Origin: Lachnospiraceae bacterium
GTDB taxonomy: Bacteria; Bacillota; Clostridia; Lachnospirales; Lachnospiraceae
Length of the DNA: 64,000 bases
Assembly (NCBI GenBank): GCA_014803415.1
Contig: JAAVBZ010000045.1
Span: 186,001 to 250,000 of the forward strand
Reading direction: 5' to 3'
Shown here: positions 1 to 64,000 of the stretch, piece after piece
Layout: every line of letters starts with the position of its first letter
How positions within the stretch are numbered: the first letter of the stretch is position 1
Program-made: the position numbers and the translations under genes
Notes under the pieces: model-generated
The model's input: only the letters and a program-made list of their open reading frames with translations
Database searches by the model: none
Told to the model about the DNA's origin: nothing

Positions 1-1
1 T

Positions 2-1042
2 TTTAAAAATTCAGGTATCAAAGAAGTACAATTTTCTGATAACCTAAAGGCGGTGGGAGAAGAAGCATTTGCGAACTGTAATTTGATTTCTGTCAAATTT
101 CCTGATCAGCCGATAGCGATAGGATCCCGGGCTTTTGCAGAAAATGAAAAGCTATGGAAAGTACTTTTTCAAAATGCCGGAAGTGCAATAGAAGAGGATT
201 CTTTCATAGAATGTGATCCTGATCTATTGGTGTGCTGCGGCGAAAAAGAGGAAGAAAAAAAGAACCGGGTCAGACAGTTTGCCCATGATCATGATCTGGA
301 ATATCTGGAAATTCTTATGTCTAAGGAGCCGATTGTCAATTATCCCGCAGAGCTGGCAACGCTGCATCCGGAAGTGAAAGGATTCTTTTACGGAGAAGAC
401 GGGGATTATGATGCAGAGGGATATTGGGATTTTGAAATGAGTGAAGAAGCTCCCAACTTTGGCTTTATAGACTGGCATCTTCCCGGCTGTTCCACATGGT
501 GCGGCTGTTATGGTTTTACGCAAGAAGCAGAAGCAACATCTGAGCTGGCATCTGATAGCGGAAGGTATGATGCCGAAAATATATTAAGACAAAACAGATA
601 TCTTGCGTGGGCAGAAGGTGCGGATGGCCCGGGAATCGGAGAAAGTATTACTTATTGGCAAAGTTGTGAATACTCTGTGCCTGACAGATTTGGAGGTATC
701 AGTAAAGAAGATAAATACAGTGGGCCTTTTTGGGATGGATTTATGCGATACTCTGAGATATGTATTGTAAACGGTTATGCCAGAGATTCAAAAACATGGG
801 AAGAAAACGGACGTGTTAAAACCCTTTTGATGAAAGTAGAAGGTAAGCCATATGCTTATCTAGAACTGGAAGATACGATTCTGCCGCAGTATTTTACTCT
901 GCCGGAGAATGATATTATGGTGTACAGCGGAGAAATGATAGAGTTTGAATTTGTCATTGAGGAGGTATATCCGGGAAGCCTTTATGAGGATACCTGCCTG
1001 ACAGGTATTGTTATGGAATTCACGGGAAGGTATGCACACTAG
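2..1042 (+). CDS. BspA-type leucine-rich-repeat protein with C-terminal NADase-type glycan-binding domain (5' end outside window)
   Basis: The frame is open to the left edge, so the true start lies outside the window; the GTG at 53 is only an internal codon. The first ~55 residues read as LRR_5 (BspA-like) repeats of the form 'GIKEVQFSDNLKAVGEEAF', i.e. a short beta strand followed by an 'IG..AF' turn. After a charged linker, the last ~150 residues carry 'AWAEGADGPGIGE', 'NGYAR', 'NGRVKTL' and 'VYPGSLYEDTCLTGI'. These match my memory of the discoidin-like NADase-type glycan-binding domain, a carbohydrate-binding module of secreted and cell-wall proteins. The protein is therefore probably surface-exposed and binds a glycan. 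A Cys-rich patch 'CSTWCGCYG' lies between the two parts. The domain assignment rests on motif recognition. The LRR assignment is firmer. Confidence 0.75.
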   Translation, partial: FKNSGIKEVQFSDNLKAVGEEAFANCNLISVKFPDQPIAIGSRAFAENEKLWKVLFQNAGSAIEEDSFIECDPDLLVCCGEKEEEKKNRVRQFAHDHDLEYLEILMSKEPIVNYPAELATLHPEVKGFFYGEDGDYDAEGYWDFEMSEEAPNFGFIDWHLPGCSTWCGCYGFTQEAEATSELASDSGRYDAENILRQNRYLAWAEGADGPGIGESITYWQSCEYSVPDRFGGISKEDKYSGPFWDGFMRYSEICIVNGYARDSKTWEENGRVKTLLMKVEGKPYAYLELEDTILPQYFTLPENDIMVYSGEMIEFEFVIEEVYPGSLYEDTCLTGIVMEFTGRYAH

Positions 1043-1068
1043 AGAAAAGAATATGTCTGAGGTGTGGA

Positions 1069-1878
1069 ATGAAATATCTATTTGAAAAAGCATATAAATG
1101 GATAGTGATAGTTGTTATATCTGTTCTTATTTCCCATCCTTCTGAGGGATTGGAGCCAGTCAAAGAATTGCCTGGAGTTTCAACAGAGATTGATGTTGAA
1201 AATCCAAAAGTAGAGAAGGAAAACAAAACCTGCAGTATAAATTCCAATGCGTATTTTTATGCTGAGGAAGAAACAGCACATACATACGAGGGTTATTTTT
1301 ATCTGCATAGTTATACAGATTTATGGCAGGATATTGATCTATATATAAAAAAGCTTCAGAGTTTTCACGATGGAGCATTATATGCTTTAGAATTAGAACA
1401 GCCAACCTCTTCAGATCCCTATGATAATCTGCTGGATCGTAAATACATTGGCTATTTTTATGTTACAACTGAGAACATTTATTATTTACCGGTTAATGCC
1501 GAGGGCTATACCCAAGAAAATAACAACAGCATTATTAGCCAGATAAAGAGTGATGAAGCAAAGTTTCTGGAACGATGCACAGTAGTCTGCTGTGAAAATG
1601 GAACGGAAGATATTATCGATGAAAATGGATATCATGCTTTTGTGGAAGTGGAAGGGGAAAAAAGAATATTCCGTTATTATAATGACTATTTTTATGGCTC
1701 AAAAGGTTATATCTTGATGGTATGGGAGAAAGGAAAGGGCCTAATTTACTATATGCATGGTAATGGCTCAAAAAATATGCATGTGGAATTTGGAAATAAT
1801 ATAAAAGAGGAACAGGGTGTGGATTATGGATATCCGTACAAACTGACCGAAGGAGAAGAATTACTGTTGACTGAATGA
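1069..1878 (+). CDS. secreted or membrane-anchored protein of unknown function
   Basis: 269 residues, ATG preceded by GAGGTG. The N terminus (KYLFEKAYKWIVIVVISVLISHP) has a short basic part and one hydrophobic stretch, consistent with a signal peptide or N-terminal anchor. The remainder is acidic and rich in Tyr and Phe ('AYFYAEEETAHTYEGYFYL', 'IGYFYVTTENIYYLPV'), suggesting an extracellular beta-rich fold. I recognise no domain. It starts 26 bases behind the glycan-binding LRR gene and is probably cotranscribed with it, so it may act at the cell surface with it. No function is proposed. Confidence 0.7.
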   Translation: MKYLFEKAYKWIVIVVISVLISHPSEGLEPVKELPGVSTEIDVENPKVEKENKTCSINSNAYFYAEEETAHTYEGYFYLHSYTDLWQDIDLYIKKLQSFHDGALYALELEQPTSSDPYDNLLDRKYIGYFYVTTENIYYLPVNAEGYTQENNNSIISQIKSDEAKFLERCTVVCCENGTEDIIDENGYHAFVEVEGEKRIFRYYNDYFYGSKGYILMVWEKGKGLIYYMHGNGSKNMHVEFGNNIKEEQGVDYGYPYKLTEGEELLLTE

Positions 1879-1895
1879 TTGTAAAATATTATGAT
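1867..1895 (+). promoter_or_regulatory. sigma-A promoter of the cobalamin riboswitch transcript
   Basis: TTGACT at 1867-1872 and TATGAT at 1890-1895 are separated by exactly 17 bases. The -35 box overlaps the last codons of the preceding gene. Transcription would start near 1902, directly before the first conserved riboswitch nucleotides. Confidence 0.65.
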
Positions 1896-1902
1896 AAAAA
1901 CT

Positions 1903-2090
1903 GTATTGTTTGGGGAAACAGGTGAAAATCCTGTACGAGCCCGTCGCCGTAAGGCATAGATGAAATACTGTTAACCTGACCTGAAGCCACAATTCAGGGA
2001 AAAGCCATTGGAGTATATCTGAGAAGACCGGTTAAAAGAGTGCCAAGTCGAAATATCCAGGCAAGACAAATCCTCTATTTTATAACTGCG
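1903..2090 (+). promoter_or_regulatory. cobalamin riboswitch
   Basis: The leader of the DUF4430/ECF genes contains the ordered conserved blocks of a cobalamin aptamer: 'GGTGAAAATCCTGTACGAG' near 1921, 'CCGTCGCCGTAAGGC' after it, 'GAAGCCAC' at 1983-1990, 'GGGAAAAGCC' near 1998, and a B12-box-like 'AAGTCGAAATATCC' followed by AGGC near 2045-2062. The B12 box departs from the commonest form (AGYCMGGAGACCTGCC), so a subclass of the family is possible. Downstream, TCCTC near 2071 can pair with GAGGA near 2105, and the Shine-Dalgarno AAAGGAGAG is near 2120; this could be the expression platform. Known members repress uptake or synthesis genes when cobalamin is bound. Confidence 0.85.
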
Positions 2091-2136
2091 AGTGCCGGTT
2101 TTTTGAGGAAATAAAAATCAAAGGAGAGTTAAGGAT

Positions 2137-2592
2137 ATGCAAAAGAAATGTAGTAAAAAATTATTGTCATTTATCCTTTGTAATGCGCTTATTGTGGCTA
2201 TGGCGTTGTTTACGATCGGTTGTAATGGCAGCACAGGCAATAGTACGCCTTCCGGAACCGGAACAGAGGTGAATGTACAGGCTGATTCCGGTCAGCTTGG
2301 AGAGGGCAGTACGAAATTCAATTTTACTGTGGTGGATAAAGACGGCAATGAAACACAGTTTGAGATCCATACAGACAAAGAAACTGTAGGGGAAGCCCTG
2401 ATGGAGCTTGAACTGATCGCCGGGGAAGAAAGCGAATATGGTCTTTATGTGAAAACAGTCAATGGCATAACTGCCGATTATGACAAAGACGGCGTTTATT
2501 GGGCATTTTATGTCAATGATGAATATGCAGCCACCGGCGTCGATTCTACTACCATAACAGAAGGGGATAGTTATTCCTTTAAGGTTGAATAA
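2137..2592 (+). CDS. DUF4430 (transcobalamin-like C-terminal domain) lipoprotein
   Basis: 151 residues. Residues 1-29 form a lipoprotein signal peptide ending in the lipobox 'FTIGC', with Cys29 as lipidation site. A Ser/Thr/Gly-rich linker follows, then a DUF4430 domain over about residues 58-151: 'FNFTVVDKDGNETQFEIHT', 'VGEALMEL', 'YWAFYVNDEYAATGVDS' and 'TITEGDSYSFKVE'. This fold is the beta domain that caps cobalamin in animal transcobalamin and intrinsic factor. The gene lies directly behind a cobalamin riboswitch and three bases before an ECF S component. I infer a surface-tethered protein that binds cobalamin or a corrinoid and hands it to the transporter. Binding is not shown by the sequence. 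Confidence 0.85.
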   Translation: MQKKCSKKLLSFILCNALIVAMALFTIGCNGSTGNSTPSGTGTEVNVQADSGQLGEGSTKFNFTVVDKDGNETQFEIHTDKETVGEALMELELIAGEESEYGLYVKTVNGITADYDKDGVYWAFYVNDEYAATGVDSTTITEGDSYSFKVE

Positions 2593-2594
2593 GT

Positions 2595-3104
2595 ATGAAG
2601 CTTACGATCAGGGAGATTGCCGTTTTTGGAATGCTTGGGGCTGTTATGTATGCTTCAAAGATGATCATGGAATTGATACCCAATGTACATCTGCTTGGCG
2701 TATTTACAGTTGCGTTTACAATTGTATACAGAAAAAAAGCATTATATCCGATTTATACTTATGTGATTTTGAATGGTATTTTTTGCGGGTTTGCCACATG
2801 GTGGATTCCCTATTTATATTTATGGACGATTCTTTGGGGCGTAGTTATGCTTCTTCCAAAAAGAATACCGAAAAAAATACAGCCTGTTGTGTATATGGCA
2901 GTATGCGCGGCACATGGATTTTTATTCGGAACACTATATGCTCCGGCGCAGGCAATCATCTATGGACTGAGCTTTAAGGGAATGATAGCCTGGATCATAG
3001 CGGGGCTGCCTTGGGATTGTATTCATGGTATCAGTAATTTCTTGTGCGGAGTGCTGATCGTGCCGATCGCTTCGGTATTAAAGCTTGCAGAAAGGAAGAT
3101 ATGA
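2595..3104 (+). CDS. ECF transporter S component, probably for cobalamin
   Basis: 169 residues with about five or six hydrophobic segments ('IAVFGMLGAVMYASKMIMEL', 'HLLGVFTVAFTIVY', 'YVILNGIFCGFATWW', 'MIAWIIAGLPWDCIHG'), as in S components of energy-coupling-factor transporters. S components bind the vitamin and share an energising module (EcfA, EcfA', EcfT) encoded elsewhere; none is in the window. The ATG lies three bases after the DUF4430 stop, so the genes are translationally close and under the same cobalamin riboswitch. Cobalamin is inferred from that riboswitch. The AxxxA-type helix expected to contact EcfT is not obvious. Confidence 0.8.
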   Translation: MKLTIREIAVFGMLGAVMYASKMIMELIPNVHLLGVFTVAFTIVYRKKALYPIYTYVILNGIFCGFATWWIPYLYLWTILWGVVMLLPKRIPKKIQPVVYMAVCAAHGFLFGTLYAPAQAIIYGLSFKGMIAWIIAGLPWDCIHGISNFLCGVLIVPIASVLKLAERKI

Positions 3105-3108
3105 TATG

Positions 3109-3144
3109 AAAAAAGCATGGGCTGTAATTTACCCATGCTTTTTA
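3109..3144. terminator. bidirectional intrinsic terminator
   Basis: A 12-bp perfect stem, AAAAAGCATGGG (3110-3121) with CCCATGCTTTTT (3132-3143). A-rich and T-rich flanks let it terminate both the ECF gene (plus) and potD (minus). Confidence 0.9.
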
Positions 3145-3148
3145 AATA

Positions 3149-4207
3149 TTATTCAGACTTAACTTCTTTCCAGAGATTGTTATACAGTGCATCCCCTTCT
3201 TCACCAAGATAGTGGAAGGTCTCCAGATTTTGATACTGGCTAAAATCCGGAAAAGCAATCTTGGAATTTTTAATATCTTCATCCTCGATCAGAGCCTGTG
3301 CGGCAGTATTGGGAGTGGAGTAAGTAATATATTCAAAGTTCATAAGTGCGATATCTTCCCGGCACATAAAATCTATAAATTTTTCTGCATTTTCCATGTT
3401 AGGAGCATTCTTGGGGATAACCCATGCATCGATCCATACATTAGTTCCTTCCTTTGGAATAACGTATTCCAGATTTTCATTTTCACGCTGAGTATAAATA
3501 GCTTCTCCGGAATAAATGACGCCGATAGCAGCCTCATCTCCGATCATTTTATCCCGTACCTGATCGATAACATAGGCCTGGACAAGAGGCTTTTGTTCTA
3601 TCAGGGAATTTTTGGCGATCGCAAGTTCTTCTTCATTTACAGTATTCATGGAATAACCATTCAGTTTTAGAGCGACCATAAAGGCATCTCTGACAGAATC
3701 CTGCATCAAAATATTATCGGTGTATTTTTCATCCCACAGAATAGACCAGCTGTCTACAGTCTCATCTACCATGGTCTTGTTATAAAGGATACCCACAGTG
3801 CCAAAGCAGTAGGGAACAGCATATTTGTTTTCGGGATCAAATTCTTTTGCCTGCTCAAAATATTGCTGACCTATATTTTTGATATTAGGAATATTGTCAA
3901 AATTAATCTCAGCAAGCAGATCATTATCGATCATCTTCTGGATCATGTAATCAGAGGGGCAGATCACATCATAAGCAGTAGCACCAGCCTCAACTTTGGG
4001 ATACATTACTTCGTTGGTCTCAAATTCATCATATACTACTTTGATACCTGTTTCTTCTTCAAACATGGTAATCGTTTCAGGATCAATATATTCACCCCAG
4101 TTATAAACAATGACTTCGCCGTTTTCACCGCCTTTGCTGCCGCAGCCTGTTAAGGTGAGAGAAAGAGTGCTGCAGAGAATAAGAACGATACTTAAATATT
4201 TTTTCAT
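3149..4207 (-). CDS. potD: spermidine/putrescine-binding lipoprotein PotD
   Basis: 352 residues. A lipoprotein signal peptide ends in 'LTGCGSKG' (Cys22). The mature part is a periplasmic-binding-protein fold of the polyamine family: 'VYNWGEYIDPETITMFEEET', 'YDVICPSDYMIQKMI', 'AVPYCFGTVGILYN' and 'WIDAWVIPKNA'. It captures polyamine outside the membrane and delivers it to PotBC. It is the last gene of the potABCD run, 19 bases behind potC, and ends at a strong bidirectional terminator. The acidic and aromatic pocket residues expected for polyamine binding (Trp in NWGEY, Asp in PSDYM) are present, but spermidine versus putrescine preference cannot be read from this. Confidence 0.95.
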   Translation of the reverse strand: MKKYLSIVLILCSTLSLTLTGCGSKGGENGEVIVYNWGEYIDPETITMFEEETGIKVVYDEFETNEVMYPKVEAGATAYDVICPSDYMIQKMIDNDLLAEINFDNIPNIKNIGQQYFEQAKEFDPENKYAVPYCFGTVGILYNKTMVDETVDSWSILWDEKYTDNILMQDSVRDAFMVALKLNGYSMNTVNEEELAIAKNSLIEQKPLVQAYVIDQVRDKMIGDEAAIGVIYSGEAIYTQRENENLEYVIPKEGTNVWIDAWVIPKNAPNMENAEKFIDFMCREDIALMNFEYITYSTPNTAAQALIEDEDIKNSKIAFPDFSQYQNLETFHYLGEEGDALYNNLWKEVKSE

Positions 4208-4226
4208 AATAAGACTCCCTTCAAAA

Positions 4227-5009
4227 TTAATGCTCTTTCTGCTTTTTCTCAGCAGGAGCTCTATTTACTAACAGTAAAAGTATTAATACAGTTATAAAGA
4301 TAAGCGTTGACAGCGCATACATTTCCGGCTTGATCCCTTTTTTTACTTCGGTATAGATCTTGGTAGATAAGGTATCCACGCCGGCGCCTTTCGTAAAGTG
4401 TGTAATAATAAAATCATCCAGCGACATGGTGAAAGCCATTAAAAAGCCTGAAAGCACACCGGGCAATATGTCAGGAAAGACCACTTTGAAAAATCCGTAT
4501 ACAGGTCCGGCTCCCAGATCAAGGGCTGCTTCATAGGTACTTTTGTTTAGCTGTTTCATTCTGGGCATAACGCTTAAGATCACATAAGGAATGCAAAAAG
4601 TGATATGGGACAGTAATATGGTGCCGAAACCAAAACGAAGCCCCAGACTGATGAAGAGCAGCATCAGGGAAATCCCTGTTACGATATCCGCGTTCAGCAT
4701 AGGAATATTGGTAATTCCCATAATGATATTACGGGAACGTTTTTTCATAGTTATAATGGCAATACAGGAGGCAGTGCCCACTACGGTGGCAACGACAGAT
4801 GCAATAAGGGCAATTGCCAGAGTATTGAAAAGCGCCTGCATGATATCGTTGTTTTTAAATAAAGCGCCGTACCATTTTAAAGTAAAGCCGCCCCATTTAG
4901 CCCTTGTTTTGCTGGCATTAAAAGACAGAACCATAAGCGTAACAATAGGAGCGTATAAAAATATGAAAATAAGAGAAACATAAATTTTTCTGGCAGCATT
5001 TCTGATCAT
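4227..5009 (-). CDS. potC: polyamine ABC transporter permease PotC
   Basis: 260 residues with about six membrane segments and the EAA-type loop 'YEAALDLGAGPVYGFFKVVFPDILPGV' region that contacts the ATPase. It forms the channel with PotB. Its ATG overlaps the potB stop by four bases (ATGA), so translation is coupled. Length and order (A-B-C-D) match the family. The N terminus '[22 protein letters not shown]' leads straight into the first helix. Confidence 0.95.
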   Translation of the reverse strand: MIRNAARKIYVSLIFIFLYAPIVTLMVLSFNASKTRAKWGGFTLKWYGALFKNNDIMQALFNTLAIALIASVVATVVGTASCIAIITMKKRSRNIIMGITNIPMLNADIVTGISLMLLFISLGLRFGFGTILLSHITFCIPYVILSVMPRMKQLNKSTYEAALDLGAGPVYGFFKVVFPDILPGVLSGFLMAFTMSLDDFIITHFTKGAGVDTLSTKIYTEVKKGIKPEMYALSTLIFITVLILLLLVNRAPAEKKQKEH

Positions 5010-5827
5010 AATACCGAACCCTCCCCATCTTTATCAAAGATTGAAGAAACTACCATATTTACAATAATAAAGAGCATCAGTACGATAGACAGACCACTGC
5101 CTAAATGCCAGTTGCTGGCCTGGGTAAATTCCTGTTCCACTACATTACCGATCAGCAGGATCTTGCTTCCGCCCAGAATATTGCTTATTACAAAAGTAGT
5201 AAGAGCCGGAATAAATACCATGGTAATGCCGCTGATGATTCCGGGGACAGTCAGTGGAAGCGTAATTTTAAGGAAAACCTGAAGTCCATTTGCGCCCAGG
5301 TCCCTTGCCGCGTTGATCACATTTCCGTCAATCTTGGCAAGCGTATTGTAAATAGGCAGAACCATAAAAGGCAGAAAATTATATACCATACCAAGTACGA
5401 TAGCATAGGGCGTATTGATGATATTTAGCGACGGCAGATGGAAAAATGCCAGAATACTGTTGATAACGCCTGTTTTTTCAAGTAAAGTCTGCCATGCCAA
5501 TGTACGGAGCAGAAAATTCATCCACATGGGCAGGATGAAGATCAATACAATAAAGCTATGCTGACTTACATTCATTCTGCATAGGATCATAGCAAGGGGG
5601 TAGGCAAGTAAAAGGCAGATCACTGTGGATATCAGGGAAAGTAAAAGTGCCAGCCATAAAGCCTTGCTGTGTTCAGGTGATCCGATGGAAAGAATATTTG
5701 CAAGGGTAAAAGCACCGCTTTTATCTGTCAGTCCGTAATAAAATACCATGCATAAAGGAACTATGATGAATATGACAGACCAGATAAAATAAGGTGTGCC
5801 CAGTAATTTCTTTTTCGTGTTATTCAT
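5006..5827 (-). CDS. potB: polyamine ABC transporter permease PotB
   Basis: 273 residues from the ATG at 5827 ('[20 protein letters not shown]'). An upstream ATG at 5848 would add seven residues, but the GAGGAGG sequence lies between the two and can only serve the downstream start, although its spacing is long (~12). The chosen start overlaps the potA stop by eight bases. There are six predicted membrane segments and an EAA loop '[20 protein letters not shown]'. With PotC it forms the transmembrane channel of the polyamine importer. Confidence 0.93.
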
Positions 5828-6893
5828 CGATCTTAGCGGCCTCCTCATCCTCTGAAGCAGGTTTGTTCATGATCTGGATATTGAAAGGATCCACATCAAT
5901 TCCCACTTCTGTTCCTACCGGGAACATACTGGTGGAGTGTACCAGCCATTCATAACCGTTTGCTGTAACTTCCATTTCATAGTGAACGCCTTTAAAAATA
6001 AGGTGAGTAACAACACCTTTGATCCTGCCGGCAGCCGGAGCGGAGAGGATCACGTCTTCAGGACGTATCACCACATCTACCGGTTTGCCGCATCCAAAGC
6101 CCGTATCCACGCAGGGAAATCTGGTGCCGAAAATCTCAACCAGTTTATCTTCGATCATAGTGCCGCCAATGATATTGCTGTCTCCGATAAAGTCTGCTAC
6201 AAAGGCGTTTTCAGGCTCATTGTAGATCTTTTCGGGTGAGCCGATCTGCTGGATATACCCCTGATTCATAACAACGATCGTATCTGACATGGTCAGTGCC
6301 TCTTCCTGATCATGGGTGACATAAATAAATGTAATGCCAAGTTCATTTTTAAGGCGGATCAATTCATACTGCATATCCTGGCGGAGCTTTAGATCAAGAG
6401 CGCCAAGGGGCTCATCAAGAAGCAGGACCTTAGGTTCATTCACGATCGCCCTTGCAATGGCAATACGCTGTTGCTGGCCGCCGCTTAAAGAATCGGGCAT
6501 ACGTTTTTCATAACCTTCCAGATTGACAAGTTTTAAAGCATATTTTATTTTGTCATCTATGTAAGATTTGCTTTTATTTTTAATTTTCAGGCCAAAAGCA
6601 ATATTATCTGCAATGGTCATATGAGTAAAGAGAGCATATTTTTGAAAAACAGTATTGAGTTGCCTTTTGTTGGGCGGCATTTTGGTAATATCTGTTCCGT
6701 TAAAAATAACATTTCCCTTATCGGGAGCCTCAAAGCCGCCCAAGATCCGCAGAGTAGTGGTCTTGCCGCATCCGCTGGGACCAAGAAGGGTAAGAAATTC
6801 GTTTTCCCTGATATAAAGGTTTAAATCGTCCAGAACCATCTGGCCGTCAAAGGATTTGGTGATGTGTTGTAAATCGATTAAAATCTTGTTCAT
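5820..6893 (-). CDS. potA: polyamine ABC transporter ATP-binding protein PotA
   Basis: 357 residues. Walker A '[16 protein letters not shown]', Q-loop '[10 protein letters not shown]', signature '[14 protein letters not shown]', Walker B 'VLLLDEP', H-loop 'THDQEEAL'. The C-terminal ~100 residues form the regulatory TOBE-type domain ('[13 protein letters not shown]', '[17 protein letters not shown]'). It powers polyamine import through PotBC. The Shine-Dalgarno AAGGAGGAG lies well placed before the ATG. It starts 32 bases after the XRE-cupin regulator, so the regulator is the first gene of the operon. Confidence 0.96.
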
Positions 6894-6925
6894 GGAAAAC
6901 TCCTCCTTGTAAAGGTAACTTATCT

Positions 6926-7465
6926 TTAGAAGCTTGGCGGAGTACTGACCCAGATCAGCACAGCACCTGTTTTTTCACTAGCTTTAATATAATGTGTGGC
7001 ACTGGGAGTAAAATAAAAGGATTCTCCCTTTTTTACCTTAATGGTACGCTTACCGATCATAAGCCGGATACTGCCGGATAATACATAGCCGAATTCTTCA
7101 CCCTCATGGGGATTATCGGGATAAGTGGAGCCGCCGGGGGCTAAGGTGAGCCGAATGGGTTCCATCATGTTCTTTTGAGCATTGGGAATGATCCATTCTA
7201 CTTTATTTTTTAATTCTTCATCTACTTTTTCAAAGTAATCCGATTCTTTAAATGCGATCTGTTCATCATCTGAATCATCAAAGAAATCTTTTAAATCAGT
7301 ACCAAGACACTGCAGAATATCGATCAACGTAGCTATGGAAGGAGAAGTCAGATCTCTTTCAAGCTGTGAAATGAAACCTTTGGACAGCTCACAGCGGTCG
7401 GCAAGTTCCTCCTGGGTCAGGTTTTTCTGAATCCGTAGATCTTTGATTTTGTTACCTATCTGCAT
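6926..7465 (-). CDS. XRE-family regulator with C-terminal cupin domain, likely controls polyamine uptake
   Basis: 179 residues from the ATG at 7465, preceded by AGAAAGG. The longer open frame reaching 7546 has no ribosome site and runs into the promoter region. Residues 4-60 form a helix-turn-helix ('[20 protein letters not shown]', '[17 protein letters not shown]'). Residues ~105-178 form a cupin_2 sensor ('[20 protein letters not shown]', '[17 protein letters not shown]'). This architecture is that of PuuR-like polyamine regulators. It is the first gene of the transcript that continues into potABCD, so it probably autoregulates. Its ligand is an inference from context. Confidence 0.9.
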
Positions 7466-7518
7466 AAATCGTACCTTTCTGATCAATGTCTGTATTTGGC
7501 TCCCGGAAAAGAAATAAT

Positions 7519-7544
7519 AAACTGAAAGTTTACTAACACTAAAC
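7519..7544. promoter_or_regulatory. candidate operator of the XRE-cupin regulator
   Basis: Two overlapping short inverted repeats: AAACT-gaa-AGTTT at 7519-7531 and GTTTA-CTAACAC-TAAAC at 7528-7544. They lie just downstream of the likely transcription start of the regulator/pot operon, where a bound repressor would block transcription. Inferred from symmetry and position only. Confidence 0.4.
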
Positions 7545-7560
7545 ACAGGCGCTGATACTC

Positions 7561-7588
7561 ATTATACAGATAAGCGGAGCAATGTCAA
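7561..7588 (-). promoter_or_regulatory. sigma-A promoter of the regulator-potABCD operon
   Basis: On the minus strand TTGACA (7588-7583) and TATAAT (7566-7561) are both consensus, with a 16-base spacer. The start point would be near 7554, giving a leader of about 90 bases that contains the inverted repeats at 7519-7544. Confidence 0.75.
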
Positions 7589-7610
7589 TATATTTCCTTC
7601 AAATTTATTG

Positions 7611-7639
7611 TTAACAAGATTTTTAACTTGTGGTATACT
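7611..7639 (+). promoter_or_regulatory. promoter of the lactonase-family gene
   Basis: TTAACA (7611-7616), 17-base spacer, TATACT (7634-7639) with an extended -10 TGG. It is back to back with the pot operon promoter, so the two transcripts diverge from about 50 bases of DNA. Confidence 0.6.
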
Positions 7640-7684
7640 GAGGATAATTATAAAAACAACATGTTATGAGGAAGGAACAAGAAT

Positions 7685-8755
7685 ATGAATGAAGCTAAAT
7701 ATGTTGCTTATGTATCTACCTATACCTCTGGGAATAAGAGCAAATATGGTATACGGATTTATGATGTGGATATGAAAAACGGCAGGTTGATCGAAAAAGA
7801 TCAGGTTCAGATTACGAACTCCTCCTATGTAACAATATCCCACAACCAGAAGTATCTGTATTCCATTACTGATTTTGGAGTTGAATCCTACAGGATATTA
7901 AAAGACGGCAGTCTGGAAGCGCTGAACCATGCTTCCATTAATGGTATGAGAGGCTGCTATCTTTCAACCGATTATAATGATAAGTTCCTTTTCGTGGCAG
8001 GTTATCATGATGCGAAGCTTACCGTGCTTCGGGTGAATGAAGACGGATCTATCGGTGAGATTACAGAAGAGATTTTTCATAAAGGATTGGGAAGCATTGC
8101 AGAGCGCAATTTCCGTCCTCATATCAATTGTGTAAAGATGACCAGAGACAACCGTTTTTTATGTGCGGCGGATCTTGGAATGGATCATATTGTTGTTTAT
8201 GGACTGAATCACGATTCAGGAAAGCTCCGTCAGGTGGATATTATAAGAAGTGAACAGGAATCCGCTCCCAGACATCTGAAGTTTTCAAAGAATGGTGAAT
8301 TCTTGTATGTGGTTCATGAATTAAAGAATTATATTGATGTGTATCATTATTATATTGATGAGCGCCATAACAGCCCTGAGTTTGAGAAGATTCAGAATAT
8401 TTCAACATTAAATGATTATCATGCGGGCGGGTCAGCTGCAAGCGCTTTAAATATTTCAGATGATTTTAAATACCTGTGCAGTTCCAATGCAGGAGACAAC
8501 AGCGTGGTACTATATTCCATTGATAGTGTAACAGGGCTTCTGGATAAGATACTGTGCCTGCCCATCAGTGGAGATTATCCCAAGGATGCCGTTTTATTTC
8601 CAGATAATAAACATCTGGTTTCTCTAAATCATGAGTCCAATACCATGACTTTTTTTACCGTGGATGTGGATAAGAGGATCATTGTTATGAATGGCAAAGA
8701 AATGAAAGTTGATCAGCCCAATTGCATTATTTTCCATAAATTAGATACTGAATGA
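7685..8755 (+). CDS. lactonase-family (YbhE-like) seven-bladed beta-propeller protein
   Basis: 356 residues without signal peptide. Repeating blade motifs are visible: 'YVTISHNQKYLYSITD', 'CVKMTRDNRFLCAADLGMDHIVVY', 'APRHLKFSKNGEFLYVVHEL', 'ALNISDDFKYLCSSNAGDNSVVLY', 'DAVLFPDNKHLVSLNHESNT'. This is the lactonase / 6-phosphogluconolactonase (PF10282) pattern. The E. coli relative Pgl hydrolyses 6-phosphogluconolactone, but many members have unknown substrates and no pentose-phosphate gene is adjacent. It diverges from the polyamine regulator and ends at a shared terminator with aroC. The family call is firm; the enzymatic role is open. Confidence 0.88.
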   Translation: MNEAKYVAYVSTYTSGNKSKYGIRIYDVDMKNGRLIEKDQVQITNSSYVTISHNQKYLYSITDFGVESYRILKDGSLEALNHASINGMRGCYLSTDYNDKFLFVAGYHDAKLTVLRVNEDGSIGEITEEIFHKGLGSIAERNFRPHINCVKMTRDNRFLCAADLGMDHIVVYGLNHDSGKLRQVDIIRSEQESAPRHLKFSKNGEFLYVVHELKNYIDVYHYYIDERHNSPEFEKIQNISTLNDYHAGGSAASALNISDDFKYLCSSNAGDNSVVLYSIDSVTGLLDKILCLPISGDYPKDAVLFPDNKHLVSLNHESNTMTFFTVDVDKRIIVMNGKEMKVDQPNCIIFHKLDTE

Positions 8756-8766
8756 TTAAAAAAGAC

Positions 8767-8799
8767 AGCCGGACTTAATGATCTCAAGTCCGGCTTTTA
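8767..8799. terminator. intrinsic terminator between convergent lactonase gene and aroC
   Basis: AGCCGGACTT (8767-8776) pairs with AAGTCCGGCT (8786-8795), followed by TTTT. The A run before it allows function on the minus strand too. The right arm lies inside the last codons of aroC. Confidence 0.88.
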
Positions 8800-9893
8800 T
8801 TATAAAATTCTTTCAGATGATCAATATGTGCGCTCATATTTGTCATGCATGCGTCAAGTACAGTGAGAGCAGCCATGGATTCAACTACGACCACGGCTCT
8901 CGGCACCACTACAGGATCATGTCTTCCTTTAATTGTCACTTTAATATTTTCACCGCTTTTATTTACTGTCTCCTGTTCCCTGAAGATAGAAGGAGTAGGT
9001 TTAAAGTGAGCACGCAGTATAATCTCAGAACCGTCGCTGATGCCCCCTAAAATACCGCCGGCATGATTGGTTTTTTTGGTTATTTGTCCATCCCGCATAA
9101 CAAAGGCGTCATTATTTTCGGAGCCTTTTGCCTCAGATACATGAATCCCATCGCCGATTTCCACAGCTTTAACGGCGCCAATGGACATAATTGCCCGGGA
9201 AAGAAGTGCATCCAGTTTGTCGAAAACGGGATCCCCTATGCCTGCAGGCATACCGGAAATGATACATTCCACTACACCGCCAACAGAATCTTTATTCATC
9301 ATGCATTCTTTTAAATAATCAGTTGCTTTTTCATCGGCCTGCCTGTCAGGCATACAGGTAGCAGTAGTAAAAACAGCTTCTTTATCAAATTGAGTCATGT
9401 CAATACTGACAGGGCCGATCGATCTGGTATAAGCAGTAACCGTAATGCCCATTTCCCTTAATATTTTCGAAGCAATGGCGCCGGCAGCAACACGGCCTGC
9501 AGTCTCTCTTGCAGAAGACCGTCCTCCGCCGCGATAGTCGCGGAAACCATACTTGGCCTCAAAAGTGTAGTCTGCATGTCCCGGTCTGTAATAAGAAGCA
9601 ATTTCGCTGTAATCAGAGGATTTCTGGGAAGTATTGGGGATAGTGAGAGAGATAGGCGTTCCTGTAGTTCTGCCATTAAAAACCCCCGACAATATCTCAA
9701 CTTGATCGCTTTCCTTGCGAGGGGTTGATATAGCGGTCTGCCCCGGTTTTCGTCTATCTAAAAATACCTGAATATCTTCTTCCGTTAAAGAAACTCCGGA
9801 AGGACAGCCATCAATTACCACTCCAAGAGCTTTACCATGAGATTCTCCCCATGTCGTGATCTTAAATATATTTCCAAAAGTTGAACCTGCCAT
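8784..9893 (-). CDS. aroC: chorismate synthase
   Basis: 369 residues. It converts 5-enolpyruvylshikimate 3-phosphate to chorismate with reduced FMN, the last shared step to aromatic amino acids and folate. Recognisable signatures are '[20 protein letters not shown]' at the N terminus, '[20 protein letters not shown]', '[19 protein letters not shown]' and '[15 protein letters not shown]'. The length is normal. It is a single gene, with no other shikimate genes in the window. Its 3' end overlaps the convergent terminator. Confidence 0.97.
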
Positions 9894-10011
9894 AAATCTA
9901 TTCCTTTCGATAAACTAAATCTGATTATAGCCGAAATTGGAGAGGGTAGCAAGAAATTATGGAAAATTAGGGAAATTTTCACGAAAATACTGTACAAAAG
10001 CAAATTTTATG

Positions 10012-10035
10012 ATAAAATATCGTTAGATATTTTAT
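10012..10035. repeat. AT-rich perfect inverted repeat upstream of the VanY gene
   Basis: ATAAAATATC (10012-10021) and GATATTTTAT (10026-10035) form a perfect 10-bp inverted repeat with loop GTTA. It covers a possible -10 (TAAAAT at 10013, 16 bases after TGTACA at 9991). It has no GC core and no following T run, so an operator is likelier than a terminator. Confidence 0.5.
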
Positions 10036-10090
10036 TGTAACCAAGCTAAGTTTTATAAGTGTCAACAAGTTTGATAAATATGGTGAACAA

Positions 10091-11062
10091 ATGAATAAAA
10101 CTTTAAAAGAAAAAACAATAGAAAAATTAATATATATAGGCAGGAAGAATAAACTGCTTCGCATCTTTGCCATTATTGGGCTGGCTGTCAGTTTATGGTT
10201 TTTCCGTATTGTGGAATACTGCAGAAAAGGAACCAAGCGTTTTGCATGTGCTTTGTTTGTTTTACTGTGCTTCATGGTAGGAAACAGTTTTGCATTTCCT
10301 GTATTTCAGGAAGATAACGGGTTTGTGGCAAAAGCGGATGAAGAGCTGATCGCAGCTGTACCGGAAGATAAATATTTTTTTACAGAAATTCCGGAAGAAG
10401 ATATGCCTTTGGAAAAAAATACAGCTTCAGAAGCTGAAAATGATCTGGAACAGACAGATGCAGAAATAGCGGTTCCGCAGTTCAGTGCGGACGACTGGAA
10501 ACTTGTGCTTATCAATAAGCAGCATCCGGTACCTGAAGATTATGACTTTGAATTTGGCAGCATTAAGACAATGAAGGGAACCATGAAGTGCGATGAACGT
10601 ATCATAGATAGCCTGCTTTCTATGATACAGGATGCAGAAGAAGATGGCGTAACACTTGCTATTTGTTCTCCTTATCGTGATCAGGACTATCAGGAATTCT
10701 TATTCAATCGTAAAATAGAAGCATATATGAAGGTGGGTATGTCCTATATGGATGCCTATGCAGTTTCATCTCAGGCAGTAACCGTACCGGGAGCAAGTGA
10801 ACATCAGATCGGACTTGCTTTTGATATTGTTTCGGATAAATATACTGAGCTGAATGCGGGATTTGCGGAAACAGATGCGGGTAAGTGGCTTGCACAGAAC
10901 AGCAGCGAATACGGATTTATATTACGGTATCCCCTTGGAAAAGAGGATATTACCGGTATTGAATTTGAACCCTGGCATTTCAGATATGTAGGAAAAGATG
11001 CTGCAACGATTATTTCAGAGGAAGGAATTACCCTGGAGGAATTTTGGGATAAATATTTATAA
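10091..11062 (+). CDS. membrane-anchored VanY-type D-alanyl-D-alanine carboxypeptidase
   Basis: 323 residues. The N terminus has two hydrophobic stretches ('IFAIIGLAVSLWFF' and 'ACALFVLLCFMVGNSFAF'), then an acidic linker. The peptidase domain covers about residues 145-320. Zinc ligands of the VanY/DacB family are visible: the SxHxxGxAxD motif 'SEHQIGLAFD' with His238 and Asp245, and 'EPWHFRYVG' near the end; 'CSPYRDQDYQEFLFN' is the substrate-site motif. It trims the terminal D-Ala from peptidoglycan stem peptides outside the membrane. No vancomycin-resistance genes surround it, so housekeeping wall maturation is likelier than resistance. Confidence 0.9.
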   Translation: MNKTLKEKTIEKLIYIGRKNKLLRIFAIIGLAVSLWFFRIVEYCRKGTKRFACALFVLLCFMVGNSFAFPVFQEDNGFVAKADEELIAAVPEDKYFFTEIPEEDMPLEKNTASEAENDLEQTDAEIAVPQFSADDWKLVLINKQHPVPEDYDFEFGSIKTMKGTMKCDERIIDSLLSMIQDAEEDGVTLAICSPYRDQDYQEFLFNRKIEAYMKVGMSYMDAYAVSSQAVTVPGASEHQIGLAFDIVSDKYTELNAGFAETDAGKWLAQNSSEYGFILRYPLGKEDITGIEFEPWHFRYVGKDAATIISEEGITLEEFWDKYL

Positions 11063-11071
11063 GGTGATTTA

Positions 11072-12214
11072 ATGTATCGTATTATTAATCAGGAAGGCAG
11101 AGCAAAAAGAGGGGAGCTTACCACTGTTCATGGAGTGATACAGACCCCTGTTTTTATGAATGTAGGTACGGCGGCAGCCATTAAGGGAGCTGTCTCCACG
11201 GAAGATCTTGAGCAGATCGGCACACAGGTAGAATTGTCAAATACATACCATCTTCACGTAAGACCGGGAGATCAGATCGTTAAGCAGATGGGCGGTCTGC
11301 ATAAATTTATGTCATGGAATAAACCAATTCTGACCGATTCCGGCGGTTTCCAGGTTTTTTCCCTGGCAAGTATGCGTAAGATCAAAGAAGAAGGTGTTTA
11401 TTTCAATTCACATATAGATGGTCGTAAAATATTTATGGGACCGGAAGAAAGTATGCAGATTCAATCTAATCTGGCTTCTACCATAGCCATGGCGTTTGAC
11501 GAGTGTCCCTCCAGTAAAGCTGACAGAGCCTATGTGCAGAATTCTGCAGACAGAACTGCAAGATGGCTGGAAAGATGTAAGAAAGAAATGGTACGGCTGA
11601 ACTCTCTGGAAGATACGATCAACAAAAACCAGCTGTTATTTGGTATTAATCAGGGAGCAATTTTTAATGATATACGGATAGAACATGCTAAGAGGATATC
11701 AGACCTTAATCTTGATGGTTATGCAATTGGCGGCCTGGCAGTGGGAGAGACTCATGAAGAGATGTATTATGTCATTGAAGAAACCATCCCTTATCTTCCG
11801 AAAGATAAACCGACCTATCTGATGGGAGTAGGAACACCCGCTAACATTTTAGAGGGCGTGGAAAGAGGCATTGATTTCTTTGACTGTGTATATCCTTCCA
11901 GAAATGGCAGACATGGACATCTGTATACTAATTACGGAAAGATCAATCTGTTCAATGCAAAATATGAATTGGACGAAAGGCCCATTGAACCGGGATGCAA
12001 GTGTCCGGCATGCAGGAGATATTCAAGAGCCTACATACGTCACCTGCTGAAAGCCAAGGAAATGCTTGGAATGAGGTTATGTGTACTGCATAATCTGTAT
12101 TTTTACAATACAATGATGACAGAGATCAGAGATGCCTTGGATATTGGAGAATTTGCTTCTTACAAGAAAAGAAAACTCGCCGGCATGGAGCAGGGCAGTG
12201 ATGTAGAAAAATGA
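11072..12214 (+). CDS. tgt: tRNA-guanine transglycosylase (queuosine biosynthesis)
   Basis: 380 residues. It exchanges guanine-34 of GUN-anticodon tRNAs for preQ1. Motifs: catalytic loop 'LTDSGGFQVFSLA', 'GINQGAIF', 'GGLAVGETHEEM', 'YLMGVGTPANILEGVERGID', second catalytic Asp in 'FFDCVYPSRNGRHGHLYT', and zinc ligands 'CKCPACRRYSRAYIRHL' with a later His in 'LCVLHNLYFY'. It starts 9 bases behind the VanY gene and is followed by yajC, a common tgt-yajC order. Confidence 0.97.
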   Translation: MYRIINQEGRAKRGELTTVHGVIQTPVFMNVGTAAAIKGAVSTEDLEQIGTQVELSNTYHLHVRPGDQIVKQMGGLHKFMSWNKPILTDSGGFQVFSLASMRKIKEEGVYFNSHIDGRKIFMGPEESMQIQSNLASTIAMAFDECPSSKADRAYVQNSADRTARWLERCKKEMVRLNSLEDTINKNQLLFGINQGAIFNDIRIEHAKRISDLNLDGYAIGGLAVGETHEEMYYVIEETIPYLPKDKPTYLMGVGTPANILEGVERGIDFFDCVYPSRNGRHGHLYTNYGKINLFNAKYELDERPIEPGCKCPACRRYSRAYIRHLLKAKEMLGMRLCVLHNLYFYNTMMTEIRDALDIGEFASYKKRKLAGMEQGSDVEK

Positions 12215-12304
12215 GAAAAGGCTTGTTTTTAATAACAGGATTGTGTATTATAACTTTTAGGCTGGCTTGTTAAAGCCGTAATATTTCATTCAGGAGGAGA
12301 TTTA

Positions 12305-12625
12305 ATGGGAATCTTATTGTCAGAAAATGCAGCTGCAGGAACAGCAGCCGGCGGCGGTATTATAATGGTAGTTTACATCGTTATGATTTTTGCTTTTATT
12401 TACTTCTTCATGATCAGACCTCAGAAGAAAGAACAGAAGAAGATGGCTGCCATGCTTTCCACATTGGAAATTAATGATTGTGTATTAACAAATAGTGGAT
12501 TTTATGGAATCGTTATTGATATTACAGATGATACTGTAATCGTTGAATTTGGTAATAATAAGAATTGCCGTATTCCTATGCAGAAATCTGCTATTGCACA
12601 AGTAGAAAAAGCAAATGCGGAATAA
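12305..12625 (+). CDS. yajC: preprotein translocase accessory subunit YajC
   Basis: 106 residues. A single membrane helix, 'IMVVYIVMIFAFIYFFMIRPQ', is followed by the basic 'KKEQKKMAAML' and a small beta domain ('LEINDCVLTNSGFYGIVIDI'). This is the full YajC pattern; the protein associates with SecDF-YajC at the Sec translocon. AGGAGGAG precedes the ATG. A terminator follows, so tgt-yajC form the end of a transcript. Confidence 0.95.
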   Translation: MGILLSENAAAGTAAGGGIIMVVYIVMIFAFIYFFMIRPQKKEQKKMAAMLSTLEINDCVLTNSGFYGIVIDITDDTVIVEFGNNKNCRIPMQKSAIAQVEKANAE

Positions 12626-12640
12626 AGAATCATTAGAGAT

Positions 12641-12668
12641 AAGGCGCCCTGCAAGCGCCTTGTTTTAT
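12641..12668 (+). terminator. intrinsic terminator after yajC
   Basis: AAGGCGC (12641-12647) pairs with GCGCCTT (12655-12661), loop CCTGCAA, then TGTTTTAT. A short but GC-rich stem. Confidence 0.8.
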
Positions 12669-12693
12669 TAGGCATGAAAAAGGAGGATCATAC

Positions 12694-13779
12694 ATGAAAC
12701 TGAATATAACCTGTATTCCCGGTGACGGAATCGGACCCGAGATCATAACAGAAGCTAAAAAAGTTCTTAATAAAACAGCCGCTGTTTATGGTCATGAAAT
12801 TACATATAAAGATATCCTGATGGGAGGCGCTTCCATTGATGTTCATGGAGTACCTCTTACTGATGAGGCAATTGCAGATGCCAAGGCAGCGGATGCTGTG
12901 CTTATGGGATCCATCGGCGGTAACACCACCACCTCTCCCTGGTATCAGCTTCCGCCTGAAAAGCGTCCTGAAGCAGGACTTTTAAAGATCCGCAAGGAAC
13001 TGAACCTGTTTGCAAACCTGCGTCCTGCAGTTCTGTATTCTGAACTTGCAGATGCATGTCCATTGAAAAAAGAAATAAGCGATCAGGGCTTTGATATGCT
13101 GATCATGCGTGAACTTACGGGCGGTCTGTATTTTGGCGACCGATATACCAGAGAAGAAAACGGCGTCAGAAAGGCTGTAGATACACTGACCTATGATGAG
13201 AATGAAATAAGAAGAATAGCGATCAAGGGTTTTGATATTGCCATGAAGCGGAGAAAAAAGGTTACAAGTGTTGACAAAGCTAATGTACTTGATTCATCCA
13301 GACTTTGGAGAAAAGTAGTGGAAGAGGTGGCACAGGATTATCCTGAAGTCACTTTGGAACATATGCTGGTGGACAATTGTGCTATGCAGCTGGTAAAGGA
13401 TCCGGCCCAGTTCGATGTAATACTGACAGAAAATATGTTTGGAGATATTCTTTCAGATGAGGCAAGTATGGTAACAGGGTCCATCGGTATGCTTGCAAGC
13501 GCGTCTTTAAACGATACGAAATTCGGCCTTTATGAGCCCAGTCATGGTTCGGCTCCGGATATTGCCGGACAGGATATTGCCAATCCTATTGCAACTGTTT
13601 TATCGGCAGCCATGATGCTCAGATATTCTTTTGACCTTGATAAAGAAGCAGATGCTATTGAAAATGCAGTTAAAAATATCTTAAGTAAAGGATATAGAAC
13701 GGCAGACATTATATCAGATGGATGCACCCGCGTAGGCTGTAGGGAAATGGGTGATTTACTGGCAGATGAAATTAAATAA
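12694..13779 (+). CDS. leuB: 3-isopropylmalate dehydrogenase
   Basis: 361 residues. It oxidises and decarboxylates 3-isopropylmalate to 2-oxoisocaproate in leucine synthesis. Signatures: '[19 protein letters not shown]', '[17 protein letters not shown]', '[11 protein letters not shown]', '[13 protein letters not shown]', '[14 protein letters not shown]' and '[15 protein letters not shown]'. AAGGAGG precedes the ATG. It opens the leuB-ilvD-ilvB-serC-serA run, while leuC and leuD lie 32 kb away. Confidence 0.97.
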
Positions 13780-15388
13780 TATAAATACAATAAAAAAGGA
13801 TTATGAGAAAGCAGGTTTTCTCATATTGCTGCTTTTGATGGCAGGGTACTATGGATATCGCTTGTTTGCATTAACGCCATGGTACGATGAGCTTTATACC
13901 TATTATTTCTTTATAAGTAGAGGACCTGTTTATGCTGCCATTCATTGGCCGGTTCCCAATAATCATGTGGGCTATTCTGTGCTGTCAGCATTCCTTGATT
14001 ATCTGGGAAATCCATATATCGGTTTAAGAGGTGTCAGCTATTTATGTGCGCTTGCCAATATGGCGCTTTTGTTTCAGATAGGAAGATATTATCTGTCAAA
14101 AGGATTGTCGCTGACGGCGGTTGTCCTGTATGTGTCCATGAATCTGGTAAACCAGCTGGCAGTGCAGGGAAGAGGGTATACTCTTGGAGTGACCTGTTAT
14201 TTAACGGCATTTCTTTGTCTGATCCGGATCTGTGGGGAAGGAAAATGTGCCAAAAGGTATTACATGATCTTTGCATTGTCCTTGGTTTTGGGGCTGTATA
14301 CACTTACCAGTGATGTGTACTGGGTGCTTCCCGTTTGTTTTACAGGAGGAATTTACTTATTGTACAGAGGGATCCTGGAGGCAAAGGAGAGCGGTAAAGC
14401 GTTAAAAAAATGCAGTGCAATTATTAAACTGTACAGGCTGATAAAGGCCTCCATAATAGCGGCAATCATCACTATTATACTTTATTCCATTATCTGGCTG
14501 GCTATAGGATCCAACCTTCTGGTAAAAGAGGAAACCAGCGGGTTCTTTGGAATGGGGCATTTGGAACAAATATTAAAAGCTCCCGTTAAAGCCCTTACTA
14601 CCGGTATGGAGTATATGCTGGCAACCCCTTACATTCAGAGCGTGGAAAGAGAAGGCTTTATGGGAAGGCTTTCAGACTGGTTCTCAGGTTTGTTTAACAT
14701 GTATTATGACGGCCTTGGGATTTTGATCGCTATCATTGTGCTATCTGGAATTCTATGTCTTGCCATAACAATTATAAAAGGAATGCATGATAAAAAAAGG
14801 GAGAGTATATTGTTTCCGCTATTTCTGTTTATCGGTATTCTGTGCCTGCCGCTGTTTTTGATCATACAATGTGCATTGCCATTTTACAGAGTATTTAAAT
14901 ACGGAGGGGTTTTACTGGCCCTGGTCATTGTCTTTTTGATACAGCAGATATCAGATAGAATAATGACGGAGAAAGAAGAGAAGCAAAAGAAAATTACAGG
15001 TGCCATAACATCAGTATTTTTGTTGCTTACAGTGTTTTTCGCAGTTTACCGTTTTGGCTTTAAAGGATATCTGGATCAGTATGGTATGCGGGAATATTAT
15101 ATTCAGGATGCGCTTGCTCACAGTGATCTAAAAGAGGCAGAGAATCTTTGTGTTACAGACTGTACCCAGCAGTACCTGATGAAATTCTTATACGATACTG
15201 CCTGCGAAAATACGCAGATAGAGGGAACGGATCTGCTCCTTCTTGATAAGAAGATGACAGACCCTGAATATAAGGAATTGGAATGGGAATTTTATCATTA
15301 CTATGATTCTATTCCATGGGAATATGTAAATAGTAGCATGGAACAGATTTATGAAAATGAAGATTTTGTACTTTATATAAAGAAGTAA
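13766..15388 (+). CDS. GT-C type membrane glycosyltransferase (family 39-like), substrate unknown
   Basis: 540 residues from the ATG at 13766, which overlaps the leuB stop by 14 bases; a GTG at 13751 would add five residues. There are about ten or more hydrophobic segments. The first outer loop carries the acidic motif '[14 protein letters not shown]' typical of GT-C/PMT/ArnT enzymes, in which the Asp-Glu activates a polyprenyl-phosphate sugar; '[11 protein letters not shown]' in a later loop also fits. A C-terminal globular part follows the last helix. It would transfer a sugar from a lipid donor on the outer face of the membrane. Its position inside an amino-acid operon is odd and gives no clue to substrate. 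Confidence 0.75.
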
Positions 15389-15418
15389 ATTTGAAACGGA
15401 AATAAAGGAGAGAATAAA

Positions 15419-17089
15419 ATGAAAAGTGATAATGTAAAAGCCGGCATACAGCAGGCTCCCCACAGAAGTTTATTCAATGCGCTTGGATTTACGGAAGAAG
15501 AAATGAAAAAACCGATGGTAGGAATTGTCAGTTCCTATAATGAAATCGTACCGGGGCATATGAATCTGGATAAAATTGTAAATGCAGTAAAATTAGGAGT
15601 TGCAGAAGCAGGCGGTGTACCGGTAGTATTTCCTGCTATTGCGGTATGTGATGGTATCGCCATGGGGCATATTGGCATGAAATACTCCCTGGTAACAAGA
15701 GATCTGATTGCGGATTCCACGGAATGTATGGCGCTTGCTCATCAGTTCGATGCGCTTGTAATGGTTCCGAACTGTGACAAAAATGTGCCCGGACTTTTGA
15801 TGGCTGCAGCAAGGATCAATGTTCCTACCGTATTTGTTTCCGGAGGTCCTATGTTGGCGGGACATGTACATGGACAAAAAAGAAGCCTTTCATCCATGTT
15901 TGAGGCTGTAGGTTCTCATGCTGCCGGGACTATGACGGAGGAAGAAGTAAGGGAATTTGAAGAAAAAGTATGTCCTACCTGCGGTTCCTGTTCGGGTATG
16001 TATACCGCCAACTCCATGAACTGCTTAACGGAAGCTTTGGGTATGGGACTTAGAGGAAACGGAACCATTCCTGCAGTTTATTCTGAAAGGATCAAGCTGG
16101 CCAAGCATGCGGGCATGGCTGTTATGGAAATGTTGAAAAAAGATATTAAGCCCAGAGATATCATGACAAAAGAAGCAATATTAAATGCCCTTACCGTAGA
16201 TATGGCTCTTGGATGTTCTACTAATTCCATGCTGCATCTGCCGGCAATTGCTCATGAGGTGGGTTTTGATTTTGATATTGCATTTGCAAATGAGATCAGT
16301 GAAAAGACGCCAAATCTGTGTCATCTGGCACCGGCTGGTCCTACTTATATGGAAGACTTAAATGAAGCAGGCGGTGTTTACGCAGTGATGAAGGAACTTG
16401 CAGATATCGGATTACTGCATACTGATTGTATGACTGTGACAGGAAAGACAGTAGGAGAGAATATTGCAAATGCTGTCAATAAGGATCCCGAAGTCATCAG
16501 ACCTATTGATGATCCCTATTCTGCTACAGGAGGATTAGCTGTACTGAAAGGTAATCTGGCTCCTGACGGAAGTGTTGTAAAGAGATCTGCAGTAGTTGCT
16601 GAAATGATGATTCATGAAGGCCCTGCAAGGGTATTTGACTGTGAGGAAGATGCTATTGAAGCGATCAAAGGCGGCAGGATCGCAGCCGGAGATGTAGTAG
16701 TGATCAGATATGAAGGACCTAAGGGTGGTCCCGGTATGCGGGAAATGTTAAATCCCACATCAGCCATAGCCGGTATGGGACTGGGATCAAGTGTAGCGCT
16801 TATTACAGACGGACGTTTTTCCGGTGCATCCAGAGGCGCTTCCATCGGTCATGTTTCACCGGAAGCTGCTGTAGGAGGCCCCATTGCTTTTGTGGAAGAA
16901 GGAGATATTATCAGTATCAATATTCCTGAAATGAAACTGGATATCAAGGTTTCAGATGAAGAAATGGAAGCAAGAAAAGCAAAATGGCAGCCCAGAGAGC
17001 CCAAGGTCACAACCGGTTATCTTGCAAGATACAGAGAGATGGTCACCAGCGGAAACAAGGGCGCCATTTTGGAAATACACAGAAACTAA
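15419..17089 (+). CDS. ilvD: dihydroxy-acid dehydratase
   Basis: 556 residues. It dehydrates 2,3-dihydroxy-isovalerate and -methylvalerate to the oxo acids of valine and isoleucine synthesis, using an Fe-S cluster. Cluster cysteines lie in '[13 protein letters not shown]' and '[17 protein letters not shown]'; other motifs are '[16 protein letters not shown]' and '[19 protein letters not shown]'. AAAGGAGAG precedes the ATG. It is directly followed by ilvB (13 bases). Confidence 0.97.
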
Positions 17090-17102
17090 GGGAGGAAAGA
17101 AA

Positions 17103-18782
17103 ATGCAGCTGACAGGTGCAGAAATTGTTGTTGAATGTTTAAAAGAACAGGGAGTTGATACCGTTTTCGGCTATCCCGGAGGAACAATTTTAAATGTATA
17201 TGATGCTTTATACAAACATAGTGATGAGATCAATCACATATTGACATCTCATGAACAGGGTGCTGCTCACGCGGCAGACGGATATGCAAGGGCTACCGGA
17301 AAGGTGGGCGTATGCCTTGCTACCAGCGGCCCGGGAGCCACTAATCTGGTAACCGGAATTGCAACGGCTTATATGGATTCTGTACCTATGGTAGCAATTA
17401 CCTGTAATGTAAATCTGCCCTTGCTTGGCAAGGATTCCTTTCAGGAAGTGGATATTGCAGGTGTGACCATGCCTATCACTAAACATGGTTATATTGTAAA
17501 AGATGTGAATATTCTGGCGGATACGCTCCGTAAGGCATTCAGTATTGCAAAAAGCGGCCGGCCGGGACCGGTGCTTGTGGATATTACCAAGGATGTAACG
17601 GCTAATACCTGTGAATATGAAAAAGTATCTCCTGAAACAGCTGCAGAAAAATGTAAATATACACCTGAGGATATTGAAAACGCTGTAGCTTTGATGAAAG
17701 CAGCAAAGAAACCTTATATTTATGTGGGCGGCGGCGCTGTTATTTCTGGGGCTTATGAGGAAGTGAGAGAGTTATCGAGACTGCTTGATGCCCCTGTTTG
17801 TGATACACTGATGGGGAAAGGCGTTATGGATGGACACAGCGAATACTATACCGGTATGATCGGCATGCATGGCACCAAAACATCTAATTACGGTGTCAGC
17901 GAATGTGATCTTCTGATTGCGCTTGGTGCAAGATTCTCAGATCGTGTGGTAGGTAACGCTTCTAAATTTGCTTCCAGAGCCAAAGTGCTTCATATCGATA
18001 TAGATGCTGCTGAAATCAATAAGAATATTCACTCGGATGTTTATGTTGTAGGTGATCTGAAGGAAATTCTGGAAAAGATCAATAAAGAACTTCCGAAGAT
18101 GGAACATCCTGAATGGACAGCACATATAAAAGAATTAAAAGAAAAGTATCCTCTCAGTTATGACGAAAGCAGCCTGTCCTGTCCATATGTTATGGAAGAA
18201 ATCGATAGAGTTACGGAAGGTAAAGCAATTATAACAACAGACGTCGGACAGCATCAGATGTGGGCAGCACAATATTATAAATATTCACAGCCTCGTACCT
18301 TCCTGTCGTCAGGAGGTCTTGGAACTATGGGATATGGTCTTGGTGCCTGCATCGGTGCTAAAATGGGACAGCCGGATAAGGTTTGCATTAATATAGCAGG
18401 TGACGGATGTTTTCGTATGAATATGAATGAGCTGGCAACTGCCAGCCGTTACCAGATTCCCATAGTTCAGGTAGTGATCAATAATCATGTGCTCGGTATG
18501 GTAAGACAGTGGCAGACCCTTTTCTATGAAAAGCGCTATTCCCAGACTATATTAAACGATTATGTGGATTTTTGTATGGTAGCAAGAGGCCTTGGATGTG
18601 AGGCTATTAAGGTGACTAAAAAAGAAGAAGTAGCGCCGGCGATCAAAACAGCGATCGATATGAAAAAGCCGGTAGTGATAGAATGTATTATTCCGGAAGA
18701 TGACAAGGTATTTCCCATGGTCCCTGCCGGAGCGGCTATCAGCGATGCATTTGATGAAACAGATTTAAAAGATCAAAAATAA
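17103..18782 (+). CDS. ilvB: acetolactate synthase large subunit, canonical copy
   Basis: 559 residues from the ATG at 17103, preceded by GGAGGAAAGAAA; the longer frame upstream lies inside ilvD. It is ThDP-dependent and condenses two pyruvates, or pyruvate with 2-oxobutyrate. ThDP-activating Glu in 'TSHEQGAAHAADGYARATG'; 'DSFQEVDIAG'; ThDP-Mg motif 'AGDGCFRMNMNELATA'; and 'VLGMVRQWQ', whose Trp470 aligns with the Trp that gives 2-oxobutyrate preference in E. coli AHAS II. No ilvN follows it; its regulatory partner is presumably one of the two ilvN genes at 42-43 kb. A second, divergent large subunit lies at 40.6 kb. Confidence 0.95.
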   Translation: MQLTGAEIVVECLKEQGVDTVFGYPGGTILNVYDALYKHSDEINHILTSHEQGAAHAADGYARATGKVGVCLATSGPGATNLVTGIATAYMDSVPMVAITCNVNLPLLGKDSFQEVDIAGVTMPITKHGYIVKDVNILADTLRKAFSIAKSGRPGPVLVDITKDVTANTCEYEKVSPETAAEKCKYTPEDIENAVALMKAAKKPYIYVGGGAVISGAYEEVRELSRLLDAPVCDTLMGKGVMDGHSEYYTGMIGMHGTKTSNYGVSECDLLIALGARFSDRVVGNASKFASRAKVLHIDIDAAEINKNIHSDVYVVGDLKEILEKINKELPKMEHPEWTAHIKELKEKYPLSYDESSLSCPYVMEEIDRVTEGKAIITTDVGQHQMWAAQYYKYSQPRTFLSSGGLGTMGYGLGACIGAKMGQPDKVCINIAGDGCFRMNMNELATASRYQIPIVQVVINNHVLGMVRQWQTLFYEKRYSQTILNDYVDFCMVARGLGCEAIKVTKKEEVAPAIKTAIDMKKPVVIECIIPEDDKVFPMVPAGAAISDAFDETDLKDQK

Positions 18783-18810
18783 ATGAAAACCATGACAGGA
18801 GGAAGATAAA

Positions 18811-19893
18811 GTGTCCAGAGTTTACAACTTTTCAGCAGGTCCCGCAGTTTTACCTGAAGAAGTATTAAAAGAAGCTGCAAGTGAGATGTTAGATTATAAG
18901 GGAACAGGCATGTCAGTTATGGAAATGAGCCACAGATCTAAGGCTTATGAGACCATTATTAAAGAAGCGGAAGCTGACCTGCGGGAACTGATGAATATCC
19001 CTGACAATTACAAGGTGCTATTTTTACAGGGAGGTGCAAGCCAGCAGTTTGCCATGATTCCCATGAATCTTATGAAGAATAAAAAGGCTGCTTATATTGT
19101 GACCGGTCAGTGGGCTAAGAAAGCATATCAGGAAGCTAAGATATATGGTGATGCTGTGGAGGTTGCATCTTCGGCAGATAAGACTTTTTCTTACATTCCC
19201 GACTGCTCAGATCTTGATATACCTGAAGATGCGGATTATGTATATATTTGTGAAAATAATACGATTTACGGGACTAAGTTCAAGACACTTCCCAATACAA
19301 AAGGGCATACACTTGTTGCGGATGTTTCTTCCTGTTTTCTCTCAGAGCCTGTAGATGTTACTAAATATGGTGTTATCTATGGCGGTGTTCAGAAGAATAT
19401 CGGACCTGCCGGCGTTGTAATTGTTATTATCAGAGAGGACCTGATCACAGAAGATACCCTTCCCGGAACACCTACTATGTTAAAATACAAGATTCACGCA
19501 GATGCAGAATCTTTATATAATACTCCGCCTGCATATGGAATATATATTTGCGGAAAGGTATTTAAATGGCTGAAAAAGCAGGGCGGTCTTGAAGCTATGA
19601 AAGAATATAATGAGAAGAAAGCCAAAATTCTTTATGATTTTCTTGATGAGAGCCAGCTTTTTAAAGGAACTGTCAGAAAAGAAGACAGATCTCTTATGAA
19701 TGTACCTTTTATTACGGGAGATGCAGATCTTGATGCAAAATTTGTTAAGGAAGCCAAAGAAGCAGGATTTGAAAACCTGAAAGGACACAGATCGGTTGGC
19801 GGTATGCGTGCAAGTATTTACAATGCTATGCCGATAGAAGGTGTAGAAAAACTGGTTGAATTTATGCGTCAATTTGAGCAGCAGGCTAAGTAA
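18811..19893 (+). CDS. serC: phosphoserine aminotransferase
   Basis: 360 residues, GTG start behind AGGAGGAAGATAAA. A PLP enzyme that turns 3-phosphohydroxypyruvate into phosphoserine. Motifs: 'VYNFSAGPAVLPEEVL', 'GTGMSVMEMSHRSK', 'LFLQGGASQQFAMIPMNL', and the PLP-lysine region 'YGGVQKNIGPAGVVIVI'; the C-terminal 'GHRSVGGMRASIYNAMP' is typical. It is paired with serA for serine synthesis; serB is not seen here. Confidence 0.97.
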   Translation: MSRVYNFSAGPAVLPEEVLKEAASEMLDYKGTGMSVMEMSHRSKAYETIIKEAEADLRELMNIPDNYKVLFLQGGASQQFAMIPMNLMKNKKAAYIVTGQWAKKAYQEAKIYGDAVEVASSADKTFSYIPDCSDLDIPEDADYVYICENNTIYGTKFKTLPNTKGHTLVADVSSCFLSEPVDVTKYGVIYGGVQKNIGPAGVVIVIIREDLITEDTLPGTPTMLKYKIHADAESLYNTPPAYGIYICGKVFKWLKKQGGLEAMKEYNEKKAKILYDFLDESQLFKGTVRKEDRSLMNVPFITGDADLDAKFVKEAKEAGFENLKGHRSVGGMRASIYNAMPIEGVEKLVEFMRQFEQQAK

Positions 19894-19907
19894 TGGAGGA
19901 AAAAAAG

Positions 19908-21071
19908 ATGTTTAAATATTATTGCTTGAATCCTATTTCCAAGATAGGACTTGATGATTTTACGGAAGAATTTACAAATACTGCCGATGTTAATGAAGCA
20001 GAAGGAATTTTGGTAAGAAGCGCCGCTATGCATGATATGGAATTGTCAGATAATCTGCTGGCAGTTGCAAGAGCAGGTGCGGGTACCAATAATATCCCTC
20101 TGGATAAATGTGCGGAAAAAGGTATTGTAGTATTTAACACTCCCGGTGCCAATGCCAATGGCGTTAAGGAACTGGTCATTGCCGGCATGCTGCTGGCATC
20201 CAGAGATGTGGTTGGCGGTATCAACTGGGTAGAAGCTTCCAAAGAAGATGAAAATATTGCCAAGACAGCGGAAAAAGAAAAAAAGAATTTTGCCGGTACG
20301 GAAATATATGGTAAAAAACTGGGTATCATAGGACTTGGAGCAATTGGCGTCAAGGTAGCTAACGTGGCAAAACATCTTGGCATGGAAGTATATGGCTATG
20401 ATCCTTATGTTTCTGTAGATGCAGCATGGAACTTAAGCCGTGACGTTAAGCATGTGTTAAATGTGGAAGATATTTACACTGAATGTGATATTATAACCAT
20501 TCATGTGCCGCTGCTTGATTCCACTAAGGGTATGATCGATCAGGATGCTCTTGCAAAAATGAAAGACGGCGTTATCATTCTTAACTTTGCAAGGGATCTT
20601 CTTGTGAATGAAAAGGATGTTGTTAAAGCAATTAAGGATGGAAAAGTTCGTAAATATGTATCTGATTTTCCGAATCCTACAACAGCCGGACAGGAAGGCT
20701 GTATTATAATTCCTCATCTTGGTGCTTCCACAGAAGAATCCGAAGATAACTGTGCTAAGATGGCGGTCAAGGAAATGATGAATTATTTAAAGAACGGCAA
20801 TATCATGAACAGTGTCAATTATCCTAATTGTGATATGGGTGTTTGCTCACAGGCAGGACGCGTAGCCATTTTCCATAAAAATATTGCAAATATGATCACC
20901 AAATTTACTGCATGCTTTGGTGATGAAGGAATCAATATTACAGATATGATGAATAAATCTAAAGGTGAAGTGGCATATACCATGATGGATCTGGAGCAGC
21001 CTGCAAAACAAGCCATGATCGAAAAACTTCAGGCGATTAACGGTGTGTTCAGAGTAAGAGTGGTCAAATAA
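19908..21071 (+). CDS. serA: D-3-phosphoglycerate dehydrogenase, short form with ACT domain
   Basis: 387 residues from the ATG at 19908, because GGAGG lies between it and the earlier in-frame ATG at 19893 that overlaps the serC stop. It oxidises 3-phosphoglycerate to 3-phosphohydroxypyruvate with NAD. Rossmann motif 'KLGIIGLGAIGVKVANVAK', Arg in 'ILNFARDLLVNEKDV', His in 'IPHLGASTEES'. The usual 'DVFExEP' glutamate region reads 'VSDFPNPTTAGQ', so the standard catalytic Glu is not visible, a variation I associate with clostridial and related enzymes. The C-terminal ~70 residues form an ACT domain that could bind serine. Confidence 0.93.
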   Translation: MFKYYCLNPISKIGLDDFTEEFTNTADVNEAEGILVRSAAMHDMELSDNLLAVARAGAGTNNIPLDKCAEKGIVVFNTPGANANGVKELVIAGMLLASRDVVGGINWVEASKEDENIAKTAEKEKKNFAGTEIYGKKLGIIGLGAIGVKVANVAKHLGMEVYGYDPYVSVDAAWNLSRDVKHVLNVEDIYTECDIITIHVPLLDSTKGMIDQDALAKMKDGVIILNFARDLLVNEKDVVKAIKDGKVRKYVSDFPNPTTAGQEGCIIIPHLGASTEESEDNCAKMAVKEMMNYLKNGNIMNSVNYPNCDMGVCSQAGRVAIFHKNIANMITKFTACFGDEGINITDMMNKSKGEVAYTMMDLEQPAKQAMIEKLQAINGVFRVRVVK

Positions 21072-21103
21072 AAATTAATTGATACAATATTAAAATACGA
21101 AAG

Positions 21104-21131
21104 AGGACAGCGGAATCATCGCTGTCCTTTT
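21104..21131. terminator. intrinsic terminator after serA, convergent with the small minus-strand gene
   Basis: AGGACAGCG (21104-21112) pairs with CGCTGTCCT (21120-21128), loop GAATCAT, followed by TTTAC. Ends the leuB-serA transcript. Confidence 0.85.
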
Positions 21132-21141
21132 ACTATAATCG

Positions 21142-21438
21142 TCAGAATTCTGTTATGTTAAAATCCTGCATATCCTCTTTAAACTTTTCTTCCTTTTTAG
21201 CAAGAACAAGACTGGCAAGATCCATATATTTGATAAAGACATCTTCAAGAGTCATTTTTCTTTCAGATGCAATTTCCTGCATAACAGGTCTTAATTTTTC
21301 AAGCTGTTCAGAAATACGCATCTTTTGAGGGTCCACATCTCCGATAACTTCAGCAGAATATGCGGAAACACGGGTTAAAAGATCTTTGTCATCATCATTT
21401 AAAAAGTTAAAATCCTTTGCGTTTAATGTTTCGTACAT
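21142..21438 (-). CDS. small acidic alpha-helical protein of unknown function
   Basis: 98 residues, ATG preceded by AAAGGATGG. No signal peptide or membrane helix. The sequence is predicted largely helical and charged ('EQLEKLRPVMQEIASERKMT', 'LASLVLAKKEEKFKEDM'). It lies alone between the serA terminator and the divergent glgB gene. I recognise no family; the good ribosome site and its own transcription unit argue that it is real. Confidence 0.7.
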   Translation of the reverse strand: MYETLNAKDFNFLNDDDKDLLTRVSAYSAEVIGDVDPQKMRISEQLEKLRPVMQEIASERKMTLEDVFIKYMDLASLVLAKKEEKFKEDMQDFNITEF

Positions 21439-21558
21439 GAGTTACCATCCTTTACTTTAGATATATTTATATTAACACTTTGCGCTTGTGCTGTATAGAT
21501 ATCTTTGATAAAATAATTTTTAAGGACATTAAGTTTCAAGAAAACAGGAGGTTTTTCC

Positions 21559-24018
21559 ATGGATAATAAATTATATAAATTAATGAACTGGCCGCGTATC
21601 GAAGGAATAATCTATTCAGAGGAGAATGCTCCCCATGAGATACTTGGGCCCCATGCAGTGGGAAAGAATACCCTGATACAGGCTTTTTTGCCGGATGCGG
21701 ATGAGGTCTATCTGATTTTAAAAGAAGGCAAAAAGAAAAAGATGGATAAGGCAGATGAAGCAGGATTTTTTGCCTGCCTTTTAACAGGAAAAACACCGGA
21801 AGAATACGAATATGAAGTTCATTTTGCAGAAGGTGTGACCGAGACGGTGAGAGATGCTTATCGCTATGATATCGGCATGAGCCAAAAGGATGCAGATAAA
21901 CTGAATGCCGGAATTCTTTATGATTCTTATGAACAACTGGGAGCACATCCTATGACTGTACAGAACGTAGAGGGAACTTTATTTGCTGTATGGGCGCCCA
22001 ATGCTATCCGCGTCAGTGTAGTAGGTGATTTTAATCATTGGGATGGAAGACGCCACCCTATGAAACTGAATCCTGAAAGCGGCGTTTTTGAGCTTTTTAT
22101 TCCGGATGTAAAGCTGGGAGAATGTTATAAATATGAAATTAAGACCAAAGGAAATATCATTAATCTGAAGGCCGATCCCTATGCATTTGAACAACAGCTG
22201 CGGCCGGATACAGCATCTGTCGTCAGGGAGCTTTCCTATAATTGGCAGGACAAGACCTGGATGAAGGAGCGGGAAAAGAAGCAGGTCAAGGATGCTCCCG
22301 TCAGTGTTTATGAATTGTATCTTGGCTCTTTTAAGAGGGACAAGGATACCGGTGAGTATATGAATTACAGACAGCTGGCACCTGAAATTGCCGCTTATGC
22401 AAAGGAAATGGGATACACTCATGTGGAGCTGATGCCGGTTATGGAGCATCCCCTGGATGCTTCCTGGGGATATCAGGTGATTGGCTATTATGCACCTACT
22501 GCAAGATACGGAACGGCAGAAGATCTTATGTTCTTAGTGGATACCCTTCATCAGGCAGGAATCGGTGTGATCCTTGACTGGGTGCCGGCACATTTCCCAA
22601 GAGACAGTTATGGTCTTGCCAGATTTGACGGAACCTGCCTGTATGAGCATTTAGACCCCAGACAGGGCGAACATCCTCATTGGGGAACGCTGATCTATAA
22701 TTACGGAAGACCACAAGTATCCAATTATCTGATCTCCAATGCTTTATACTGGGTGGAAAAATACCATGTAGACGGCATTCGTATGGATGCTGTGGCATCT
22801 ATGCTGTATCTTGATTACGGTAAAAAGGATGGAGAATGGGTTGCCAATGTTTACGGTGGAAATAAGAATCTGGAAGCAGTAGAGTTTTTAAAACATTTAA
22901 ATTCCATTATGAAAAAAAGAAATCCCAGTGTTTACATGATAGCAGAAGAATCTACGGCATGGCCCAAGGTTACGGGAGCACTTGAAGAGGACGGTCTTGG
23001 CTTTGACATGAAGTGGAATATGGGATTTATGAATGATTTTCTGGGTTATATTGGCTATGATCCGTATTTCAGGGCACATCACCATAATGAATTGACTTTC
23101 AGCATGATTTATGAATACAGTGAAAACTTTATGACGGTATTTTCTCATGACGAAGTAGTTCACGGAAAATCTACTCTGATCGGCAAAATGCCGGGAACCA
23201 CTGAAGATAAATTTGCAAACTTAAGACTGACTTATGGATATATGATGACTCATCCGGGCAAAAAGCTTTTGTTTATGGGACAGGATATTGCCGAGTTTAA
23301 AGAATTTGATGAGACAAGACAGACTGAATGGGGACTCCTTCAGTATAAGGAACACAAAGGAATCAACCTTCTGGTGAAAGACCTGAACTTTTTATATAAA
23401 GAAAAGCCTGCATTATATGCAAAAGATACTTCAAGTGACGGTTTTGAATGGATCAATTGTATTTCACCGGATAAATGCATGCTTTCTTATATACGAAAAG
23501 CACAAAAGGAAGAAGATACTTTATTGATAATCGCCAATTTTGCCGGTGTAGAGCAGGAGCTGACGGTCGGCGTACCCTATGAAGGAAAATATAAAGAGCT
23601 TTTAAATACTGACTATGAAATATACGGTGGAAAGAGCAAACGGGAAACAAGAGCGATCAATGCCGATGAAGAAGAGGCAGACGGAAGACCCTGCTCCATT
23701 CATATAAAAGCAGCGCCGTTATCTTTAGTGATTTATTCTTATACGCCTTACACGAAAAAAGAAAAGCTGGAAATTGAGAAAAGGAAAGCAGAAGAAGCTG
23801 CGGTAAAACGTGCACAGGAAGCGGAAGCTTTTGCCAAGGCGGCCAGAGAAGAAGCACTTTCCGCTCAAAAGGCAGCACAGGAAGCGGAAGAGCGTGCAAA
23901 AGAAGCAGAGAATATTGCAGCGGCCGAACTTTTAAAGGCTAAAAAAGCGCAGGAAGAGCTGAAGGCGGCAAAAGCTACCGTCAAGTCTTCTGAAAAATCC
24001 ATTCGTGAGAAAAAATAA
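21559..24018 (+). CDS. glgB: 1,4-alpha-glucan branching enzyme with a coiled-coil C-terminal extension
   Basis: 819 residues. It makes alpha-1,6 branches in glycogen. It has an N-terminal beta domain (residues ~25-105), a CBM48 ('FAVWAPNAIRVSVVGDFNHW', ~133-225) and the GH13 barrel with catalytic Asp410 ('DGIRMDAVAS'), Glu463 ('MIAEESTAW') and Asp531 ('FSHDEVVHGK'). The C-terminal beta domain ends near residue 730 ('PLSLVIYSYTPY'). The final ~86 residues are an Ala/Glu/Lys-rich predicted helix or coiled coil ('AEEAAVKRAQEAEAFAKAA') not found in standard GlgB, which is usually about 620-770 residues. No other glycogen gene is adjacent. The next gene starts 14 bases later. Confidence 0.95.
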   Translation: MDNKLYKLMNWPRIEGIIYSEENAPHEILGPHAVGKNTLIQAFLPDADEVYLILKEGKKKKMDKADEAGFFACLLTGKTPEEYEYEVHFAEGVTETVRDAYRYDIGMSQKDADKLNAGILYDSYEQLGAHPMTVQNVEGTLFAVWAPNAIRVSVVGDFNHWDGRRHPMKLNPESGVFELFIPDVKLGECYKYEIKTKGNIINLKADPYAFEQQLRPDTASVVRELSYNWQDKTWMKEREKKQVKDAPVSVYELYLGSFKRDKDTGEYMNYRQLAPEIAAYAKEMGYTHVELMPVMEHPLDASWGYQVIGYYAPTARYGTAEDLMFLVDTLHQAGIGVILDWVPAHFPRDSYGLARFDGTCLYEHLDPRQGEHPHWGTLIYNYGRPQVSNYLISNALYWVEKYHVDGIRMDAVASMLYLDYGKKDGEWVANVYGGNKNLEAVEFLKHLNSIMKKRNPSVYMIAEESTAWPKVTGALEEDGLGFDMKWNMGFMNDFLGYIGYDPYFRAHHHNELTFSMIYEYSENFMTVFSHDEVVHGKSTLIGKMPGTTEDKFANLRLTYGYMMTHPGKKLLFMGQDIAEFKEFDETRQTEWGLLQYKEHKGINLLVKDLNFLYKEKPALYAKDTSSDGFEWINCISPDKCMLSYIRKAQKEEDTLLIIANFAGVEQELTVGVPYEGKYKELLNTDYEIYGGKSKRETRAINADEEEADGRPCSIHIKAAPLSLVIYSYTPYTKKEKLEIEKRKAEEAAVKRAQEAEAFAKAAREEALSAQKAAQEAEERAKEAENIAAAELLKAKKAQEELKAAKATVKSSEKSIREKK

Positions 24019-24032
24019 GGAAGTTGTTATTT

Positions 24033-24872
24033 ATGGACGATATAGAAAAAGTAGATCCGGGTGTCATTGAGAAATTTATGACAGAGCTGCCCGACAAAGT
24101 ATTCCATTTGGGAATAAGAGTAGTACTTGCCGTTATCGTTCTTTTGATCGGAAGCCAGCTGATCAGATTGATACGCAGCTTATTGCGTAAAATGATCAGA
24201 AGAGGTCATGTAGATGAGATAGCAGTACGGTTTATAGATTCTTTTATAAAGTATGCATTGTATTTTGTACTGATCATAATGACAGCATCCTGGCTTGGAG
24301 TGGATGCGGCCAGCATCATTGCACTGCTTGGTTCTGCCAGTGTAGCAATAGGTTTAGCATTGCAGGGAAGTCTCAGTAATCTGGCTGGAGGCGTCCTGAT
24401 CATGATACTGAAGCCCTTTACTACAGGCGATTATATCAGAGATGAACTGGGAAACGAGGGTTCGGTTAAAGGAATCGATATCTTTTATACCCAGTTGATC
24501 ACTCCTGATAATAAATCAATCGTGCTTCCTAACGGAACTCTTGCTAATGGAAGTATTACCAATTATACTAAGTGTGATGAACGCAGGATTGATATTAATG
24601 TAGGAATTGCTTACGAAGAAGATATCAGGCAGGCAAAAGACGTGCTTCAAAAGATCCTGGAAGAAGATGAAGGAATCCTGAAGGATAAAGATATGCTGGT
24701 CATTGTGGACAGTCTTGGAGACAGCTGTGTAAATCTTATTGTCAGGGGCTGGGCTAAAAAAGAAGATTTTTGGCCGACAAAATGGCGTATTACGGAAAAT
24801 GTTAAGCTTGCACTTGATGATGCAGGGATTCGGATTCCATATCCGCAGATGGATGTGCATTTTGATAAATAA
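24033..24872 (+). CDS. small-conductance mechanosensitive channel MscS family
   Basis: 279 residues from the ATG at 24033; a TTG at 24024 would add three. There are three membrane segments: 'VVLAVIVLLIGSQLIRLI', 'ALYFVLIIMTASWLGV', and the pore helix 'IIALLGSASVAIGLALQGSL' followed by 'NLAGGVLIMILKPFTTGDYI'. The cytoplasmic beta and alpha/beta domains follow ('PNGTLANGSITNYT', 'VNLIVRGW'). It releases solutes under hypo-osmotic shock. It sits 14 bases behind glgB and is probably cotranscribed. Confidence 0.95.
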   Translation: MDDIEKVDPGVIEKFMTELPDKVFHLGIRVVLAVIVLLIGSQLIRLIRSLLRKMIRRGHVDEIAVRFIDSFIKYALYFVLIIMTASWLGVDAASIIALLGSASVAIGLALQGSLSNLAGGVLIMILKPFTTGDYIRDELGNEGSVKGIDIFYTQLITPDNKSIVLPNGTLANGSITNYTKCDERRIDINVGIAYEEDIRQAKDVLQKILEEDEGILKDKDMLVIVDSLGDSCVNLIVRGWAKKEDFWPTKWRITENVKLALDDAGIRIPYPQMDVHFDK

Positions 24873-24875
24873 TAC

Positions 24876-24904
24876 TTGCCAAAATGTCAAGTTATAGTTA
24901 TAAT
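24876..24904 (+). promoter_or_regulatory. promoter of tRNA-Thr
   Basis: TTGCCA (24876-24881), 17-base spacer, consensus TATAAT (24899-24904). The start would be near 24911, 14 bases before the mature tRNA 5' end. Confidence 0.7.
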
Positions 24905-24924
24905 GATTTTGTTGTGTTTAACAA

Positions 24925-24997
24925 GCTGGAATGGCGCAGTTGGTAGCGCAACTGATTCGTAATCAGTAGGTCGAGGGTTCGAGTCCCTTTTCCAGCT
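24925..24997 (+). tRNA. tRNA-Thr (anticodon CGT)
   Basis: A full cloverleaf. Acceptor GCTGGAA/TTCCAGC, D stem GCGC/GCGC, anticodon stem ACTGA/TCAGT with loop TTCGTAA (CGT at 24958-24960, reading ACG), T stem GAGGG/CCCTT with loop TTCGAGT, discriminator T. CCA is not encoded. It has its own promoter and terminator. Confidence 0.97.
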
Positions 24998-24998
24998 T

Positions 24999-25029
24999 AA
25001 AGTGGTCAGGATTTCCTGACCACTTTTTT
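24999..25029. terminator. intrinsic terminator after tRNA-Thr, shared with the convergent ABC permease gene
   Basis: AAAGTGGTCAGG (24999-25010) pairs with CCTGACCACTTT, followed by TTTT. A perfect 12-bp stem with a short loop; the A run on the other side would also serve the minus-strand permease gene. Confidence 0.92.
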
Positions 25030-25852
25030 AAGAGCTTTTCTTTTTATAATAATGTTCGGCAAACTGAATACACTGGTACAGGATCATAGCAATAATGCAT
25101 AGGATGATGATGGAAGTTATCACCATGTTCAGTTGGAATACCTGAGTACCATAGATGATCAGATAACCAAGGCCTCGTCTGGCCGCAAGGAATTCCCCAA
25201 TGATAACGCCTACAAGTGCAAGCCCGATATTTACCTTCATATTACTGAGTATAGCCGGAACAGAGGCCGGAAGTACTACCTTTTTAAGAGCAGTCAGTCT
25301 GTTGCCGCCAAGTGTATAGATCAGTTTCAGTTTTTCTTCATCAACATGTTTGAAGCTGGTATACAGACTGATGACAGAGCCGAAAACAGCCACAGAAATG
25401 CCGGCTACGATGATGGTATCTGTTCCGGTTCCCAGCCATACAATGAAAAGCGGAGCAAGTGCTGATTTAGGAAGGCTGTTTAAAATAACAAGGTAAGGCT
25501 CAAGGATTTCAGAAAGAGTTTTTGAATACCAGAGCAAAGTAGCGACAACAAGACTTATGACCGTGACCAGCAGAAAACTTACCAGAGTTTCCAGCAGGGT
25601 AATACCTGTATTGGAAAAGAAAGAGCCATCCTTTACCATTTTTAGGAAATAAGAGATCACTATGGAAGGACTGCTGAAAAAGAAACTGTCAATAAGTGAA
25701 AGTCTGGCTGCGGTTTCCCAAATGAAAAGAAATAAGAATAAAACAAGAAAACGCATAATAGTTACAAAATGATGATGCCTTTTATGTTTTTTAATATAAA
25801 GCTGCTGAACAGCAGATTCTTCTGATCTACATGGTGCCTGGATCGTATTCAT
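25028..25852 (-). CDS. ABC transporter permease, SsuC/TauC/ThiX-like
   Basis: 274 residues from the ATG at 25852, preceded by GGAAGGAGAT; the longer frame has no such site. There are about six membrane segments and the family EAA loop 'IYTLGGNRLTALKKVVLPAS', followed by 'GLALVGVIIGEFLAARRGLG'. It belongs to the nitrate/sulfonate/taurine/thiamine-precursor permease group. Its start overlaps the end of the ATPase gene by 26 bases. No substrate-binding protein gene adjoins, so the substrate cannot be named. Confidence 0.88.
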   Translation of the reverse strand: MNTIQAPCRSEESAVQQLYIKKHKRHHHFVTIMRFLVLFLFLFIWETAARLSLIDSFFFSSPSIVISYFLKMVKDGSFFSNTGITLLETLVSFLLVTVISLVVATLLWYSKTLSEILEPYLVILNSLPKSALAPLFIVWLGTGTDTIIVAGISVAVFGSVISLYTSFKHVDEEKLKLIYTLGGNRLTALKKVVLPASVPAILSNMKVNIGLALVGVIIGEFLAARRGLGYLIIYGTQVFQLNMVITSIIILCIIAMILYQCIQFAEHYYKKKSS

Positions 25853-26600
25853 CTGAAATCTCCTTCCATAATAATGAAAAATAATTACCGAACTCCGGTG
25901 CATTTCTGGGTGCCAGAAGTGAATCATCCGGCAGCGATAAATGAATGGGAATTACCTTTTTAACCGTCGCCGGACGTTTCGAAAGAATGATGATCCGGTC
26001 GGCCAGAGAAATGGCTTCTGAAAGATCATGCGTGATCAGCAGGGCAGTGATGCCGGTAGCTTTAATGATCTTTCCGATATCGCCCGAAACGATCAGCCTG
26101 GTCTGATAATCCAGAGCGCTGAACGGCTCATCCAGAAGAAGCAGATCCGGTTCCATGATCATTGTACGGATCAAAGCAGCCCGCTGTTTCATTCCGCCGG
26201 AAAGTTCCCCCGGCTTTTTATCCTTAAATTTGTAAAGGCCATAATCATGTAACAGTTTTAATGCCAGTTCTTCTTTTTCCTTAGTCAGAGTTTTATTGAT
26301 CTCCGGTCCTAACAGGATGTTCTGCATAATAGTACGCCATTCAAAAAGATGGTCTTGTTGAAGCATATATCCAATCTTATTTTTGTTTTGGTCTGAGAGA
26401 CAGATTTCTCCGCTTTCAGGCTGGGTCAGACCGGCGATCATGGATAAAAGCGTGGATTTACCGCAGCCGCTGGGGCCTACTATCGCAACAAATTCTCCCC
26501 GGTCTATTTGAAATGATATATTATTTAAAGCCTGCGTTTCTCCGGTCAGATTGTGATAGGAAAAACATACATTCCGGCAGGTCAAAATAGGCTGATTCAT
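25827..26600 (-). CDS. ABC transporter ATP-binding protein, SsuB/TauB-like
   Basis: 257 residues. Walker A 'VGPSGCGKSTLLSMIAG', Q-loop 'GYMLQQDHLFEWRTI', signature 'ELSGGMKQRAALIRTM', Walker B 'LLLLDEPFSALD', H-loop 'LITHDLSEAISLADRI'. It energises the overlapping permease for import of an organic nitrogen, sulfur or pyrimidine compound. AGGAGGAAAAAATT precedes the ATG. The usual third member, a lipoprotein binding protein, is missing from this locus. Confidence 0.9.
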   Translation of the reverse strand: MNQPILTCRNVCFSYHNLTGETQALNNISFQIDRGEFVAIVGPSGCGKSTLLSMIAGLTQPESGEICLSDQNKNKIGYMLQQDHLFEWRTIMQNILLGPEINKTLTKEKEELALKLLHDYGLYKFKDKKPGELSGGMKQRAALIRTMIMEPDLLLLDEPFSALDYQTRLIVSGDIGKIIKATGITALLITHDLSEAISLADRIIILSKRPATVKKVIPIHLSLPDDSLLAPRNAPEFGNYFSLLWKEISDEYDPGTM

Positions 26601-26701
26601 AATTTTTTCCTCCTTCTATATTAATAGTCTATGAATAAAAAAATAATGTGTGTAATATATGATAGAATTTTTCCGGATAGAACCCGTTTCATATAAAAGG
26701 A

Positions 26702-26730
26702 TTGAAAACGCAAAAAAAATGTGATAGCAT
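26702..26730 (+). promoter_or_regulatory. promoter of argH
   Basis: TTGAAA (26702-26707), 17 bases, TAGCAT (26725-26730). The inverted repeat TTAAAT-GCAG-ATTTAA at 26730-26745 overlaps the expected start point and could be an operator; it only weakly resembles an arginine-repressor box. Confidence 0.5.
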
Positions 26731-26765
26731 TAAATGCAGATTTAATTTACTGGAGGAAATAAATT

Positions 26766-28175
26766 ATGGCACAGCTGTGGGGTGGACGTTTTACCAAACA
26801 GACAGATCAGATGGTATATGATTTTAATGCATCTATTTCTTTTGATAAACGTTTATTTAACCAGGATATAGAGGGAAGTATTGCGCATGTGATCATGCTT
26901 GCGAAACAGGGGATACTTACCGGAGAGGAAAAGGATTCTATTATTAAAGGGCTTACCGGGATCAGAAGCGATGTTGAAAACGGCAGCCTTTTGATCACCT
27001 CCAAATACGAGGATATACACAGTTTCGTAGAAGCTAATTTGATTGAAAGGATAGGAGATGCAGGAAAGAAACTGCATACCGGACGCAGCCGGAATGACCA
27101 GGTGGCACTTGATATGAAACTATATATCAGATCGGAAGTGCTGACAGTTACGGAACATTTAAAGGGGCTTCTTGAAACGCTGTTTCGTATAATGGAAGAA
27201 AATCTGACAACTTATATGCCGGGATTTACGCATATGCAGAAAGCGCAGCCGACCACGTTATCTCATCATATGGGAGCCTATTTTGAAATGTTTAAAAGAG
27301 ACGTTTTAAGGCTTCATGATATTTATAAGAGAATGAATTACAGTCCTCTTGGTTCAGGGGCTTTTGCCGGAACTACTTATCCGTTAGACAGGGCTTATTC
27401 AGCATTTTTAATGGGATTTGAAGGACCTACGCTTAACAGCATGGATTCAGTTGCAGACAGAGATTATCTGATCGAGTTTTTGTCTGCGCTTTCTACGATC
27501 ATGATGCATCTGAGCAGATTTTCAGAGGAAGTGATCATCTGGAATTCCAATGAATACCGCTTTGTTGAAATTGATGATGCATATTCTACAGGAAGCAGCA
27601 TCATGCCGCAGAAAAAGAATCCCGATATTGCAGAACTTGTCAGAGGTAAAACAGGCCGTGTATATGGTGCACTTGTAAGTCTCCTGACTACCATGAAGGG
27701 ACTGCCTCTTGCGTACAATAAAGACATGCAGGAAGATAAAGAGGTTACTTTTGATGCCATTGATACAGTAAAGAAAAGTCTGGTATTATTCACAGGCATG
27801 CTTGAAACCATGAAATTTAATGTTAAGACCATGGAAGTGAGCGCCATGAAAGGCTTTACCAATGCAACTGATGCTGCTGACTATCTGGTAAACCGTGGAG
27901 TACCTTTCAGAGATGCCCATGGAATTATAGGGCAGTTGGTATTATATTGTCTTGAAAAAGATACATCTATTGATGCACTTAGCATTGAAGAGTTAAAAGC
28001 GATCAGTCCGGTGTTTGAATCCGATGTTTATGATGCGGTCAGTCTTAAAACTTGTGTAGAAAAGAGACTTACCTTGGGTGCACCGGGGCAGAAAGCCATG
28101 GAAGAAGTTCTTCGTATTAACAGAGAATTCTTGGATCAATTGTGGATCAATGAAGATAAATCCCCGGATAAATAA
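26766..28175 (+). CDS. argH: argininosuccinate lyase
   Basis: 469 residues. It cleaves argininosuccinate to arginine and fumarate. Family signature 'GSSIMPQKKNPDIAELVRGK' with its catalytic Ser loop, plus 'LHTGRSRNDQVALDMKLYI' and 'YMPGFTHMQKAQPTTLSHHM'. The normal length is complete. argG is not adjacent, which is unusual in many genomes. A strong GGAGG lies before the ATG, with its own promoter. Confidence 0.97.
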   Translation: MAQLWGGRFTKQTDQMVYDFNASISFDKRLFNQDIEGSIAHVIMLAKQGILTGEEKDSIIKGLTGIRSDVENGSLLITSKYEDIHSFVEANLIERIGDAGKKLHTGRSRNDQVALDMKLYIRSEVLTVTEHLKGLLETLFRIMEENLTTYMPGFTHMQKAQPTTLSHHMGAYFEMFKRDVLRLHDIYKRMNYSPLGSGAFAGTTYPLDRAYSAFLMGFEGPTLNSMDSVADRDYLIEFLSALSTIMMHLSRFSEEVIIWNSNEYRFVEIDDAYSTGSSIMPQKKNPDIAELVRGKTGRVYGALVSLLTTMKGLPLAYNKDMQEDKEVTFDAIDTVKKSLVLFTGMLETMKFNVKTMEVSAMKGFTNATDAADYLVNRGVPFRDAHGIIGQLVLYCLEKDTSIDALSIEELKAISPVFESDVYDAVSLKTCVEKRLTLGAPGQKAMEEVLRINREFLDQLWINEDKSPDK

Positions 28176-28212
28176 TGCCGGGATTAGTATATAGAAAATG
28201 AGGAGAATGAAA

Positions 28213-29298
28213 ATGAGTGAAAAATTAAAAGTAGGTATTTTAGGCGGAACCGGAATGGTAGGACAGCGATTTATTTCGCTTTTGGAAGATCATCCCTGGT
28301 TTGAAGTAACAACCATTGCAGCAAGTCCCCGTTCAGCAGGCAAGACTTATGAAGAGGCAGTAGGCGACAGATGGAAAATGGCAACGCCTATGCCCGAAGC
28401 TGTTAAGAAGATCGTGGTCATGAATGTAAATGAGGTGGATGAAGTAGCTTCCCAGGTGGATTTTGTATTCAGCGCCGTAGATATGACCAAGGATGAGATC
28501 AAAAAGATTGAAGAAGCGTATGCAAAAACAGAAACACCGGTGGTCTCCAATAATTCAGCACATCGCTGGACACCCGATGTTCCCATGGTAGTACCGGAGA
28601 TCAATCCGGAACATTTTAAAGTAATTGAGGATCAAAAGAAGAGACTGGGAACAAAAAGAGGATTTGTTGCAGTTAAACCCAACTGTTCCATTCAAAGTTA
28701 CGCACCTGTGCTTACGGCATGGATGGAATTTGAACCCTATGAGGTTGTAGCTACGACTTACCAGGCTATTTCAGGAGCAGGCAAGACCTTTAAGGACTGG
28801 CCCGAAATGGTTGAGAATATTATTCCCTATATAGGCGGAGAAGAGGAAAAGAGCGAAAAAGAACCTTTGAGAATATGGGGCGAAGTTAAAGACGGCGTCA
28901 TCGTACCTGCAAAAGCACCGGTAATTACCTGCCAGTGTATCAGAGTACCGGTCTTAAATGGACATACAGCAGCGGTATTTGTTAAATTTAGAAAGAAACC
29001 AACCAAGGAGCAGTTGATTGAAAAACTGGTATCCTTCAAAGGAATTCCGCAGGAGCTTGAATTACCCAGTGCTCCCAGGCAGTTTATCCAGTATCTGGAA
29101 GATGACAACAGACCGCAGGTGAATCTGGATGTGGATTATGAAAACGGTATGGGCGTAAGTGTGGGACGTATTCGTGAAGACAGTGTATATGACTGGAAGT
29201 TTGTAGGTCTGTCTCACAATACTGTCCGCGGCGCTGCTGGAGGCGCAGTACTTTGTGCAGAATTATTGAAGGCTCAGGGATATATTGAAAAAAAATAA
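28213..29298 (+). CDS. asd: aspartate-semialdehyde dehydrogenase
   Basis: 361 residues from the ATG at 28213, because AGGAG at 28201 is ideally spaced for it; an earlier ATG at 28198 overlaps that site. It reduces aspartyl phosphate to the semialdehyde for lysine, threonine and methionine. Motifs: 'KVGILGGTGMVGQRFI', active-site Cys in 'VKPNCSIQSYAPVL', 'TYQAISGAGKTFKDWPEMVEN', and His in 'VLNGHTAAVFVKF'. It follows argH by 37 bases and may be cotranscribed. Confidence 0.96.
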   Translation: MSEKLKVGILGGTGMVGQRFISLLEDHPWFEVTTIAASPRSAGKTYEEAVGDRWKMATPMPEAVKKIVVMNVNEVDEVASQVDFVFSAVDMTKDEIKKIEEAYAKTETPVVSNNSAHRWTPDVPMVVPEINPEHFKVIEDQKKRLGTKRGFVAVKPNCSIQSYAPVLTAWMEFEPYEVVATTYQAISGAGKTFKDWPEMVENIIPYIGGEEEKSEKEPLRIWGEVKDGVIVPAKAPVITCQCIRVPVLNGHTAAVFVKFRKKPTKEQLIEKLVSFKGIPQELELPSAPRQFIQYLEDDNRPQVNLDVDYENGMGVSVGRIREDSVYDWKFVGLSHNTVRGAAGGAVLCAELLKAQGYIEKK

Positions 29299-29330
29299 TA
29301 ATTTCTTAAATTGATTTTGCAGAGGGAAAG

Positions 29331-30695
29331 ATGTTACTGGGACGTGCTTTAGAATTAGAAGAGTTGAATAGATATTATGACCGGGAAGGCAGTCAGACCG
29401 TGATTGTCTATGGAGAGAAAAATACCGGAAAAACATCATTGATCAATGAGTTTGTGAAGGATAAGTCGTTTTATTATTACAAAGCACGGTCGGCGTCTGA
29501 AAGAGAGCAGCGTTATCAATGGGGCAAAGAACTTGATCAGGATACGGATCATCATTTTTCTTATCCCACATATACAGAAATATTTCAGGCGCTTCCCTGT
29601 GATAACACAGTCAAAAAGGTAATTATTATAGATGAATTTCAATATATTGTAAAAGCCAGTAATGTTTTTATGAGGGAATTGGCAGAATATATGCACAGTT
29701 CCCTTAAAAATTCTGATGTTTTGATCATTTTATGCAGTTCTTCCATAGCATGGGTGGAGAACAGTATGATACCGATGATCAAAGCGGAGGATTATGAAGT
29801 TTCAGGCTGCTTAAGTATCAAAGAGCTTGCTTTTGAGTATATGGCGGACTATTTCCCGGGATTTAAGATCGGAAAGATTCTGGAAGCCTATGCAGTGCTT
29901 GGAGGATTTCCGGGACTATGGATCTACTTTGATGATAAACTGAGTGTTAAAGAAAATATATGTAAAAATGTTCTTGATAAGGCAGGGGCGCTTCATGAAG
30001 AAGGTCCGCATATTGTGGAGGCAGAACTTCGGGAAACCGGGATTTATAATACCATCCTGGCTTCCATTGCTGCAGGAAATCATAAGCTAAACGATCTGTA
30101 TCTTCATACCGGTTTTTCCAGGGCCAAGATCAGTGTATATCTGAAAAATCTGATAGAGCTTCAGCTGGTAACAAAAATAACATCATATGATACCGAAGGA
30201 AAAGAAAATGTGAAGAAAGGTTTTTATAATATTAAAAATAATATTGTGAATTTTTACTTTACATTTATCTATCCTCATTTAAGCCGGTTTGAAAGCATGC
30301 ATGCACAGGATTTCTACAATGATTTTGTGGGGCCGTATTTTAAAACTTATGTTTCGGAATACTTTAAGAGAATCTGCGTTCAATGCATGAAACAATGGAA
30401 TAAATCAGGCAGACTCCCCATAAAAGCAGTAGATTTTGAAGAATGGACAGGAAAATCTGTCCGTATTGATTTTCTTTTAAGGGGAGAAAATGGGGAATCC
30501 ATTATCGGATTATGTAATTTTGAAAAAACAGTGATGTGTTATGAGGATTATAAAAAATTGTTTTTGGATGCCGAGAAAGCAGGTATCCATGTGGATTATG
30601 TTTATTTATTCTCTGCCAGCAGATTTGATGAAAAATTAAATCTGGAAGCTAAGATCAAGAGAAATCTGAAATTAATAACAATGGAAGAAATGTAA
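29331..30695 (+). CDS. AAA-type ATPase with C-terminal DUF234 nuclease-like domain
   Basis: 454 residues. P-loop 'VYGEKNTGKTSLINEF' near residue 25, Walker B 'VIIIDEFQYI', sensor-like 'LIILCSSSIAWVENSM'. A winged-helix part follows ('HTGFSRAKISVYLKNLIEL'). The C-terminal ~110 residues match DUF234 ('FYFTFIYPHLSRFE', 'RIDFLLRGENGESIIGLCNF'), which resembles a PD-(D/E)XK nuclease-like fold. This group is common in archaea and anaerobic bacteria and its role is unknown. Its stop shares one base with the topB start, so the two are translationally coupled, suggesting a DNA-related task. Confidence 0.85.
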   Translation: MLLGRALELEELNRYYDREGSQTVIVYGEKNTGKTSLINEFVKDKSFYYYKARSASEREQRYQWGKELDQDTDHHFSYPTYTEIFQALPCDNTVKKVIIIDEFQYIVKASNVFMRELAEYMHSSLKNSDVLIILCSSSIAWVENSMIPMIKAEDYEVSGCLSIKELAFEYMADYFPGFKIGKILEAYAVLGGFPGLWIYFDDKLSVKENICKNVLDKAGALHEEGPHIVEAELRETGIYNTILASIAAGNHKLNDLYLHTGFSRAKISVYLKNLIELQLVTKITSYDTEGKENVKKGFYNIKNNIVNFYFTFIYPHLSRFESMHAQDFYNDFVGPYFKTYVSEYFKRICVQCMKQWNKSGRLPIKAVDFEEWTGKSVRIDFLLRGENGESIIGLCNFEKTVMCYEDYKKLFLDAEKAGIHVDYVYLFSASRFDEKLNLEAKIKRNLKLITMEEM

Positions 30696-32731
30696 TGGGT
30701 AAAAACTTATTTATAGCAGAAAAGCCAAGTGTTGCAAGGGAATTTGCAAAGGCTTTACAATTAAATACCAGTAACAGAGACGGTTATATTGAATCAAATG
30801 ATGCGATCGTTACCTGGTGCGTGGGACATCTTGTGACTATGAGTTATCCTGAAGTCTATGATGAAAAGTATAAAAGATGGTCATTGGAAACGATACCGTT
30901 TATTCCCAAAGAGTTCAAATATGAAGTCATAGAAAATGTAAAAAAGCAATTTCAGATCGTGAGCGGTCTTCTCAACAGGGAAGATGTAGATACCATATAT
31001 GTCTGTACCGACTCGGGACGTGAGGGAGAATATATCTATCGTCTGGTGGAACAGCAGGCTCATGTGAAAGGAAAGAAAAGAAAAAGAGTCTGGATCGATT
31101 CTCAGACGGAAGAAGAAATACGACGGGGAATCAGGGAAGCCAAGGATCTTTCCGCGTATGATAATCTGGGAACAGCCGCATATCTTCGTGCCAAAGAAGA
31201 TTATCTGATGGGGATCAATTTTTCCAGAGTTCTTACTTTGAAATATGGAAACAGCATTAAATCTTACTTAAAAGCGGACAGGGCAGTGGTCTCTGTAGGC
31301 CGTGTTATGACCTGCGTACTTGGCATGGTAGTCAGGCGGGAACGGGAGATCAGAGAGTTTGTTAAGACTCCTTTTTACCGGGTCATCCTCAAGGAAGAAT
31401 TTGACGGTAAAAGTTTTGACTGTGAATGGAAAGCCGTTGAAAATACCAGATATTTCGGATCTGCGCTGCTTTATAAGGAAAATGGATTTAAGGAGCAGAA
31501 AAGTGCTCAGGAATTGATCGATTTCTTAAAGGCTGCCCCCAGGGAAGATGCAGTGGTTGAAGCCCTGGATAAGAAAAAAGAAACCAAAAATCCGCCTCTT
31601 TTATATAATCTGGCAGAATTACAAAATGACTGCTCTAAATATTTTAAAATAAGTCCTGACGAAACACTTCGTATCGCGCAGGAACTGTATGAAAAGAAAA
31701 TGACCACTTATCCCAGAACCGATGCCAGAGTACTTTCAACTGCGGTTTCCAAGGAGATTTATAAAAATATCAAGGGTCTTACCGGTTATGTAAAAGTCAG
31801 TGAAGCTGCCGGTCATGTTTTAAGTGACGGCAGCTATAAAAATATTGCTAGGACCAGATATGTAAATGATAAGCAGATCACAGATCATTACGCTATCATA
31901 CCTACGGGGCAGGGACTTAATAATCTGAATTCTTTAAATCCTACGGCAGCCAAGGTATATGAAATTATTGCAAGACGGTTTTTGAGTATTTTTTATCCTC
32001 CTGCAATTTACAGAAAAGTAAGCCTGACCTTATCCCTAAAAAACGAAAAGTTTTTTGCAAATTTTAAAGTATTAGAGGAAGAAGGATACCTGTGCGTTTC
32101 CGGTTTTTCATTTGCAAAGAAAAAGGCTGAGGCCGGCAATTCCGAAAGTAAGCAGGGTGAAGGCGGCAGCGATGAGGGTGACGAGCAGACTGAAAGCTTT
32201 GACAGGAATTTTATGGAGGCGCTGAATAAGCTGAAAAAAGGAGCAAAGCTTTCCATGGGCGAGCTTTTCATTAAGGAAGGCGAGACTTCCCCTCCCAAGC
32301 GTTATAATTCGGGATCCATGATACTTACCATGGAAAATGCAGGACAGTTCATCGAAGATGAAGAACTTCGCGCCCAGATAAAGGGCAGCGGGATCGGAAC
32401 AAGTGCAACGAGAGCCGAGATCCTGAAAAAACTTATCAATATCCGGTATCTTGCACTAAATAAGAAGACACAGATCATTACGCCTACTTTAATGGGGGAA
32501 ATGATCTATGAGGTAGTAGATAATTCCATACGTCCGCTGCTCGATCCGGCACTTACTGCCAGCTGGGAAAAGGGCCTTACTATGGTGGCAGAGGGAACGA
32601 TCACGGAAGAAGAGTATATGAAAAAACTGGATGATTTTGTTTCCAGACGAACGAATATCGTGAAGCAGCTGAACAATCAGTCATCTTTGAACAGGCAGTT
32701 TGGCGAGGCTTCGAAAAACTATAAAAAATAA
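30695..32731 (+). CDS. topB: DNA topoisomerase III (type IA)
   Basis: 678 residues. It cuts one DNA strand through an active-site Tyr, here Tyr339 in 'MTTYPRTDARVLS', to unlink DNA. The TOPRIM domain is at the N terminus ('LFIAEKPSVAREFAKAL', 'VYVCTDSGREGEYIYRL' region with DxxxE acidic residues), and 'YLRAKEDYLMGINFSRVLT' follows. The C-terminal 'TENAGQ'-like element reads 'TMENAGQFIEDEELRAQIKG'. A Ser/Gly/Glu-rich insertion at ~480-505 is unusual. No C-terminal zinc fingers are seen. Overlap with the DUF234 ATPase implies joint expression. Confidence 0.94.
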   Translation: MGKNLFIAEKPSVAREFAKALQLNTSNRDGYIESNDAIVTWCVGHLVTMSYPEVYDEKYKRWSLETIPFIPKEFKYEVIENVKKQFQIVSGLLNREDVDTIYVCTDSGREGEYIYRLVEQQAHVKGKKRKRVWIDSQTEEEIRRGIREAKDLSAYDNLGTAAYLRAKEDYLMGINFSRVLTLKYGNSIKSYLKADRAVVSVGRVMTCVLGMVVRREREIREFVKTPFYRVILKEEFDGKSFDCEWKAVENTRYFGSALLYKENGFKEQKSAQELIDFLKAAPREDAVVEALDKKKETKNPPLLYNLAELQNDCSKYFKISPDETLRIAQELYEKKMTTYPRTDARVLSTAVSKEIYKNIKGLTGYVKVSEAAGHVLSDGSYKNIARTRYVNDKQITDHYAIIPTGQGLNNLNSLNPTAAKVYEIIARRFLSIFYPPAIYRKVSLTLSLKNEKFFANFKVLEEEGYLCVSGFSFAKKKAEAGNSESKQGEGGSDEGDEQTESFDRNFMEALNKLKKGAKLSMGELFIKEGETSPPKRYNSGSMILTMENAGQFIEDEELRAQIKGSGIGTSATRAEILKKLINIRYLALNKKTQIITPTLMGEMIYEVVDNSIRPLLDPALTASWEKGLTMVAEGTITEEEYMKKLDDFVSRRTNIVKQLNNQSSLNRQFGEASKNYKK

Positions 32732-32740
32732 GGAGCAGAT

Positions 32741-33406
32741 ATGGAACAGTTTAAGATCAGTAACCTTTATAATCTGGAAGAGACTATTGCATCGGAACTT
32801 ATGATGCAGGCCGAATATCCATGGGAACTGCTTCCCCGGATAAGTGCGTTTATTTTAGAGCTGGGTGACAAGCTTCCGAAAGATAAATTTACGGAAGTGA
32901 AAGAGCATGTCTGGGTGGCAAATTCTGCGGTGGTAGCCCCCAGTGCATACATTAACGGTCCGGCCATTATTGATGAAGAAGCGGAAATAAGACACTGCGC
33001 TTTTATCAGAGGGAATGCTATCGTGGGAAAAGGCGCTGTAGTGGGCAATTCTACGGAACTTAAGAATGTGATCCTTTTTAATAAAGTACAGGTTCCCCAT
33101 TATAATTATGTGGGCGACAGTATTTTGGGGTTTAAAGCACATATGGGAGCAGGTTCCATTACTTCCAATGTGAAGAGTGATAAGACACTTGTTGTGGTCA
33201 AAAACGGAGAGGAAAAAGCAGAGACGGGACTTAAGAAATTCGGCGCTATGCTGGGAGACAATGTGGAAGTTGGATGTAACAGCGTATTAAATCCTGGCAC
33301 AGTGATCGGAAGAAATTCCAATGTCTATCCTACCTCTATGGTACGCGGCTGTATCCCTGAGGGAAGCATCTATAAGAATCAGGGTGAAATTGCCGCTAAG
33401 CAGTAA
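32741..33406 (+). CDS. left-handed beta-helix (hexapeptide repeat) protein, GlmU-C-like acyltransferase
   Basis: 221 residues. From about residue 70 the sequence has hexapeptide repeats ('AVVAPSAYINGPAIIDEEA', 'FIRGNAIVGKGAVVGNSTEL', 'DNVEVGCNSVLNPGTVIGRN') that build a left-handed beta helix, as in the acetyltransferase half of GlmU. There is no pyrophosphorylase domain, so the frequent label 'UDP-N-acetylglucosamine pyrophosphorylase' would be misleading. 'VPHYNYVGDSILG' resembles the His loop of the GlmU acetyltransferase site. It follows topB by nine bases. The substrate is unknown. Confidence 0.82.
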   Translation: MEQFKISNLYNLEETIASELMMQAEYPWELLPRISAFILELGDKLPKDKFTEVKEHVWVANSAVVAPSAYINGPAIIDEEAEIRHCAFIRGNAIVGKGAVVGNSTELKNVILFNKVQVPHYNYVGDSILGFKAHMGAGSITSNVKSDKTLVVVKNGEEKAETGLKKFGAMLGDNVEVGCNSVLNPGTVIGRNSNVYPTSMVRGCIPEGSIYKNQGEIAAKQ

Positions 33407-33505
33407 CAGTTCAGTCTTTTTATCTGAAGTGAATAAAAATTGTCAAAAATACTGGATTTTTCAACCAAATTATGAGAAAATATATGACGATAGAAGTTGT
33501 GAAAG

Positions 33506-33526
33506 TTAACAAATTTATTTTGTTAA
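33506..33526. repeat. inverted repeat upstream of the NifU-like gene
   Basis: TTAACAAA (33506-33513) and TTTGTTAA (33519-33526) form a perfect 8-bp inverted repeat with a 5-base centre, about 35 bases before the ATG. It may be a regulator site. The arms have Rex-like bases but not the Rex order or spacing. Confidence 0.45.
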
Positions 33527-33560
33527 TAAATAATATCTACATATTGAAAGGAGTATTCAC

Positions 33561-34253
33561 ATGATTTATTCAAAAGAAGTTGAAGAAATGTGTACAGTAG
33601 CACAGGGTGTTCATCATGGCTGTGCGCCGATTCCCGAAGAAGCAAAGTGGGTTCAGGCTAAAAAAGTGGAAGACATTTCCGGTTTAACGCATGGTGTAGG
33701 CTGGTGTGCACCTCAGCAGGGTGCCTGCAAACTTACCCTGAACGTAAAAGAGGGAATTATCCAGGAAGCATTGGTTGAGACCATAGGCTGTTCCGGTATG
33801 ACTCATTCCGCAGCTATGGCCGCTGAAATCCTTCCCGGTTTAACTGTTATGGAAGCATTAAATACAGACCTTGTATGTGATGCCATCAATACAGCTATGA
33901 GAGAATTATTCTTACAGATCGTATACGGACGTACGCAGAGTGCTTTCTCTGAAGATGGTCTTCCTATCGGAGCCGGCCTTGAAGATCTTGGTAAAGGACT
34001 CAGAAGCCAGGTTGGTACTATGTATGGTACATTAAAGAAAGGTCCTCGTTATCTTGAAATGGCAGAAGGCTATGTAACAGGTATTGCACTTGATGCTGAC
34101 AACGAGATCATTGGTTATAAATTTGTTAACTTTGGCAAGATGACAGACTTCATCAAGAAGGGTGATGACCCTGCTACTGCATATGAGAAATCATGCGGAC
34201 AGTACGGCCGTGTAGATGATGCTGTTAAGATCATCGACCCGAGAAAAGAATAA
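33561..34253 (+). CDS. NifU/IscU-like iron-sulfur scaffold-family protein, partner of GGGtGRT protein
   Basis: 230 residues. The central part resembles IscU/NifU N-terminal scaffolds: 'GACKLTLNVKEGIIQEALVE', 'TIGCSGMTHSAAMAAEILPG', with Cys residues also in 'VAQGVHHGCAPIP' and 'GVGWCAPQQGACK'. Compared with IscU the second cysteine motif is altered (GCSGMT instead of GCGSAI) and extra N- and C-terminal segments are present. Scaffolds assemble Fe-S clusters, but here the altered motif makes the role uncertain. A strong AAAGGAG precedes the ATG. The next gene starts 18 bases later and encodes a GGGtGRT protein, a fixed pairing in many anaerobes as I recall. Confidence 0.85.
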   Translation: MIYSKEVEEMCTVAQGVHHGCAPIPEEAKWVQAKKVEDISGLTHGVGWCAPQQGACKLTLNVKEGIIQEALVETIGCSGMTHSAAMAAEILPGLTVMEALNTDLVCDAINTAMRELFLQIVYGRTQSAFSEDGLPIGAGLEDLGKGLRSQVGTMYGTLKKGPRYLEMAEGYVTGIALDADNEIIGYKFVNFGKMTDFIKKGDDPATAYEKSCGQYGRVDDAVKIIDPRKE

Positions 34254-34271
34254 TATAGGAGGAATGATAAA

Positions 34272-35282
34272 ATGGCATTATTTGAATCATATGAAAGAAG
34301 AATTGATAAAATCACTTCTGTTTTAAACTCTTACGGCATTTCTTCTATTGAAGAGGCTGAAAAAATCACAAAGGATGCTGGCCTTAACGTATATGATCAG
34401 GTTAAGAAGATCCAGCCCATTTGTTTTGAAAATGCCTGCTGGGCTTATACAGTAGGTGCAGCGATCGCTATTAAGAAAGACTGCAGAAAAGCTGCTGATG
34501 CAGCCGCAGCAATCGGTGAAGGTCTTCAGGCTTTCTGTATCCCCGGTTCCGTAGCTGATACACGTAAAGTAGGTCTTGGTCATGGTAACCTTGGTAAGAT
34601 GCTTCTTGAAGAAGAGACAGACTGTTTTGCATTCCTTGCAGGACATGAATCTTTTGCAGCTGCAGAAGGTGCTATCGGTATTGCAGAGAAAGCGAACAAA
34701 GTTCGTCAGAAGCCTCTCCGTGTTATTCTGAACGGTCTTGGAAAAGACGCAGCAAAGATCATTTCCAGAATTAACGGATTTACCTTCGTTGAGACCGAAT
34801 ATGATCCTTATACAAACACCGTAAATGAAGTTTCACGTAAGGCTTACTCAGAAGGCCTTCGTGCTAAAGTTAACTGCTATGGTGCAAATTCCGTTTCTGA
34901 AGGCGTTGCTATCATGTGGAAAGAAAATGTAGATGTTTCCATTACCGGTAACTCTACCAACCCTACAAGATTCCAGCATCCCGTTGCAGGTACATACAAG
35001 AAAGAAAGAATTGAAGCCGGAAAGAAATATTTCTCAGTAGCATCAGGCGGTGGTACAGGACGTACACTTCATCCGGATAACATGGCTGCAGGTCCCGCTT
35101 CCTATGGTTTTACAGATACATTGGGACGTATGCATTCAGATGCACAGTTCGCAGGTTCTTCTTCCGTTCCTGCCCATGTTGAAATGATGGGACTGATCGG
35201 TATGGGAAATAACCCTATGGTCGGCGCTACCGTAGCTGTAGCAGTTGCTGTACAGGAAGCTGCTGACGCAGGTAAGTTCTAA
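34272..35282 (+). CDS. GGGtGRT protein of unknown function
   Basis: 336 residues. It carries the naming motif 'VASGGGTGRTLHPDNMAAGP' near residues 255-275, 'GLGHGNLGKMLLEEETDCFA' and 'GSSSVPAHVEMMGLIGMGNN'. No signal peptide or membrane segment; Cys residues are few ('KKDCRKAA', 'FENACWA', 'VNCYG'). It is always, to my knowledge, found beside a NifU-like protein in anaerobic bacteria and archaea. The reaction is unknown; the glycine-rich motif suggests nucleotide or phosphate binding. AGGAGG is at a good distance before the ATG and a strong terminator follows, so the pair is a self-contained unit. Confidence 0.9.
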   Translation: MALFESYERRIDKITSVLNSYGISSIEEAEKITKDAGLNVYDQVKKIQPICFENACWAYTVGAAIAIKKDCRKAADAAAAIGEGLQAFCIPGSVADTRKVGLGHGNLGKMLLEEETDCFAFLAGHESFAAAEGAIGIAEKANKVRQKPLRVILNGLGKDAAKIISRINGFTFVETEYDPYTNTVNEVSRKAYSEGLRAKVNCYGANSVSEGVAIMWKENVDVSITGNSTNPTRFQHPVAGTYKKERIEAGKKYFSVASGGGTGRTLHPDNMAAGPASYGFTDTLGRMHSDAQFAGSSSVPAHVEMMGLIGMGNNPMVGATVAVAVAVQEAADAGKF

Positions 35283-35305
35283 AAATTGAATTTTAAATTG
35301 TGAAA

Positions 35306-35340
35306 GAAGAAGGAATGCCGATCAGGTATTCCTTCTTTTT
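35306..35340 (+). terminator. intrinsic terminator after the NifU-like/GGGtGRT pair
   Basis: AGAAGGAAT (35308-35316) pairs with ATTCCTTCT (35328-35336), extended by GCC/GGT, then TTTT. A strong T-rich tail. Confidence 0.88.
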
Positions 35341-35466
35341 AACGTGAATGCAGCGACACAGTTTTTCTCTTCAATTTTCCTGTAGACATTTTCTGATTAT
35401 TATTTTACAATATATGATAGTTAAAAAAATAACGTTACCATTAAAATGAGTGAAAAGGAAAAGAAA

Positions 35467-36057
35467 ATGAGTGAAGAAAACAGCTTGATCTATTGTTCTG
35501 AGTGCGGGAGTGGAAATCCGTCTACTTTTAAATACTGCAGTAACTGCGGCACAAGATTGCAGCAGGCGAAAGAGTTTGCTTATGGGCAGTCCATACAGGA
35601 GGAACAACCGGTATCATTTGAAAAGGTTGATGCAGAGGTTGTCAGCGAAGGTAAGGTTCCGCTGACTCAGGAAGAAATAAATATTAATTATGACAGGAAT
35701 GAAGAAGAAGGAGTTTTTTCATCGGAAACTTTTACATCATCAAATCAGGATTACTATTCATCTTCAACGACAGATTCTGCCATGAATGCAAATGAAACAA
35801 ACGGAAATATTGGCTTTTCCATTGCGTCTATGGTATGCGGCATCATGTCCATACTTTGCTGCTGCTTAAGTTTATTCAGCCTTGTACTTGCAATAGCGGC
35901 AATCGTACTTGGAATAGTTTCCATAAGCGGAAAATATGATGGAAAAGGCATGGCGATCGCGGGAATCATCACAGGTGGTTTTGGAATTGCATTATGGCTT
36001 CTGTGGGCTTTGATCAAAGGCTCCACTGCATTTATGAGTTTTTTAGCTGATCTGTAA
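35467..36057 (+). CDS. zinc-ribbon and DUF4190 membrane protein
   Basis: 196 residues from the ATG at 35467 (AAAAGGA upstream); an ATG at 35446 has no ribosome site. An N-terminal zinc ribbon, 'CSECGSGNPSTFKYCSNCGT', is followed by an acidic linker and a DUF4190-type pair of membrane helices ('IGFSIASMVCGIMSILCCC', 'LVLAIAAIVLGIVSISG', 'MAIAGIITGGFGIALWLLWA'). Such proteins are common in Firmicutes and lack a known function; the zinc ribbon faces the cytoplasm by inference. It is the first of three small membrane protein genes. Confidence 0.85.
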   Translation: MSEENSLIYCSECGSGNPSTFKYCSNCGTRLQQAKEFAYGQSIQEEQPVSFEKVDAEVVSEGKVPLTQEEININYDRNEEEGVFSSETFTSSNQDYYSSSTTDSAMNANETNGNIGFSIASMVCGIMSILCCCLSLFSLVLAIAAIVLGIVSISGKYDGKGMAIAGIITGGFGIALWLLWALIKGSTAFMSFLADL

Positions 36058-36073
36058 GAATAAGTGATCATTT

Positions 36074-36478
36074 ATGAAATACAGGGCAGACACTGTTTTT
36101 TATAGAATAGGCCGGTGGATTTGGATTCCTTTTACTCTGTTATGCATTTGGTTTTCCAATTACGGATATGGTAAATATCATCAATTATTTGAATGCTCTT
36201 TTAAGAATATGACAGGCTTACCCTGTCCGGGATGCGGCGGCACCAGAGCTCTTTATTATTTGTTTCAAGGGAAAATTTTTATAAGTTTTCAATATCATCC
36301 TGTAGTGTTATACGGAGTTTTGGCATACCTGCATTTTATGGGGTTGTATTTTTACAGGAGCCGTTTCGACCCAAATAAAGCTGCGATCAAGGAAATTCCT
36401 ATTCCGGTGTATGCTTATATTGCAATTGGCGTCATTATTATACAGTGGATAATTAAGGTTTTAAGAATCTTATTATAA
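36074..36478 (+). CDS. DUF2752 membrane protein
   Basis: 134 residues with about three hydrophobic segments. The DUF2752 hallmark 'LPCPGCGGTRALYYLFQGK' is present, with two Cys and Gly-Gly-Thr-Arg, followed by 'FQYHPVVLYGVLAYLHF'. The cysteines could bind metal or form a redox pair at the membrane face, but this is not known. It follows the zinc-ribbon DUF4190 gene by 16 bases. Confidence 0.88.
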   Translation: MKYRADTVFYRIGRWIWIPFTLLCIWFSNYGYGKYHQLFECSFKNMTGLPCPGCGGTRALYYLFQGKIFISFQYHPVVLYGVLAYLHFMGLYFYRSRFDPNKAAIKEIPIPVYAYIAIGVIIIQWIIKVLRILL

Positions 36479-36510
36479 ATTAATTTTTACTTAAGGAGGA
36501 AAAGCAAGTC

Positions 36511-36777
36511 ATGGATGAAAAAACCACTAGTATCGTGGCATATATTACATGGATCGGATTGATCATTGCTATATGTGCGGGAGACAGGGAAGGCGCTAAA
36601 TTCCATATCAATCAGGCGCTAGTTATTTTCTTATTCGCCCTGTTATGCGGGATACCGATCATCGGAGGAATCTGGGCAATCTTTATCCTGGTATGCTGGA
36701 TCATGGGATTAATAGCTGCGATCAATCAGGAAGAAAAAGAAGTTCCGCTGATTGGCCGGATCAGAATTCTTAAATAG
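36511..36777 (+). CDS. small DUF4870-like membrane protein
   Basis: 88 residues: three hydrophobic segments ('SIVAYITWIGLIIAICAG', 'ALVIFLFALLCGIPIIGG', 'WAIFILVCWIMGLIAAI') with 'GAKFHINQALVI' between the first two. This 'A.FH.nQal' pattern is typical of DUF4870/Tic20-like small proteins. TAAGGAGG precedes the start at a longish distance. It closes the DUF4190-DUF2752 cassette. Function unknown. Confidence 0.8.
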   Translation: MDEKTTSIVAYITWIGLIIAICAGDREGAKFHINQALVIFLFALLCGIPIIGGIWAIFILVCWIMGLIAAINQEEKEVPLIGRIRILK

Positions 36778-36790
36778 CATGAATAAGAGA

Positions 36791-36824
36791 CCCGCTTAAG
36801 ATACTTTCTTAAGCGGGCTTAATA
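36791..36824. terminator. terminator hairpin between convergent genes
   Basis: CCCGCTTAAG (36791-36800) pairs perfectly with CTTAAGCGGG (36808-36817). The T tail is weak (CTTAATATT), so termination may be moderate on the plus strand. Confidence 0.65.
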
Positions 36825-36839
36825 TTATATGATAATTTA

Positions 36840-37364
36840 TTATTGTTCATCGCTTGCTTCTTCATCAGCTGTATCATCATCATAAGTATAAATTTCTTCC
36901 GGAATATCACCCTGGAAAATAGAAACGATGTACTGAATTCTTAAGTTGGCACGATCATAATTCTGTTTGGCAACATCTGCAAGAACTGCATCATACTCCT
37001 CTCCCTCAAATGCCTGATGATAGTAGGAGACTGCTTCCGTCATATATTCACTGGCTTCTGCTGCCAGCTGGGCAACGCCGGGAAAGCCATCGGGTACTTC
37101 AAGAGATGCCATTTGTGCAAAGGACTGATCCATAGAATCAAGAAGTGACAAAAGATCCGATGTGGCAGTGTCCGATTCAGGATCTATGGCATTTATAGAG
37201 GAATCGTAAATCCTTAAATTTTCAAAGAATTGATTCATATTAGCTTTATAAGAGTCAAACTCATTACTTTTTCCGCAGCCTGTCAAAAATAATGAAATAC
37301 AGACCGCAATACTAGCGGTAAGACGAATGAAACGTCTCTTTTTCTTTAATGAATTAAATTTCAA
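36840..37364 (-). CDS. lipoprotein of unknown function
   Basis: 174 residues starting with TTG at 37364; GGGAGG eight bases upstream supports this uncommon start and no ATG lies nearby. A basic N terminus and hydrophobic core end in the lipobox 'LFLTGCGKS' (Cys30). The mature part is acidic and helical ('DLLSLLDSMDQSFAQMASL', 'QLAAEASEYMTEAVSYYHQA'), ending in a D/E-rich tail. Similar helical lipoproteins are common in Lachnospiraceae; no function is known to me. Confidence 0.8.
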   Translation of the reverse strand: MKFNSLKKKRRFIRLTASIAVCISLFLTGCGKSNEFDSYKANMNQFFENLRIYDSSINAIDPESDTATSDLLSLLDSMDQSFAQMASLEVPDGFPGVAQLAAEASEYMTEAVSYYHQAFEGEEYDAVLADVAKQNYDRANLRIQYIVSIFQGDIPEEIYTYDDDTADEEASDEQ

Positions 37365-37590
37365 AGATATTCCCTCCCCAAAATCCTGTTTCTACCAATA
37401 TGTATATAACTTAACACAGCTAAAACTTTAAGTCAATAATCTGAGAACGGGCAGATGAACAGTAAAATCTGAACTTAGAGAAAATTAAGAAAATTTAAAA
37501 GAATATAATTGTTCAATTGTAGTTTTAATAAAATTATGTTAACATGAAAAGCAAAAGTGTGTTGACAGCATTTTACCGGAGTATATAAAT

Positions 37591-40074
37591 ATGAATCGTA
37601 ATGAGTTTGAAAAGCTGACATCTGAAAGAGTGATTTTTCTGGATGGTGCCACTGGTTCTAATCTGATCAAAAGAGGTATGCCCGCGGGGGTATGTCCTGA
37701 AAAATGGATTTTGGAACATGAAGATATTTTTGTAGGGCTTCAGAAGGAATATGTGGAGGCGGGCAGCAACATTATTTATGCGCCTACCTTTACGGCAAAC
37801 CGCATTAAGTTAAAAGAATATGATCTTCAGGATGATATTGTCCGTATTAATACGCAGTTGGTGGCATTGTCAAAGCAGGCGGCAGGCGACAAGGCGCTGG
37901 TCGCAGCTGACCTTACCATGACCGGGGAACAATTAGTTCCTATGGGCAGAATGGAATTTGAAGATCTTATTGACATATACAAAGAACAGATCCGTATTAC
38001 TTGCGATGCAGGAGCTGACCTTATTGTAGTAGAGACTATGATGAGTCTGCAGGAGACGAGGGCAGCATTAATTGCAGCAAAAGAAGTCTGCGACCTGCCT
38101 GTTATGGCAACGCTGACATTTGAATCAGACGGAAAAACACTCTATGGAACTGATGCAGTAACAGCAGCTGTCACGCTTGAAAAATTAGGTGCATGCGCCA
38201 TTGGAGCCAATTGTTCTACCGGCCCCGACAAAATGTTGGAAGTGATCACTGCAATTTCACAAGTGGTGTCCATACCTGTGATCGCAAAGCCAAATGCCGG
38301 ACTTCCTGCACTGAATGATCAGGGGGAAACGGTTTATGATATGGAAGAACCTGCCTTTGTGGAAGGAGTAAAGGAACTGGTAAAAGCCGGAGCCTCTATT
38401 GTCGGCGGATGCTGCGGAACCTCTCCTGCCTATATCAAAGCTCTTTCAGATGCATTGAAAGGGAAGGAACGGCAGATCAGAAAAGAACAGCTTAAAAAGA
38501 AGGAATTCCGGGAAGGGATCAGACACCTTACTTCCGAAAGGCAGACAGTAAGTTTTGGTCTTAATGATCCTTTTATGATCATAGGAGAGCGAATCAATCC
38601 TACAGGTAAAAAGAAACTGCAGGAGCAGCTTCGTGAAGGCAGTCTGGAAATGGTTCTTGATTTTGCAATGCAGCAGGAAGACTGCAGCGCGGCGCTTTTA
38701 GATATTAACGTGGGAATGAGCGGTGTTGATGAAAAGGAGATGATGTTGAAGGTACTGGAGGAAGTAACAGTGGCTTCCCCGCTTCCTTTGTCACTGGATT
38801 CCAGCCATATAGATGTGCTGGAAGCAGGTCTTAGAAAATATCCGGGAAGGGCGCTTATCAATTCCATTTCAGCAGAAACTGAAAAACTGGAAAAATTGCT
38901 TCCCCTTGCAAAGAAATATGGCGCTATGTTTATCCTTCTTCCTCTTTCAGATGAAGGACTTCCTGCAAATTTGGATGAAAAAATTGCAATTATTGAGAAA
39001 ATAGTACAGAAAGCCTGCAGCTTAGGCCTGACTAAAGAAGATATTATCGTAGATGGCCTTGTTGCTACGGTAGGTGCCAATCCTGATGCAGCAAAAGAAG
39101 TACTTGAAACCATACGATATTGTAAAAAGAACGGACTGGCTACGGTGTGCGGCCTCTCCAATATTTCTTTCGGTCTGCCGGAAAGAAGTTTTGTAAATAC
39201 AGCTTTTTTGACTATGGCGATACAGGAAGGGCTGACTATGGCAATTGCCAATCCTTCTCAGGATCTTCTGGTAAATGCAGCATTTGCAGCCGACCTTCTA
39301 ATGAATAAAGAAGGGGCTGACATACGCTATATTGAACGAATGGAGGCATTTAAGGAGCGAAAACCGGCAGCTGCTTTGCCTGTTATAACAGGAAAGGAGA
39401 CACTGCCGGCTCAGAGTATAAAGCAGGATAAAGATCTTCTTTCTCGTGGACAGGTTTATCATGATGTCATGAAAGGAAACCGAAAGCAGATAAAAGAGCA
39501 TACAAGGGCTCTTGTAGAATCCGGAATAGAGCCTCAGAAAGTTTTAAATGAGATGCTGATGCCGGCCATCAATGAAGTAGGTATCTTGTTCGATCAGGGA
39601 AAATACTTTCTGCCGCAGTTGATCGCCAGTGCGGAAGCTATGAAGCTATCCATCGAATATCTGGAGCCCTTGCTGGCATCCGGAAGAGAACAGGAAGAAA
39701 TGCCGGCTGTAGTTATTGCCACAGTTGCCGGAGATATACATGATATCGGGAAAAATCTGGTGTCCATGATGTTCAAGAATTATGGATTCCGGGTAATTGA
39801 TCTGGGAAAAGATGTACCGAAAGAAACCATTATTGAAGCAGCGAAAGCACATCATGCAGCGATCATTGCCCTGTCTGCCCTGATGACTACTACTATGCAG
39901 GAAATGAAGCATGTGATCGACTATGCGAAGCAGCAAAAGATAGATGCCAAAATTATGATCGGCGGAGCAGTCATTACACAGGAATATGCAAAAGAGATCG
40001 GTGCAGACGCTTATTCTAAGGATGCAGCTGATGCGGTACGAGTCGCCAAGCAGCTTCTGGGCATAGACGATTAG
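37591..40074 (+). CDS. metH: cobalamin-dependent methionine synthase without the reactivation domain
   Basis: 827 residues. It transfers a methyl group from methyltetrahydrofolate through cobalamin to homocysteine. Homocysteine domain ~1-300 with zinc ligands Cys208 ('GANCSTGP') and Cys274-Cys275 ('GGCCGTSPAYI'); pterin domain ~320-590 ('FMIIGERINPTGKKKL', 'ALLDINVGMSGVDEKEMM'); helical cap ~615-690; B12 domain ~700-827 with base-off ligand His717 in 'AGDIHDIGKNLV'. The AdoMet activation domain of E. coli MetH (1227 residues) is absent, as in other clostridial enzymes, so reactivation needs a separate protein. No cobalamin or SAM riboswitch precedes it. Confidence 0.94.
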   Translation: MNRNEFEKLTSERVIFLDGATGSNLIKRGMPAGVCPEKWILEHEDIFVGLQKEYVEAGSNIIYAPTFTANRIKLKEYDLQDDIVRINTQLVALSKQAAGDKALVAADLTMTGEQLVPMGRMEFEDLIDIYKEQIRITCDAGADLIVVETMMSLQETRAALIAAKEVCDLPVMATLTFESDGKTLYGTDAVTAAVTLEKLGACAIGANCSTGPDKMLEVITAISQVVSIPVIAKPNAGLPALNDQGETVYDMEEPAFVEGVKELVKAGASIVGGCCGTSPAYIKALSDALKGKERQIRKEQLKKKEFREGIRHLTSERQTVSFGLNDPFMIIGERINPTGKKKLQEQLREGSLEMVLDFAMQQEDCSAALLDINVGMSGVDEKEMMLKVLEEVTVASPLPLSLDSSHIDVLEAGLRKYPGRALINSISAETEKLEKLLPLAKKYGAMFILLPLSDEGLPANLDEKIAIIEKIVQKACSLGLTKEDIIVDGLVATVGANPDAAKEVLETIRYCKKNGLATVCGLSNISFGLPERSFVNTAFLTMAIQEGLTMAIANPSQDLLVNAAFAADLLMNKEGADIRYIERMEAFKERKPAAALPVITGKETLPAQSIKQDKDLLSRGQVYHDVMKGNRKQIKEHTRALVESGIEPQKVLNEMLMPAINEVGILFDQGKYFLPQLIASAEAMKLSIEYLEPLLASGREQEEMPAVVIATVAGDIHDIGKNLVSMMFKNYGFRVIDLGKDVPKETIIEAAKAHHAAIIALSALMTTTMQEMKHVIDYAKQQKIDAKIMIGGAVITQEYAKEIGADAYSKDAADAVRVAKQLLGIDD

Positions 40075-40090
40075 CTGAAAGGAGAAATGT

Positions 40091-40549
40091 ATGGATACAA
40101 AAGATATGAACAAAATAAACGAATCTGATTCAGATACCGGATCTATGCAGGCGCTTTTACAGGAACTGGTCAAAAATTCCAAAAAGCGGCTTTTCTATTC
40201 CAGAGTTGCTGCTTTTACAGCCATTGCAGCAGCGTTGGTCCTTATCATATGTTTGGTTGTTATCGTTCCTTCTGCTGTAAGTACCCTGACTCAGGCAAAT
40301 GATATTTTGATCCAGGCTTCCGATACGATCGAACTGGCAGATACGGCTATTGAGGAAGTAACTCAGATGAGCCGTTCCATTACAAATATGAGCAATAATA
40401 TGGATTCTTTTATTGTGGAAAATTCAGAATCTGTTCAGCAGATCATGAAAAAGTTTGATGCCATAGACTTTGAAGGACTTAACAGCGCAATTAAAGATCT
40501 GGGAGATGTGGTAGAACCGTTTGCTAATTTTTTCGGCAAATTTAAATAA
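40091..40549 (+). CDS. single-pass membrane protein with helical coiled-coil part
   Basis: 152 residues, AAAGGAG before the ATG. A polar N terminus, one membrane helix ('AAFTAIAAALVLIICLVVIVPSAV', about residues 38-61), then an amphipathic helical region ('ILIQASDTIELADTAIEEV', 'SNNMDSFIVENSESVQQI') resembling the coiled coil of HAMP or chemoreceptor-like proteins. It ends in 'VVEPFANFFGKFK'. It lies between metH (16 bases) and the second ilvB (26 bases) and is possibly cotranscribed with both. No family recognised. Confidence 0.75.
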   Translation: MDTKDMNKINESDSDTGSMQALLQELVKNSKKRLFYSRVAAFTAIAAALVLIICLVVIVPSAVSTLTQANDILIQASDTIELADTAIEEVTQMSRSITNMSNNMDSFIVENSESVQQIMKKFDAIDFEGLNSAIKDLGDVVEPFANFFGKFK

Positions 40550-40575
40550 ATTTATGTAAATGGAGATGATGAAAG

Positions 40576-42192
40576 ATGATAGGTGCAGATGCGATTATTA
40601 AATGTTTGGAAGAAGAAGGAGTAAAATATGTTTTCGGTTATCCCGGCGTGGCAATTTGTCCTTTTTACAACAGTATACTGAGCTCACCCATTCAGACCAT
40701 ACTGATCAGAACGGAACAAAATGCCGCTCACGCTGCCAGCGGTCTTGCCAGGGTATCGGGTGAGGTAGGGGTATGTGCAGTAACTTCAGGTCCCGGAGCG
40801 ACTAATGTGATCACAGGAATCGCTACTGCCTTTGCAGACAGTATTCCGCTTGTATGTATTACGGGGCAGGTAAATTCAGAACTGATCGGAAGTGATGTAT
40901 TTCAGGAAGCGGATATTACGGGTGCCGTGGAGTCTTTTGTAAAATACAGTTATCTTGTAAAAGATGTAAATGATATTCCTAGGATATTTAAAGAAGCTTT
41001 CCATATTGCAAATACAGGAAGGAAGGGCCCCGTCCTTATTGATGTTCCCATTGATATTCAAAATGCGGAGATCAAAAAATTTGTTTATCCTGATACGGTA
41101 TTCATGCGCACTTATAAACCGACAGTAAAGGGAAACGCCGCTCAGATCAAAAAAGTAATTGCGGAACTTGAAAAAGCAAAACGCCCCATTATCTGTGCAG
41201 GCGGCGGCGTACTTTTATCCGGTGCAGAAAAGGAGCTTCGTTCTTTTGTAAGTAAATATAAGATCCCTGTAGTCTCCACTATGATGGGCGTGGGCGTTAT
41301 GCCTACCAGAGATCCTATGTATTACGGTATGGTAGGAAATAATGGAAAACCTTATGCCAACCGTGCCATGAATGAATCTGATCTGCTCATCATGGTAGGT
41401 GCAAGAGTTGCCGACAGAGCAGTAAATCAGCCGGATCTGATCACAGAAAATAAAATACTGATCCATATTGATGTAGATCCTGCGGAAATAGGAAAGAATG
41501 TAGGACCGGCTATTCCGCTTGTTGGAGATGCGAAACATATCTTTGAAGATCTGCTTTCCCAGGATATAACCTGCGGGCATGATGCATGGATAGAAACTCT
41601 GAACGGATACAGGAATACTATGGTTCCCAGAAGAAATCCGGATCCTAAGTATGTAGATCCAGCCGCATTCATTACCCTGCTTTCCGAAAAAATGGAAGAT
41701 GACGGTGTTTATGTAGCCGATGTAGGACAGAATCAGATATGGTCCTGCGGTTATCATATTGTAAAAGACGGCAGATTCTTAACTTCCGGAGGCATGGGTA
41801 CTATGGGATATTCCATTCCGGCGGCTATGGGTGCCAAGCTGGCAGACAAAAGCAAGCAGGTCATAGCTGTCTGTGGTGACGGTTCCTTCCAGATGTCCAT
41901 GATGGAACTTGCGACTATGAATCAGCATGATATTCCGGTCAAGATCGTAGTGCTTAAGAACAATTATCTTGGAATGGTCAGAGAATATCAGCATTATACT
42001 TACAAAGACAATTATTCGGTAGTTGATCTGTCGGGAAGTCCCGATCTTGAAAAACTGGCTGCCGCATATCATATAGAATTTCAACGTCTTGAGAACATGG
42101 AAAAGGCCGATGAGGTCATTGATGCATTTTTAAAAGAAGATAAATCAATGCTGCTTGAATGCATTATCGATCCCATGGATCTGGTAAAATAG
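40576..42192 (+). CDS. ilvB: acetolactate synthase large subunit, divergent second copy
   Basis: 538 residues. ThDP fold as in IlvB: 'KYVFGYPGVAICPFYNSIL', 'SDVFQEADITGAVESFVKY', 'VCGDGSFQMSMMELAT'. Differences from the copy at 17.1 kb: 'RTEQNAAHAASG' for 'SHEQGAAHAADG', 'FVKYSY' for 'ITKHGY', and 'LGMVREYQ' (Tyr471) for 'LGMVRQWQ' (Trp470). The catalytic Glu is retained. The altered Trp position suggests other substrate preference than the canonical copy. It is followed 13 bases later by an ilvN, so a complete enzyme is encoded here. Another ThDP carboligase activity is possible. Confidence 0.88.
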   Translation: MIGADAIIKCLEEEGVKYVFGYPGVAICPFYNSILSSPIQTILIRTEQNAAHAASGLARVSGEVGVCAVTSGPGATNVITGIATAFADSIPLVCITGQVNSELIGSDVFQEADITGAVESFVKYSYLVKDVNDIPRIFKEAFHIANTGRKGPVLIDVPIDIQNAEIKKFVYPDTVFMRTYKPTVKGNAAQIKKVIAELEKAKRPIICAGGGVLLSGAEKELRSFVSKYKIPVVSTMMGVGVMPTRDPMYYGMVGNNGKPYANRAMNESDLLIMVGARVADRAVNQPDLITENKILIHIDVDPAEIGKNVGPAIPLVGDAKHIFEDLLSQDITCGHDAWIETLNGYRNTMVPRRNPDPKYVDPAAFITLLSEKMEDDGVYVADVGQNQIWSCGYHIVKDGRFLTSGGMGTMGYSIPAAMGAKLADKSKQVIAVCGDGSFQMSMMELATMNQHDIPVKIVVLKNNYLGMVREYQHYTYKDNYSVVDLSGSPDLEKLAAAYHIEFQRLENMEKADEVIDAFLKEDKSMLLECIIDPMDLVK

Positions 42193-42205
42193 GAGGTAGG
42201 CTGTA

Positions 42206-42691
42206 ATGAAAAGAATTTATTCCGTATTAGTAGAAAACCGTTCCGGTGTTCTTTGCAAAGTAGCCGGACTTTTTTCCAGAAGATGCTTTAATATTGATTC
42301 TCTGGCAGTTGGAGAGACAGATGACAAAGCTGTTTCCTGTATGACCATCGTCAGCAGCGGAGACAAAAGAACCATAGAGCAGATTGAAAAGCAGCTGAAT
42401 AAAAAACTGGATGTCATCAAGGTAAAGACTTTTGATACTGACAGCAGTATCAGCCGGGAACTGATGCTGATCAAAGTAAAATATAACAAATCCAACAGAA
42501 GAGATATTATGGAGATCTGCGAGATCATGAATGCACAGATCGTGGATATGTCAAAAAATCTTATGCTGATCCAGATGTGTGACCTCCCTGAAAGGACGCA
42601 GCTGCTTATCGATATGTTCCAGTCCATAAGCATTGTGGAAGTTGCACGGACCGGGACGTTGGCATTGCAGAAATGTGCAGAAACAGATTAA
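42206..42691 (+). CDS. ilvN: acetolactate synthase small (regulatory) subunit, first copy
   Basis: 161 residues. An N-terminal ACT domain ('MKRIYSVLVENRSGVLCKVA', 'GLFSRRCFNIDSLAVGETDD') and a C-terminal domain ('ELMLIKVKYNKSNRRDIMEI'). Asn11, Gly14 and Asn29, equivalent to valine-site residues of E. coli IlvH, are kept, so valine feedback control is likely. Position 27 is Cys where Gly is usual. AGGAGGTAGG precedes the ATG. It lies 13 bases behind the second ilvB. Confidence 0.92.
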   Translation: MKRIYSVLVENRSGVLCKVAGLFSRRCFNIDSLAVGETDDKAVSCMTIVSSGDKRTIEQIEKQLNKKLDVIKVKTFDTDSSISRELMLIKVKYNKSNRRDIMEICEIMNAQIVDMSKNLMLIQMCDLPERTQLLIDMFQSISIVEVARTGTLALQKCAETD

Positions 42692-42724
42692 AATATATCA
42701 ATAAAACATGATAAAATGCTACAA

Positions 42725-42753
42725 TTGACTTTTAGTAATGAGATTGATAAAAT
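42725..42753 (+). promoter_or_regulatory. internal promoter before the second ilvN
   Basis: TTGACT (42725-42730), exactly 17 bases, TAAAAT (42748-42753), with TGA as extended -10. The start would fall near 42760, ten bases before the Shine-Dalgarno. It would separate ilvN2-ilvC-leuCD from the upstream ilvB2-ilvN1 transcript. Confidence 0.6.
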
Positions 42754-42782
42754 AATTGTTAAATGTTAAGGAGGAATCTTTG

Positions 42783-44320
<1,538 letters not shown>

Positions 44321-44345
44321 ATTGCTTATTTAATTTGATGTTTTG

Positions 44346-44384
44346 GAACTCTGTGGCCTGATCTTATTCCCGCAGAGTTCTTTT
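44346..44384 (+). terminator. hairpin terminator or attenuator between ilvC and leuC
   Basis: GAACTCTGTGG (44346-44356) pairs with CCGCAGAGTTC (44370-44380, with one wobble), then TTTTAAT. It lies between two genes of one pathway, 25 bases before the leuC start, so partial termination would lower leuCD relative to ilvC. Confidence 0.65.
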
Positions 44385-44408
44385 AATAATTTACAGGAGG
44401 TAACATAT

Positions 44409-45674
44409 ATGGGAATGACAATGACTCAAAAAATATTAGCAGCACATGCGGGGCTTGACAAGGTAGAAGCCGGACAGCTGATCGAGGCAGATCTGGATCT
44501 GGTGCTTGGCAATGATATTACCAGTCCGGTGGCTATTAAAGAAATGGAAAAAATGAAGGTGGAAGGTGTATTTGACAAGGATAAAATTGCACTTGTTCCG
44601 GACCATTTTGTACCGAATAAGGATATTAAATCGGCAGAACACTGCAAATGTGTAAGGGAATTTGCATATCGTAACGAGATCACCAACTATTTTGAAGTTG
44701 GCGAAATGGGAATCGAACATGCACTTTTACCGGAAAAAGGATTGACTGTAGCCGGAGATGTGATCATCGGAGCAGATTCTCATACCTGTACTTATGGCGC
44801 TTTGGGAGCCTTTTCCACCGGAGTCGGAAGTACGGATATGGCAGCCGGTATGGCTACCGGAAAGGCATGGTTCAAAGTACCTGCTGCAATTAAATTCAAT
44901 CTGACAGGCGCTCCTTCCAAATGGGTTTCAGGTAAAGATGTGATCCTTCACATAATCGGTATGATCGGGGTGGATGGCGCTTTGTACAAATCCATGGAAT
45001 TTGTGGGAGACGGTATTAAAAATCTGACTATGGATGACCGTTTTACGATTGCAAACATGGCCATTGAAGCAGGCGGGAAGAACGGTATTTTCCCGGTGGA
45101 TGACCTGGCTATTGCCTATATGAAGGAGCATTCCGGGAAATCTTATACAATTTACGAAGCAGATGAAGATGCAGTTTATGATGCTGAATATACCATTGAT
45201 TTAAGCACACTGCGTCCTACCATAGCATTTCCTCACCTTCCGGAAAACACTAAGACAATCGATGAGATCACAGAGGATATCAAGATCGATCAGGTAGTTA
45301 TTGGCTCCTGTACCAATGGACGTATTGATGACATGCGGACAGCTGCAGAGATCTTAAAGGGAAGACATGTGGCAAAAGGAATGCGCTGTATCGTGATTCC
45401 GGCTACCCAGGCTATTTATATGCAGGCCATGGAGGAAGGACTTCTTAAGACATTTATTGAGGCAGGAGCAATCGTAAGTACTCCTACCTGCGGCCCCTGT
45501 CTTGGCGGATATATGGGTATTTTGGCTGAAGGAGAAAGATGTGTTTCTACTACCAATCGAAATTTTGTAGGACGTATGGGGCATGTAAATTCTGAAATAT
45601 ATCTTGCAAGTCCGGCAGTTGCGGCTGCAAGCGCCATTACAGGTAAGATCAGTTGTCCCTGCCAGCTTGACTGA
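44409..45674 (+). CDS. leuC: 3-isopropylmalate dehydratase large subunit
   Basis: 421 residues from the ATG at 44409, behind ACAGGAGG; the upstream in-frame extension lies in the terminator hairpin and is not coding. Aconitase family: cluster cysteines in '[17 protein letters not shown]' and '[17 protein letters not shown]'; '[20 protein letters not shown]' near residue 115. It is the shorter archaeal/clostridial type, which works with a separate small subunit, here leuD 55 bases downstream. It isomerises 2- to 3-isopropylmalate. Confidence 0.96.
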
Positions 45675-45729
45675 CAGATGGCAGATATTACAGAAACAAA
45701 ATAACTGATAGTAAGAAAGGATATCAAAT

Positions 45730-46218
45730 ATGAAAGCTGCAAAAGGAATTGTTTTTAAGTATGGTGACAATGTTGATACTGATGTAATTATTCCGGCAAG
45801 ATATTTAAATTCTTCCGATCCTGCCGAGCTGGCAACTCACTGCATGGAAGATATTGATAAGGATTTTATTAAAAATGTAAAGAAGGGAGATATTATTGTA
45901 GCAGATAAGAATTTTGGCTGTGGTTCCTCCAGAGAACATGCACCGATCGCGATCAAGGCCGCAGGTGTAAGCTGTGTAATCGCAGAAACCTTTGCCAGAA
46001 TTTTTTACAGAAATGCCATCAATATAGGATTGCCCATTATTGAATGTCCCGAAGCTTCCAAAGGAATCGAAGCAGGAGATGAGGTAGAAGTAGATTTTGA
46101 TTCCGGAATCATTCAAAATCTCACAAAAGGCACTCAGTTTAAAGGCCAGGCTTTTCCTGAGTTCATGCAGAAAATCATTGCTGCAGAAGGACTTGTTAAT
46201 TATATCAACCAAAAGTAA
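45730..46218 (+). CDS. leuD: 3-isopropylmalate dehydratase small subunit
   Basis: 162 residues. The swivelling domain: '[17 protein letters not shown]', '[20 protein letters not shown]', '[18 protein letters not shown]'. The short length fits the archaeal/clostridial LeuD type that pairs with the 421-residue LeuC. It has its own AAAGGA ribosome site and closes the ilv/leu run. Confidence 0.97.
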
Positions 46219-46339
46219 TGACTTACAAAAAGAAATGTGATAGAATAGCAGAGTGTTCACAGGAAAAACACATTTTTCTGATAAGGTGTGTCTGGTGAAA
46301 AAGTTATGAAGAAATGGAAAACGAGGAGGAGCTTTACAA

Positions 46340-47608
46340 ATGGCTAAGAAAACGGTGCCTGAAGTAAAAGAGGAACAGAAGGTTCTGACAAAGTATGATA
46401 AAAAAATGGCAGCCAGAAAGGCAAAGGAAGAAGCAGATAAACGTGAGGAAAAGATATTTAAGATCGTATCCACTATTATAGGTATTCTTCTGGCAGTTGC
46501 CATCGTAGGCGGGATCGGATCAACAATTATCAACAGGATGACCGCTATTAACGGAACTTATATTATGGTAGGAGACAGAAAGGTAAGTAAGCTAGAATTT
46601 GATTATTATTACAATGAAACTGTAAATAATTATATCAACAGCTATGGTTCTTTTCTGCCTTATATGGGACTTGATGTAAATCAGGACTTCGCCGATCAGG
46701 CATATGATGAAAATATGACATGGAAAGATATGTTTGATCAAATGACTGTACAGCAGATGATCCAGGTATATGCACTGGCAGATGATGCCCGGGCAAACGG
46801 ATTTACCTATGATGATACAGATGATTATACATTAAGTACAGACGGATTTAAGCAGGCGGCAGAAGCAGCAGGGGTATCTGTCTCAGAATACTATAAGGAT
46901 ACCTTTGGACAGTATGCATCACAGTCCAGAGTGGCTCCTTTCTTAAAGGAAGAGATTCTGGCAGCTGCATATTATAATGATCTGATCGCATCCAATGCTC
47001 CTTCCGAAGAAGAAATTGTGGCATATTATCAGGAAAACACTCAAAATTATGATAAAGTAGATTACAGAAGTTTTATATTCAATGCAGACATTGCAGAGGA
47101 TGCTTCAGAAGATGATATCGCCAAGGCTATGGATGATATCAAGATAAAAGCGGAATCGTTTATGATGGAACGCAGCGCAGGCAGTGATTTTGAAGAACTT
47201 TGCATCAAAAATGCTCCGGAAGAATCAAAAGCTGACTATGAAGATGAAGATACGGAATACTGCTTAAAAGAAGGGCAGCATAATTCCTATATTCCTTCTG
47301 CGATCAGCGGCTGGCTGTATGATGAAGTCAGAAAAGAAGGAGATATTGAAGTAATTGAATCTGCGGATTACCATCAGTACTACGTTGTTGAGTTTTTAAA
47401 CAGATATTATGATGCGGCTGAATCAGATGCTTCGATCTCCAGTCTGCTTGCATCTGACAGTACATCTGAATATATTTCCGGACTAACTGAGAAATATGAA
47501 GTAAATGACATAAAAGGAAAGCTGAAATATCTGAACATTGATACAACAGCGCAGACAGATACTTTGGAGGAAGAAGCAGAAACAGAAGAACCTTCTGAAA
47601 ATGAATAA
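46340..47608 (+). CDS. SurA/PrsA-like membrane-anchored protein, probable extracytoplasmic chaperone
   Basis: 422 residues, GAGGAGG before the ATG. A highly charged cytoplasmic N terminus (~45 residues, Lys/Glu-rich) is followed by one membrane helix ('IVSTIIGILLAVAIVGGIGS') and an outer domain. The outer part has 'VSKLEFDYYYNETVNNYI', 'FKQAAEAAGVSVSEYYKDTF' and 'APSEEEIVAYYQENTQNYDK', as in SurA_N/trigger-factor-like helical domains. A parvulin-type isomerase core is not clearly present. The tail is Glu/Thr-rich. It may help fold secreted proteins. It stands alone behind leuD, with its own strong terminator. Confidence 0.7.
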   Translation: MAKKTVPEVKEEQKVLTKYDKKMAARKAKEEADKREEKIFKIVSTIIGILLAVAIVGGIGSTIINRMTAINGTYIMVGDRKVSKLEFDYYYNETVNNYINSYGSFLPYMGLDVNQDFADQAYDENMTWKDMFDQMTVQQMIQVYALADDARANGFTYDDTDDYTLSTDGFKQAAEAAGVSVSEYYKDTFGQYASQSRVAPFLKEEILAAAYYNDLIASNAPSEEEIVAYYQENTQNYDKVDYRSFIFNADIAEDASEDDIAKAMDDIKIKAESFMMERSAGSDFEELCIKNAPEESKADYEDEDTEYCLKEGQHNSYIPSAISGWLYDEVRKEGDIEVIESADYHQYYVVEFLNRYYDAAESDASISSLLASDSTSEYISGLTEKYEVNDIKGKLKYLNIDTTAQTDTLEEEAETEEPSENE

Positions 47609-47618
47609 AGTTAAGGAA

Positions 47619-47652
47619 AAAGCCTGTGGGCAGCTGCCCACAGGCTTTAAAT
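47619..47652. terminator. strong bidirectional terminator
   Basis: AAAGCCTGTGGGCAG (47619-47633) and CTGCCCACAGGCTTT (47634-47648) are perfectly complementary 15-base arms. The arms are directly adjacent, so the loop uses the innermost bases. It separates convergent genes. Confidence 0.92.
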
Positions 47653-47670
47653 ATATAATCGGTAATATAG

Positions 47671-48456
47671 TTAGCCCTGAAAAGAATTTGCAAAAGAACC
47701 TGCATCGGAAACCGGTTCGCCGCCTGAAAGAAGATGGTGAACATCCCCCATTGACTGTACTCGGAAATAAGCTTCGTTGCTCCAGCGTTCTTCCGTACTT
47801 AGAATAGTAAGTGAAGTAGGCGGAAGGAAAAAGCCATGAACCAATAGAGGGAAAGGAATATTCAATAAATGTGACAGCATAATGCAGATAGCGCCAAGAT
47901 GACAGAAAATAACAATAACAGGTTCCTTTTCCTCCATCTGCTTGCCAGCAATATTTTCTGCATTATCGGGAGATCGGGTATAAGTAACGAATACCTCTTT
48001 TTTATCTGGCTTTCGATAAAAATTATCTTCCCGTATATAACCGTATGTACGTAACAGATCATCAAGATTTTTACATACCTCTTTGTATTTTTCAACAATC
48101 TCAGGGTTTTGTTTCATCACATCGGAATGGACCCATTCTTCTTTTGAAAGCATAAGCGGATCATTGCTCCAGAAAGAGGGAACCAGATCCCATGGTACGC
48201 CAAATTTGCCTGTCACCGGATCAGTGATCGGATAGAAAAACTCTTTGGTCCATTCAAGGATCTGAGCTTTACGATTCATTTTCTCAAGGGTGTAGGAAGC
48301 GGTATCTTTTGCACGGCCGAGAGGTGAACAGTAAAAATCCGTTACCTCCCATTTGCAGATACGTTCTGACAGAAGTTTGGCTTCTCGCCAGCCTTTTTCG
48401 GTAAGGCTGTCGTTTTTATAATCAGGATCGCCATGACGGACAAATATAAGTTTCAT
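47671..48456 (-). CDS. histidine phosphatase family protein
   Basis: 261 residues. The N-terminal 'MKLIFVRHGDPDYKNDSLTE' has the RHG motif with the nucleophilic His; the second catalytic His lies in 'VIVIFCHLGAICIML', and 'KGWREAKLLSER', 'YCSPLGRAKDTASYTLEKM' are also family features. The region ~85-165 is an insertion with Trp- and Glu-rich sequence, longer than in simple phosphoglycerate mutases (~200). It acts on a phosphorylated small molecule of unknown identity. AGAAAGGAAC precedes the ATG. Confidence 0.9.
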   Translation of the reverse strand: MKLIFVRHGDPDYKNDSLTEKGWREAKLLSERICKWEVTDFYCSPLGRAKDTASYTLEKMNRKAQILEWTKEFFYPITDPVTGKFGVPWDLVPSFWSNDPLMLSKEEWVHSDVMKQNPEIVEKYKEVCKNLDDLLRTYGYIREDNFYRKPDKKEVFVTYTRSPDNAENIAGKQMEEKEPVIVIFCHLGAICIMLSHLLNIPFPLLVHGFFLPPTSLTILSTEERWSNEAYFRVQSMGDVHHLLSGGEPVSDAGSFANSFQG

Positions 48457-48532
48457 ATTGATGTTCCTTTCTGTAAAATATACTTTTGATATTTTACCAT
48501 ATTATTAATAAAAAAGAAATAGTTGAACGCAC

Positions 48533-48561
48533 TTGAAACATATGTTCGAATGTGTTACAAT
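48533..48561 (+). promoter_or_regulatory. sigma-A promoter placed for a leaderless NusG-II mRNA
   Basis: TTGAAA (48533-48538), 17 bases, TACAAT (48556-48561). The expected transcription start (about 48567-48569) coincides with the ATG at 48569, and no Shine-Dalgarno lies before that ATG. Confidence 0.6.
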
Positions 48562-48568
48562 ATCTGAT

Positions 48569-48970
48569 ATGAATATACTGAGCAGAGATTTGATTCCCAA
48601 ATTAAGAAACGATATTATTGTAGTGATCATAATTATTATTGCGGCATTTTTAACTTTTCTGATTCCCCGTATTATGAATGGCGGCAGATCAGGCGGCGTG
48701 GCTGTAATCATGCAGGAGGGAGAAGAAATCTGTCGCTATGCACTTTCAGAAGACAGAACAGTTACCGTACAGGGAGCAGATCATGGTTATAATCTGATCC
48801 TGATCAGCGATGGAACTGTCAATGTTACAGATGCTGATTGCCCCGACAAACTATGTGTCAGGCAAAAAAGTATCAGCAAAAACGGCGAAAGTATTATCTG
48901 TCTTCCGCACAAATTGGTCATTTTAATAGAGTCATCGGAGGAAAGTGATCTTGATGCGGTCACGAACTGA
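48569..48970 (+). CDS. NusG domain II-containing membrane-anchored protein
   Basis: 133 residues from the ATG at 48569 ('MNILSRDLIPKLRNDIIVVI'). Longer frames run into the promoter. One membrane helix ('IIVVIIIIIAAFLTFLIPRI') is followed by a NusG_II domain: 'GVAVIMQEGEEICRYALSED', 'DCPDKLCVRQKSISKNG', 'IICLPHKLVILIE'. Family members sit outside the membrane with unknown function and are usually beside a Gx transporter gene, as here (next start 4 bases later). There is no ribosome site, so translation may be leaderless. Confidence 0.9.
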   Translation: MNILSRDLIPKLRNDIIVVIIIIIAAFLTFLIPRIMNGGRSGGVAVIMQEGEEICRYALSEDRTVTVQGADHGYNLILISDGTVNVTDADCPDKLCVRQKSISKNGESIICLPHKLVILIESSEESDLDAVTN

Positions 48971-48973
48971 TAC

Positions 48974-49480
48974 ATGAAAGTAAAAACGGCATATATGGGT
49001 CTTTTGCTGGCATTTGCCCTTATTTTATCTTATATAGAGACGTTGATCCCTTTGCAAGCCGGTATTCCGGGGATTAAGCTGGGACTCGCCAATCTGGCTG
49101 TTATTCTGGCTTTCTATCTGTTTGGATACCGGGAAGCTTTGCTTGTAACAATTGTAAAGGCTTTATTATCCGGTTTCTTGTTTGGTAACCTGACCATGAT
49201 CATCTATAGCCTGTCAGGGGCATTGTTCAGTTTTCTGATCATGGCTTTTATGGTAAAAAGCCGCAAATTTCATCTTCCTGTCATAAGCATATCTGGTGGT
49301 GTCATGCACAATATAGGACAGTTGGTCATCGCTTATCTTGTTATTGATACTTACGGAATTTTTTATTATGTTCCGATATTGTTGCTGGCAGGAGCCATAA
49401 CAGGATTTTTCATCGGCATTACAGCCTCCTTTGTAATGCCTTATATAAAAAATGTGATTGAGAGAGGAAGCAATTTATGA
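48974..49480 (+). CDS. Gx transporter family protein (heptaprenyl diphosphate synthase component I-like)
   Basis: 168 residues, with about five membrane helices: 'MGLLLAFALILSYIETLIPL', 'GIKLGLANLAVILAFYLFGY', 'LVTIVKALLSGFLFGNLTM'. This matches the PF07456 family, misnamed from heptaprenyl diphosphate synthase subunit I and now viewed as a transporter-like S component. It follows the NusG-II gene by three bases and overlaps ruvA by four. The cargo is unknown; a quinone or metal-related role has been suggested for relatives. Cytoplasmic membrane. Confidence 0.88.
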   Translation: MKVKTAYMGLLLAFALILSYIETLIPLQAGIPGIKLGLANLAVILAFYLFGYREALLVTIVKALLSGFLFGNLTMIIYSLSGALFSFLIMAFMVKSRKFHLPVISISGGVMHNIGQLVIAYLVIDTYGIFYYVPILLLAGAITGFFIGITASFVMPYIKNVIERGSNL

Positions 49481-50091
49481 TAGCATTTGTAAGAGGTATG
49501 ATTGAAGAGATATCTGAGGATAATGTGATAATCGATACCGGCGGAATTGGGTACAATATTAAGATTTCTGGTGGAACAGCAGCCGCATTGCCGGGAATCG
49601 GACAGGAAGTAAAGCTCTATACTTATACCTGTGTCCGAGAAGATGCTTTTTTACTGTATGGATTTCTGACCAGAGATGATCTGGAAATTTTCAAAAAACT
49701 GATCACAGTAAATGGTATTGGACCAAGAGGCGGTCTTTCAATCCTGTCAGTTATGAGTGCAGATGACTTAAGATTTGCTATTATTTCAGGAGACTCCAAA
49801 GCAATTGCCAAAGCTCCGGGTATAGGGGCCAAAACAGCAAGCAGAGTAATCCTTGATCTGAAGGATAAAATTTCCCTGGAAGATACTCTTATCAAAAAAG
49901 AAATGAATGGATATACAGGATCTTTAAATGGCATCGACTCTGAAAGCAGCGCCAGAAATGAAGCTGTGGAAGCGCTGGTTGCCCTTGGCTATAGCCCTTC
50001 TGATGCATTAAAAGCTGTGAAGAAGGTGGAAGTTTCCGACGAAACAGATACAGAGACGATTTTAAAGCAGGCCTTAAAAAATATGTTTTAG
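49477..50091 (+). CDS. ruvA: Holliday junction branch migration protein RuvA
   Basis: 204 residues. A tetramer that binds four-way junctions and loads RuvB. Motifs: 'MIAFVRGMIEEISEDNVIID' OB fold, HhH motifs 'ITVNGIGPRGGLSILSVM' and 'KAPGIGAKTASRVILDLK', and C-terminal domain III 'EAVEALVALGYSPSDALKAV' that contacts RuvB. It overlaps the Gx gene and is followed by ruvB 13 bases later. ruvC is absent, as is common in Firmicutes that use RecU. Confidence 0.97.
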   Translation: MIAFVRGMIEEISEDNVIIDTGGIGYNIKISGGTAAALPGIGQEVKLYTYTCVREDAFLLYGFLTRDDLEIFKKLITVNGIGPRGGLSILSVMSADDLRFAIISGDSKAIAKAPGIGAKTASRVILDLKDKISLEDTLIKKEMNGYTGSLNGIDSESSARNEAVEALVALGYSPSDALKAVKKVEVSDETDTETILKQALKNMF

Positions 50092-50104
50092 AAAGTGAAT
50101 TCCT

Positions 50105-51103
50105 ATGGCTAAAAGAGTGATAGAAACGAATTTAATAGAAGAGGATATCAAAATAGAAGGGTCTTTGAGGCCGCAGCAATTGACCGATTATATCGGCCAG
50201 TCCAAGATCAAGGAAAACCTTAAGATTTATATTGAAGCTGCCAAGCAGAGAAATGATCCGTTAGATCATGTTCTCTTTTATGGACCTCCCGGCCTTGGAA
50301 AAACCACACTTGCCGGTATCATTGCCAATGAAATGGGCGTCAATATGAAAGTTACCAGTGGACCGGCTATTGAGAAGCCGGGTGAGATGGCAGCTATTTT
50401 AAATAATCTGCAGGAAGGAGATCTTTTATTTGTAGATGAGATCCATCGTTTGAACAGGCAGGTAGAAGAAGTCTTGTATCCGGCCATGGAGGATTACGCC
50501 ATAGACATTATGATCGGAAAGGGACAGTCAGCCCGTTCCATACGTCTTGACCTGCCGAAGTTTACACTGGTAGGGGCTACCACCAGAGCAGGACTTTTAA
50601 CAGCTCCGCTGCGTGACAGATTTGGCATCATACATCGTCTGGAATTTTATTCAGTAGAAGAGCTTCAGCAGATCATTATGCATTCTGCCAAAGTATTAAA
50701 TGCCCCCATTGATCTGGGAGGAGCTATGGAAATGGCAAGGCGCAGCCGCGGCACACCAAGAATTGCCAATCGAATCTTAAAAAGAGTCCGGGATTTTGCA
50801 CAGGTAAAATATGAAGGTATTATTACGGAGAAAATTGCCGTAACGGCTCTGGATCTTATGGATGTAGATCCTATGGGACTGGATCATATTGACCGGAATA
50901 TGCTGTTTACTATGATCGATAAATTCAGCGGCGGACCGGTAGGGCTTGATACACTGGCAGCTGCGATCGGAGAAGATTCCGGTACCATAGAAGATGTTTA
51001 TGAACCTTATCTTATTAAGAACGGTTTTATTAACAGAACACCCAGAGGAAGGGTAGTGACTGATTTTGCCTACCATCATTTAGGACTTGAAATTCCGACA
51101 TAA
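50105..51103 (+). CDS. ruvB: Holliday junction branch migration helicase RuvB
   Basis: 332 residues. AAA+ motor of branch migration. '[19 protein letters not shown]', Walker A '[20 protein letters not shown]', Walker B '[20 protein letters not shown]', sensor I '[20 protein letters not shown]', arginine finger region and C-terminal winged helix '[20 protein letters not shown]'. Complete, normal length. Confidence 0.98.
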
Positions 51104-51173
51104 TATGCTTATAATCATACTAGAAAGTCTGTTTTGGGGCTTTTCAAGTGCATGAATATAAGAGGTGATATGG

Positions 51174-51575
51174 ATGTCAGTAAAAACAGATACAGAAGTA
51201 ATCATCGGCGGTAAGGTCTTTACCTTAAGCGGATATGAAAGTGAAGAATATTTACAGAAAGTTGCCTCCTATATCAACAACAAGATGGCAGAGTACAACA
51301 AGGTAGATTCCTTTAGACGACAGCCCATAGATACACAGAGCGTTCTATTACAATTAAATATTGCGGATGATTATTTCAAAGCTAAAAAGCAGATCACACT
51401 CCTTGAGGAAGAAATACAAAGCAAGGAGAAGGAATTATATAACTTAAAGCATGAGTTGATAGCGTCTCAGATTAAGCTTGAAAATACAGAGAAGAATATC
51501 AAGAGTCTTCAAAATGAAGTTAATGAAGGGGCCAGAAAAATTGTGCGGCTTGAAACGGAATTAAAGAAGCAGTAA
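51174..51575 (+). CDS. zapA: cell division protein ZapA
   Basis: 133 residues from the ATG at 51174, behind GAGGTG; a GTG at 51165 overlaps that site. N-terminal 'TEVIIGGKVFTLSGYESEEY' and 'VASYINNKMAEYN' match ZapA, which bundles FtsZ. The C-terminal half is a long coiled coil ('ITLLEEEIQSKEKELYNLKH'). It follows ruvB by 70 bases, and a terminator follows. Confidence 0.9.
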   Translation: MSVKTDTEVIIGGKVFTLSGYESEEYLQKVASYINNKMAEYNKVDSFRRQPIDTQSVLLQLNIADDYFKAKKQITLLEEEIQSKEKELYNLKHELIASQIKLENTEKNIKSLQNEVNEGARKIVRLETELKKQ

Positions 51576-51629
51576 GAGCCATACGCTTTAGGAGATTCCA
51601 ATGTTAAAATGAAAAATACATACATAAGA

Positions 51630-51662
51630 AAGCTGTCTTGAAATGGACAGCTTTTACTTTTT
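51630..51662 (+). terminator. intrinsic terminator after zapA
   Basis: AAGCTGTC (51630-51637) pairs with GACAGCTT (51646-51653), followed by TTACTTTTTATT. Confidence 0.8.
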
Positions 51663-51680
51663 ATTGTATATGGAGAAGAT

Positions 51681-53879
51681 ATGAAAAAGGTAGAATTACT
51701 GGCTCCGGCCGGAAATTATGAAGCTTTGACAGGTGCTATAGCTGCCGGTGCGGATGCCGTTTATCTGGGCGGGGATTCTTTTGGGGCCAGAGCTTATGCC
51801 GATAACTTTACACAGGAAGAAATATGTAAGGGTATACAGTACGCCCATGTATTTCAGCGGAAAATATATCTTACAGTCAATACGCTTGTAAAAGAAAAAG
51901 AGTTTATCAGGCTGTATGATTTTTTGCTGCCTTTTTATGAAACAGGACTTGACGGAGTGATCATACAGGATCTTGGTGTTTTTACTTTTATCAGAGAACA
52001 TTTTCCGAATCTTTCACTTCATGTAAGCACCCAGATGACTGTAGCAGGCTCTTACGGTGCGGAATTTCTAAAAAAGGAAGGGGCATCAAGAATTGTTCCG
52101 GCAAGAGAACTTACCCTTGAAGAAATAAAAACCATTAAAAAAAATGTGGATATTGAAATTGAGACGTTTGTTCACGGTGCCATGTGCTATTGCTATTCCG
52201 GACAGTGCCTTTTCAGCAGTATTTTGGGCGGAAGGAGCGGAAACAGAGGACGATGCGCGCAGCCCTGCCGTCTTCCCTATAAGGTAGATGGCGGGCGGGA
52301 AGAGTATCCGCTTAGTATGAAGGACATGTGTACTATAAATATACTTCCTGAATTAATAGAAGCCGGGATCGATTCCTTTAAAATCGAAGGCCGCATGAAA
52401 AAACCGGAATATGCGGCAGGCGTTACAGCAATTTATCGCAAATATATTGACAGGTATTATGAAAATATCGATACCGGTAAGAAAGATACAGCGGCCGATT
52501 ATCATGTGTCCGAAGATGACATGGAGCAATTAAGATCACTTTATATCAGAAGCTCTGTTTCGGAAGGATATTATCATCAGATGAATGGAAGGGACATGAT
52601 CGCACTTTCCACCCCCTCATATTCGGGAAGTGATCCACTTCTTCTTGCCAGGATCAGAGAGCAGTACATTGATTCTGAAATGACATTGCCTGCAGTCATA
52701 GAAGCTGATCTTAAAGCAGGGAAAGCAGCGCATCTTGCCCTGACATGTGGACAGGCTCATGTTTATTTAACAGGAGACATGGTTCAAAAAGCCCAAAAAC
52801 AGCCACTTTCAAAGCAGAAGATTGAAGAACAGCTTCAAAAAAGCGGTGGTACCTGTTTTGAAGTATCCTCTGTACAAACAGATATGGATAATGATATTTT
52901 CATGCCGATAAGTGCTCTTAACCAATTAAGAAGAGACGGTCTTTTGCTTCTTCAAAAAAAGATCATAGAAATAAACGGACTTAGCTATCCGGAAAGATGC
53001 GCGATTCCTTATTCTGTATATGAGGATAGAAAAAATAACGGTGATACAGAGAAAAACCATCATAATCCACAGATCCACGTTCTTGTAAATACCAAAAAGC
53101 AGCTGGAAGCCGCTTTATCAAAGAACCCGAATAGAATTTATGTTGACAGGGTTATACTAGATAAAGATTTTATCAATCAGCTTACGTTATATAAAAAGGA
53201 ATGCTGTGGGGAAGTATATCTGGCATTTCCCTATATTGTCAGAATGAAAGATCATAAACACCTTGAACAGCTTGGGAAATTGTTGAATCTGCCTGTTTTT
53301 GACGGAGCGCTTGTCAGGAATCTTGAATCCTTATCTTATCTGGAAAAACAGGGCAATCAGAAAGCAATTACAGCGGATGCAAATTTATATGCCTGGAATA
53401 GTCATTCTTACAAAAATCTGAGAAGAAGAGCAAAAGAAGTGTATCTGCCCGTGGAATTGAATCTGCATGAGTGGAAAGACCTGCAAAATGCGGCTTTATT
53501 AAATAAGGCTGGCGCTTCAGTTGTGGTTTATGGCAGACTTCCCATGATGATTTCTGCCGGCTGTGTCAAAAAAACAGAAGGCAGCTGCAGGATGCAGTCA
53601 GGATGGAATATTTTAACCGACAGGTATCAAAAAGATTTTCCTGTTTATAATGACTGCACATACTGTTATAATATCATTTATAACAGTGTTCCCCTTTCGC
53701 TTCATAAATTATTTGATGCGAAAAATCTGAAAGCCGGTATCTGTCGTCTTGACTTTACAGTTGAAGACCAGACAGAAACAGAAAAGATCATTGAATATTT
53801 TCAAAAGATATCTGTATGTTATGAAGAGCCTTTTTACAAGGAATTTACTACCGGACATTATAAACGAGGAGTCGAGTAG
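51681..53879 (+). CDS. U32 peptidase-family protein with DUF3656, RlhA-like rRNA hydroxylation factor
   Basis: 732 residues. The N-terminal U32 domain has 'KKVELLAPAGNYEALTGAIA', 'GADAVYLGGDSFGARAYADN', 'SLHVSTQMTVAGSYGAEFLK' and the cysteine cluster 'GAMCYCYSGQCLFSSI' with 'GRCAQPCRLPY', which probably binds Fe-S. The middle and C-terminal parts fit DUF3656 ('KAAHLALTCGQAHVYLTGD'). E. coli RlhA (YdcP) with this layout introduces 5-hydroxycytidine into 23S rRNA using prephenate. That makes RNA modification the likeliest role, rather than proteolysis. AAGG-poor ribosome site (GGAGAAG). Confidence 0.88.
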   Translation: MKKVELLAPAGNYEALTGAIAAGADAVYLGGDSFGARAYADNFTQEEICKGIQYAHVFQRKIYLTVNTLVKEKEFIRLYDFLLPFYETGLDGVIIQDLGVFTFIREHFPNLSLHVSTQMTVAGSYGAEFLKKEGASRIVPARELTLEEIKTIKKNVDIEIETFVHGAMCYCYSGQCLFSSILGGRSGNRGRCAQPCRLPYKVDGGREEYPLSMKDMCTINILPELIEAGIDSFKIEGRMKKPEYAAGVTAIYRKYIDRYYENIDTGKKDTAADYHVSEDDMEQLRSLYIRSSVSEGYYHQMNGRDMIALSTPSYSGSDPLLLARIREQYIDSEMTLPAVIEADLKAGKAAHLALTCGQAHVYLTGDMVQKAQKQPLSKQKIEEQLQKSGGTCFEVSSVQTDMDNDIFMPISALNQLRRDGLLLLQKKIIEINGLSYPERCAIPYSVYEDRKNNGDTEKNHHNPQIHVLVNTKKQLEAALSKNPNRIYVDRVILDKDFINQLTLYKKECCGEVYLAFPYIVRMKDHKHLEQLGKLLNLPVFDGALVRNLESLSYLEKQGNQKAITADANLYAWNSHSYKNLRRRAKEVYLPVELNLHEWKDLQNAALLNKAGASVVVYGRLPMMISAGCVKKTEGSCRMQSGWNILTDRYQKDFPVYNDCTYCYNIIYNSVPLSLHKLFDAKNLKAGICRLDFTVEDQTETEKIIEYFQKISVCYEEPFYKEFTTGHYKRGVE

Positions 53880-55280
53880 ATGGAATTATACATCAGCGAG
53901 TTTTCCAAATATATTATAACATTGCTGATCGCGTTATATACATATGAATGTTTTGCAGTATTTCGGTTTGATAATGAAGAACGCAGAAACGGAATTTATA
54001 CCAGACAGAATATCTTAATGTTTGCTTTGCATTTCAGCTGTTTTATCGTGATCTGTTTTGAAACAGGTGATTTCACATATCTGTTCTTTTATGCATTTCA
54101 ACAGATCATTCTGTATGCAGCCATTGTTCTTTTCCGGATGATATACCCAAAAGCAAACCGGCTCATTATCAATAATATGTGTATACTGCTTTCTATAGGT
54201 TTTGTTATTTTAACAAGACTTTCTTTTGAAAAAGCGATCAAGCAGTTCATAATAGTGACAGGTTCATTGGTTGCGGCGATGATCATTCCGTATTTTGTAC
54301 ATGAGTTTAAATTTCTTAAAGATCTTAAATGGATCTATGCTGTTGTTGGGATCGTGGCGCTTTCCATTGTTTTAATACTGGGGCAGACGACTTACGGAAG
54401 TAAATTATCTTATTCCATAGCAGGTATTACTTTTCAGCCTTCTGAATTTGTGAAGATCATCTTTGTATTTTATATTGCAGGCGCTCTCCATAAGGCCTCA
54501 GGTTTTTTTGAAGTATTTACTACTGCAGTAATCGCAGCGGCGCATGTTATTGTACTTGTATGCAGTAAAGACCTTGGAAGCGCGCTTATTTTCTTTGTAG
54601 TTTATGTGCTTATGGTCTTTGTGGCAAGCGGTAAGGTGATCTATCTTATTGCCGGAGGATTTGGCGGATGCGCTGCGGCCTATATTGCTTTCAGGGTTTT
54701 TACACATGTGCAGGTAAGGGTACAGGCGTGGAAGGATCCATGGAGCGTCATTGATTCTACCGGTTATCAGATCACGCAGTCATTATTTGCCATTTCAAGC
54801 GGAGGCTGGTTCGGATTGGGATTATTTAAAGGAACACCGGAATCCATTCCTTTTGTAGAAGCGGATTTTGTTTTTTCGGCAGTGGCAGAAGAACTTGGGA
54901 TTTTATTTGCAATATGTCTGATCCTGATCTGCGTCAGCTGCTTTATTATGTTTATGAATATATCTGTTAAACTGAATGATAAGTTTTATCAACTGACAGC
55001 ATTCGGACTTGGTATTACTTATATTTTTCAGGTCTTTCTGACAATCGGAGGAGGGACAAAATTCATTCCGCTGACAGGTGTTACACTGCCTTTTATCAGT
55101 TATGGCGGCAGCTCCGTTTTGACCACACTCATTATGTTCTCTGTTATTGTGGGACTGTATCTGATCAGGGATGATGAAGCCGAGGCCGAGAAACTGATAA
55201 AGAAAAAGACTAAACGAAAAAAGAGAAGAAAGAAAGCGGAAGATTTAGAAGATGACAGTGAAGAACACAATGAAATCTAA
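53880..55280 (+). CDS. FtsW/RodA/SpoVE-family peptidoglycan polymerase
   Basis: 466 residues beginning directly after the stop of the previous gene. About ten or more membrane helices. SEDS motifs 'ITFQPSEFVKIIFVFYIA', 'CSKDLGSALIFFVVY' (catalytic Asp), 'TGYQITQSLFAISSGGWFG' and 'LPFISYGGSSVLTTLIM' near the end. It polymerises lipid II outside the membrane with a class B PBP, here the next gene overlapping by 11 bases. The tail is very basic (KKKTKRKKRRKKAED). The N-terminal ~150 residues before the core are longer than usual. Elongation, division or sporulation role undecided. Confidence 0.93.
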   Translation: MELYISEFSKYIITLLIALYTYECFAVFRFDNEERRNGIYTRQNILMFALHFSCFIVICFETGDFTYLFFYAFQQIILYAAIVLFRMIYPKANRLIINNMCILLSIGFVILTRLSFEKAIKQFIIVTGSLVAAMIIPYFVHEFKFLKDLKWIYAVVGIVALSIVLILGQTTYGSKLSYSIAGITFQPSEFVKIIFVFYIAGALHKASGFFEVFTTAVIAAAHVIVLVCSKDLGSALIFFVVYVLMVFVASGKVIYLIAGGFGGCAAAYIAFRVFTHVQVRVQAWKDPWSVIDSTGYQITQSLFAISSGGWFGLGLFKGTPESIPFVEADFVFSAVAEELGILFAICLILICVSCFIMFMNISVKLNDKFYQLTAFGLGITYIFQVFLTIGGGTKFIPLTGVTLPFISYGGSSVLTTLIMFSVIVGLYLIRDDEAEAEKLIKKKTKRKKRRKKAEDLEDDSEEHNEI

Positions 55281-56706
55281 GAAATCATCTATAGAAAAGA
55301 AGAAGACCGGAAGACAGATCATCACGGTCACTTGGGTATTTACTGTACTTTTCCTTGGTATGATCGGATATATTGCCTATTATTCAGCAACACACAAGCA
55401 GGAACTGATCAACAACAGTTATAATGGAAGAGCGCAGATCCTTCTTGCCAAGAACCGGAGGGGATCTATTTATTCGTCTGACGGAGAAGTGCTGGCAAAG
55501 ACCGTAGAAGATGAAGATGGAAATGAGCTGAGGGAATATCCTTATGGAAATCTTTTTTCCCATGTGGTCGGGTATTCTGTTAACGGCAGGATGGGCGTGG
55601 AGGCTCAGGCAAATTATTATCTGATCAACTCCAATGCACCGTTATCTCAAAAAGCAAATCTTGATGCCAGCGGTGAAAAATATCCCGGAGATGATGTATA
55701 TACCACTCTTAATGTAGAGCTTCAGAGAGTCGCTTCTACGGCGCTGGGGGTATATCGGGGCGCAATTGTTGTAACGGAACCTTCCACGGGTAAGGTCCTT
55801 GCCATGGTCAGCAAGCCTGATTTTGATCCGGGAACAATTGAAGATAAATGGGATGAACTTAGAGAAGATAATGAATCGGGAATACTTTTAAATCGGGTAA
55901 CCCAAGGCCTGTATCCCCCAGGATCAACATTTAAGATCATAACAGCCCTTGAATATATCCGGGAAAATCCCCAAAATTACAACAGTTACAGTTATAACTG
56001 TACAGGAGCTTTAACAAAAGGAGAGGACCGAATTCAATGTTATCATGGCTCAGTTCACGGACAAGTCGGATTTACACGATCATTCGCTAAATCCTGTAAT
56101 ACTTCCTTTGCAAATATGGGACTGATGCTGAATCCCAAAAGTTTTGAAAATACATTGTCTGATCTGATGTTCAATAAGAAACTGCCCCTTAGTGTTAATT
56201 ACAACCAAAGCAGGATCGATGTAAATGAGGATATAACGGTTTCTGATATGATGCAGGTATCCATTGGACAGGGAACAACAGCCATGACGCCTATCCATTT
56301 AAATATGATCACCTGCGCTATCGCAAATCAGGGTACCTTAATGAAGCCTTATGTTGTGGATCATATAGAAAACAGTTCCGGCGGTATCATCAGATCATTC
56401 AGTCCTGAAACCTACAAAAAGATAATCTCAGAAGAGGAGGCCCAAATACTTACTGATCTGATGACGGATGTGGTAAATGAAGGAACAGCAACCCGCTTAA
56501 AGGGATTGTCTTATACTGCGGCAGGTAAGACCGGTTCGGCAGAATACGGAACTGTTAAAGGAGAAAGCCATGCATGGTTTACGGGATTTGCCCCTGTTGA
56601 AGATCCTAAGATCTGTGTTACAATTATCATTGAAGGTGCAGGCGCCGGAGGCGACTACGCAGTTCCTATTGCAAAGAGAATTTTTGATGCTTATCTGAAT
56701 GAATAG
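55270..56706 (+). CDS. class B penicillin-binding protein (transpeptidase)
   Basis: 478 residues from the ATG at 55270, which overlaps the SEDS gene stop by 11 bases; an ATG at 55252 would add six residues and cannot be excluded. One N-terminal membrane helix ('IITVTWVFTVLFLGMIGYIA'), a dimerisation domain ('NRRGSIYSSDGEVLAKT'), then the transpeptidase domain with Ser219 in 'PGSTFKI', Ser275-Cys-Asn and Lys420-Thr-Gly ('AAGKTGSAEYG'). It crosslinks glycan made by the partner SEDS polymerase. It resembles PbpA of RodA-PbpA pairs. Confidence 0.92.
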   Translation: MKSKKSSIEKKKTGRQIITVTWVFTVLFLGMIGYIAYYSATHKQELINNSYNGRAQILLAKNRRGSIYSSDGEVLAKTVEDEDGNELREYPYGNLFSHVVGYSVNGRMGVEAQANYYLINSNAPLSQKANLDASGEKYPGDDVYTTLNVELQRVASTALGVYRGAIVVTEPSTGKVLAMVSKPDFDPGTIEDKWDELREDNESGILLNRVTQGLYPPGSTFKIITALEYIRENPQNYNSYSYNCTGALTKGEDRIQCYHGSVHGQVGFTRSFAKSCNTSFANMGLMLNPKSFENTLSDLMFNKKLPLSVNYNQSRIDVNEDITVSDMMQVSIGQGTTAMTPIHLNMITCAIANQGTLMKPYVVDHIENSSGGIIRSFSPETYKKIISEEEAQILTDLMTDVVNEGTATRLKGLSYTAAGKTGSAEYGTVKGESHAWFTGFAPVEDPKICVTIIIEGAGAGGDYAVPIAKRIFDAYLNE

Positions 56707-56718
56707 GCGGTGTCTGAA

Positions 56719-57042
56719 ATGAAATTTTATAAGTATCTTTATGTTGGTGATAAGATAAAAAATCCTGACAAGGTAAAAAGAAAATTAAAAAGTCATGCGG
56801 GACAGTTGTTTGTCTATGTTATTTGTATTGCAAACGGATCCGATCAATTGGAAATTTATCACTGCGCGTATTTAAAACAGAAATATTACAGATATCATCC
56901 GCCTGTTATTATCGGAATTGCAGGCAGTTATGAGGAAGCAGTTGATATTGTAGTGAGAATCACAAAAGAAAGTCTGGAAGCTACGGGCTGCTGTGACTTA
57001 AAAGAATATTTAAGATTAAAAGTAAAGAATTCCCGGAGATAA
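56719..57042 (+). CDS. small protein of unknown function in the wall/sporulation operon
   Basis: 107 residues from the ATG at 56719; GGCGGTG precedes it. No signal or membrane segment. Visible features are a basic N-terminal half ('KNPDKVKRKLKSHAGQLFVY') and 'GIAGSYEEAVDIVVRITKES'. It lies between the PBP gene (12 bases) and the DUF2953 gene (three bases), so it is probably cotranscribed. I know similar uncharacterised proteins at this place in Lachnospiraceae, without function. Confidence 0.78.
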   Translation: MKFYKYLYVGDKIKNPDKVKRKLKSHAGQLFVYVICIANGSDQLEIYHCAYLKQKYYRYHPPVIIGIAGSYEEAVDIVVRITKESLEATGCCDLKEYLRLKVKNSRR

Positions 57043-57045
57043 TTT

Positions 57046-57981
57046 ATGTTGACAGTACTTTTAAGTATTTTAAAAATAATCGGAATCATTCTGCTTTGTA
57101 TTCTCTTACTGATTCTGGTCATATTGCTTCTTGTATTGTTTGTCCCCGTCAGATATCGGATAAACGGATACAGAAAAGTAAATGATGATGTACCTGTAAG
57201 GGCCTCGGCAAGAATAACATGGCTTTTTCATATTCTAAATATCACTTTCCGGTACCCGGAAGAAGCTTTTATAAGAGTACGCATATTTTGCTTTACTGTT
57301 TTTTCCACACAGAAATCCACAGACAGGAAACAAGCTGGTAAAAAGAAAAGCAAAAAGGAAGAAACAGAAAGCAAAAAGACTGTAGCAGAAGTAAAAGTTA
57401 TTTCAGAAAAAAAACAGGAAGCAGAAAAAACAGAATCTGTAAAGCAGGAGCCCGCGAAAGAAGAAATAAAAAATACTCCTGTGCCTGCCGAAGAAAAAGA
57501 AGAAAACAGTGAAGAAAAACCTGCTTTATTAAAATTTATCAGGAAGCTTTTTGCTATACTTAAAAATATTAAGTACACAATCAGAAAAATTTGTGATAAG
57601 ATAAAACATATTATTAAAAATATCAGATATTATATTGATATTATTAAAAGCGATTCCTTTAAAAATGCATGGACAGTGTGCGGTGGGAAAGCGATTTTAT
57701 TGCTTAAGAGTATACTTCCCGGAAAGCTTACAGGTAACTTTACGATAGGAACAGGGGACCCTGCAAGCACGGCCCAGATACTTTCCATCTGGGGCATTTT
57801 ATACCCGCTTATAGGCAATCATATTAATATTGTGCCTGATTTTAATAATTCCATTATTGAGGGTGATTTTTTTATACAAGGTAAAATTACCGTATTTAAA
57901 GTTTTAAAGACTGCGATCATAGTGTATTTCCATAAAGATCTGCGCAGAGTAATCCGATTATTCAAAAAGGAGGCAGCATAA
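57046..57981 (+). CDS. DUF2953 (YtfI-like) membrane protein
   Basis: 311 residues. An N-terminal membrane helix ('IIGIILLCILLLILVILLL') is followed by 'FVPVRYRINGYRKVNDDVPV', then a Lys/Glu-rich low-complexity linker (~residues 95-160) and the DUF2953 core ('IGTGDPASTAQILSIWGILY', 'DFNNSIIEGDFFIQGKITV'). B. subtilis ytfI-ytfJ are adjacent and expressed in the forespore; here the same pair is kept with a one-base overlap. A role with GerW in spores is inferred. Confidence 0.87.
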   Translation: MLTVLLSILKIIGIILLCILLLILVILLLVLFVPVRYRINGYRKVNDDVPVRASARITWLFHILNITFRYPEEAFIRVRIFCFTVFSTQKSTDRKQAGKKKSKKEETESKKTVAEVKVISEKKQEAEKTESVKQEPAKEEIKNTPVPAEEKEENSEEKPALLKFIRKLFAILKNIKYTIRKICDKIKHIIKNIRYYIDIIKSDSFKNAWTVCGGKAILLLKSILPGKLTGNFTIGTGDPASTAQILSIWGILYPLIGNHINIVPDFNNSIIEGDFFIQGKITVFKVLKTAIIVYFHKDLRRVIRLFKKEAA

Positions 57982-58388
57982 TGGCTGAAAATAATTTTTC
58001 CGGAGTGATTGATTCTTTGATGAAAGGTATGAATACTGTTTTATCTACCAAAACAGTAGTGGGGGAGCCTATGAAACTTCCTGATGATACGGTTATCCTG
58101 CCGCTTGTAGATGTGAGCTTTGGAGTAGGCGCCGGTGCAAGTGCAGGAGATAAGAAGAACGGAGGCGGAGGCGGTTTCAGCGGTAAGATGACACCCAGTG
58201 CTGTTCTGGTCATAAAAAACGGAAATACCAAACTTGTAAACATTAAGAATCAGGATACTATGACGAAAGTTCTGGATATGATTCCGGATATCGTCGATAA
58301 GTTTACAACTCCCAAGGAAGAGATGATAGCTGATGAAGAAGCTGTGGATATTGCTTTTCCGGAAGAAGATACAAAAGACATGCAATAA
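57981..58388 (+). CDS. gerW: GerW-family sporulation protein (YtfJ)
   Basis: 135 residues behind AGGAGGCAGC, start overlapping the DUF2953 stop. 'FSGVIDSLMKGMNTVLSTKTV', 'GEPMKLPDDTVILPLVDVSF', a Gly-rich loop 'GVGAGASAGDKKNGGGGGFS', and 'MTPSAVLVIKNGNTKLV' are the GerW/YtfJ pattern. In Bacillus the protein is needed for response to L-alanine in germination. It is the best evidence in the window that the organism forms spores. Confidence 0.93.
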   Translation: MAENNFSGVIDSLMKGMNTVLSTKTVVGEPMKLPDDTVILPLVDVSFGVGAGASAGDKKNGGGGGFSGKMTPSAVLVIKNGNTKLVNIKNQDTMTKVLDMIPDIVDKFTTPKEEMIADEEAVDIAFPEEDTKDMQ

Positions 58389-58440
58389 TTTACACTAAAC
58401 TGCATAGGATAAATCAAGAGGCATAAGTAGGATGGCGTGC

Positions 58441-58581
58441 ATGAAAAGAATGATTGGTTTTATAGCGTTTTGGATTGCTGTTGGAATGTTACTTATGCTT
58501 TTTCTTGTACATCATTATCTGATCGCACTCATCATTATCGGGCTGCTTTTACTGATAGGATACAATTTTTATTGTGAATGA
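58441..58581 (+). CDS. 46-residue membrane protein
   Basis: Reads MKRMIGFIAFWIAVGM, LLMLFLVHHYLIALIIIGL and LLLIGYNFYCE. It has two hydrophobic segments around a His-His-Tyr turn. An in-frame ATG at 58432 would add three residues; the ATG at 58441 sits seven bases after TAGGATGG. It lies 52 bases behind gerW and overlaps nothing until the next gene's ribosome site. Real coding is supported by the amphipathy-free membrane profile, the ribosome site and tight packing. Confidence 0.65.
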   Translation: MKRMIGFIAFWIAVGMLLMLFLVHHYLIALIIIGLLLLIGYNFYCE

Positions 58582-58600
58582 ATCACAAATGGAGAAGATC

Positions 58601-59173
58601 ATGGGAATTTTTGATGAGAATATCAAAACCGGACAAGACTTTGAAAAAACACTTGTAGAAGGATCCGCAGAGGATCTGAATGAGTTGAAATCATGGCTTT
58701 TCAGAGAAAATATCCGTATAGAAACAGAAAAAGGTGAGCTGAAGCGTCTGCAGGATAAATTTTTCAAAGAAAAGCAGCAGTTTCAGGATGAAATGACAGC
58801 AGTAAACAGGCGGCTTGTGGTAGAGCGCAAACGTCTGAAACAGGACGAGCAGTTCTTTGATAAAAAGATGGACATTCTTAAGAACGGATTTATGCAGCTG
58901 GATGCAGAAAGAAGACAGTTTGAGAAAGAAAAAATAAATTTTGAAGCCCAGAGAGATGTCCATGAAAGTTATTTGAGACAGGAACAGGAAATGGATATGG
59001 CCAGAGTTCTGTTTCAGGGGGTAAAAAGCCAGCTGGCGCTAAAAAAGCGGTACCGCGACCTCATTAAAATGTTCCATCCCGATAATATTGCAGGAGACCA
59101 TGAAATGATCCTTGTGATCAATTCCGTGTATGAAGAAATGAAAAAAGATTACGAAGTGGGAAAGCAGGCTTAA
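58601..59173 (+). CDS. coiled-coil protein with C-terminal J-domain-like HPD motif
   Basis: 190 residues from the ATG at 58601 (GGAG seven bases before); earlier in-frame starts overlap the small membrane protein gene. Residues ~30-130 form a long charged coiled coil ('EKGELKRLQDKFFKEKQQFQ', 'VERKRLKQDEQFFDKKMDIL'). The C-terminal ~45 residues read 'ALKKRYRDLIKMFHPDNIAG' and 'VINSVYEEMKKDYE', like helices II-III of a J domain with the HPD tripeptide that stimulates DnaK. It lacks the Gly/Phe and zinc parts of DnaJ. It may recruit DnaK to a coiled-coil-bound target. Confidence 0.82.
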   Translation: MGIFDENIKTGQDFEKTLVEGSAEDLNELKSWLFRENIRIETEKGELKRLQDKFFKEKQQFQDEMTAVNRRLVVERKRLKQDEQFFDKKMDILKNGFMQLDAERRQFEKEKINFEAQRDVHESYLRQEQEMDMARVLFQGVKSQLALKKRYRDLIKMFHPDNIAGDHEMILVINSVYEEMKKDYEVGKQA

Positions 59174-59192
59174 TAAGAAAAATAATGTACAC

Positions 59193-59224
59193 AAAAAACC
59201 ACTGTGCTGCCACAGTGGTTTTAA
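59193..59224. terminator. bidirectional terminator between the J-like gene and rpmB
   Basis: AAAACCACTGTG (59195-59206) pairs perfectly with CACAGTGGTTTT (59211-59222), loop CTGC. Flanking A and T runs serve both convergent genes. Confidence 0.93.
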
Positions 59225-59237
59225 AGAATCTGGTCAA

Positions 59238-59423
59238 TTAAGCTCTTTCAACTTTTCCGGATTTCAAGCAGTTTGTACAAACGTGCATTCTTTTAGGAGC
59301 TCCGTTTACTTTACATTTAACACTTTTAATATTGGATTTCCAAATTCTGTTAGATCTTCTATGAGAATGGCTTACGTTGTTTCCAAAATGAACGCCCTTA
59401 CCACAAATATCACATTTAGCCAT
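59238..59423 (-). CDS. rpmB: 50S ribosomal protein L28
   Basis: 61 residues from the ATG at 59423, behind AGGAGGTGCAACG; the longer frame adds seven residues upstream of that site. 'MAKCDICGKGVHFGNNVSHS' and 'VHVCTNCLKSGKVERA'-like end show L28 with its two CxxC pairs kept (C4/C7 and C52/C55 approx.), a zinc-binding form. Convergent with the J-like gene and divergent from the Asp23 gene, as in other Firmicutes. Confidence 0.96.
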   Translation of the reverse strand: MAKCDICGKGVHFGNNVSHSHRRSNRIWKSNIKSVKCKVNGAPKRMHVCTNCLKSGKVERA

Positions 59424-59498
59424 CGTTGCACCTCCTAACATCATATTTAATCTCTATGTGCTTACTTCAAAATATGCGAATATTTCCGCAACAGTTGT

Positions 59499-59527
59499 AT
59501 CATAGCAGAAAAAGCGTAATAATGCAA
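59499..59527 (-). promoter_or_regulatory. promoter of rpmB
   Basis: Minus strand TTGCAT (59527-59522), 17 bases, TATGAT (59504-59499). Start near 59492, leaving a leader of about 70 bases. A plus-strand TATAAT at 59584-59589 could serve the divergent Asp23 gene, but its -35 (TTTCAT) is poor. Confidence 0.6.
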
Positions 59528-59622
59528 GTGTAAATTTAAAATGTTTTAATAATTTTATGGTTTCATTTTTTTTTAATTCAGGGTATAATTAAAATATATG
59601 TAAAATTTTAAGGAGGCAGCCT

Positions 59623-59982
59623 ATGAAATCTTCTTCAATGAATACCCATATGGGGAATATTGCTATTGATAATGAAGTAATTGCCCGGTATGCAGGCAGT
59701 GTTGCTATGGAATGCTTTGGCATTATCGGTATGGCGGGCATTAACGTGAAAGACGGACTGGTTAAATTATTAAAGATGGACAGTATGACCAGAGGTATCA
59801 ATGTGTCCATTCGGAACAACAAACTTACATTGAACTTCCATATTATCATTGCCTATGGCGTAAGTATTCTGGCCGTAACGGATAATCTGATCAGCAATGT
59901 TAAATATAAGGTAGAAGAATTTACTGGTATTGAAATCGAAAAAATAAACATCTTTGTTGAAGGTGTTAGAGTGATTGACTAA
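59623..59982 (+). CDS. Asp23/Gls24-family protein (YloU-like)
   Basis: 119 residues behind AAGGAGGCAGCC. 'GNIAIDNEVIARYAGSVAME' and 'CFGIIGMAGINVKDGLV', then 'LNFHIIIAYGVSILAVTDNL' match the Asp23 family, whose members are abundant near the membrane and relate to envelope stress or to lipid metabolism. It is the YloU position upstream of the DAK2 kinase, with 14 bases between. Confidence 0.94.
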   Translation: MKSSSMNTHMGNIAIDNEVIARYAGSVAMECFGIIGMAGINVKDGLVKLLKMDSMTRGINVSIRNNKLTLNFHIIIAYGVSILAVTDNLISNVKYKVEEFTGIEIEKINIFVEGVRVID

Positions 59983-59996
59983 GAGGAGGATATATT

Positions 59997-61652
59997 GTGG
60001 TTAATACTATCGACGCTAAGTTACTTGCAAAGATGTTCTTAGCTGGTGCAAAAAATTTGGAGTCTAAAAAAGAATGGATCAATGATCTGAATGTATTTCC
60101 CGTACCGGATGGCGATACCGGTACCAACATGACGCTTACTATCATGTCTGCGGCAAAAGATGTATCCGCGATGGAAAATCCGGATATGCTTTCTTTATGT
60201 AAAGCAATTTCATCCGGATCCCTGCGCGGCGCAAGAGGTAACTCGGGTGTTATTTTGTCCCAGTTGTTCAGAGGTTTTACCAAAACAATCAGAGAGCAGA
60301 AAGAACTTACGATTCCCGTTCTTGCAGATTCTTTTGAAAAAGCTGTTGAGACAGCCTATAAAGCGGTTATGAAGCCGAAAGAGGGAACCATCCTTACGGT
60401 AGCAAAAGGCGGTGCACAGAAAGCAAGGGAACTGGCTGACAGCGGCTGTAATGATCTGTCATATTTTATTGATGAAGTGATCAAATATGCAGATGAAGTC
60501 CTTTTAAAGACACCTGAGATGCTTCCCGTACTCAAACAGGCCGGTGTGGTTGATTCCGGCGGGCAGGGTCTGATGCAGGTGCTCAAGGGCGCATATGACG
60601 CTTTCCTTGGTAAAGAGGTGGATCTTTCCATTCCCGAAGTGACTCATGTGAAATCTGCTCAGATGGATATGAAAACACAGGAAGCTGATATTAAGTTCGG
60701 GTATTGTACGGAATTTATTATTATGCTGACCAGAAACTTTAATGTAAAACAGGAAATTGACTTTAAATCATACCTGGAATCCATTGGAGATTCCATTGTA
60801 GTGGTAGCCGATGACGACGTAGTTAAGGTACATGTGCATACCAATGATCCCGGACTTGCCATTCAGAAAGCTTTAAAATACGGTGCTCTTTCCAATATGA
60901 AGATCGATAATATGCGTCTTGAGCATCAGGAGAAGCTGTTTAAAATGGAAGAAAAGAGCAGAGAAACAGAAGCCTCGGAAGAAATGCCCCATAAGGAGAC
61001 AGGGTTCATTGCCGTATCAGTCGGAGAAGGTATCAATGAAATCTTTAAGGGACTGGGCGTTGATTACATCATTGAAGGCGGACAGACCATGAATCCCAGT
61101 ACGGAAGATATGTTGAATGCTATTGATAAAGTCAATGCTGACAACGTTTTTATCCTTCCAAACAATAAAAATATTATTCTTGCAGCAAATCAGGCTCAGG
61201 CTATGGTTGAGAACAAGAAGATTATTGTAATTCCAACCAAAACTGTTCCCCAGGGAATTACTGCAGTCATCAATTATGTTCCAGATATGTCTGCAGAAGA
61301 TAATGCGCAGACCATGAATGATGAAATTACCAGAGTATCAACAGGACAAGTCACTTATGCTGTCAGAGATACCGTGATCGAGGATAAAGAGATCAAACAG
61401 GGCGATTATATGGGTATCGGAGATAAAGGTATTCTTTCCGTAGGCGCTGATGTAGCTGATACAACTTTTGAAATGATCAGGAATATGATGGATGATTCTT
61501 ATGAACTGATCAGTATTTACTATGGATCTGACGTAAAAGAAGAGGAGGCTGAAAGTCTCAAGGCAAAAGTAGAAGAAGCTTATCCTTCCTGTGATATAGA
61601 ACTTCAGTATGGCGGACAGCCAATTTACTATTACATTGTTTCAGCTGAGTAA
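59997..61652 (+). CDS. DAK2-domain protein, FakA/YloV-like fatty acid kinase
   Basis: 551 residues from a GTG behind GAGGAGG. N-terminal DhaL/DAK2 nucleotide domain with the Mg/ATP motif 'VPDGDTGTNMTLTIMSA', 'SSGSLRGARGNSGVILSQLF' and 'GVVDSGGQGLMQVLKGAYD'. A middle linker is followed by a C-terminal DegV-like half ('ETGFIAVSVGEGINEIFKGL', 'VFILPNNKNIILAANQAQ'). In Staphylococcus FakA phosphorylates fatty acids bound by FakB (DegV). A degV gene lies just behind recG here, supporting the same role. Confidence 0.93.
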   Translation: MVNTIDAKLLAKMFLAGAKNLESKKEWINDLNVFPVPDGDTGTNMTLTIMSAAKDVSAMENPDMLSLCKAISSGSLRGARGNSGVILSQLFRGFTKTIREQKELTIPVLADSFEKAVETAYKAVMKPKEGTILTVAKGGAQKARELADSGCNDLSYFIDEVIKYADEVLLKTPEMLPVLKQAGVVDSGGQGLMQVLKGAYDAFLGKEVDLSIPEVTHVKSAQMDMKTQEADIKFGYCTEFIIMLTRNFNVKQEIDFKSYLESIGDSIVVVADDDVVKVHVHTNDPGLAIQKALKYGALSNMKIDNMRLEHQEKLFKMEEKSRETEASEEMPHKETGFIAVSVGEGINEIFKGLGVDYIIEGGQTMNPSTEDMLNAIDKVNADNVFILPNNKNIILAANQAQAMVENKKIIVIPTKTVPQGITAVINYVPDMSAEDNAQTMNDEITRVSTGQVTYAVRDTVIEDKEIKQGDYMGIGDKGILSVGADVADTTFEMIRNMMDDSYELISIYYGSDVKEEEAESLKAKVEEAYPSCDIELQYGGQPIYYYIVSAE

Positions 61653-61681
61653 ATACGTTAATTTATGGCATAAATAAGGAG

Positions 61682-61710
61682 AAAGGGACGGTAATGACCG
61701 TCCTTTTTCT
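61682..61710 (+). terminator. intrinsic terminator or attenuator directly before recG
   Basis: GGACGGT (61686-61692) pairs with ACCGTCC (61697-61703) inside AAAG/CTTT flanks, followed by TTTTTCTT. The recG ribosome site starts only about five bases after the T run. Confidence 0.85.
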
Positions 61711-61728
61711 TTAGGGAGGAGGCCGTCT

Positions 61729-63786
61729 ATGGACTATTCGGACAATATAATCAATTTAAAAGGAGTCGGAGACAAAACTTCCAGACTGTTTAACAGGCTG
61801 GGGATCTATACGGTACACGATCTGTTGGATCATTTTCCCAGAGACTATGAAGCTTTTGCACCTTCTGTCAAAGTGGCAAAGGCACCGTTAGATATACCTG
61901 TAACGTTAGAGCTAACAGTCTGCGCCGGCTTCCAGTGGAAAAAAGTCAGGCAGCTGTCCATTGGCACAGGGATGGCGGGAGATGATACCGGAAAAATAAC
62001 CATTACTTTTTTTAACGCTCCTTATCTGAAGAATGTAATTAAAGCCGGCGGCGTATACCTTATGAGAGGAAAGCTGAAAAAAGAACAGGGCGTTCTTCAT
62101 ATGGATCAGCCAAAACTTTATACTTATGAGGAATACAGTAAATTGACAGGCTCCCTTCAGCCCTGCTATAGATTAACGGCAGGACTTAGCAACAAAGCAG
62201 TGCAAAAAGCTATGAAGCAGGCGCTGCCGGCAGTTTCAGGGGAAGAGTACCTGCCATCTGATATCATAGAAGAATATCAGCTGATCTCCCGAAAAAAAGC
62301 CTATCAGGATATCCACTTCCCTAAAAATTATGATGAAATGCTTCTGGCCCGAAAAAGATTAGCTTTTGATGAATTTTTCCTGTTCCTTATCTCCTTAAGA
62401 AAGTTAAAGGAAATGAATGAGGAAGCAATATCTTCTTATCCCATGATCGAAACGGCGTTGACAAAAAGGCTGATAGAATCCCTGCCATATCGCCTTACCG
62501 GTGCCCAGCTTAAAGTATGGGACGAGATCAAAGCCGATCTGACAAGCGGCAGAGCCATGAACCGTCTGATACAAGGCGATGTGGGATCAGGCAAAACAGT
62601 TTTAGCATTCCTTTCATTGCTCATGGCAGTTGCAAACGGATATCAGGGAGCTTTGATGGCGCCTACAGAAATTCTGGCCAGACAGCATTATGAACAACTT
62701 CTTGCAATGAACAGCCAGTATGGGCTTTCTTTAAAACCTGTACTTTTAACAGGCTCTGTAACGGCTGCCGGTAAAAGAAAAATTTATGAAAAAATAGAAT
62801 CGGGGGAAGCTGATATTGTCATCGGGACCCATGCGCTGATACAGGAAAAAGTAACTTATCATAAGCTTGCGCTTGTAATTACCGATGAACAGCATCGATT
62901 CGGCGTTAAGCAGAGAGAAAATTTAAGTGAAAAAGGTGATCATGCCCATGTACTTGTTATGAGCGCCACGCCCATTCCAAGAACCCTGGCCATTATCCTC
63001 TATGGAGATCTTCATCTTTCTGTCATAGATGAACTGCCTGCAAACAGGCTGCCTATTAAAAACTGTGTGGTTAACACTACTTACCGGAAAAAGGCATATG
63101 AATTTATAACCAAAGAAGTAGAAAACGGGCATCAGGTATATGTTATCTGTCCAATGGTAGATGAAAATGAAGAGATGGGAGATGTAGAAAATGTTACAGA
63201 ATATACACAAAAATTGAAAAGTTCTCTTCCTTCAAAGATTCATGTGGAATACCTGCATGGAAAAATGAAGGCACCGGAAAAGAACAGGATCATGGAAGAA
63301 TTTGCTGCCGGAAATATTGATGTGCTGGTTTCCACCACGGTGATCGAGGTTGGTATCAACGTACCCAATGCCACTGTTATGATGATTGAAAATGCAGAGC
63401 GTTTCGGGCTTGCACAGCTTCATCAGCTCAGGGGACGGATCGGAAGAGGAAAGAGCCAGTCTTATTGCATTTTTATGAGCGGTTCGGATAACAGCCGTTC
63501 CATGGACAGACTTAAAATATTGAATCAGTCCAATGACGGATTTTTTATTGCGGAAGAGGATCTGAAACTGCGGGGACCGGGGGATCTGTTCGGCATTCGG
63601 CAAAGCGGAGCTATGGAATTTAAGATAGCAGATATTTATCAGGACAGCGGTCTCCTTAAAAAGATCAGTATATCGGTAGATAATATTCTGCAACAGGACA
63701 AAGATCTTAGCTCTGACAAGTATAATTCTATTCAAAGGTATTTAATCCAAAATACGGTAAATTTTGTTGACTTTAGAACAATCTGA
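61729..63786 (+). CDS. recG: ATP-dependent DNA helicase RecG
   Basis: 685 residues behind GGAGGAGG. It remodels stalled forks and junctions. Wedge/OB domain at ~1-160 ('GVGDKTSRLFNRLGIYTVHD'), Walker A 'LIQGDVGSGKTVLAFLSLLM', DEQH-type box 'LVITDEQHRFGVKQRENL', 'VMSATPIPRTLAIILYGDL', and helicase domain 2 'STTVIEVGINVPNATVMMIE', 'LAQLHQLRGRIGRGKSQSYC'. The C-terminal TRG region is present. Complete and normal length. Confidence 0.97.
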   Translation: MDYSDNIINLKGVGDKTSRLFNRLGIYTVHDLLDHFPRDYEAFAPSVKVAKAPLDIPVTLELTVCAGFQWKKVRQLSIGTGMAGDDTGKITITFFNAPYLKNVIKAGGVYLMRGKLKKEQGVLHMDQPKLYTYEEYSKLTGSLQPCYRLTAGLSNKAVQKAMKQALPAVSGEEYLPSDIIEEYQLISRKKAYQDIHFPKNYDEMLLARKRLAFDEFFLFLISLRKLKEMNEEAISSYPMIETALTKRLIESLPYRLTGAQLKVWDEIKADLTSGRAMNRLIQGDVGSGKTVLAFLSLLMAVANGYQGALMAPTEILARQHYEQLLAMNSQYGLSLKPVLLTGSVTAAGKRKIYEKIESGEADIVIGTHALIQEKVTYHKLALVITDEQHRFGVKQRENLSEKGDHAHVLVMSATPIPRTLAIILYGDLHLSVIDELPANRLPIKNCVVNTTYRKKAYEFITKEVENGHQVYVICPMVDENEEMGDVENVTEYTQKLKSSLPSKIHVEYLHGKMKAPEKNRIMEEFAAGNIDVLVSTTVIEVGINVPNATVMMIENAERFGLAQLHQLRGRIGRGKSQSYCIFMSGSDNSRSMDRLKILNQSNDGFFIAEEDLKLRGPGDLFGIRQSGAMEFKIADIYQDSGLLKKISISVDNILQQDKDLSSDKYNSIQRYLIQNTVNFVDFRTI

Positions 63787-63867
63787 CAGTAAGATATATA
63801 TGTATGCTTAAAATTAAGAACGCAATATCTTGTGTTTCACATCATTTGGAGAAGGGTGAAGTAGAGA

Positions 63868-64000
63868 ATGAGTAAAACAGCAATTGTAACAGACAGTAAC
63901 AGCGGTATTACGCAGGCGCAGGCTAAGGAATTTGGTATTTTTGTTCTTCCGATGCCTTTTATGATCAATGAGGAACCATTTTTTGAAGATATAAATCTGA
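63868..64000 (+). CDS. DegV-family fatty-acid-binding protein (3' end outside window)
   Basis: Starts with ATG at 63868; 44 residues are visible: 'MSKTAIVTDSNSGITQAQAK', 'EFGIFVLPMPFMINEEPF', 'FEDINL'. The 'IVTDSNSGI' start and 'VLPMPFMIN' strand are the DegV/FakB N-terminal signature; FakB proteins hold a fatty acid for the FakA kinase, whose homologue lies at 59997. The rest lies beyond the window. Confidence 0.9.
   Translation, partial: MSKTAIVTDSNSGITQAQAKEFGIFVLPMPFMINEEPFFEDINL

Follow-up and report, generated by a model that had tools for sequence, protein, structure and literature searches.

The window examined here, a stretch of 64,000 nucleotides from a genome assembly of a Lachnospiraceae bacterium, contains a two-gene cassette in which a variant cobalamin riboswitch is followed by a DUF4430 lipoprotein and an ECF S component of the CbrT kind. 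We consider it very probable that this cassette takes up cobalamin or a related corrinoid, since three observations link it to cobalamin, namely the riboswitch itself, the profile homology of the S component to CbrT, and the presence of a DUF4430 gene in the place of cbrS at Lactobacillus-type loci. The cassette is probably a minimal import device for cobalamin (or a corrinoid), and we lean, with less assurance, towards the view that the lipoprotein itself binds and delivers the ligand.

Layout of the cassette

The features discussed below are the following, with positions counted from the first base of the window.

1867..1895, plus strand: predicted sigma-70-type promoter, TTGACT-17-TATGAT (10/12 consensus bases)
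1904..2113, plus strand: variant cobalamin riboswitch, aptamer and downstream hairpin (RF00174, model R1, covariation in 11 sequences)
1907..1914, plus strand: 5' strand of the closing helix, pairing with 2056-2063 (helix 1)
2045..2058, plus strand: variant B12 box, AAGTCGAAATATCC (alignment A3, 11 sequences)
2056..2063, plus strand: 3' strand of the closing helix (covariation)
2071..2109, plus strand: outer arms TCCTC (2071-2075) and GAGGA (2105-2109) flanking the CGAGTGC hairpin (sequence reading; outside the pairs counted in the covariation test)
2084..2100, plus strand: conserved hairpin with loop CGAGTGC, candidate expression platform (helix 8)
2121..2126, plus strand: ribosome-binding site AAGGAG, 10 bases 5' of the ATG (sequence reading)
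2137..2592, plus strand: DUF4430 (transcobalamin-like, SLBB) lipoprotein, 151 aa, proposed corrinoid-capture partner (PF14478)
2595..3104, plus strand: ECF S component of the CbrT kind, 169 aa (profile, fold, tree)
37591..40074, plus strand: MetH, cobalamin-dependent methionine synthase, a likely consumer outside the operon (PF02310, NCBIfam)

The order of the two genes, lipoprotein before S component, is as given in a first-pass annotation of this DNA, but the three-base gap reported there is not, the stop codon and the ATG being two bases apart. A promoter belonging to the cassette had also been proposed, and the site is indeed present at 1867-1895. Across the region such promoter-like sites are not clearly above chance (seven, versus 5.2 expected, sd 2.4); immediately 5' of the riboswitch, a site with at least 9/12 consensus bases occurs in nine of the 11 aligned sequences (the window included), versus 8% of Markov-shuffled controls. 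BtuF and BtuCD had been described as absent from the window, which agrees with our search of the genome: it yielded a single FecCD permease, on another contig, so that the window is without BtuC. The pair itself comprises no FecCD permease, binding protein or ATPase, and does not in this respect qualify as a BtuCDF importer.

A variant cobalamin riboswitch

A covariance search bore out the cobalamin riboswitch recognised earlier: RF00174 matches positions 1875-2050 with 38.6 bits (gathering cut-off 31.5), and a search of all 48 contigs of the genome (4.26 Mb) turned up no second cobalamin riboswitch up to an E-value of 1. Its B12 box had been said to depart from the common form, and it does so: the equivalent of the box is AAGTCGAAATATCC at 2045-2058, and the 11 aligned sequences, which differ little here, read AAGTCGAAATAYCC with few exceptions, most columns being invariant or nearly so. 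Because of this departure from the common form, we term the riboswitch a variant. The Rfam alignment places the box at about 2018-2033; this placement was rejected, as in the 11 aligned sequences the box equivalent, like the closing helix, is found farther 3'. Downstream of the box equivalent come the 3' strand of the closing helix, which covaries with the extreme 5' end, and then the hairpin with the CGAGTGC loop, a candidate for L13 of the expression platform.

The 11 sequences of the variant form, window included, were picked by eye from the upstream regions of relatives, and the structure of 40 pairs was set by eye together with an RNAalifold consensus derived from the same 11 sequences, which favours the fit. 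In this structure 92.7% of cells are paired, versus at most 49.5% when the partners are slid, and 24 of the 40 pairs show changes on both sides, versus 5-12 when slid and a mean of 12.0 when shuffled. The riboswitch structure is kept by compensatory changes, the gap to the controls being large even though the structure was derived from the sequences on which it is scored; the same covariation rules out a chance match. The closing helix contributes eight pairs, four of them changed on both sides, with 87.5% of cells paired, and the four pairs counted in the CGAGTGC-loop hairpin are paired in 100% of cells. Folding of the leader as a single strand is no better than that of shuffled sequences (z 0.21). 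Since the outer arms stop 11 bases 5' of the ribosome-binding site, and no intrinsic terminator was found in a scan of the leader, our guess is that the riboswitch acts on translation; the control is presumably of the OFF type.

A covariance model built from the 11 variant sequences (R1) was run on 200 genomes of the same family. It matches the window at 1904-2113 with 208 bits, the window being one of its training sequences, and gives 12 places at 148-208 bits, then one at 76.8 bits (G084, also at the pair), then nothing above 55.6. Eleven of the 12 high-scoring places are training sequences, all at a DUF4430/S pair, and the twelfth (G022) lies at a contig end where no downstream gene can be read. 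Nowhere in the 200 genomes was the variant found before a readable gene other than the pair, in a search whose filters, in use whenever over 40 genomes are scanned, miss low-scoring matches. The variant offers a natural test of which B12-box positions are needed.

The S component and its relation to CbrT

The assignment of 2595-3104 to an ECF S component, made at first from the sequence, is supported by both profile and fold. By itself the protein has no Pfam match above cut-off and reaches CbrT at an E-value of only 0.11. A profile of 30 S sequences searched against 177635 PDB sequences matched only 6fnp_A (CbrT, E 8.9e-22), with profile positions 4-164 aligned to CbrT residues 8-175, nearly the whole length; the solved folate, riboflavin, thiamin, biotin and pantothenate S components were not reached at E-values up to 10. 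The AlphaFold model (mean pLDDT 95) has the S-component fold according to VIA-align, which does not indicate specificity; Foldseek gave no match at an E-value of 0.001, and identity to CbrT in the structural superposition is 8%. In a tree the S family groups with CbrT with modest support (82/86), the sole row proven to be of another kind being one riboflavin-type protein on a long branch.

With the CbrT stretch from the PDB as query, we retrieved six Lactobacillus-type loci, four of which carry DUF4430 directly upstream of cbrT, above the Pfam cut-off (65.2-74.2 bits). At three of them (L117, L119 and L120) the DUF4430 gene lies between nrdJ and cbrT and an adenosyltransferase gene follows cbrT (flanking genes assigned by Pfam for L117 and by eye for the other two), and at L122 it stands immediately before cbrT, without nrdJ. 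L118 has only a fragment match to DUF4430 (0.0011), and L121 no DUF4430 match by cbrT. L117 may be a contaminant, since it is 98% identical to CbrT despite coming from a Lachnospiraceae genome. The cluster is named nrdJ-cbrS-cbrT-pduO in the available part of PMC5997447, where the text mentions cbrS once, so that the DUF4430 gene stands in the place of cbrS, and we infer that it is cbrS in L. delbrueckii.

According to the same part of that paper, ECF-CbrT binds cobalamin with high affinity (9.2 nM) and transports it in an ATP-driven manner, and CbrT also binds and transports cobinamide, cobalamin being bound about four times more tightly. By homology, cobalamin would also be the substrate of the pair studied here. 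One may alternatively consider that the cassette imports another corrinoid, such as cobinamide or another cobamide, which the cell then remodels; the transport of cobinamide by CbrT is in keeping with this and the tighter binding of cobalamin argues against it, and we regard it as quite improbable.

Pairing of DUF4430 with the S component

The pairing of DUF4430 with the S component is nearly constant. In the 200 same-family genomes there are 59 S-component matches, in 56 genomes, and 54 of the 59 have a Pfam DUF4430 match upstream on the same strand within 800 bases; our own DUF4430 profile adds two more (G033 and G092), bringing the count to 56. The remaining three matches (G103, G070 and G182) are operons that contain DUF4430 proteins together with EcfT-like and ATPase genes, EcfT having been read from the sequence, and in two of them (G070 and G182) the S domain is fused to ATPases. 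The reverse does not hold to the same degree, as 92 of the 146 DUF4430 matches in these genomes do not adjoin an S match, some of them lying in larger operons.

Beyond the family, 95 of 398 genomes in a phylum sample match the S profile, and 30 loci were retrieved, the window's own among them. DUF4430 is a neighbour in 12 of the 13 other loci with E-values of at most 1.8e-18, and in none of the 16 weaker loci (L136-L151) does it lie next door. The latter group appeared to be a counter-example to the pairing and was rejected as such: when 12 of these loci were viewed with wider flanks, all 12 had EcfT and 11 had DUF4430 genes, typically encoding one large and one smaller protein (the ATPase pattern was counted in seven and judged by eye in the rest). 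At L204 no DUF4430 was found in the 3.9 kb upstream of the EcfT gene. The motif DxxHxxxN was considered as a mark of the family and discarded, being present also in all 16 S sequences of L136-L151. DUF4430 and a toroid domain occur in one protein, both above cut-off, at L091 and L195, and a toroid match below cut-off is seen at L090 and L094.

The DUF4430 lipoprotein

DUF4430 had been described as the only domain of the lipoprotein, and Pfam concurs (PF14478, 38.9 bits against a cut-off of 23.8, nothing else above cut-off); a signal and a lipobox-like TIGC motif with Cys29 likewise back the proposed lipid anchor. Among the partners of close pairs the lipobox-like motif is present in 19 of 20, the remaining one being a fragment. 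The 36 distant-pair rows (G033 counted twice) include 28 with a helix-like N-terminus, six with a lipobox-like motif and two with neither. A lipobox-like motif or N-terminal helix is therefore present in 53 of the 56 partner rows, by patterns that are admittedly crude.

Searched against the PDB, a DUF4430 profile (33 sequences, A2) finds 3u7z at 4.1e-37. This entry is RUMGNA_00854, a solved relative annotated as a putative metal-binding protein. The same profile matches haptocorrin (4kki) at 4.9e-5 in an alignment that spans the region of the beta-hairpin insert, and intrinsic factor at 0.02, ranked below an unrelated lipoprotein signal match (0.011). With its 151 aa and DUF4430 alone above cut-off, the lipoprotein has no alpha/alpha toroid, which in the animal proteins makes up the remaining half of the binding site, and in that sense is not an animal transcobalamin. 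The beta-hairpin insert after the helix is, in the part of Burroughs 2007 available (PMC1796856), the cobalamin-contacting part of transcobalamin.

For such a protein one should also weigh a role other than ligand capture, in which the S component imports cobalamin and the lipoprotein, without binding free corrinoid, gates or stabilises that subunit or brings it to the ECF module. L. delbrueckii ECF-CbrT confers growth and cobalamin transport on E. coli from plasmids described, in the available part of PMC5997447, as holding CbrT and the ECF module, with no named partner, so that in this setting uptake does not strictly depend on one. The lipoprotein also offers no more than the beta half of what forms the site in transcobalamin, and the anchors just counted, crude as the patterns are, would suit a subunit that touches the S component. 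In contrast, the cobalamin-contacting hairpin region lies within the part that aligns with haptocorrin, and related operons with two DUF4430 proteins, some of them with toroid domains, suit the capture of a ligand rather than assembly. On balance a role in assembly alone seems rather unlikely, and we retain capture as the favoured role of the lipoprotein.

Riboswitch linkage across relatives

Linkage was counted as a cobalamin riboswitch lying upstream, on the same strand, at a distance of up to 2000 bases, pairs being called close at 50% identity or more. The idea that homologues of the pair mostly occur without a riboswitch, which would have told against the first-pass reading, does not hold for the close pairs (recognised riboswitch at 15 of 21) but does for the distant ones (only 12 of 38). 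Three of these 27 riboswitches score below the Rfam cut-off (G161, G107 and G131), and two of the six close loci lacking one (G001:C20 and G101:C36) run off contig ends. For the 32 S matches without RF00174, the same-strand sequence directly before the gene showed no riboswitch of another class; a T-box leader at L085 was dismissed as an alternative switch, being on the opposite strand. At L023 the same strand carries, directly before the S match, a Clostridiales-1 RNA, a class not known to act as a riboswitch. Cobalamin riboswitches are present at five of 13 mid loci and at none of the six Lactobacillus-type cbrT loci.

The 26 distant matches without a recognised cobalamin riboswitch could be taken to mean that the ligand is not a corrinoid at all, riboswitch and homology being misleading here as perhaps in the branches without a riboswitch. 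The sole sequence relative in the PDB is, however, CbrT, and the CbrT loci share the DUF4430 neighbour and yet have no riboswitch themselves, so that absence of the riboswitch does not imply another ligand; we therefore hold a non-corrinoid ligand to be highly improbable and keep to cobalamin or a corrinoid.

Among the matches listed, 13 of the 20 close-group genomes show no additional cobalamin riboswitch scoring over 25 bits, and the other seven have a second one. At L190 the second riboswitch is accompanied by cobalt chelatase CbiK, a periplasmic-binding protein, FecCD and an ABC ATPase (Pfam), and at L189, where two genes were tested with Pfam, by CbiK and FecCD, in both cases a BtuFCD-like route. 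The other five resemble them by eye.

Host genome context

The assembly (4.26 Mb, 48 contigs) is 97% complete with 9% contamination, so some of the genes found outside the window's contig may be foreign to the host. A shared (group II) ECF module, consisting of EcfT and two ABC ATPases, is present on contig C8, among neighbours read by eye as rpoA, rplQ, truA, rplM and rpsI, and would be the module used by the S component. Two further EcfT-like genes lie one by a CbiM-like gene and the other by a riboflavin-type S component. There is also one set of FecCD permease, binding protein and ATPase, on the other contig and without a riboswitch, which might carry corrinoids.

As for consumers, the window encodes MetH, recognised by a PF02310 match at contig positions 225709-226038 and by NCBIfam metH as best match of the ORF, at 498.7 bits and thus below that model's cut-off of 1010.85, and the genome encodes radical-SAM proteins with B12-binding domains. 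Only two TP_methylase genes were found, too few for synthesis of the corrin ring. The bacterium thus seems unable to build vitamin B12, and since it has these B12-dependent proteins it probably needs the vitamin from outside. The DUF4430/S pair is the only riboswitch-controlled B12 route found in the genome.

Proposed mechanism

We propose that, at low cellular cobalamin, the variant riboswitch would permit expression of the mRNA. The S component would then be the membrane-embedded subunit that binds cobalamin with high affinity, and would borrow the housekeeping ECF module encoded elsewhere among ribosomal-protein genes. The surface lipoprotein, as we infer, would capture the corrinoid and hand it over to the S component.

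ECF transporters are not known to rely on extracellular binding proteins. A broader reading is that the CbrT clade is an exception, with a transcobalamin-like delivery lipoprotein across many Bacillota, in arrangements from two-gene cassettes to large operons, some of whose surface proteins carry toroids; cbrS would be the partner, and the riboswitch of the close pairs a separate variant, perhaps with an altered ligand preference. We judge this reading to be slightly less likely than not.

Comparison with known systems

The idea of capture is not new, since Burroughs 2007 (PMC1796856), in the part available, already predicts scavenging of B12 or its precursors by such proteins. The systems described there have the same secreted or anchored domains, resembling the C-terminal domain of transcobalamin and encoded with ECF-type genes, but in operons with CbiO- and CbiQ-like genes, whereas here there is a lone S component, for which the housekeeping module is presumed, and a riboswitch. 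We found no literature that joins DUF4430/SLBB with a cobalamin ECF S component, and make no claim of its absence from print. As far as the literature shows, three things are new: a cassette of just two genes in which a CbrT-type S component stands alone, the identity of the gene that occupies the position of cbrS, and the variant form of the riboswitch. This connects what was predicted for SLBB/transcobalamin domains in 2007 with the CbrT transporter described in 2018, and it points to a testable partner gene beside a transporter already purified and reconstituted.

ECF-CbrT of L. delbrueckii (6fnp), in the available part of PMC5997447, is likewise an S component with a shared ECF module. DUF4430 is located just upstream in both cases (in four of the six Lactobacillus-type loci), but no cobalamin riboswitch was found at those loci, and one is present here; in three of the six the pair is flanked by nrdJ and the adenosyltransferase gene, while the cassette has only its two genes.

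The capture of B12 is important where gut bacteria compete, and in Gram-positive species it is less worked out than in Bacteroides. BtuG and BtuH of Bacteroides (PMC6143338 and PMC8941943) are likewise reported to be lipoproteins at the cell surface that take hold of B12 and supply it to an importer, but they belong to Gram-negative outer-membrane systems, unlike the Lachnospiraceae pair.

Lastly, the C-terminal domain of haptocorrin aligns with the DUF4430 profile, and that of intrinsic factor weakly so. The animal carriers have an added alpha/alpha toroid and are not lipid-anchored, whereas here the domain stands alone on a predicted lipid anchor. Should the lipoprotein deliver B12, ECF transporters that work with a binding protein would be a novel arrangement, one that parallels the animal carriers in bacteria.

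Genes flanking the cassette

The genes on either side of the riboswitch-led pair, which encodes a DUF4430 lipoprotein and a CbrT-type ECF S component, are as follows (window coordinates).

1-1042: BspA-type leucine-rich repeat protein of 700 aa, its ORF extending further upstream on the contig
1069-1878: 269-aa ORF between the 700-aa protein gene and the riboswitch
3149-6893, minus strand: spermidine/putrescine transporter-like genes, convergent with the cassette
6926-7546: regulator with HTH and cupin domains

The C-terminal domain of the 700-aa protein matches NADase_transloc (87 bits), and its N-terminal part resembles, by eye, a lysozyme-type cell-wall domain. The 269-aa ORF, the end of which is overlapped by the cassette promoter, had no match in a Pfam search. 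Within the downstream transporter set, PotD was the best family name for the binding protein, below the cut-off, and the permeases were assigned by eye.

RNA elements and transporters in related genomes

At one related locus (L023), where the pair lacks a cobalamin riboswitch, a Clostridiales-1 RNA (RF01699; 2473-2626, minus strand) directly precedes the DUF4430 gene and shares its strand; at another (L067) the same RNA (6840-7002, plus strand) is found 3' of the pair. Three same-family genomes (G192, G100 and G187) each carry one close pair, with an S component at least 50% identical to that of the window, at which no riboswitch was recognised; in these genomes an ordinary cobalamin riboswitch precedes a CbiK/FecCD-type operon, as assigned by Pfam in G187 and by eye in G192 and G100. 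The genome under study has a FecCD transporter set on another contig, C10 (locus L110), adjoining a TP_methylase-domain gene and an oxidoreductase-like gene; the top family names there are mostly iron-type, every one below the cut-off, and a search for cobalamin riboswitches found none at that locus.

Comparison with known cobalamin-binding systems

A contig titled Faecalicatena absiana (L117) carries a cbrT locus with 98% identity to the Lactobacillus delbrueckii protein; this assembly may be contaminated. Some operons that encode EcfT, EcfA and a CbrT-related S component also encode large surface-type proteins that carry DUF4430 and an alpha/alpha toroid domain, each above the Pfam cut-off at two loci (L091, 6774-10952; L195, 13480-17064, the latter additionally with S-layer domains), the combination being weaker at L090 and L094; ATPase domains are fused to the S domain in L090 and L091. 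These proteins, most clearly those of L091 and L195, join DUF4430 and the toroid, the two halves of animal transcobalamin.
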